From: Gemmobacter sp. 24YEA27
Lineage (GTDB): Bacteria; Pseudomonadota; Alphaproteobacteria; Rhodobacterales; Rhodobacteraceae
DNA length: 25,372 nt
Direction of reading: 5' to 3'
NCBI RefSeq assembly: GCF_030052995.1
Contig: NZ_JASJPW010000008.1
Coordinates: forward strand, 1-25,372
A program made the translations under genes and the position numbers. The notes under the pieces are model-generated. The model ran no database searches, had not been told where the DNA came from, and saw only the letters and a list, made by a program, of their open reading frames with translations. Below, piece by piece: positions 1 to 25,372 of the stretch. Numbering within the stretch: the stretch's first letter is position 1; the number at the start of each line of letters is the position of its first letter.

Positions 1-475
1 AAACTCATGCGGATAGCGGTCGATCCGGCTTTCGGGGTCCGGGATACGCACGCGGGCCAGCATCTCGATGGCGCGGGCGCGTTTTTCGCGGCGGCTGAGT
101 TTGCTGCGATGCTGGATGTCGATCATCTGCCGCCCGATGGTCAGAACCGGGTTCAGTGCGGTCATCGGGTCCTGGAAGACGACGGAAATCCGGTCGCCCA
201 AAAGTCCCCGCATCTGTCTGGAGGAAAGGCCGGTCAGATCCTGTCCTCGAACCGGATTGAACCTGACCTGATCTGCGCAGCCCCCGGCAAGAGGCCCAGA
301 ATGGCCTGCATCAGTGTCGATTTTCCCGAACCGCTTTCGCCCACCAGCCCGACGATCTCGCCTTTGCCGATGGACAGGTTCACATCGCGCAGCGCCTTCA
401 GCTCGCCTGCGGGATGTCGTAGGAAAGGGTCAGACCGCTGACCGTCAGGACCGGATCGCTGGCATCCAGGGACAT
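1..475 (-). CDS. Dipeptide/oligopeptide ABC transporter ATP-binding protein, DppD-like (5' part only, frameshifted)
   Basis: This is the N-terminal part of a peptide/nickel ABC transporter ATPase, which energises uptake at the inner face of the membrane; the rest lies left of the window. The start ATG at 475 lies 2 bp after the permease stop. In reading order one sees the start of the fold, a Walker A motif (GESGSGKST), the Q-loop region ([14 protein letters not shown]) typical of the family, and a segment ending RIDRYPHEF just before the signature motif. Two single-base losses break the frame: one near 408-412 (a C run, between YDIP and GELKALRDV) and one near 245 (a G run, just before [11 protein letters not shown]). 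Both sides of each break match the family, so an undercalled base is more likely than decay. The peptide specificity is inferred from family resemblance and from the DppC-type neighbour. Confidence 0.8.
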
Positions 476-477
476 GA

Positions 478-1361
478 TCACCTCTTTGCCAGTTTCGGAT
501 CAATCGTGTCGCGCAGCGCCTCGCCAAGGAAGGTGAAGCCAAGCGCGGTGATGACGATGGGCAGACCACCGGCCACAACCATCCAGATGCTGTCGCGGAT
601 ATAGGAGAACCCGTCGAACAGGATGGTGCCCCAGGACGGCGTCGGCGGGCGTACCCCAAGGCCCAGGAAGCTGAGCCCGGCCTCGATCCCGACCACGATC
701 GGGATATCCATCGCCGCAAGGATCAGCGGCGGGCCGATGATATTCGGGACAACATGCAGGCTTGCGACGCGCAGGAAACCGGCACCAAGAGCGCGTTCTG
801 CCTCGATAAATTCGGCATTCCTCAGCGCGAGGACCTGGGTGCGCACGATCCGCGCATAGGTGGGGCCATTGACCAGCACCACAACCAGCAACACCGCCCA
901 GAGGCTTGGCCCCGTCCATGTGATCAGGACCAGTGCCAACATGACGGTGGGCACGCTTTTCATCGCATCCATCAGCAAAAGCAGGATACTGTCCAGCCAG
1001 CGCGGTCCGAACCCCGCCAATACGCCGAAGAGCAGCCCGACCAGCAGTGACGCCACTGTCGCCCCGATAGAAATCACCAGCGCAATCCGCGCACCATATA
1101 GCATGCGGGTAAAGAGATCGCGGCCCAGATTGTCGGTGCCCAGCCAGTGTTCGGCCCCGGGCGCGGCGAAACGCACCATCGGGTTCAGCTTGACCGGGTC
1201 ATGCGGCAAAAGCCCGCCGCAAGGGCGGCGAGCACCGTCACCACGATCAGCCCGAGCCCAAGCGCCCCCAGAGGGTCACTGACAAGGCGACGCATGGCGC
1301 CTCTGGCTTTGCGCGGCTTTTTCACCACAGCTGCGGTGGCGGTATCAACGGCTGACGACAT
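478..1361 (-). CDS. Dipeptide/oligopeptide ABC transporter permease, DppC-like (one frameshift)
   Basis: This is an inner-membrane permease of the DppC/OppC family, partner of the ATPase directly downstream. The main frame carries the hallmark [21 protein letters not shown] near the N-terminal third, several hydrophobic segments, the cytoplasmic EAA loop around [24 protein letters not shown], and the conserved end [15 protein letters not shown]. The true N-terminus ([11 protein letters not shown], then a first membrane segment) is in another frame, starting at 1361. The two frames join near 1207-1212, where a run of four T on the coding strand is probably five; restoring it gives [14 protein letters not shown], the normal sequence here. 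The start overlaps the dppB stop by 17 bp, normal operon packing. Full length is about 294 codons, usual for the family. Confidence 0.85.
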
Positions 1362-1413
1362 TGCGCACCCTCGGGTCAAGGAAGGCGATCAGCAGATCGG
1401 CAATCAGCCAGCT
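1345..1413 (-). pseudogene. 3' remnant of a DppB-like permease gene
   Basis: The last ~22 codons read [21 protein letters not shown] and end with TGA at 1345. A VDLLY-x-x-LDPRVR ending is characteristic of DppB/OppB permeases, and its stop overlaps the dppC start as expected for a dppBC operon. Everything upstream of about 1413 is instead parA sequence, so more than 90% of dppB is missing. The gene was cut by a rearrangement, or the contig is chimeric at this point. Confidence 0.75.
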
Positions 1414-2340
1414 GGCCGAGGAATGACGTGGTCGAGTCATATTCCAGTACCCCGGCCCCGACGGGATGTAGAGCACGTCTGCCGCAAAGGCCGCGTTCAG
1501 CGACTGGTAACCGATGGCGGGCGGGCAGTCGAAGATCACAAGGTCATACTGGTCTTCAGGCAGTTCATCGAGGTAGCGCGCGACACAGCCAAAGAATGAC
1601 CAGGCCTTGTGCAGAGAGCGATACTGGGCACTGGCGAATTCAACAAAAGCTGCGTTGGCGCATGAGGGGATGATGTCGATTGTGGGCCAGGAGGTATTCT
1701 GAATGAAATCCTGCGCCCGCATCAGGCCGATTTCCTGCACATCTTTCGGCAGCTCATCTGCGGCGGGGTAGGGGCAGTCTGCCGGGTCGTCATAGGTTTC
1801 CATGATGCGGTCGGCCTCGCGGCACAGATCACGGCACATGATGCCCCAGACCGTGTTCCACTCTTTCACCTCAACCAGACCCATCGAATGTGTCAGCGTG
1901 GCCTGCGGATCAAAATCGACCACCAGCACGCGGTAGCCATCCAGCGCCGCCGCATTCGCCAGGTGCTGCGCCACGACGGTCTTGCCGACCCCGCCCTTGA
2001 AGTTCGATACAGCAACTCTCAGCGCGCGGCCCTTTGGACGCTCGGGCAACATTGCGCGGCCCCGAAAGCGGATGCGACGCCGCAGCTCATTGATCTCTTG
2101 CAGCGAGAACCAGCGCTGCCGCCCGTCATCCTCGACCGTCCCCTGTGGCAGCGAGGGATCTTCGGCCAGCTTCTTGCGCAACGTGTCAGCAGGCACATCG
2201 AACATGAAGGTTGAAATCTCCCAGATCGAGAACGGCCGCAGCGTTTTCACCTCTGATGGTGAAAAGGTCGCCCGACGCACTGCAGCCTGTTGCGCAAGGC
2301 TGCGCTCGTTCATGTCCTGCAAATAGCTGTAATCGCGCAT
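1403..2340 (-). CDS. Plasmid partition ATPase ParA/RepA type, 3' truncated and frameshifted
   Basis: ParA-type Walker ATPase that drives plasmid segregation together with a ParB/centromere complex. Residues 1-105 form the N-terminal part with a MerR-like winged-helix segment (FSIWEISTFMFDVPADTLRKKL, then RQRWFSLQEINELRRRI), as in partition proteins that autoregulate. The deviant Walker A is FKGGVGKT at residues 114-121, followed by VLVVDFDPQATLT and the Walker B-like DLVIFDCPPAIGY. After GPGYW the frame shifts near 1444 (GG on the coding strand is probably GGG); the restored reading EYDSTTSFLGQLAD is normal ParA and runs to about 1403, where dppB sequence begins. About the last 70-100 residues are therefore lost, and no parB follows. 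The gene is divergent from the replicase, with a repeat-rich region between them. Confidence 0.85.
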
Positions 2341-2389
2341 CTGAAACTCGCGTTGTTGTTCGTTAGAACGTGAATAGCGCGAATTTCAG
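2341..2389. repeat. Imperfect inverted repeat just upstream of parA
   Basis: The arms are CTGAAACTCGCG (2341-2352) and CGCGAATTTCAG (2378-2389), pairing at 11 of 12 positions and separated by 25 bp. The repeat abuts the parA start codon, a position suited to an autoregulatory operator for ParA (inferred). Related GCGC(A/G)AA half-sites recur at 2409-2419 and 2461-2470. Confidence 0.5.
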
Positions 2390-2694
2390 ATTGTGCCAAA
2401 CAGGAAAAGCGCAAATTCCCGTTCTTTGCGCCGATTCGCTCAAGAAAGCGCCGGCTTTATGCGCAAACTCTATATTTGGTGACAGAATACCCCGGATAAT
2501 CCAGAATTTGGTGACACCCGAGGCGAGATAGGGTGACACTAAAGACGTCACCCTATACCTAAGATACCTGATTTCTTTAAAATTTCTTGATAGGTGAAAA
2601 ATCCCGTCTTCGAAAAGCATTTGACAAATAACGGGATCGTGTCAGTTTGAGATCCAAGAAGGAATCGGAACAAATCCGGCAGATGGGCAGTATC
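2390..2694. other. Putative plasmid origin / iteron region between parA and the replicase
   Basis: There is no convincing gene in this interval. It holds two exact copies of ATTTGGTGACA (2474-2484 and 2506-2516, 32 bp apart) and a third GGTGACA at 2532-2538, 22 bp further on. The spacings are about three and two helical turns, as expected for iterons bound on one face of the DNA. A 10-bp perfect inverted repeat built on the same core follows at 2528-2556, and an A/T-rich stretch lies at about 2570-2625. A further inverted GTCACC lies at 2702-2707 inside the start of the replicase gene. The position next to a DnaA-like replicase makes a replication origin the best reading, without direct proof. 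Confidence 0.55.
2528..2556. repeat. Perfect 10-bp inverted repeat with GGTGAC core
   Basis: ATAGGGTGAC (2528-2537) is the exact reverse complement of GTCACCCTAT (2547-2556), with a 9-bp spacer. It shares the GGTGAC core with the upstream direct repeats, so it is probably a replicase-binding operator or origin element. Confidence 0.6.
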
Positions 2695-3419
2695 ATGCAA
2701 AGTCACCGATTGACCGGCCCGGGGCAGGTAGCGAGAAATATGATCTTCTGACAGCAATGGCCGTCAATGGCCTTTCTGCCGGTGGCACCCGTCAGGCGAC
2801 AATGATGCGGCTGATTGCGCTGGTCACGGCACGCTATAACTGGGCGGCGGATGAGGTCACGATCGGGCAACGCGAGATGGCCGCGCTCTGGTCGGTGGAT
2901 CAGCGCACTGCCAAGCGAGAGACACGCAGGCTGATCGACGCCGGATTGCTTGAGATCAAACGGCCAGGTGTGCGGGGCAGGGTGGCCTCCTATCGTTTGT
3001 GCCGGGCAGAGATCTACCGCCAGACCGCGCCGGGCTGGGCAAGTGTCGGGCCTGATTATGACGCGCGCATGTCCGCGCGCCACATCGCGCCCGAAGAGGC
3101 GCAGGCTGCGGCGGAGGTGAGTTCGCCCAAAGTGGTGCAGGTCGATTTCGGAACCCGACCTGTGGCGCTGCCGAATTCGGCGCCATGGGACAAGGTTCTG
3201 GCGCGACTGGCGGCTGATCAGCCGGGCACTTATGCGGCCTGGTTCAGCCAGCTGAAGGGCGGCGAGCCCGGCCACGATGGAACATTGCGCGTTGTTGCGC
3301 CGTCAAGATTCCTCGCCGTCTATATCGCAAGCCGGCTTATGGTGCCTTTGGAACGGGCTGTGGCCTATGGATATGGGTGCAACCTGCGCTGCAGCGTCGT
3401 CACTGAGGATCAGGCCTGA
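2695..3419 (+). CDS. DnaA-like plasmid replication initiator (frameshift near start)
   Basis: Replication initiator resembling the DnaA-like replicases of Rhodobacteraceae plasmids. The N-terminal half (RYNWAADEVTIGQREMAALWSVDQRTAKRE..., ending KRPGVRGRVASYRL) looks like a winged-helix DNA-binding module. The last ~75 residues (PWDKVLARLAADQPGTYAAWFSQLKG..., APSRFLAVYIASRLMVPLERAV) resemble the N-terminal interaction domain of chromosomal DnaA. The open frame begins at ATG 2757, but family resemblance extends further upstream: ATG 2695 reads MQSHRLTGPGQVAR, and the other frame continues KYDLLTAMAVNGL. The two join at an A run near 2734-2738, where one A appears to be missing, so I place the start at 2695. 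It is divergent from parA across the iteron region and would act there. Confidence 0.75.
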
Positions 3420-3613
3420 TTATTTCGTAAATCTTCCATGGCTTTGAGTATCTGCAAGGCTTGTTCACAGGAAGCACTGCTGAAAAGACAGAGGCCGTTT
3501 TGTAGGGGCCTCGCCAGGCTGGCAAGATCACGTGCGCATTTGCAATCGCCGCCTTCCAGCCTGAGCATCATCCCGGCTTCCCCGAAGTGATCGCAACAAG
3601 TGATGGGCAGCAT
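3410..3613 (-). CDS. Small cysteine-rich hypothetical protein
   Basis: A 67-residue reading frame, convergent with and overlapping the replicase 3' end by 10 bp. It has a vicinal cysteine pair near the N-terminus (MLPITCCDHFGE), a CKC motif in the middle and two more cysteines before an amphipathic C-terminal helix (EQALQILKAMEDL). The cysteine spacing could bind metal, but I recognise no family. There is no strong ribosome binding site immediately before the ATG (a GAGGGT lies about 15 bp upstream). It may be spurious. Confidence 0.3.
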   Translation of the reverse strand: MLPITCCDHFGEAGMMLRLEGGDCKCARDLASLARPLQNGLCLFSSASCEQALQILKAMEDLRNNQA

Positions 3614-3877
3614 GCAGTTTATGGTGCCACCCTCAGATTGTTACATGCGGCGATTTGGCTTTGTGATCGATGACGCACAACATGCCGCTTATGATGGACA
3701 ACCGCGCTTCTAAGGCTGGAGCAGAAGGGGCGTGTCGGCGGTGCTGCATATCCGGGGGCGGTTGATCCGGAAGATCTGGTAAATGCGATAGGACCCGGGC
3801 AACCAGGCATCGAATCCCGGTATTCTCTCAACTGATTTCAATGGGGTTCGTGTCTTTTACAGAGCGTTGAAATGCCA
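3614..3877. other. Intergenic stretch without a supported gene
   Basis: Short frames exist on both strands (for example a 33-codon plus-strand frame from 3613 reading MQFMVPPSDCYMRRFGFVIDD), but none has a good ribosome binding site or recognisable similarity. I see no clear regulatory structure apart from the hairpin that follows. Confidence 0.4.
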
Positions 3878-3899
3878 CCGCCCGCACAACGGCGGGCGG
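3878..3899 (-). terminator. GC-rich hairpin, possible terminator of the 3947-4987 gene
   Basis: CCGCCCGC (3878-3885) and GCGGGCGG (3892-3899) form a perfect 8-bp stem with a 6-nt loop, about 50 bp downstream of the minus-strand stop at 3947. The following minus-strand bases (TGGCATTTCA) contain only a weak T tract, so termination is plausible, not certain. Confidence 0.45.
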
Positions 3900-3946
3900 G
3901 GTTCCGATGGGGGGCTGGTAAGTCCGAAGAGAAGCTCGGGCGTCAT

Positions 3947-4987
3947 TCAGCTGAGGGTATCGTCTTCCTCAAACTCCTCGACACCGCGCAGCTCGGCAGG
4001 GAGCAGCGCGGGCGGGGCCATACCGCCGAAAGGATCCATGAACAGCCTCTCGATCAGCGCTGCGCGGTGGGCATTGCTGTCGGCAAGGATCAGGATCTCG
4101 TGACTGTCCTGGTCAAAGCGGGCTTCACTGATCTCACCGGCATCGCGCAGCCGTTCCAGCTCGGTCAGAACGGCATGGGTATAGTCGCGCAGCTCGACCG
4201 GATCTGCGGGGCTGGCAGAGATCTCGTCAAACCGCGCCATATGGGCGAAGGCGAAAAGCACAAGCTGCATAAGTGCGTCACCCGCTGGCGCGCCACGGTT
4301 CAGGCGATCCGCGACAAGCGCCTCTCCGGCGGAGGTCAGCTCTATGCCCAGGGTGACGAGGAAATCCCGCAGCCCTTCCAGCAGATCAGGGTCGAGCGAT
4401 GCGCTCAGCTGTGCGGCCTGGATCGCCATCGGCACGCCGCCGATATCATCTGCATAGCCGGCAGGCACCGGGCGCGGACGGGTCTGAACAGGATGCGGTG
4501 CCTCGATGGCCCTGGCGGCGGGCCGGGGATCGGGTTCTGGGGACGCCACCGGCGTTATCGGTGTGGGGTCGGGCACCGGTTCAGCGACCAGCCCGGGTTC
4601 CGGTTCCGGCAGGGCAGCCTCCGGCGCGGCCCCGGCTGTCAGCAGGACCGGATCCAAATGCTCAGCCGGTGTTTCGCCGGTCTCCTGCGACGCATCGTCC
4701 TCTATCAGTCCGGGATTCGGCGCAGGTGATTCCACTGGCACCGTCAGCGGCCGCAGCACCATCTCGCGCCGCCTGCCAAGGAGCCAGCCGAACCAGCCTG
4801 GCTTTGTCTCATATTCCTCGACCAGGCCTGCCGCTTTCAGCCCGACCAGCAACCGCGCCACGTCGAGTCCGCGCCCGCGCCCAACGACCGACAGGCGGAT
4901 GCGCGGGACCGGGCCTAATTCGGCATGGAGCTTTTGGATCAGGGTCAGCAATTCCTGCTCGGCGCAGTCGCCTGGTTTCTCTTGCAT
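3947..4987 (-). CDS. Hypothetical protein with proline-rich linker and acidic C-terminus
   Basis: A 346-residue protein that I do not recognise. I chose the start at 4987 (MQEKPGDCAEQ) because GTGAGGG lies just upstream at ribosome-binding distance; an in-frame extension to 5227 would read through a tandem repeat. Residues 1-65 look helical with winged-helix character (LLTLIQKLHAELGPVPRIRLS, then LDVARLLVGLKAAGLVEEYE). Residues ~85-195 are a low-complexity Pro/Glu/Ala linker. Residues ~200-346 form a mostly helical domain ending in a very acidic tail (VEEFEEDDTLS). The gene sits between plasmid replication functions and the first IS66, so a plasmid-maintenance role is possible but unproven. 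No transmembrane or signal sequence is evident. Confidence 0.65.
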   Translation of the reverse strand: MQEKPGDCAEQELLTLIQKLHAELGPVPRIRLSVVGRGRGLDVARLLVGLKAAGLVEEYETKPGWFGWLLGRRREMVLRPLTVPVESPAPNPGLIEDDASQETGETPAEHLDPVLLTAGAAPEAALPEPEPGLVAEPVPDPTPITPVASPEPDPRPAARAIEAPHPVQTRPRPVPAGYADDIGGVPMAIQAAQLSASLDPDLLEGLRDFLVTLGIELTSAGEALVADRLNRGAPAGDALMQLVLFAFAHMARFDEISASPADPVELRDYTHAVLTELERLRDAGEISEARFDQDSHEILILADSNAHRAALIERLFMDPFGGMAPPALLPAELRGVEEFEEDDTLS

Positions 4988-5208
4988 GATGCCCTCACTA
5001 GAGATCGGGCGCAGGAAATCGCAGATTGCCGCAGACTGGTCAACGGCAAGTGAAGCCGGTCGCAGATCAGATCCTGCCAGGTGGCTTCCTGACTGCCGGT
5101 TCGAGACCCGCGCAGCGGCATCTGCCTGCACAAGAAGGTCGCTATATGAATCAGCAGCGCGGGGCGCGGGGGGCAGACCTTCCTGTGGCGGCGAGGCATG
5201 GCGACATT

Positions 5209-5259
5209 CACCATAATCGGGCACCATAATCGGGCACCATAACCGGGCACCAAACCGGG
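5209..5259. repeat. 13-bp tandem repeat, four units
   Basis: Units are CACCATAATCGGG (5209-5221), an identical copy (5222-5234), CACCATAACCGGG (5235-5247) and a 12-bp variant CACCAAACCGGG (5248-5259). The array lies about 220 bp upstream of the gene starting at 4987. It could be a protein-binding array or a slippage product; it is much too short and has no spacers, so it is not a CRISPR. Confidence 0.8.
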
Positions 5260-5515
5260 AACGCCAGGTTTTGCGTACAGCCAGCGGAGTATAAGGCGCC
5301 CGGGAAGAAACCCGTCATCCATTCTGTGGCCAGGGATGCGGGGACGTTCAGCATCAGGGGGCGTGCGGGTTATCCAATCTGAGGGCGCCGACGCGCAGCG
5401 GCGCTGACAATATTATTGCAGGCCTTGCGACCACCGAAACCCGGAAGCGCCGGCAAGGCTCCCCGCCCGACAGCAGCCGGCATCGCTGTCTGAAACGCCA
5501 CTGTGCAGATCCAGA
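5260..5515. other. Region between the tandem repeat and IS66 with no supported gene
   Basis: No reading frame here has a start, ribosome binding site or recognisable protein. Minus-strand frames that cross into the IS66 end are shadows of the insertion. Confidence 0.4.
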
Positions 5516-5536
5516 GTAACCATCCGGCGTAGGCCG
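5516..5536. repeat. IS66 terminal inverted repeat, tnpC side
   Basis: It begins GTAACCATCCGGCG and matches the opposite end at 17 of 21 bases. The same sequence, at the same position relative to tnpC, recurs at 23833. Confidence 0.85.
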
Positions 5537-5539
5537 CAG

Positions 5540-7171
5540 TTATGCGGCTTTGGCGATGGGGCTGCGCTTCCATTTCCAGGGGAGCAGTTCCGGCAGGCGC
5601 GACACTGGCATGTCGGGGAGTCGTGCCAGGACATCGGCCAGCCAAGCCTGAGGATCGACGTCGTTCATCTTGGCGGTGACGATGAGGGAATACATGAAGG
5701 CGGCGCGTTCGCCGCCCCGGGGCGAACCGGTGAAGAGCCAGGCTTTGCGGCCGAGGGCGATACCGCGCAGGGCTCGTTCGGCTGAGTTGTTCGTCAGGCA
5801 GATGCGGCCGTCGTCGAGGAAGCGGGTGAAGGCGTCCCAGCGGCCGTCCTGCTCGAACATGTAGTTGATGGCCTTGGCGACGGGGTTGTGCTTCGACATC
5901 CGGGCGCGCTCGGCCCGCATCCAGTCGTGCAGGTCTTCGACCATCGGGCGCACCAGCCTCTTGCGGGTATCTTGGCGCGCTTCGGCGCCCATGCCGGTGA
6001 TCTCGCGCTCGGCATCGAAGATGGCATCGATGCGTTTGACGGCTTCCAGCGCGATGGGCGAGATCTCTTCGGCGACCGATCTGCCCTTACGGGCGGTGGC
6101 CTTGATGTCGGCCAGTTCGAAGAACTTCCGCCGGGCGTGGCTCCAGCATAGCGCGCTGAACACCGGCGCGGGTTTGCGGGCCGCATCGTAAACGCCGTTG
6201 TATCCGCCATAGGCGTCGGCCTGCAGGATGCCGGTCCAGCCCGCCAGATGCCGGGTCGGATGTTCCATCCTTCGGTCGGTCGAGAAGTAATAGAGCGCCG
6301 CAGGTGGTGCCCCGCCTGCAAAGGGGCGGTCATCGCGCAGATAGGTCCAGAGCCGGGCCGTCTGCGTCCCGCCCTTGGCCATCAGTGGCACGGTCGTATC
6401 ATCCGCGTGTAGTCGTTCGGCGCCGAGAACATGGGTGCGGATCAGATCGTGGATCGGCTGCAGCGCGACGCTGCAGGCCCCGACCTGGTCGGCCAGCGTA
6501 GACAGGCTGATCTCGACACCTTCCTTGGCATAGCGTTCGGCCTGCCGGTTCAAGGGCTGATGCTGGCCGAACTTCTCGAAGAGCACCATCGCCAGCAGGT
6601 TGGGGCCGGCCCAGCCCCGAGGCGTGGGGTGGAAGGGGGCCGGTGGTTGGCTGATCTTCTCGCAATCCCGGCAGGTGAACTTCTCGCGGATGGTCTGGAT
6701 CACCTTCCACTGCCGGGGAATGACCTCCAGCGTCTCGGTGATGTCCTCGCCCATCTTCACGATGCGCGTCGACCCACAACAGGTGCAGGAGGCCGGGGCT
6801 TCGACCACCACGCGCTCCCGCGGCAAATGATCGGGAAACGGCTTGCGGGACGGACGGCGACGTTCGAAAGCCGCAACTGTGGTCTTCGCCACGGCGGCAT
6901 CCGTCTTTGCCCGATCCTGCCCAAGGTCCGTCTCCAGATCCTTAAGCTGCATCTCGAGTTGTTCGATCAGCCGGGCGTGGCGTTCGGCGCTGTGGCCGAA
7001 CTGCTCGCGGCGGAGTTTGGCGATCTGGAGCTGCAAGTGCCGGATCATCACATCGGAGGCGGAAACGACGGCGCGCGCCTGTATCAGTTCATCCTCTGCA
7101 GCAGCAGTGCGCGCCTCTGCCGCAGCGAGGGCAACACGCAGGATATCGATCTCCGAGGGGGTCTCCGACAT
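5540..7171 (-). CDS. tnpC: IS66 family transposase TnpC
   Basis: The 543-residue DDE transposase of the element. In order it shows an N-terminal leucine-rich coiled coil (about residues 5-100), a zinc-finger region typical of IS66 (CTCCGSTRI followed by CRDCEKI), the catalytic core with HADDTTVPLMAKG and LQADAYGGYNGVYD, and the C-terminal NNSAERALRGIALGRKAWLF containing the catalytic Glu. I use the start at 7171 (MSETPSEID); an in-frame ATG five codons upstream is less typical. The length is normal for TnpC. It lies downstream of tnpB with a 58-bp gap and is intact, in contrast to the second copy. Confidence 0.93.
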   Translation of the reverse strand: MSETPSEIDILRVALAAAEARTAAAEDELIQARAVVSASDVMIRHLQLQIAKLRREQFGHSAERHARLIEQLEMQLKDLETDLGQDRAKTDAAVAKTTVAAFERRRPSRKPFPDHLPRERVVVEAPASCTCCGSTRIVKMGEDITETLEVIPRQWKVIQTIREKFTCRDCEKISQPPAPFHPTPRGWAGPNLLAMVLFEKFGQHQPLNRQAERYAKEGVEISLSTLADQVGACSVALQPIHDLIRTHVLGAERLHADDTTVPLMAKGGTQTARLWTYLRDDRPFAGGAPPAALYYFSTDRRMEHPTRHLAGWTGILQADAYGGYNGVYDAARKPAPVFSALCWSHARRKFFELADIKATARKGRSVAEEISPIALEAVKRIDAIFDAEREITGMGAEARQDTRKRLVRPMVEDLHDWMRAERARMSKHNPVAKAINYMFEQDGRWDAFTRFLDDGRICLTNNSAERALRGIALGRKAWLFTGSPRGGERAAFMYSLIVTAKMNDVDPQAWLADVLARLPDMPVSRLPELLPWKWKRSPIAKAA

Positions 7172-7229
7172 GCGAAGGCCTACCACAGGGATGCAAAACA
7201 GTCCAACAAAACAAAGGATTTTGGGGCTG

Positions 7230-7580
7230 TCAGCCCGCCGAGGCAGGCCGCTGCGTCCAGCGCGGATTGCGCCAGTCGATCCCCTCGAGAAGATAGCCGA
7301 GCTGCGCCGCCGAGACAGGAACGGCAGCGCCGTCCCGGCTCACCGGCCAGATGAACTTCCCCGCCTCCAGGCGCTTCAGATAGAGCGACATGCCGACCCC
7401 ATCGTGCCACAGCACCTTGATCAGATCCCCCCTGCGCCCGCGAAAACAGAAGATCTCGCCACCGTGTGGGTCGCGCCCCAGCCCCTGCTGCACCTTCAGC
7501 GCCAGGCTGTTCATCCCGCAGCGCATGTCCGTCACCCCGCCCGCGATCCAGACCTTCGCCCCAGCCGGAAACGCGATCAT
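7230..7580 (-). CDS. tnpB: IS66 accessory protein TnpB
   Basis: A 116-residue protein of the IS66 Orf2/TnpB family, needed with TnpA for transposition in this family although its exact role is unclear. Diagnostic motifs are VTDMRCGMNSLALKVQQGLG, IFCFRGRRGDLIKVLWHDG and GMSLYLKRLEAGKF. Its ATG at 7580 overlaps the tnpA stop by 4 bp (ATGA), indicating translational coupling. Length is normal. Confidence 0.92.
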   Translation of the reverse strand: MIAFPAGAKVWIAGGVTDMRCGMNSLALKVQQGLGRDPHGGEIFCFRGRRGDLIKVLWHDGVGMSLYLKRLEAGKFIWPVSRDGAAVPVSAAQLGYLLEGIDWRNPRWTQRPASAG

Positions 7581-7990
7581 GCCCGGTCCAGAACCTGCAC
7601 CAGACGCGCCAGCAGCATCGGATCGATGGCGGCGGCGACCGCAAGCCTGCGCCCGTTGGCCAGCGTGATCTCGACGTGGTCTTCGCGGTCGGAGGTCGGC
7701 TCGGTGGTAGATTGGCGGCATGCCGTGCCAGCAGTATCCGAAGCAACCTGCACCGCAAGAAACTGCGGGCGACTGCCAGCGACAAGTTGACCGGACCGAA
7801 AATCCCGACGCCACCGCGTCAGCAGTGCCCGCGAAATCTCGTAACGCCGAGCCGTCGCGGCGCATTGCCGAAAACCCCGAAGGCTCTCTTCGACAATCCG
7901 AACCTTCTCGGCATCCGTCCATTCCCGCCGCCGACCTTTGTCGACAACCGAGAGAACCTCGATCTGTGATCTGAACTTAGGGTCATCCAT
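7577..7990 (-). CDS. tnpA: IS66 accessory protein TnpA (helix-turn-helix)
   Basis: A 137-residue protein with an N-terminal transposase-type helix-turn-helix (REWTDAEKVRIVEESL, then ATARRYEISRALLTRWRRDF) that likely binds the element's ends. The C-terminal part (DHVEITLANGRRLAVAAAIDPMLLARLVQVLDR) is typical of IS66 Orf1. It is the first gene of the tnpABC operon, 40 bp inside the right inverted repeat. Confidence 0.9.
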   Translation of the reverse strand: MDDPKFRSQIEVLSVVDKGRRREWTDAEKVRIVEESLRGFRQCAATARRYEISRALLTRWRRDFRSGQLVAGSRPQFLAVQVASDTAGTACRQSTTEPTSDREDHVEITLANGRRLAVAAAIDPMLLARLVQVLDRA

Positions 7991-8030
7991 AAGGTCAGCG
8001 TCTTAGCCGACATCAGTCCCCTTCATCAGA

Positions 8031-8051
8031 CGGCCCTCACCGGATGGATAC
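8031..8051. repeat. IS66 terminal inverted repeat, tnpA side
   Basis: Read on the minus strand it begins GTATCCATCCGGTG, the counterpart of the end at 5516, and lies 40 bp upstream of the tnpA start. Confidence 0.85.
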
Positions 8052-8165
8052 GATCCATCTTCGCTTCCGTCCTGTGGATCGTTTGCCCCAGGGCGGCTTT
8101 GGACAGTGTTTCGGCAATTGCCGAAGAAGCCAGCCGCGCGTCTTCAGGCGTGGCAAAGGGCTGCG

Positions 8166-8936
8166 CTACCGCCCAACATATCGTGCAGGGCTATCCCCCA
8201 TAATCCCTTTGAACATGGCGATGAAGGCAGAGGCGGTCGCATAGCCAAGATCAAGCGCGATGGTCTCGACGCTTACATCCTCCTGCAGCATTGCGATGGC
8301 GCGAACCGCACGCTGCCGGTTGCGCCATTCGGTCAGAGACATTCCCAGATCTCGTTTACACAGCCGAAGCAGCGTCCGTTCACTCAGCCCAAAAGATCGG
8401 GCAAGTGTGGCGGTGCTTCTCCGATCCGACGGAGTGTCGTGCAACGCGGCCAGCAGCCGTTTCAACGCGGGCTCGTCGCTGTCAGGCAGGAAGCTCTGGG
8501 TTACCGGGCAGCGCTCCATCTCATCGACCATCACGCGCAGCAGTCGGGCTTGCTGCGCTGTGTCATCGAAAGAGGCCAGTTCCAGTCGGTCGAGCATTGC
8601 CCGGAGCAAAGGGGTTACGCGCAGGGAAACCGGCACATCGGGCATTTCTGCGCAAAGGGACTGATCGATATAGATCGAGACATGCACCGTGGCCTTGCGA
8701 TTATATCCGACCTGATCGGCCCCTGCAGGGATCCAGAAGGCCATATGAGGCGGCGCCAGCAGCACCTGGCCGCCGGTTCGCAACTCGGTCACGCCACTAT
8801 AGGAATAGACGAACTCCCCCCAGGGGTGTCGCATGAAAGGATAAGTTCCGTTATCCGGCATGGCTTCGACCCGAAACCAGATCGGCGCTGGCAGGGTGAC
8901 ATGTCCCGGCGGCTGGCGGAGATGCGGCGGTTGCAT
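8166..8936 (-). CDS. AraC family transcriptional regulator with cupin N-terminal domain
   Basis: Residues ~10-95 form a cupin-like sensor domain (LPAPIWFRVEAMP, HPWGEFVYSYSGVTEL, PPHMAFWIPAGADQV). The C-terminal ~100 residues form the double helix-turn-helix of AraC/XylS proteins (STATLARSFGLSERTLLRLCKRDLG, then VETIALDLGYATASAFIAMFKGIMGDSPARY). I prefer ATG 8936 (256 residues), the usual start of this subgroup; a TTG at 9005 in the same frame would add 23 residues but consume the shared promoter. The gene is divergent from the EamA transporter, whose expression it probably controls; the effector is unknown. An in-frame but startless remnant lies between its stop and the IS66 end. Confidence 0.88.
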   Translation of the reverse strand: MQPPHLRQPPGHVTLPAPIWFRVEAMPDNGTYPFMRHPWGEFVYSYSGVTELRTGGQVLLAPPHMAFWIPAGADQVGYNRKATVHVSIYIDQSLCAEMPDVPVSLRVTPLLRAMLDRLELASFDDTAQQARLLRVMVDEMERCPVTQSFLPDSDEPALKRLLAALHDTPSDRRSTATLARSFGLSERTLLRLCKRDLGMSLTEWRNRQRAVRAIAMLQEDVSVETIALDLGYATASAFIAMFKGIMGDSPARYVGR

Positions 8937-9034
8937 GATTGGCAGATTCCCGGAATGGAATGGCGGATAATCACTATATGCACCAATATCGCCAGAGGTA
9001 GACAAGGCAAGTGCTTTAACGAACGGCTCCTTCC

Positions 9035-9973
9035 ATGAAACGACCGATTGACCTTACGGCCTTTGGGCTGATGATCCTGCTTTGCCTCACCTGGGGCCTG
9101 CAGCAGACCGCGATGAAACTTGCAGCCCCGGGCATCGACCCGATGCTGCAGATCGGGCTGCGCTCCGCCATGGCGGCAGCCCTTGTCTTCGCCATCAGCC
9201 GACTGATCCGCCGCGACCGCTGGCGGCCCCGCATTTTCCTGGGCCCGGGCCTGCTGGCAGGCACGCTCTTTGCGCTGGAGTTTCTGCTGGTGGCCGAGGG
9301 GCTGCGCTGGACCACGGCATCGCATATCGGGGTATTCCTTTATACCGGGCCGATCTTTGCCGCCATCGGGCTGCATTTTGCCCAGCCGGATGAGAGAATG
9401 GCGCGCGTTCAGTGGCTGGGGGTGGCGATAACCTTCACCGGAGTGGCGGCGATCTTTCTTTTGCCAGAGCTGCGCGGCAATCAGCCCCTCGCGCCGTCGA
9501 TGATTGTCGGTGACCTGCTTGGCCTTGGTGCCGGTATTGCCTGGGGGCTGACGACGGTCGTTATACGCACCTCGCGCCTTGCCAATGCGCCTCCGGCCCA
9601 GACGCTGACAAACCAGCTTTTCGTGGCGGGCATTGTGGCCCTTGCTTTCAGCGCTCTGACCGGACGCCTAGGGATGCAGCCCAGTGCCGGCGACTTGGTA
9701 AATCTTGGGTTTCAGACCATAATCATCTGCACTGTCAGCTTTATGATATGGTTCCGCCTCCTTCAGGTCTATCCGTCCTCCCGCCTCGGGGTGCTCAGCC
9801 TCATGACGCCCGTCTTCGGTGTGATGTCAGGTGCGCTGCTGCTGGGCGAACATCTGACGCCGGACTTCCTCTTTGGCGGCGCCCTGGTGCTTCTGGGAAT
9901 GCTTACGGTTGAGGCCCACGACCTGCTGCTGCGTCGTCGCTGCCTCCGGCAGGGGCATGCCGGAACAAGCTGA
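9035..9973 (+). CDS. EamA/DMT superfamily transporter
   Basis: A 312-residue inner-membrane protein with about ten hydrophobic segments arranged as two EamA repeats. It opens FGLMILLCLTWGLQQTAMK, a classic first EamA helix, and the second repeat begins near GDLLGLGAGIAWGLTTVVIR. Length is standard. Members export or exchange amino acids, metabolites or drugs, and the substrate cannot be told from sequence. The divergent AraC regulator with a compact shared promoter suggests an inducible efflux pair. No strong Shine-Dalgarno sequence precedes the ATG. Its relation to the arginine-derivative genes downstream is positional only. Confidence 0.88.
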   Translation: MKRPIDLTAFGLMILLCLTWGLQQTAMKLAAPGIDPMLQIGLRSAMAAALVFAISRLIRRDRWRPRIFLGPGLLAGTLFALEFLLVAEGLRWTTASHIGVFLYTGPIFAAIGLHFAQPDERMARVQWLGVAITFTGVAAIFLLPELRGNQPLAPSMIVGDLLGLGAGIAWGLTTVVIRTSRLANAPPAQTLTNQLFVAGIVALAFSALTGRLGMQPSAGDLVNLGFQTIIICTVSFMIWFRLLQVYPSSRLGVLSLMTPVFGVMSGALLLGEHLTPDFLFGGALVLLGMLTVEAHDLLLRRRCLRQGHAGTS

Positions 9974-10074
9974 GCGAGGTAATAATCCCCTGGAAAAACG
10001 GGCGTTATATCTAAATAGCGCTGCTCTCCAGAACCTGCCGGGCAATCCGGTGCAAGAAAAGCAATGGGAGTGGA

Positions 10075-10099
10075 CGCAGTCCCGTCGTCTGGGACTGCG
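10075..10099 (+). terminator. Hairpin downstream of the EamA transporter
   Basis: CGCAGTCCC (10075-10083) and GGGACTGCG (10091-10099) form a perfect 9-bp stem with a 7-nt loop, about 100 bp after the transporter stop. There is no clear T tract, so it is a terminator-like structure rather than a classical intrinsic terminator. Confidence 0.5.
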
Positions 10100-10239
10100 A
10101 TTATGACACCCCGTCAGCGCTCACCGAACCAGGCGAAGGGTGCCGCGCAGCGCAGCTCTGCCAGATGGTCGGGACTGGCGAGGGGGCGGGATGAAGCAGA
10201 TCCGGTTCTGGGCATGTCATGGTTTTCAGGTGCTTATGT

Positions 10240-10345
10240 TCTGACAGAGATATATCTATTATATGATATGTTGTATATAACAAATCTGTGGATGGCTAAG
10301 CACCGGCGAAGCGGCTAGCATCCGGCGAAGAGAAAGAGGGGTTGG
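10240..10345 (+). promoter_or_regulatory. A/T-rich promoter region with TTGT-N5-ACAA operator-like site for the GntR gene
   Basis: A markedly A/T-rich segment (10248-10286) stands out in GC-rich DNA before the GntR gene. It contains TTGTATATAACAA at 10271-10283, two 4-bp inverted arms around 5 bp, which resembles the operators of FCD-type GntR regulators. Autoregulation is inferred. An AGAGG ribosome binding site lies just before the ATG at 10346. The remaining 9974-10240 stretch holds only the hairpin at 10075. Confidence 0.5.
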
Positions 10346-11014
10346 ATGTCCGGTATCTCCAATGCAAATCGGATCAGGAACGCTCTGGAAAATGCCATTG
10401 TAGAAGGTATTCACGCCCCGGGTTCGCGTCTCGATCCTGAGGCGCTGGAACGCGAGTTCGACTGTTCCCGCACCCCGGTTCGCGAAGCATTGCATCAGCT
10501 GGAGGCCTCGGGCCTTGTGCGGGTGATGCCCAAGCGCGGCACCTATGTCAGCTCCTGGTCGGTGGAAGAACTGGCCGAACGGTTCGAGGCCATGGCCGAG
10601 GCCGAAGCCACTTGCTGCCGTCTTGCGGCGCGGCGGATCACCGCCCCGGAGCTCGCGGCTTTAGAGGCGCTGCACCGGCAATGCGCGGACCTGGCCGAAG
10701 CGGGCGATGCCGAGGGTTATTACCGGCATAATTCGCTGTTCCACCATGCCATCTTCCGCGCCACGCATAATGCGTTTTTGCAGCAGGAGACGGAGCGGCT
10801 GCACGCGATGCTGCAGCCCTACCGGCGGATGCAGCTGCGGGTGCGCAACCGGATCCCGCGATCCTGGAGTGAACATGATGCGATCCTGGCGGCGATCCGG
10901 GCCGGGGAGGGCGAGGCGGCCGCCATTGCGATGCGCGATCATGTGATCGTACAGGGTGACCGCTTTCATGACCTCGTGGCCGCGCTGCGGGCCTGTGCGC
11001 CGGCGGGGCGCTGA
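10346..11014 (+). CDS. GntR family transcriptional regulator, FadR/FCD subfamily
   Basis: A 222-residue regulator. The N-terminal winged helix (~residues 5-70) has the GntR pattern: IRNALENAIVEGIHAPGSRL, EREFDCSRTPVREALHQLEASGLV, then PKRGTYVSSWS. The C-terminal all-helical FCD domain (~80-215) shows the ligand/metal-site histidines in NSLFHHAIFRATHN and SEHDAILAAIRAGEGEAAAIAMRDHV. Such proteins usually sense carboxylates or amino-acid-derived acids. It ends 6 bp from the convergent Lrp/AsnC gene. It sits at the edge of the arginine-derivative island and may regulate it or itself; the effector is unknown. Confidence 0.9.
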   Translation: MSGISNANRIRNALENAIVEGIHAPGSRLDPEALEREFDCSRTPVREALHQLEASGLVRVMPKRGTYVSSWSVEELAERFEAMAEAEATCCRLAARRITAPELAALEALHRQCADLAEAGDAEGYYRHNSLFHHAIFRATHNAFLQQETERLHAMLQPYRRMQLRVRNRIPRSWSEHDAILAAIRAGEGEAAAIAMRDHVIVQGDRFHDLVAALRACAPAGR

Positions 11015-11020
11015 CCCGTC

Positions 11021-11473
11021 TCAGCCGCTGACCGAACTCAGCATCAGGCTGGTCTCGCTGTTCAGCACGCCGTCGATCATGCGGATTTCGCGCAAGAGCT
11101 CGTCGAAATGCGACAGGCTGTCGGCGCGGATCTCGGCGATGAGATCCCAGCCGCCATTGGTGGTATGCAGCGCCACCACCGCCGGCAGACCGCGCATCTT
11201 GCGGATCACCTGTGAGGTCGATTTCCCCACCACTTCGATCATCATGATCGCCCGGAATGAGCCGCTTTCGTAATCCTCGCGCACGCGGATTGTGAAACCA
11301 AGGATCGCGCCCGCGCTGAGAAGCCGGTCGAGGCGGTTTTGAACTGTCCCACGCGAAACCCCAAGTGCATCGGCAAGCTTCGAGAGCGGCGCACGGCCAT
11401 CGGCGCGCAGAAAGCTGATCAGCTTGCGGTCCAATTCATCGAAAACGAGTTTCGCCTGATCGTGTCCTGCCAT
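11021..11473 (-). CDS. Lrp/AsnC family transcriptional regulator
   Basis: A 150-residue protein: N-terminal helix-turn-helix (FDELDRKLISFLRADGRAPLS, then LADALGVSRGTVQNRLDRLLSAGAILGF) followed by the RAM ligand-binding domain (FRAIMMIEVVG through LMLSSV). The start MAGHDQ at 11473 gives the normal family length; a longer in-frame extension to 11899 would run through ocd and is rejected. It is divergent from the ornithine cyclodeaminase gene across a 147-bp A/T-rich region with several inverted repeats, the usual layout for a local Lrp-type activator responding to an amino acid, here plausibly arginine, citrulline or ornithine (inferred). Confidence 0.92.
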   Translation of the reverse strand: MAGHDQAKLVFDELDRKLISFLRADGRAPLSKLADALGVSRGTVQNRLDRLLSAGAILGFTIRVREDYESGSFRAIMMIEVVGKSTSQVIRKMRGLPAVVALHTTNGGWDLIAEIRADSLSHFDELLREIRMIDGVLNSETSLMLSSVSG

Positions 11474-11620
11474 CCGCTTCCTGACGATATTTGCAACATC
11501 ACTATAAGATGTGATCAAAATAATCCAGAATAATGCCGGATTATAGCATTTTATTTGTATATTGCTCTGTCGGACACTTTTGCTCACGGTCCTGAGCCCG
11601 CCTCGACCAAGGAGAAAAAG
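11474..11620. promoter_or_regulatory. Divergent promoter/operator region between lrp-like gene and ocd
   Basis: This A/T-rich intergenic region carries two clear inverted repeats: ATCAC/GTGAT (11498-11515, 8-bp spacer) and ATAATCC/GGATTAT (11520-11526 and 11538-11544, 11-bp spacer). A further AATGC/GCATT pair overlaps the second. Multiple degenerate palindromes at about two-turn spacing are typical of Lrp/AsnC octamer binding. AAGGAG at 11609-11614 is a strong ribosome binding site for ocd. Confidence 0.6.
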
Positions 11621-12696
11621 ATGCAAAAAACAGTCCCGTCCGGTCGGGCGCTTGTGCCCTTTGTCAGCGTTGAGAACATGGCGCGCCTGATCACCAGCAT
11701 CGGCCTGCCGCGCCTGCTGACAGAGCTTGTCGATTATATCGAACAGGATTTCCGACGCTGGCAGAGCTTTGAAAAAGCGCCGCGCGTCGCGTCGCATTCC
11801 GAAGGCGGCGTGATCGAACTGATGCCGACCTCGGATCATGTGAATTATGTCTTCAAATATGTGAACGGCCACCCGGTCAATCTGCAGCGCAACCTGCAAA
11901 CCGTTGTGGCCTTCGGCGTGCTCTCGGATGTCGAGACCGGCTATCCGCTCCTTCTGACCGAGATGACACTTTTGACCGCGCTGCGCACGGCGGCGACTTC
12001 AGCCATGGTGGCGCGGCTGCTGGCCCCGAAAGACGCGCGCGTGCTGGCGCTGATCGGCAATGGCGCCCAGGCCGAATTCCAGGCCATCGCCATGCAAACC
12101 ATTTGCGGCATCGAAGAGGTGCGGCTTTACGATATCGACCCTGCCGCCACCGCCAAGACGCGCGCAATCTTGCGGCGACCGGCCTCAGGATCACCGAATG
12201 CAAAAGCGTCGAAGAGGTTGTCCTTGGCGCGCAGATCATCACCACCTGCACGGCTGACAAGCAAAATGCCACGATCCTCACCGATAACCTGGTTGGTGAC
12301 GGGGTGCATATCAACGCGATCGGCGGCGACTGCCCCGGCAAGACCGAACTGGCCGCTGCCATCCTCACCCGTTCGGATGTGTTCGTCGAGTTTCCGCCCC
12401 AGACCCGGATCGAGGGCGAGATCCAGCAGATGCCCGAAGATTTCCCGGTGACCGAGCTCTGGCAGGTGCTGAACGGCGATCGCCCGGGCCGGGTGTCTGA
12501 CCGCCAGATCACGCTTTTTGACAGCGTGGGCTTCGCCATCGAGGATTTCAGCGCCGTCCGCTATATCCGCGACAGGATCCGGGATACTGACTTTAAAGAG
12601 GATCTGGACCTGCTGGCCGATCCTGATGACACCCGGGATCTTTACGGCATGATGGGGCGTATCGCCGGGACCGCTGCGCAGGGTGCCGCAAAATGA
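11621..12696 (+). CDS. Ornithine cyclodeaminase (one frameshift)
   Basis: Cytoplasmic NAD-dependent enzyme of the ornithine cyclodeaminase/mu-crystallin family, converting L-ornithine to L-proline and ammonia. The start at 11621 follows AAGGAG. The N-terminal half has the substrate-domain features (FVSVENMARLI, then SEGGVIELMPTSDHVNYVFKYVNGHP); the Rossmann motif is VLALIGNGAQAEFQA, followed by the conserved NAIGGDCPGKTEL in the second frame. Frames join near 12160-12165, where one base seems lost; restoring it gives ...ARNLAATGLRITECKS-like sequence and a protein of about 358 residues, normal for the long OCD type. Its stop overlaps the next ATG by 4 bp (ATGA), so the pair is translationally coupled. 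It would finish the route from citrulline-derived ornithine to proline. Confidence 0.88.
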
Positions 12697-13624
12697 AGGC
12701 GATCCGCACCTCCGTCCAGGCGCCTTCCGATGTGGTGATGATCCGGCCGCATCGTTTCACGGTGAATACAGAAACCGCCTCGGACAATGTGTTCCAGAAG
12801 ATGGAAGAGGCGGCGACCGGTCTCTCCGGTCTGGCGCATCAGGAAATCACCCGCGCGGTCGGGACCCTGCGGGGCCATGGCATCCGGGTGCATCTCTTCG
12901 AGGATGAGGGCCAGGACACCCCGGATTCCGTCTTTCCGAATAACTGGTTCTCGACCCATGCCGGCGGCCATGTGGCGATCTACCCGATGAAGGCGCCCAG
13001 CCGCCGGCGTGAGCGCAGGGCCGATATCATCGAAATGCTGAAAGCCGAATACCGTGTGCAGGACGTGATCGACTATTCCGGGCTGGAACCTGACGGGCTG
13101 TTTCTGGAAGGCACCGGCGCTATGGTTCTCGACCATAGCGACCGGGTGGCCTATGCCGTCCAGTCCGAGCGCACCAATCCCATCGCTCTGGAACGGTTCT
13201 GCACGCATTTCAACTTTGAACCGATGGTGTTCGGCGCGGCGGACCGGCATGGCGTGGCGATCTACCACACCAATGTGCTGATGTGCATCGCAACCGATTA
13301 CGCGCTTGTCGGCCTGTCTCTCATCACCGATGCCGCGCGGCGCGACGAGATTGCGAACCGTCTGCGCGATACCGGACGCGAGGTGATCGACATCAGCGAA
13401 GAGCAGATTGCCCGTTTTGCAGGCAATGCGCTTGAGTTGAGCGGAGAATCCGGGCGAATCCTCGTGATGTCCACCACCGCCGCGCGAGCCTCTCGCAGAG
13501 GCAGATCGATCTGATCGAAACCTCGACCCCGATTGTCGCGCTGGATATTCCGACCATTGAACGGGCCGGGGGATCGGTGCGCTGCACGATCGCGGGGCTT
13601 CATCTTACCCGCCGAACCAGGTAG
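12693..13624 (+). CDS. Arginine deiminase-related hydrolase, CtlX (citrulline hydrolase)-like (one frameshift)
   Basis: A pentein-fold (amidinotransferase superfamily) enzyme of the CtlX type, a group linked to hydrolysis of citrulline to ornithine, CO2 and ammonia. It shows the diagnostic PDSVFPNNWFSTH segment (~residues 70-82), EGTGAMVLDH, the catalytic-His region IYHTNVLMCIATDYALVG, and the catalytic-Cys motif GGSVRCTIAGLHL near the end. The Cys motif lies after a frame break near 13486, where one base in a GC-rich run is missing; the restored tail SLSQRQIDLIETSTPIVALD is normal and ends at 13624, giving about 310 residues. It is coupled to ocd by a 4-bp overlap, fitting a product (ornithine) passed to that enzyme. 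Substrate assignment is by family and context. Confidence 0.8.
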
Positions 13625-13637
13625 GTCACAACCGAAC

Positions 13638-13667
13638 CTGCCCGGCGGCACTATGGCCGCCGGGCAG
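13638..13667 (+). terminator. Perfect 12-bp-stem hairpin between the CtlX-like and DDAH genes
   Basis: CTGCCCGGCGGC (13638-13649) pairs exactly with GCCGCCGGGCAG (13656-13667) around a 6-nt loop, 13 bp after the upstream stop. There is no T run, so it may attenuate, process or stabilise the operon mRNA rather than fully terminate it. Confidence 0.55.
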
Positions 13668-13731
13668 AAACTGCACCCCCGCTGCGGGACTTCCTTTCGG
13701 CCTTATCCCGGCCCATCTTCAGGTGACTTCC

Positions 13732-14531
13732 ATGACCACGACCCCCGTTTACCGTTTCAACTCGGTCATTCTGCGCGCGCCGTCGCGCTCGATTGTGAAT
13801 GGCCTGCGGGCGGTGGATACCGGCAACCCGACCTATGAGGGCGTGAAGGCGGAACATGAGGCCTATATTGCGGCGCTGACCGATGCCGGCTGCGAAGTCA
13901 CGCTTCTGCCGGCGCTGGAGGAATTCCCGGATTCCGTTTTCGTCGAAGACCCCGCGCTGGTGTTTTCCGAAGGCGCGGTGATCCTGCGCCCTGGCGCCGA
14001 GACCCGGATGCGCGAAACGCAGCATATCGCGCCGGTCCTGCGCGAGAAATTCGCGACCGTGCTGGAACTGGCCGAGGGTGGCTATGCCGATGGCGGCGAT
14101 ATCCTGACCACACCGGACCAGGTGATGATCGGCCTCTCGGCCAGGACCGACCGCAAGGGGCCGAGGCGCTGCAGGATTGTCTGACGCAGCTTGGTCTCAA
14201 ATCCTCCATCGTCGCCACGCCCGAAGGCGTGCTGCATTTCAAGACCGACTGCTCGCTCGTTGGCGATGACCTGGTGCTTTCGACCGGCCGGCTGGCGGCC
14301 TCGGGGGTCTTTGCGGGACTGCGCACCCTGATCGTGCCCGAGGGCGAAGAAGCCGCCGCCAATGCGCTGCGTGTCAATGACGTGGTGCTGGTGGGCAAGA
14401 CCTTCCCGCGCACCATCGACCTGCTGACCGCCGAGGGTCTGACTGTCGTCGCCATCGACACGACCCAGATCGGCAAAGTGGATGCGGGGCTGTCCTGCAT
14501 GTCTCTGCGCTGGTTTGATCCCAAAAAATAA
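13732..14531 (+). CDS. N(omega),N(omega)-dimethylarginine dimethylaminohydrolase (one frameshift)
   Basis: DDAH hydrolyses asymmetric dimethylarginine or monomethylarginine to citrulline plus the methylamine. The start at 13732 is preceded by AGGTGA. Family marks are FPDSVFVEDPALVF (~residues 64-77), EGGYADGGDIL, the catalytic-His segment LHFKTDCSLVGDDLVL, and the catalytic-Cys segment DAGLSCMSLRWF at the C-terminus. The frame breaks near 14157-14160, where a run of four G should be five (DRKG-AEALQD), giving about 266 residues, close to the usual 255-260. The citrulline made here is the substrate expected for the CtlX-like neighbour, and the importer genes follow. Confidence 0.9.
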
Positions 14532-14572
14532 TTAAAAGACAAACCACCCCCAACTCCTGACAGGGAAAGACG

Positions 14573-15355
14573 ATGAAAAAGACCCTCCTCTCCATGGCAG
14601 TCCTCGCGGCGGTTTCGACCGCCGCCCATGCCGAACCGCTGCGCCTTGGCGTCAGCCCCGAGCCCTATATGCCGATGACCTCGTTCGATTCCTCGGGCAC
14701 CTGGGTCGGCATCGAGGCCGAGCTGACCAATCTGCTTTGCGCCGATATCCCGGAAGGCTGCGAAATCCGCCAGATGACCTGGGAAGCGCTGATCCCCGCC
14801 CTTCAGGAGAAAAAGTTCGACTTCATCGTCGGTGCCTTCTCGGTCACCGACAAGCGTCGTGAAGTTGTCGATTTCAGCACGCCCTATGTCTACGCCCAGA
14901 CCGATGTCATCGGCGCCAAAGCAGACAGCCGCCCGCTTGCGCTGGTCAAGGATCCGAATGGCGAGGGCGAGGTGCTGTCGGCGGAAGGTCTTGATGGCGT
15001 CATCTTCGGCGTTCAGGCCGCAACGATTCAGGCGAATTACATCGCGGCTTACCTGCCCGACAACGGCACCCAGAACTACAATAATGCCGATAATGCGATC
15101 TCGGATCTCATGGCGGGCCGCGTCGATTACATCGTTGTGGACAGCGATTACGGCAAAGACTTCCTGACCTCTGCCGATGGCGCGGACTATGAGACCAAGA
15201 TGCGCCTGCCCAATAATATTGTCCTTGGCGAAGGCGTGGCCTATGCCGTGCGCAAGGGCGATGCCGAGACCCTCGACAAGGTGAATACCGCGCTTGAAAA
15301 ACTCCTCGAGGCCGGCACCGCGAAAGAGATCCTGACCAAATGGGGTCGTGAGTAA
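14573..15355 (+). CDS. Polar/basic amino acid ABC transporter substrate-binding protein
   Basis: Family 3 periplasmic solute-binding protein (ArgT/HisJ type), 260 residues. It has a cleavable signal peptide (MKKTLLSMAVLAAVSTAAHA, cleavage probably after AHA). Then come LRLGVSPEPYMPMTSFD and the two-lobe hallmarks WVGIEAELTNLLC, WEALIPALQEKKFDFIVG and SVTDKRREVVDFSTPY. GGGAAAG lies just upstream of the ATG. It captures the substrate for the permeases downstream; the operon context suggests arginine, methylarginine, citrulline or ornithine (inferred). A hairpin with T run directly after its stop would let it be made in excess over the permeases. Confidence 0.92.
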   Translation: MKKTLLSMAVLAAVSTAAHAEPLRLGVSPEPYMPMTSFDSSGTWVGIEAELTNLLCADIPEGCEIRQMTWEALIPALQEKKFDFIVGAFSVTDKRREVVDFSTPYVYAQTDVIGAKADSRPLALVKDPNGEGEVLSAEGLDGVIFGVQAATIQANYIAAYLPDNGTQNYNNADNAISDLMAGRVDYIVVDSDYGKDFLTSADGADYETKMRLPNNIVLGEGVAYAVRKGDAETLDKVNTALEKLLEAGTAKEILTKWGRE

Positions 15356-15366
15356 GCCAATCTTAC

Positions 15367-15398
15367 GGGGCAGGGCCGGACGGCGCTGCCCCATTTTT
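15367..15398 (+). terminator. Intrinsic (partial) terminator between binding-protein and permease genes
   Basis: GGGGCAG (15367-15373) pairs with CTGCCCC (15386-15392), with further GCC/GGC pairing inside, and is followed directly by ATTTTT. This is the best intrinsic terminator in the window. Leaky terminators after the binding-protein gene are common in ABC operons. Confidence 0.8.
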
Positions 15399-15420
15399 CT
15401 GCAAAGGCGAATACAGGTCG

Positions 15421-16131
15421 ATGGACTCAAAATGGGAATTGCTCGGCTGGGGTGATGCCGGCTGGGGCGACCAGCTTCTGCATGGCTTCATGATGACGAT
15501 CGTCGTATCGGTGATTGCCTATGCGCTGTCGCTTACGATCGGACTTCTGGCGGCGCTGAGCAAACTCTCCGCGAGCCGCATTCTGCGCGGCATTGCCAAT
15601 ACTTATACGACAATTGTGCGCTCTCTGCCCGAGCTTCTGGTCATCCTGATCGTCTATTTCTCGCTGGTCGGCGGGGCGGAAAAGCTGCTGAAGAGCCTGG
15701 GGCTGGTCAGCGACAGGTTTGAATTCAGCGGGTTCTGGGCTGCGGTCGTCGCACTGGCCTTCGTCAATGGCGCCTTCATGACCGAGGTGATGCGCGCCGG
15801 CATCCTCGCGGTGCCAAAGGGCCAGACCGAGGCGGCCGAGGCCATCGGCATGCCGCGCGCGCTGCTGTTTCGCCGCATCGTGCTGCCGCAGATGCTGCGC
15901 CATTCGGTGCCGGGCCTGGGCAATCTCTGGCTTGCCATCACCAAGGAAAGCGCGGTCGTGGCCGTGCTTGGCACCTTCAACGAGCTGCTCTTTACCGCTT
16001 ATCGCGCCGCCGGGGTGACCAAGGAATACGGGCTCTTCTACAGCGTGGTCGCCGCTGCCTTCCTCCTCATCTCGCTGGTTTCCATGGCGATCATCCATCG
16101 CATCGAAAAGCGCGTGGGAAGGGGCTTCTGA
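15421..16131 (+). CDS. Amino acid ABC transporter permease, HisQ/GlnP family
   Basis: A 236-residue inner-membrane permease with about five hydrophobic segments. It opens with the HGFMMTIVVSVIAYALSLTIG first helix typical of the HisMQ family and carries the EAA loop (EAAEAIGMPRALLFRRIVLPQML) that docks on the ATPase. NTYTTIVRSLPELLVILIVYF is the characteristic second helix region. Its stop overlaps the start of the second permease by one base (TGATG), so both subunits are co-translated. It forms a heterodimeric pore with that partner. Substrate specificity cannot be read from the permease. Confidence 0.92.
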   Translation: MDSKWELLGWGDAGWGDQLLHGFMMTIVVSVIAYALSLTIGLLAALSKLSASRILRGIANTYTTIVRSLPELLVILIVYFSLVGGAEKLLKSLGLVSDRFEFSGFWAAVVALAFVNGAFMTEVMRAGILAVPKGQTEAAEAIGMPRALLFRRIVLPQMLRHSVPGLGNLWLAITKESAVVAVLGTFNELLFTAYRAAGVTKEYGLFYSVVAAAFLLISLVSMAIIHRIEKRVGRGF

Positions 16132-16820
16132 TGATCAGCGATATTCTTCAGTTTCTGCCGCCCCTGATAAAGGCGCTGCCGCTTACGCTGATGCTGACGG
16201 CGGTTGCGGGCACGCTCGGGCTGTTTTTCGGCATCATCCTGGCACTTGCCCGGATTTCGGGCTACCGGATCCTTGTCTGGCCCTCGTTCACGCTGGGCCT
16301 CGTGATGCGGGGGACGCCGCTTCTGGTGCAGCTTTATCTGGTCTATTATGGCCTTGGAGAGCTGCTGCCCGGAACCTGGGTGCGGCATTCCTGGCTCTGG
16401 CCCTATCTGCGCAATGCGATCTGGTACGCGATCCTTGTGCTGACCATCAGCCAGGCCTGCTATAATGCCGAAGTGTTGCGTGGCGCCATCCTTGCGGTGC
16501 CGAAGGGCCAGATCGAGGCCGCTCGTGCCGTCGGCATGAGCCCGGGGCGCATCTTCCGCCGCATCACCCTGCCGCAGGCTTTCCATGCGGCGTTGCCGGT
16601 TCTGGCCAGCGATGTGATCATCCTCCTGAAGGCGACCTCTCTCGCCTCGACCGTCACGATCATGGAAGTGCTGGGCACTGCCCGCGCCCTTCAGCGCGAG
16701 ACCATGATGATCCTCGAGCCGCTGATCGCAGCTGCGATCATCTATTTCGTCGTCGTTCTCATCCTCACGCAGCTCACCTCGCTGCTTGAGCGCAAAGCAA
16801 CCAGCTATCGTGCCCGATGA
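16131..16820 (+). CDS. Amino acid ABC transporter permease, HisM family
   Basis: A 229-residue second permease of the importer. It has the family pattern PLIKALPLTLMLTAVAGTLGL at the N-terminus, FTLGLVMRGTPLLVQLYLVYYGLG in the middle and the EAA loop EAARAVGMSPGRIFRRITLPQAF. It begins one base inside the previous stop and is followed after 45 bp by the ATPase gene. The HisQ-HisM order with the binding protein first and the ATPase last matches basic/polar amino acid uptake systems. The protein is intact and of normal length. Confidence 0.92.
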   Translation: MISDILQFLPPLIKALPLTLMLTAVAGTLGLFFGIILALARISGYRILVWPSFTLGLVMRGTPLLVQLYLVYYGLGELLPGTWVRHSWLWPYLRNAIWYAILVLTISQACYNAEVLRGAILAVPKGQIEAARAVGMSPGRIFRRITLPQAFHAALPVLASDVIILLKATSLASTVTIMEVLGTARALQRETMMILEPLIAAAIIYFVVVLILTQLTSLLERKATSYRAR

Positions 16821-16865
16821 CCGGGCAATGGGCCAAACCGCGTCGGGCGGAAAGGATTGAAAAAG

Positions 16866-17633
16866 ATGGCCAATGATATTGCGCTTGCGGTCAGGGATAT
16901 CCGCAAGAAATTCGGCCCGCTCGAGGTCCTCAAAGGCATCAGCCTCGAGGCAAGGCGCGGGGATGTCATCTCGCTGATCGGGCAAAGCGGGTCAGGGAAA
17001 AGCACGCTTTTGCGCTGTATCAATTATCTCGAGACCCCGGACAGCGGTGAAATCATCGTCGGCAATGAGGTGATCCGTGCCCGGCCCGTCAAGGGCAGGA
17101 TGCCGCGCGCCGACCGCAGGCAGCTGGAACTGGTTCGCCAGCGCCTTGGCATGGTGTTCCAGAACTTCAATCTCTGGGCGCATATGACGGTGCTGGAAAA
17201 CATCATCGAAGGGCCGCGCCACCTGCTGGGCCTCACGCGCGACCAGGCCGTGGCCGAGGCGGAGCTGCTGCTGGAGAAGGTCGGCATCCGTGAAAAGAGA
17301 GACAGCTACCCTTCGCGCCTCTCTGGCGGCCAGCAGCAGCGCGTGGCTATTGCGCGCGCGCTGGCGATGAACCCCGAGGTCATGCTCTTTGACGAACCGA
17401 CCTCGGCGCTTGATCCCGAACTGGTGCAGGAGGTGCTGCAGGTCATCAAAGGGCTTGCCGCCGAGGGCCGCACCATGATCCTCGTCACCCATGAAATGGC
17501 ACTGGCGCGGGACATCTCCTCCGAGGTGGTCTTCCTGCATCAGGGCCTGGTCGAAGAGCGCGGCGCGCCCTCCGACATGATGAGCAATCCGAAATCGGAC
17601 CGGCTGCGTCAGTTCCTGCGCATGGTCGCGTGA
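16866..17633 (+). CDS. Amino acid ABC transporter ATP-binding protein, HisP/GlnQ family
   Basis: A 255-residue ATPase that drives the importer. Walker A is GQSGSGKST (about residues 39-47), the Q-loop is in MVFQNFNLWAHMTVLENI, the signature is LSGGQQQR, Walker B is VMLFDEPTSALD and the H-loop is VTHEM. FNLWAHMTV-type Q-loops are usual in polar amino acid transporters. I use ATG 16866, 9 bp after AAAGGA; a TTG at 16857 is also in frame. It closes the plus-strand operon, and its stop lies 64 bp from the convergent RocB-like gene. Confidence 0.94.
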   Translation: MANDIALAVRDIRKKFGPLEVLKGISLEARRGDVISLIGQSGSGKSTLLRCINYLETPDSGEIIVGNEVIRARPVKGRMPRADRRQLELVRQRLGMVFQNFNLWAHMTVLENIIEGPRHLLGLTRDQAVAEAELLLEKVGIREKRDSYPSRLSGGQQQRVAIARALAMNPEVMLFDEPTSALDPELVQEVLQVIKGLAAEGRTMILVTHEMALARDISSEVVFLHQGLVEERGAPSDMMSNPKSDRLRQFLRMVA

Positions 17634-17671
17634 GCCGAGCGAAGGCGCGCCCGGCCTGAGCCTGATCTGGT

Positions 17672-17694
17672 GCTCGCCCCCTGGTGGGGTGAGC
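17672..17694. terminator. Hairpin between convergent operons
   Basis: GCTCGCCCC (17672-17680) pairs with GGGGTGAGC (17686-17694), with one G-U pair and a 5-nt loop. It sits in the 64-bp gap between two convergent operons and could serve both. No strong T run is present. Confidence 0.45.
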
Positions 17695-17697
17695 CGG

Positions 17698-19599
17698 TTA
17701 GTGCATTCGCACGAATGGCTCGGCTTTGTTGAGACCTCGCCTGGTCAGAGCCCCGGACGGGCGGCGCAGATCATCCCGAATTTCGCGGGCGCGCGCTGCC
17801 GAGCCGGATCTTTGCCGAGAGGCCTGTCCTGCCGACAAGCTGGACTCCGCATTCCTGTCCGGGCTGTTTCGGGACATCGTCCACAAAGGTCGATGAGGGG
17901 CGCGGCAACGGCGCCCCACTTGCGCATCGCTATCCCGGTCGAAGAAGCGCGCAACGATTGCCGTCAGAAAATCCGGCAGTGTTTCAAAGGCATAGGGGGC
18001 GTGCACCCGTTCCAGCCGTTGGTGATATTCGCGGCCCCAGGGACCGATATTGACCACCGGAAAGCGCAGCGCATTATCCGGCACATGGTCGATATAGCGC
18101 CGCGCGGGCGTGTTTTCCGCGACGATCCTTGCGTCTTCCGGTGCTGGGACATTGCCCAGAAAGCTCATGTCCGAGATGCCGACAAAGGTGTCACGCCAGC
18201 AGATCTCTACCCCGGTCGCAGCAAAGATCTCCTGCCTTGCGGTTTCGATCGCGCTTATCAGCGCCGCGTCATCAGTGCGGTCGGGATCGAGATGGCTGTG
18301 CGGGTAATGCAGACTGCCAAAGCCCAGCACAATCGCGGGCCCGTTCAGCCCTGCACGCGCCACCAGCCGCGTGCAAAGCGCCCGGCTGAGCGCCAGCGGA
18401 TTGTCGTGGGCCGGCGGTGTTTCAAGGATCTCCTCCAGCGCGGCCTGACCTTCACGCGCGGCAACAAGGCCCATCAGTTCGGCGACCGTCAGGACGCGCG
18501 AAGGATCGGGCTCTGCGACTTCGCCGGTAAAGGCGTGCCGGTTGCGCGCGAAAGCCGCCATCGCCGCCGCCAGCGCGTTTTCAGCAAGGCTATGGAACTG
18601 CGCCATCAGCGCCGAGGGGCTGCGGCTGTGCGACAGCCAGTTGAAGGCCAGCCAGACCTGTTCCGGCGTGGTCACATCATAGCCCGCGCGGAAGTCACCA
18701 CCGTCAAGACAGATCGGCGGCGGCGAGACCTCGGCGCCGCCGCGGTCGCAAAGATCGGGATTGGTCTCCATCGCGGTCATCAGATGCGCCGCGATCAGAT
18801 GCGCGCTGGCGCCGTCGAAAGGATAGCTCGCATGGGAGGGCTTGCCCACGACCATCGCAAACGGCAGGAGCTTGCCGATCGTGCCTTTGTAGATTGCCCG
18901 GCCCCCGGCGCCGTCGCCCTGATCGCTGGTCGCATCCAGATTGATGCCGCCCGCAATCTCAAGATCCCATTCGCGCGCGAGCTCGGGCAGGATGTCACGA
19001 AAGGCCCGCATCCCCTGCGAACTCGCCTCTTCATCCGGCGTCATGACGAGCAGCAGATTGCCCTCTGCCGCGCCGGCACCCGCGAAATTCTCCAGCGTGG
19101 TGATCCCGGCGGCAATGCCGCTTTTCATATCGAGAAGACCGCGCCCCGGCAGGAAGTCACCGCTTTCGAAATCGGCCCGCGCCTTTTCCTCGGCTGCGGA
19201 AAGCGGGCGGCTGGCCAGATCCTGGCGCAGCGCGGCCAGCAGTGGTCCGGGCGAGAAGGCCAGATCTGCAAGGTCACGGTAATTCGCGGCGGAAACCACA
19301 TCATAATGGCCCGCAAGCACCAGGGTCCGCCGCCCGGCCCCGCGCAAAAGCCCGACCACGATCTGCCGCTGCGGATCGCCATGGCTGCCGATCAGCCGCA
19401 CCCGTTCAGGATGATCCGCGAAACAGGGCAGCCCGCGCAAAAGGGCTGCAGCTTTCTCGCCAAAGGCCGCTTCGCCCGGGGTGCCGGTCTCGCTCGCCCA
19501 TTCCACAAGGCGCAGGGCATGATCCAGGCAGCGCGCTGCGTTTTTACCCTGAACCGCGCGCCCGATCTGGCTGCCGCCGGGCTGTTCTTCATTCGCCAT
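17698..19599 (-). CDS. M20 family metallohydrolase, RocB-like
   Basis: A zinc-dependent M20 peptidase/amidohydrolase resembling RocB, the arginine-utilisation protein of the Bacillus roc regulon, whose reaction is not established. Metal-site motifs are all present: LAGHYDVV (His98, Asp100), GLLDMKSGIA (Asp157), TPDEEASSQGM (Glu190/191), GINLDATSD and, near the end, GREYHQRLERVHAPYAFETLP. RocB-type proteins are about 550-570 residues; this frame is 633. The last ~70 residues, after RFFDRDSDAQVG, are Arg/Ser/Pro-rich and look unlike the family, so the natural stop may have been lost by a late frameshift. The start overlaps the TetR stop by 11 bp, placing it last in a three-gene operon. A longer plus-strand frame lies opposite but has no recognisable protein. 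Confidence 0.87.
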   Translation of the reverse strand: MANEEQPGGSQIGRAVQGKNAARCLDHALRLVEWASETGTPGEAAFGEKAAALLRGLPCFADHPERVRLIGSHGDPQRQIVVGLLRGAGRRTLVLAGHYDVVSAANYRDLADLAFSPGPLLAALRQDLASRPLSAAEEKARADFESGDFLPGRGLLDMKSGIAAGITTLENFAGAGAAEGNLLLVMTPDEEASSQGMRAFRDILPELAREWDLEIAGGINLDATSDQGDGAGGRAIYKGTIGKLLPFAMVVGKPSHASYPFDGASAHLIAAHLMTAMETNPDLCDRGGAEVSPPPICLDGGDFRAGYDVTTPEQVWLAFNWLSHSRSPSALMAQFHSLAENALAAAMAAFARNRHAFTGEVAEPDPSRVLTVAELMGLVAAREGQAALEEILETPPAHDNPLALSRALCTRLVARAGLNGPAIVLGFGSLHYPHSHLDPDRTDDAALISAIETARQEIFAATGVEICWRDTFVGISDMSFLGNVPAPEDARIVAENTPARRYIDHVPDNALRFPVVNIGPWGREYHQRLERVHAPYAFETLPDFLTAIVARFFDRDSDAQVGRRCRAPHRPLWTMSRNSPDRNAESSLSAGQASRQRSGSAARAREIRDDLRRPSGALTRRGLNKAEPFVRMH

Positions 19600-20254
19600 C
19601 GATCATCCTCACCGGCATGTCATTCTCACCCTGTCCGGGCGGCACAAAGGCCTCTCCCGTCAGGGCCTCGACCGATGACAGGGCCACCGTCACCAGTTCA
19701 TTTTCCTCGAAAAGCCCGCCCGCAAGCCGGCCCTCCAGCCAGAGCCCGTCCATCAGCGCATTGATCGCCACGGCGAGCCGATGGGCGCGTACCGGATCGA
19801 TCTCTTTGCCGCGCGAGGCCAGGAAAGCCACGATCAGGCGCTGCAGCTTGTTGCGAAAGGCCAGATAGCCCTCGCAATGGATCCCGGCCAGCGTCGGGTC
19901 ATGGCTCACCTGGCTGATAAAAGCCGACCAGAGCGCCAGATTTCGGTTGTTGGAAACCGGCTCGGTCAGATTGGCCACAATGAAACGGCGCAGGTTCTCC
20001 GCCGCCGATCCTGCATCTTCCTCATCGGTGAAGGTCAGGACAGAGACCACCCTACGATACGCCTCCTGCAAGAGGATCTCTTTGCTTTCAAAGTGATGCG
20101 CGATCAGACCGGGGGCAACCCCGGCCTGTTTCGCAATCTCGCGGAAGGTTGCGCCCTGCAGCCCCGACTGCGCAATCACGTCCAGCGCCGCCTCGACCAG
20201 ATCGCCCCGGCGTTGCGCCTCGGGGATCCGCCGCCAGGCCGGGGCCTTTGTCAT
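19589..20254 (-). CDS. TetR family transcriptional regulator (BetI-like)
   Basis: A 221-residue repressor starting MTKAPAWRRIPEAQRR. The helix-turn-helix spans about residues 18-62 (LVEAALDVIAQSGLQGATFREIAK, then GVAPGLIAHHFESKEILLQEAY), followed by an all-helical ligand domain with WSAFISQV and ALMDGLWLEGRLAGG, as in BetI-type proteins. The start at 20254 overlaps the upstream enzyme's stop by 4 bp (ATGA); the longer in-frame start at 20314 would sit inside that gene. The TetR gene is therefore co-transcribed with the enzymes it probably controls, and the 28-bp palindrome at 21158-21185 is the likely operator. The ligand is unknown. Confidence 0.92.
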   Translation of the reverse strand: MTKAPAWRRIPEAQRRGDLVEAALDVIAQSGLQGATFREIAKQAGVAPGLIAHHFESKEILLQEAYRRVVSVLTFTDEEDAGSAAENLRRFIVANLTEPVSNNRNLALWSAFISQVSHDPTLAGIHCEGYLAFRNKLQRLIVAFLASRGKEIDPVRAHRLAVAINALMDGLWLEGRLAGGLFEENELVTVALSSVEALTGEAFVPPGQGENDMPVRMIDGE

Positions 20255-21129
20255 GCCGCTTGCCGGTGCACCGGACGGGTGAGGCAGGTCGGCCCGCCTT
20301 CGCAGGCGATGCAAAGCGCGTCGCCCTCGAAGGTTTCCACGGTGCAGCCGGCAGCTTCAAGTGCGGCCGTGGTTTTCGGGAAACCGCTGAGCATGATCAG
20401 CTCAGACGGGCGGGTCGGCAGCACATTGAGGCTGAGGCCGTTGCTGGCGAGGAATTCATCCTTCGGCGCCTCGACAATGCGGATGCCGCGCTGTTTCAAA
20501 AGCCTGTAAAGCGCGACCGGCAGCAGCGGCAGGAAGGCCAGCACCAGGTCATCCGCCAGCGGGCTCAGCACCGACAGGAGATGCAGGCAGGCGGCCTCAC
20601 CATCCCAGAGCGGCAGGTCAAAGGCGATGACGCTGATGCCATCGGGGGCAAGGATTGCAGTCAGCTGGTCGATGCCCTGCTGATTGGTGCGGATGCCGCG
20701 CCCGACGAGCAGCGTTTTTGGGTCAAGCCAGATACAGTCACCGGCCTCGACGGTTGCCTCGCCGGTGATCCGGCCTGCAACCGGAATCTGATGCTGCTGA
20801 TAGACGGCCTCGTGCAGAGCGGGTTCATCCCGACGGCGCAGCTTGCCCATATTGAGGATGATCGCGCCCTTGTCGGTCATCAGCGAAGGGTCATGTGTGA
20901 ACATCGCATCGGCAAGGCCGTCGTCCTGATCCTCAAGCCAGATGATCTCGGCCCCGGCCTTCACGATCAGATCGGCAAAGCCCTGATATTGCGCGATGGC
21001 TTTGGTGCTGTCGAAGGGGGTCACATAGTTCCAGTCAGCGGGATCGGCCTTGATAAGGCTCGCCCCCGGGCGGCGCATCATCACCTTCAGCAAAGGCGCC
21101 GACATTTCCTGTGAACCGTATTGTGCCAT
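20251..21129 (-). CDS. Amidinotransferase/dimethylarginine dimethylaminohydrolase family protein
   Basis: A 292-residue pentein-superfamily enzyme, intact, and different from the two on the plus strand. It has MMRRPGASLIK and FTHDPSLMTDKGAIIL near the N-terminus, GEATVEAGDCIWLDPKTLLVGRG in the middle, the probable catalytic His in AACLHLLSVLSPL, and the probable catalytic Cys in EGGPTCLTRPVHR at the end. Members hydrolyse or transfer guanidino groups of arginine derivatives; whether this one acts on methylarginine, arginine or another guanidine cannot be decided here. It heads the operon with tetR and the RocB-like gene, behind a strong palindrome and an AGAGAGA-type ribosome binding site. 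Confidence 0.85.
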   Translation of the reverse strand: MAQYGSQEMSAPLLKVMMRRPGASLIKADPADWNYVTPFDSTKAIAQYQGFADLIVKAGAEIIWLEDQDDGLADAMFTHDPSLMTDKGAIILNMGKLRRRDEPALHEAVYQQHQIPVAGRITGEATVEAGDCIWLDPKTLLVGRGIRTNQQGIDQLTAILAPDGISVIAFDLPLWDGEAACLHLLSVLSPLADDLVLAFLPLLPVALYRLLKQRGIRIVEAPKDEFLASNGLSLNVLPTRPSELIMLSGFPKTTAALEAAGCTVETFEGDALCIACEGGPTCLTRPVHRQAA

Positions 21130-21157
21130 GGGTCTCTCTCTTGTCGCGCGTCACGAT

Positions 21158-21185
21158 ATCTTATTGGTCAGGTGATCAATAAGAT
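21158..21185. promoter_or_regulatory. 28-bp near-perfect palindrome, likely TetR operator
   Basis: Arms ATCTTATTG (21158-21166) and CAATAAGAT (21177-21185) are exact reverse complements. In the 10-bp centre, TCA/TGA pair again, leaving a single mismatched pair in the whole 28 bp. It lies 28 bp upstream of the first gene of the pentein enzyme-tetR-rocB operon, where a bound repressor would block transcription. The binding partner is inferred from the TetR gene inside the operon. Confidence 0.75.
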
Positions 21186-21229
21186 CGGAAGGGCCATGCC
21201 GTCAAGGCCCTCGCCACGCGCCGCAGAGG

Positions 21230-21508
21230 AGTGAATTTGCGCCATGTTTCGTGGACGCCCCTCGCTGATTCTGAGGCGAGGTGGCCATGACGGGGCCATG
21301 CAATTTCACGGACGGGTTCAGGGGGGATACGGTCGCGCAGATCGCCGGGCGGGGCTACCCGGTCAGTGAGGTTTCTGAGCGACCCGGGGTGAGACAGCAT
21401 TCGCTCTGTGCCTCGAAGCGCAAATTCGCGTATCTGAAGCGCAGGCATGTGAGGAACGGGATGCTGTCGCCTGCCGGGTGCTCGCAGGTATCAAAGGATG
21501 CTGCCTGA
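21230..21508 (+). pseudogene. Decayed IS3-family OrfA relic
   Basis: The frame from 21287 reads FTDGFRGDTVAQIAGRGYPVSEVSERPGVRQHSLCASKRKFA, clearly related to the IS3-family OrfA helix-turn-helix (usual form FTDEF+RDAVAQI..GYPV.EVS.RLGVS.HSLYAW.KKF). Several conserved positions are altered (S for W, P for L). The leucine-zipper half is replaced by unrelated residues before a stop at 21508. Upstream bases around 21243-21256 (TGTTTCGTGGACGC) resemble an IS3-type end. No OrfB follows. Confidence 0.65.
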
Positions 21509-21528
21509 GCTGTGCAGATATGCTCAAC

Positions 21529-21662
21529 TTATGAGCGAATTTGCACAATATAACGCCATCCCGGGCGCACCAACACTGTGATACCCAGCCGGCGGCTGAT
21601 CCGAGCAAGCGAAGCCCGGGCCTGCTTACGAGCTTTTTTTTCGGCGGCATGAAACCGAACAT
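21529..21662 (-). CDS. Possible small basic protein across an A8 tract
   Basis: From ATG 21662 (behind AAAGG) the frame reads MFGFMPPKKK, then hits a run of eight A on the coding strand. If the run is really nine, as undercalls elsewhere in this window suggest, the reading continues ARKQARASLARISRRLGITV and ends at a TAA at 21529, giving a 44-residue, strongly basic protein. Without the shift the frame continues about 55 further residues through the IS3 relic. I recognise no family; this is a tentative call. Confidence 0.25.
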
Positions 21663-21718
21663 GCCGACCTTTCGTTTAGTCGTGGTGCTGTGAGTTTAAA
21701 ACAAGGCTTCAACAGAAG

Positions 21719-22192
21719 GTGTATCGTATAGTGTCGCAACAGTTGTTGGTAAAAAGAAACGAAGTCAGACAATACGCGTATCCAGATGAATCCAGCGATT
21801 CAGTTACAGAAGCCGAGAAGCGGCTTGAGATCCACAGGACGGTCGGTCGGGTCTTTGAAGGGATCGAAGGCCTTGGTGTGCTGACGATGCAGGATGCGGG
21901 CGCAGAGCAGGACGAAGGTATCAGCCGCGTTACGTATCAATTCAATCAGCTCAGGTTATCTGGCTCTGACGCCTCAGCAGCGAAATTTGCAGCCTGCTTT
22001 TACTGCCGCTCCGATGTTGACCGGGCTCTCATCACGAATGAGCTCCGTCTGGGACTTTGGGCACCCCCTTCGTTTCAGTCAAACTGGATCGTGGTTGCCA
22101 GCAAGATTGTCGTTAACCAGTTTCAACTCGCAGGGATGAAAGTGCGATGGGATGGTTCAAAATACATGAGGCCAGTCGTTCATCTGGCATAG
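21719..22192 (+). CDS. Hypothetical protein
   Basis: A 157-residue frame with a GTG start at 21719 (GTG at 21731 is an alternative); no in-frame ATG is available nearby. The sequence is soluble and mixed in character: VTEAEKRLEIHRTVGRVFEGIEGLG in the first half, an FYCRSDVDRALITNELRLGLWAP segment, and IVVASKIVVNQFQLAGMKVRW near the end. I recognise no family. Base composition is less GC-rich and codon use less typical than in the metabolic genes, and it lies among IS debris, which suggests recent acquisition. It could be an incomplete gene missing its 5' end. Confidence 0.5.
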   Translation: MYRIVSQQLLVKRNEVRQYAYPDESSDSVTEAEKRLEIHRTVGRVFEGIEGLGVLTMQDAGAEQDEGISRVTYQFNQLRLSGSDASAAKFAACFYCRSDVDRALITNELRLGLWAPPSFQSNWIVVASKIVVNQFQLAGMKVRWDGSKYMRPVVHLA

Positions 22193-22516
22193 TGAACTGA
22201 CCGGTCAATGGCCCGGCAGCTTTGACAGTGTCATACTATGCGAACAGCCCTCTTCGACCGGCCGTTTTGCCCGAGTGGCCTTGGCCCATCTGGTGGCAGG
22301 GTACATGAAGATTGGACGGCAGACCCCGGCCGGGTTGGGCCGGAGCTTCGCCGCATAACTGGGCCTGATGTTGTGCAACCCACAAAGCACCACGTAAGCT
22401 CCCGTTGCTCAGCTGATCCAAACAGGCAAAGCAAGTGCTCTGCCCCCTGGAAACTGGACCGTCTTAAGCTGGAGTTTTCGGCTAGTTTTCCCTGGCTGGG
22501 AGAGGAGCTGAAGACG

Positions 22517-22783
22517 ATGAAGGCATCGAAGTTCACGGAAGCGCAGAAGGCGTTCATTCTGAAGCAGGGCGAGGAAGGCACGCCTGTTGCCGAGATCTGC
22601 CGCAAGGCGGGGATCAGCCAGGCCACATACTTCAACTGGAAGAAGCGTTATGGCGGGTTGCTTCCCGATGAGATGCGGCGGTTGAAGGCGCTTGAGGACG
22701 AGAATGCACGGCTGAAGAAGATCGTGGCGGACCTGACGCTCGACCGCGAGATGCTGCAGGACGTCATCCGCCGAAAGCTCTGA
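22517..22783 (+). CDS. IS3-family transposase OrfA
   Basis: An 88-residue DNA-binding subunit. The helix-turn-helix is FTEAQKAFILKQGEEGTPVAEICRKAGISQATYFNWKKRYGG, and the C-terminal leucine-zipper-like part is MRRLKALEDENARLKKIVADLTLDREMLQDVIRRKL, both classic for the IS407/IS51-like branch. It is intact. OrfB lies in the -1 frame and overlaps its end at CCGAAAGCTCTGA, where an AAAG slip site could give the programmed -1 fusion known in this family. Without a complete orfB the element is probably inactive unless complemented. Confidence 0.88.
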   Translation: MKASKFTEAQKAFILKQGEEGTPVAEICRKAGISQATYFNWKKRYGGLLPDEMRRLKALEDENARLKKIVADLTLDREMLQDVIRRKL

Positions 22784-23084
22784 GGCCTGTCCGGACGCGC
22801 AAGCTTGTTGACGGGCTTCTGGTTGACTGGGGTGTCTCGATCCGACGGGCCTGCCAGGCGCTGCGGTTCGACACTTCGAGCTACCATTACAAATCCCGTC
22901 GCACCGGGCAGGCCGGCCTCGAACTGCGGATCCGCGAGATCTGCGAAACGCGTGTGCGCTATGGCTACCGGCGCATCCATGTGCTGCTGCGGCGGGAGGG
23001 CTGGCAGGTGAACATCAAGAAGACACGCAGGATTTACAATGAGTTGGGCCTGCAGCTGCGCAACAGGCATCCGAAGCGCCGGGT
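22775..23084 (+). pseudogene. IS3-family transposase OrfB, N-terminal fragment
   Basis: In the -1 frame relative to OrfA the sequence reads LRPVRTRKLVDGLLVDWGVS, then SIRRACQALRF, RVRYGYRRIHVLLRREGW and LGLQLRNRHPKRRV, which is the normal N-terminal HTH_21-type region of OrfB. The integrase core that should follow (WAMDFV... with DDE residues) is absent. The frame passes into IS5 sequence read out of frame and stops at 23161. Confidence 0.8.
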
Positions 23085-23747
23085 GAAGACGAGGGTCCAG
23101 GCGATCCGACCGTGCGCCGAACCGCCGCCGATGCCCAGCCCACCAGATACGAGACACCCCTGATGCCTGGCCCGAAACCCAGCACCCGCAATGCCGAGGT
23201 CGACTTCCGGGGCAAGCGGCACTCGAATGCAACGCATGTCTCAACCACCGACCCTGACGCGCGGCTTTACAAAAAATCGCCGGGCACCGGGGCCATGCTT
23301 TGCTTCATCGGCCATGCGATCATGGAAAATCGTAGCGGGCTGATCGTTCAGGCCGACCTCACGGGCGCCAGCGGCCGGGCGGAACGGCGGGCCGCGCTCG
23401 ACATGATCCACCGTTACGACCCCGGTTTGACCCCGCGGCTGACGCTGGGAGCCGACAAAGGATATGATACGGCAGAGTTCGTTACCGACCTGCGGCAAGC
23501 TTGCGTCACGCCGCGCGTCGCCCAGCGAGCCCGTCATTCCGCGATCGACGGGCGCACCACCAGGCACAAAGGCTATGCGCTGTCGCTCAAGCACCGCAAG
23601 CGGATCGAAGAGGCTTTTGGCTGGGCCAAGACCATCGGCAGGAGCGCGCAGACCGTATTCCGCGGCATCGAGCGCGTCCGGTCGAGCTTCATCCTGACGT
23701 TGGCGGCCGGAAACCTCGCCAGACTGCCCAAATTGCTGGGCGCATGA
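23085..23747 (+). pseudogene. IS5-family transposase, N-terminally truncated
   Basis: About 220 codons of an IS5-type DDE transposase: NAEVDFRGKRHSNATHVSTTDPDARLY, GTGAMLCFIGHAIMENRSGLI, LTLGADKGYDTAEFV (second catalytic Asp) and HRKRIEEAFGWAKT (catalytic Glu), ending LARLPKLLGA. The N-terminal domain and the first catalytic Asp are missing; that side is fused to the IS3 orfB fragment near 23085. The 3' end appears complete. An ATG-initiated frame could still produce a protein, but without the first Asp it should not be catalytic. Confidence 0.85.
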
Positions 23748-23832
23748 GGGGAGCATGCCGGGTCAAACTGCGCACAACGGCGAGGCACCCCTGCCCATCG
23801 GAGAGGCGAATGCCTCATATGCGAGAATACCG

Positions 23833-25372
23833 GTAACCATCCGGCGTAGGCCGCAGTTATGCGGCTTTGGCGATGGGGCTGCGCTTCCATTTCCAGGGGA
23901 GCAGTTCCGGCAGGCGCGACACTGGCATGTCGGGGAGTCGTGCCAGGACATCGGCCAGCCAAGCCTGAGGATCGACGTCGTTCATCTTGGCGGTGACGAT
24001 GAGGGAATACATGAAGGCGGCGCGTTCGCCGCCCCGGGGCGAACCGGTGAAGAGCCAGGCTTTGCGGCCGAGGGCGATACCGCGCAGGGCTCGTTCGGCT
24101 GAGTTGTTCGTCAGGCAGATGCGGCCGTCGTCGAGGAAGCGGGTGAAGGCGTCCCAGCGGCCGTCCTGCTCGAACATGTAGTTGATGGCCTTGGCGACGG
24201 GGTTGTGCTTCGACATCCGGGCGCGCTCGGCCCGCATCCAGTCGTGCAGGTCTTCGACCATCGGGCGCACCAGCCTCTTGCGGGTATCTTGGCGCGCTTC
24301 GGCGCCCATGCCGGTGATCTCGCGCTCGGCATCGAAGATGGCATCGATGCGTTTGACGGCTTCCAGCGCGATGGGCGAGATCTCTTCGGCGACCGATCTG
24401 CCCTTACGGGCGGTGGCCTTGATGTCGGCCAGTTCGAAGAACTTCCGCCGGGCGTGGCTCCAGCATAGCGCGCTGAACACCGGCGCGGGTTTGCGGGCCG
24501 CATCGTAAACGCCGTTGTATCCGCCATAGGCGTCGGCCTGCAGGATGCCGGTCCAGCCCGCCAGATGCCGGGTCGGATGTTCCATCCTTCGGTCGGTCGA
24601 GAAGTAATAGAGCGCCGCAGGTGGTGCCCCGCCTGCAAAGGGGCGGTCATCGCGCAGATAGGTCCAGAGCCGGGCCGTCTGCGTCCCGCCCTTGGCCATC
24701 AGTGGCACGGTCGTATCATCCGCGTGTAGTCGTTCGGCGCCGAGAACATGGGTGCGGATCAGATCGTGGATCGGCTGCAGCGCGACGCTGCAGGCCCGAC
24801 CTGGTCGGCCAGCGTAGACAGGCTGATCTCGACACCTTCCTTGGCATAGCGTTCGGCCTGCCGGTTCAAGGGCTGATGCTGCCGAACTTCTCGAAGAGCA
24901 CCATCGCCAGCAGGTTGGGCCGGCCCAGCCCGAGGCGTGGGGTGGAAGGGGGCCGGTGGTTGGCTGATCTTCTCGCAATCCCGCAGGTGAACTTCTCGCG
25001 GATGGTCTGGATCACCTTCCACTGCCGGGGAATGACCTCCAGCGTCTCGGTGATGTCCTCGCCCATCTTCACGATGCGCGTCGACCCACAACAGGTGCAG
25101 GAGGCCGGGGCTTCGACCACCACGCGCTCCCGGCAAATGATCGGGAAACGGCTTGCGGACGGACGGCGACGTTCGAAAGCCGCAACTGTGGTCTTCGCCA
25201 CGGCGGCATCCGTCTTTGCCCATCCTGCCCAAGGTCCGTCTCCAGATCCTTAAGCTGCATCTCGAGTTGTTCGATCAGCCGGGCGTGGCGTTCGGCGCTG
25301 TGGCCGAACTGCTCGCGCGGAGTTTGGCGATCTGGAGCTGCAAGTGCCGGATCATCACATCGGAGGCGGAAA
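23833..25372 (-). mobile_element. Second IS66 copy, same orientation, cut by window end
   Basis: It starts with the same GTAACCATCCGGCG end as the element at 5516 (offset 18317). As far as I could compare, the first ~960 bp are identical. From about 24794 to the window end it differs by ten missing bases, all G or C in GC-rich runs, and no substitutions. The left flank (GAATACCG) is unrelated to the flank of the first copy, so it is a separate insertion. The tnpA/tnpB side is not in the window. Confidence 0.92.
23857..25372 (-). pseudogene. tnpC: IS66 transposase TnpC, partial, with multiple indels
   Basis: The 3' part, up to about 24794, is identical to the intact tnpC at 5540-7171, including ADDTTVPLMAKG and NNSAERALRGIALGRKAWLF. 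The 5' part contains ten single- or double-base losses relative to that copy and is broken in all frames. The start codon and first ~35 codons lie beyond the window. The pattern (deletions only, only G/C, only towards the sequence end) suggests poor base calling rather than real decay, so the gene may be intact in the organism. Confidence 0.85.

Follow-up and report, generated by a model that had tools for sequence, protein, structure and literature searches.

A candidate operon for methylarginine catabolism to proline, probably plasmid-borne, in Gemmobacter sp. 24YEA27

Results

Gene content and layout of the locus

The window, a stretch of 25,372 nucleotides from the genome of Gemmobacter sp. 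24YEA27 (G000), carries on a small DNA molecule, probably a plasmid, an Lrp-type regulator gene divergent from ocd, ctlX, ddah and the genes of a binding protein, two permeases and an ATPase, in that order (11021–17633). The features of the locus and its surroundings are as follows:

11021..11473, minus strand: Lrp/AsnC-family regulator, divergent from the operon (PF01037 60.1 bits, cut-off 25; PF13404 54.2, cut-off 27)
11621..12696, plus strand: ocd, predicted ornithine cyclodeaminase, one-base gap at 12160 (NF005762 in two frames; gap relative to G010 and G012)
12693..13624, plus strand: ctlX, putative citrulline utilization hydrolase, one-base gap at 13482 (NF046062, motifs, gap)
13732..14531, plus strand: ddah-like gene (dimethylarginine dimethylaminohydrolase family), one-base gap at 14161 (NF045658 in two frames, gap)
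14573..15355, plus strand: ABC importer substrate-binding protein, basic amino acid/opine type (PF00497 107.3 bits, cut-off 26.4)
15421..16131, plus strand: ABC importer permease 1 (PF00528 and TIGR01726 above cut-off)
16131..16820, plus strand: ABC importer permease 2 (PF00528 and TIGR01726 above cut-off)
16866..17633, plus strand: ABC importer ATPase (PF00005 above cut-off; best NCBIfam model HisP, 347.4 bits, below its cut-off of 466)
17698..19599 (ORF as listed), minus strand: M20-family hydrolase, convergent neighbour (PF01546 45.0 bits, cut-off 24.6)
19589..20314 (ORF as listed), minus strand: TetR-family regulator (with BetI-type models, its orthologue in locus L011 scores below cut-off)
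20251..21129, minus strand: second pentein of the arginine deiminase/DDAH family (PF02274 64.9 bits, cut-off 22.8)

An earlier note on this DNA had described three adjacent enzyme genes followed by a basic/polar amino acid ABC importer and headed by a divergent Lrp/AsnC gene, with ocd and ctlX overlapping by 4 bases. The profile matches bear out the families, their order and the divergent regulator, and the overlap lies at 12693-12696; however, ocd, ctlX and ddah are each split over more than one frame here.

One-base gaps in the three enzyme genes

Each of ocd, ctlX and ddah carries a one-base frameshift, at 12160, 13482 and 14161 respectively, which the earlier note had missed. Two different frames match the Ocd profile, over positions 1-175 and 168-334, and two the DDAH profile, over 2-139 and 136-254, while CtlX runs out of frame after residue 266, so that its Cys-bearing end sits in another frame. 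All three genes are intact in two relatives of the same genus (G010 and G012, about 95% DNA identity), both of which have one extra base at 12160, 13482 and 14161, every site lying inside a G or C run. Comparison of the Gemmobacter sp. 24YEA27 genome with G012, the window's contig included, gave 28 clean one-base deletions against 5 insertions; of these, 22 deletions and 4 insertions fell in 48.3 kb outside this contig, the sample being the 4 of 20 other stretches that aligned to G012 stretches. G or C runs hold 18 of the 22 deletions outside the window's contig and 3 of the 6 on it, and repA also carries a one-base deletion relative to G012. Furthermore, pN/pS against G012 was 0.02-0.26 on either side of every gap, and 0.02-0.04 in ddah.

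The three breaks are thus most likely sequencing errors rather than signs of decay, as judged from these alignments. That ocd, ctlX and ddah are true pseudogenes in this strain, with the operon decaying and the importer surviving, would explain why the enzyme genes are all frameshifted once while the importer genes are not, but it is highly improbable, as comparable one-base deletions occur on other contigs and in repA, an arginase-like gene of this genome is frame-split too, and pN/pS stays low to either side of the gaps. Decay was therefore rejected as the main reading on the relatives' intact frames, the deletions elsewhere and the low pN/pS.

The citrulline-to-proline enzymes

The window piece of CtlX (273 aa) scored 357.9 bits with NF046062 and its intact orthologue 413.1, both above the curated cut-off of 334, while Ocd reached 287.7 and 267.5 bits with NF005762 in two frames and its intact orthologue 571.6, above the curated cut-off of 350. 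The CtlX motifs FPNN and HTN, together with C298, are invariant in 18/18 aligned sequences, and both motifs are readable in the window frame 12693-13514; according to the part of PMC9007349 available to us, they replace in this family the guanidine-binding Asp motifs. That part of the paper also reports the ctlX-ocd pairing with fitness data, CtlX still being called putative there (Price et al. 2022, PMC9007349). No solved relative of CtlX was found by sequence, in either a single-sequence (E 0.001) or a profile search (E 1). With cut-offs passed, motifs kept and the gene pair published, the second half of the route proposed in the earlier note, from citrulline through ornithine to proline, is well supported, CtlX being a putative citrulline hydrolase.

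The DDAH-like enzyme

The two frames of the window DDAH matched NF045658 with 122.0 and 73.4 bits, and the intact orthologue with 206.5, all below the cut-off of 450; the orthologue was likewise below cut-off for NF045660 (137.1 bits, cut-off 340), for NF045659, a model built, by its name, on a mycobacterial protein (28.4, cut-off 300), and for the arginine deiminase ArcA model TIGR01078 (38.5, cut-off 489.1). It matches the solved DDAH 3rhy, the P. aeruginosa enzyme, with E 5.9e-50. Residues D60, E65, D66, R85, R132, H162 and C249, which we take to be the DDAH catalytic and substrate-binding residues, are kept relative to 3rhy and invariant in 19 sequences, and the catalytic acid, part of a DGGD motif, is Asp in place of Glu, which also holds for the two aligned DDAH-1 chains. 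Of the DDAH step previously proposed, the homology and the active site hold, whereas the score stays below the curated DDAH cut-offs (206.5 vs 450). The enzyme is thus clearly homologous to the Pseudomonas DDAH, active site included, and its substrate would be a methylarginine. A second DDAH, 48% identical to that of the operon, is encoded on the main contig.

Importer and related metabolism of the genome

The binding protein scored 158.9 bits with the lysine/arginine/ornithine-binding model TIGR01096 (below the cut-off of 256.35), and its best natural solved relatives are one arginine-binding and one nopaline-binding protein. No ArcA match (TIGR01078) over cut-off was found in the window's genome, and its main contig carries a frame-split arginase-like gene (226.3 and 28.3 bits, cut-off 227.6). 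The phrase "without arginase" thus describes the proposed route but not this strain.

A glutamine synthetase above the TIGR03105 cut-off is also encoded, beside an ORF that by eye resembles a glutamate-synthase-type protein; this type of glutamine synthetase with such neighbours is linked to methylamine use. TIGR03105 was above cut-off in 9/13 genomes of the genus; of the three genomes with the operon, G000 and G012 pass this cut-off and G010 does not. Hence it does not track the operon, and a link of the operon to methylamine use by this path found no support.

Recurrence of the gene set

Among the matches listed, 80 ddah loci were surveyed. In these, ctlX adjoins ddah in 32, ctlX and the three importer genes lie beside it in 28, and all eight genes are present in 15, of which 14 have the exact order; an lrp homologue lies upstream on the opposite strand in 23 of the 32 ctlX-bearing loci, and 41 of the 80 lack every tested partner, although another importer set lies upstream in 7 of those. 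Going by the titles of their records, the 32 ctlX-ddah loci among these matches comprise 31 of Rhizobiales type and one from Paracoccus, and the 14 full-order loci are almost all of Rhizobiales type; similar sets were found in soil bacteria. Protein identity is 58-76% in the 31 loci with ctlX that lie outside the genus, apart from the binding protein with 46-53% and one Lrp with 45%, which argues that the gene set is not due to chance. Mapped onto the ddah tree, the ctlX label requires 7 changes, and well-supported branches force at least 4 of them.

The proposed neighbourhood survey in Rhodobacteraceae did not bear out the pointer to this family: 22 of the 26 other ctlX genomes have ocd beside ctlX, but none of the 26 (a set to which G010 and G012, which do have it, do not belong) has an A1-type ddah there. 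The idea that the arrangement is typical of the family was accordingly rejected. Among the papers listed, which lay mostly outside subscription journals, none described an operon joining ddah to ctlX and ocd, with or without the importer.

M20 genes and the second pentein

An M20D amidohydrolase gene follows the importer genes in 25/32 ctlX-ddah loci among the matches listed, and lies upstream of ddah in five loci without ctlX (at 1.2 kb in four, 2.1 kb in L060); the two M20D proteins scanned scored 358.6 and 371.5 bits with TIGR01891 (cut-off 153.75). In the window's genus, another M20 gene, a TetR regulator and the second pentein are found next door. This M20 protein has 556 aa in the relatives, the versions of G012 and Paracoccus sp. 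IB05 sharing 95% identity, and is possibly linked in function to the operon with which it converges. The second pentein, whose L011 orthologue matches DDAH structures weakly (E 4.9e-14), occurs in 8/385 class genomes at E 1e-60, its own included, and in 4/72,556 plasmid records; in the one record inspected, a TetR gene adjoins it and an ABC importer is divergent.

Discussion

The gene families and their order, the conservation of the active sites, the recurrence of the set and the signs of purifying selection are the observed basis for a catabolic operon in which an imported methylarginine would be converted through citrulline and ornithine to proline, a proposal that we regard as evenly balanced. 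Here, the ABC importer would take up asymmetric dimethylarginine or monomethylarginine; the DDAH-like enzyme would free dimethylamine or methylamine, leaving citrulline; CtlX would hydrolyse the latter to ornithine and carbamate (CO2 and ammonia); and Ocd would cyclize ornithine to proline with release of ammonia. The operon, under an Lrp-type regulator, would probably be induced by its substrate. As known from these families, the product of each enzyme is the substrate of the next.

Several observations count against this pathway: DDAH scores below the DDAH-model cut-offs, 41/80 ddah loci among the matches listed are without the tested partners, TIGR03105 does not track the operon, a second DDAH is already present on the main contig, and the frequent M20D partner (25/32, same matches) has no role in the scheme.

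On sequence grounds, methylarginine has the best support as the substrate; the alternatives are arginine itself and a conjugated derivative of it. If the first enzyme acted on plain arginine, the operon would lead from arginine to proline by deimination, with methylarginine as a side substrate. The lack of an ArcA match over cut-off in the window's genome and the arginine binder among the solved relatives of the binding protein fit this, as does a DDAH-annotated mycobacterial protein required for growth on arginine (PMC4569260, in the part available); however, the HFK motif of the DDAH fits the HLK of aligned DDAHs and not the HLD of arginine deiminases (PMC9007349, likewise in part), the mycobacterial-type model NF045659 reaches only 28.4 bits, and the genome has its own, frame-split, arginase-like gene, so that we consider this reading unlikely.

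Import of N-acylated or otherwise conjugated (methyl)arginine, with an M20 amidohydrolase stripping the conjugate before DDAH, CtlX and Ocd act, is doubtful to a similar degree. The M20D gene's place downstream of the importer, or upstream of ddah in the five loci without ctlX, the scores of both scanned proteins above the TIGR01891 cut-off and the M20-family gene next door in the window's genus speak for it, but the window has no M20D gene after the ATPase, its M20 being a different, convergent gene, and M20D substrates are hard to predict from sequence. A broader form, in our judgement quite improbable, is a recurrent alphaproteobacterial salvage of conjugated methylarginines from eukaryotic protein breakdown, in which importer, M20 enzyme (stripping an acyl or peptide group), DDAH (removing methylamine), CtlX and Ocd would lead to proline, the linkage having been assembled or lost more than once; if so, methylarginine would have gone unrecognised as a nutrient for bacteria of the rhizosphere and other environments.

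If the preferred methylarginine-to-proline pathway is true, one dedicated operon would let bacteria draw nitrogen and carbon from methylarginines, which arise in the turnover of eukaryotic proteins, CtlX would gain a second physiological feeder, and the operon would be a defined place for testing the still putative CtlX reaction.

Among known systems, P. aeruginosa reportedly uses methylarginines through DDAH under the control of DdaR, as described by Lundgren and colleagues in 2017. That system, known to us by title, is alike in its DDAH-type first step, whereas here an Lrp-type regulator adjoins and CtlX and Ocd belong to the same operon. In a plasmid locus of Rhizobium sp. ACO-34A (CP021373.1), an AsnC-type regulator gene likewise diverges from ocd and the gene of a CtlX homologue (annotated as amidinotransferase), but the locus is without ddah, an arginase gene follows on the other strand, and an importer annotated as glnQ-type lies upstream of the regulator. 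The mycobacterial roc cluster with Rv2323c (PMC4569260) also combines an enzyme annotated as DDAH with amino acid catabolism; in contrast, it is arginine-induced and has rocD and rocE, and CtlX and Ocd are not among the cluster genes named in the part of the source available. The closest parallel in the second half of the route is the ctlX-ocd system of Price et al. 2022 (PMC9007349), which shares the CtlX family, its motifs, the ocd neighbour and the citrulline to ornithine to proline conversion, although the neighbours named in the available part are ocd or aruG rather than DDAH or the present importer. The ctlX-ocd pair is therefore already known, and its coupling to ddah and an importer is, as far as the papers listed show, what is added here.

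Operon structure and contig context

An earlier note had proposed, from sequence alone, that imported methylarginine is converted via citrulline and ornithine to proline by the products of one operon. This observation is partly confirmed and its interpretation partly supported: the gene families and their order stood, but ocd, ctlX and the ddah-like gene are each split over two frames. The features considered are as follows.

11021–17633: divergent Lrp/AsnC gene, then ocd, ctlX, ddah-like gene, binding protein, two permeases and ATPase, in this order
17698–21129, facing strand: different M20-family gene (convergent), TetR regulator and second pentein (ADI/DDAH family)
L101:12866-13657 (main contig, G000:C1): second DDAH, sharing 48% identity with that of the operon; EGGD motif
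G000:C1:2399305-2400185 (L149, main contig): arginase-like gene, split over two frames
L016:12078-13256: M20D amidohydrolase homologue of the Rhizobiales-type operon, with equivalents in 24 other ctlX-ddah loci

The window spans the whole of one contig (C8), 25,372 bases in a 5.08 Mb genome of 12 contigs (G000). It encodes a RepA-like partition protein and IS66 transposases, and is therefore probably a plasmid or a fragment of one. The block at 11021–17633 was also found, at ~95% DNA identity, in two relatives of the same genus (G010 and G012), and ctlX occurs in 3 of the 13 genus genomes, G000 counted. The IS66 genes lie at two places, 5540-7922 and 23857-25371, and the match of the second transposase ORF is limited to profile positions 131-387.

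Frameshifts in the enzyme genes

One-base differences in C8 were located as follows.

12160 (ocd), 13482 (ctlX), 14161 (ddah): one-base gaps relative to G010 and G012, every one in a G or C run
1446 (repA), 2721, 13676-13715: further one-base deletions relative to same-genus relatives

Fetched stretches aligning to G012 at 85% or more over at least 600 bases, namely C8 and 4 of 20 other G000 stretches, were compared; G000 had 28 clean deletions of a single base, along with 5 insertions. Outside C8, there were 22 deletions and 4 insertions in 48.3 kb, with 18 of these deletions and none of the insertions in G/C runs, and all four stretches harbored deletions; on C8, 3 of 6 clean deletions fell in such runs. 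For the two pieces of each enzyme gene, pN/pS against G012 was 0.12 and 0.07 (ocd), 0.13 and 0.26 (ctlX; the latter value from only 10 differences) and 0.04 and 0.02 (ddah); the importer genes, which are intact, gave 0.03–0.14. We read the breaks in the three enzyme genes as sequencing error, and the split of the arginase-like gene is probably another.

Enzyme identities

Profile searches telling DDAH from CtlX, as the earlier note had suggested, were scored on the intact G012 orthologues; Ocd (571.6 bits, cut-off 350) and CtlX (413.1, cut-off 334) passed, whereas DDAH, with 206.5 bits, fell below its cut-off of 450. The DDAH aligned to P. aeruginosa DDAH over nearly the full length, and to DDAH-1 chains by profile; the operon's protein retains the residues that we take to be catalytic or substrate-binding, except that the catalytic acid is Asp instead of Glu, a replacement shared with the two DDAH-1 chains compared. 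A DDAH profile (A1) matched 12 of the 13 genus genomes at E 1e-3 or better: 10 displayed matches of 285–302 bits, like the second copy, and, apart from the window's two frame-split pieces, operon-like matches were confined to G010 and G012, at near 500 bits. The FPNN, HTN and C298 of CtlX showed no variation across 18 sequences; Price et al. (PMC9007349) judged the FPNN and HTN changes to fit an amide substrate.

Distribution and recurrence of the linkage

Among 248 Rhodobacteraceae genomes, one per genus, ctlX (E 1e-60) was present in 27. The ctlX-ocd pairing held in this neighborhood survey, with ocd within 1.5 kb in 22 of the 26 other carriers, but that with ddah did not: A1-type ddah (E 1e-20) occurred in 8 of them, always on a different contig from ctlX.

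Scanning genomes with 19 DDAH queries gave 551 confirmed loci, only the best 80 of which were kept, so the sample is biased to close relatives. Within these best 80, ctlX lay within 2.5 kb of ddah on the same strand in 32, 28 of them with three importer genes downstream; 15 loci held lrp, ocd, ctlX, ddah, importer genes and ATPase, in the exact order in 14 (L019 differs in having lrp between ocd and ctlX). Every tested partner was absent from another 41 of the 80, of which 7 had a different importer set upstream. According to record titles, one of the 32 loci belongs to a Paracoccus and the others to Ensifer, Sinorhizobium, Rhizobium, Mesorhizobium, Brucella/Ochrobactrum or unnamed Rhizobiales. 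Mapping the presence of ctlX onto the ddah tree required 7 changes, and well-supported branches forced at least 4 of them; the linkage was thus repeatedly gained or lost, which argues for functional coupling.

In 25 of the 32 loci, the importer genes are followed by an M20D homologue, 4.0–4.6 kb from the ddah start (in L017, with no ATPase hit in between); five loci without ctlX have one upstream of ddah, at 1.2 kb in four and 2.1 kb in L060. Both M20D proteins scanned (n=2) passed TIGR01891. The window's genus has no M20D homologue at this downstream position; its M20/TetR/pentein block encodes proteins 95-97% identical between G012 and Paracoccus sp. IB05, and on a Rhizobium plasmid a relative of the second pentein adjoins a TetR gene, divergent to an ABC importer. 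Given the M20D linkage and this block, the substrate could be a conjugated one.

Comparison with known systems

Methylarginine use via DDAH is reportedly known in P. aeruginosa. No report of a ddah–ctlX–ocd–importer operon was found among the literature matches listed; the ctlX–ocd half is already published (PMC9007349). A plasmid of Rhizobium sp. ACO-34A likewise carries a regulator–ocd–ctlX homologue core (L161:8295-11698), in this case with an arginase gene beside it on the other strand, and therefore the core seems to accept different feeders.
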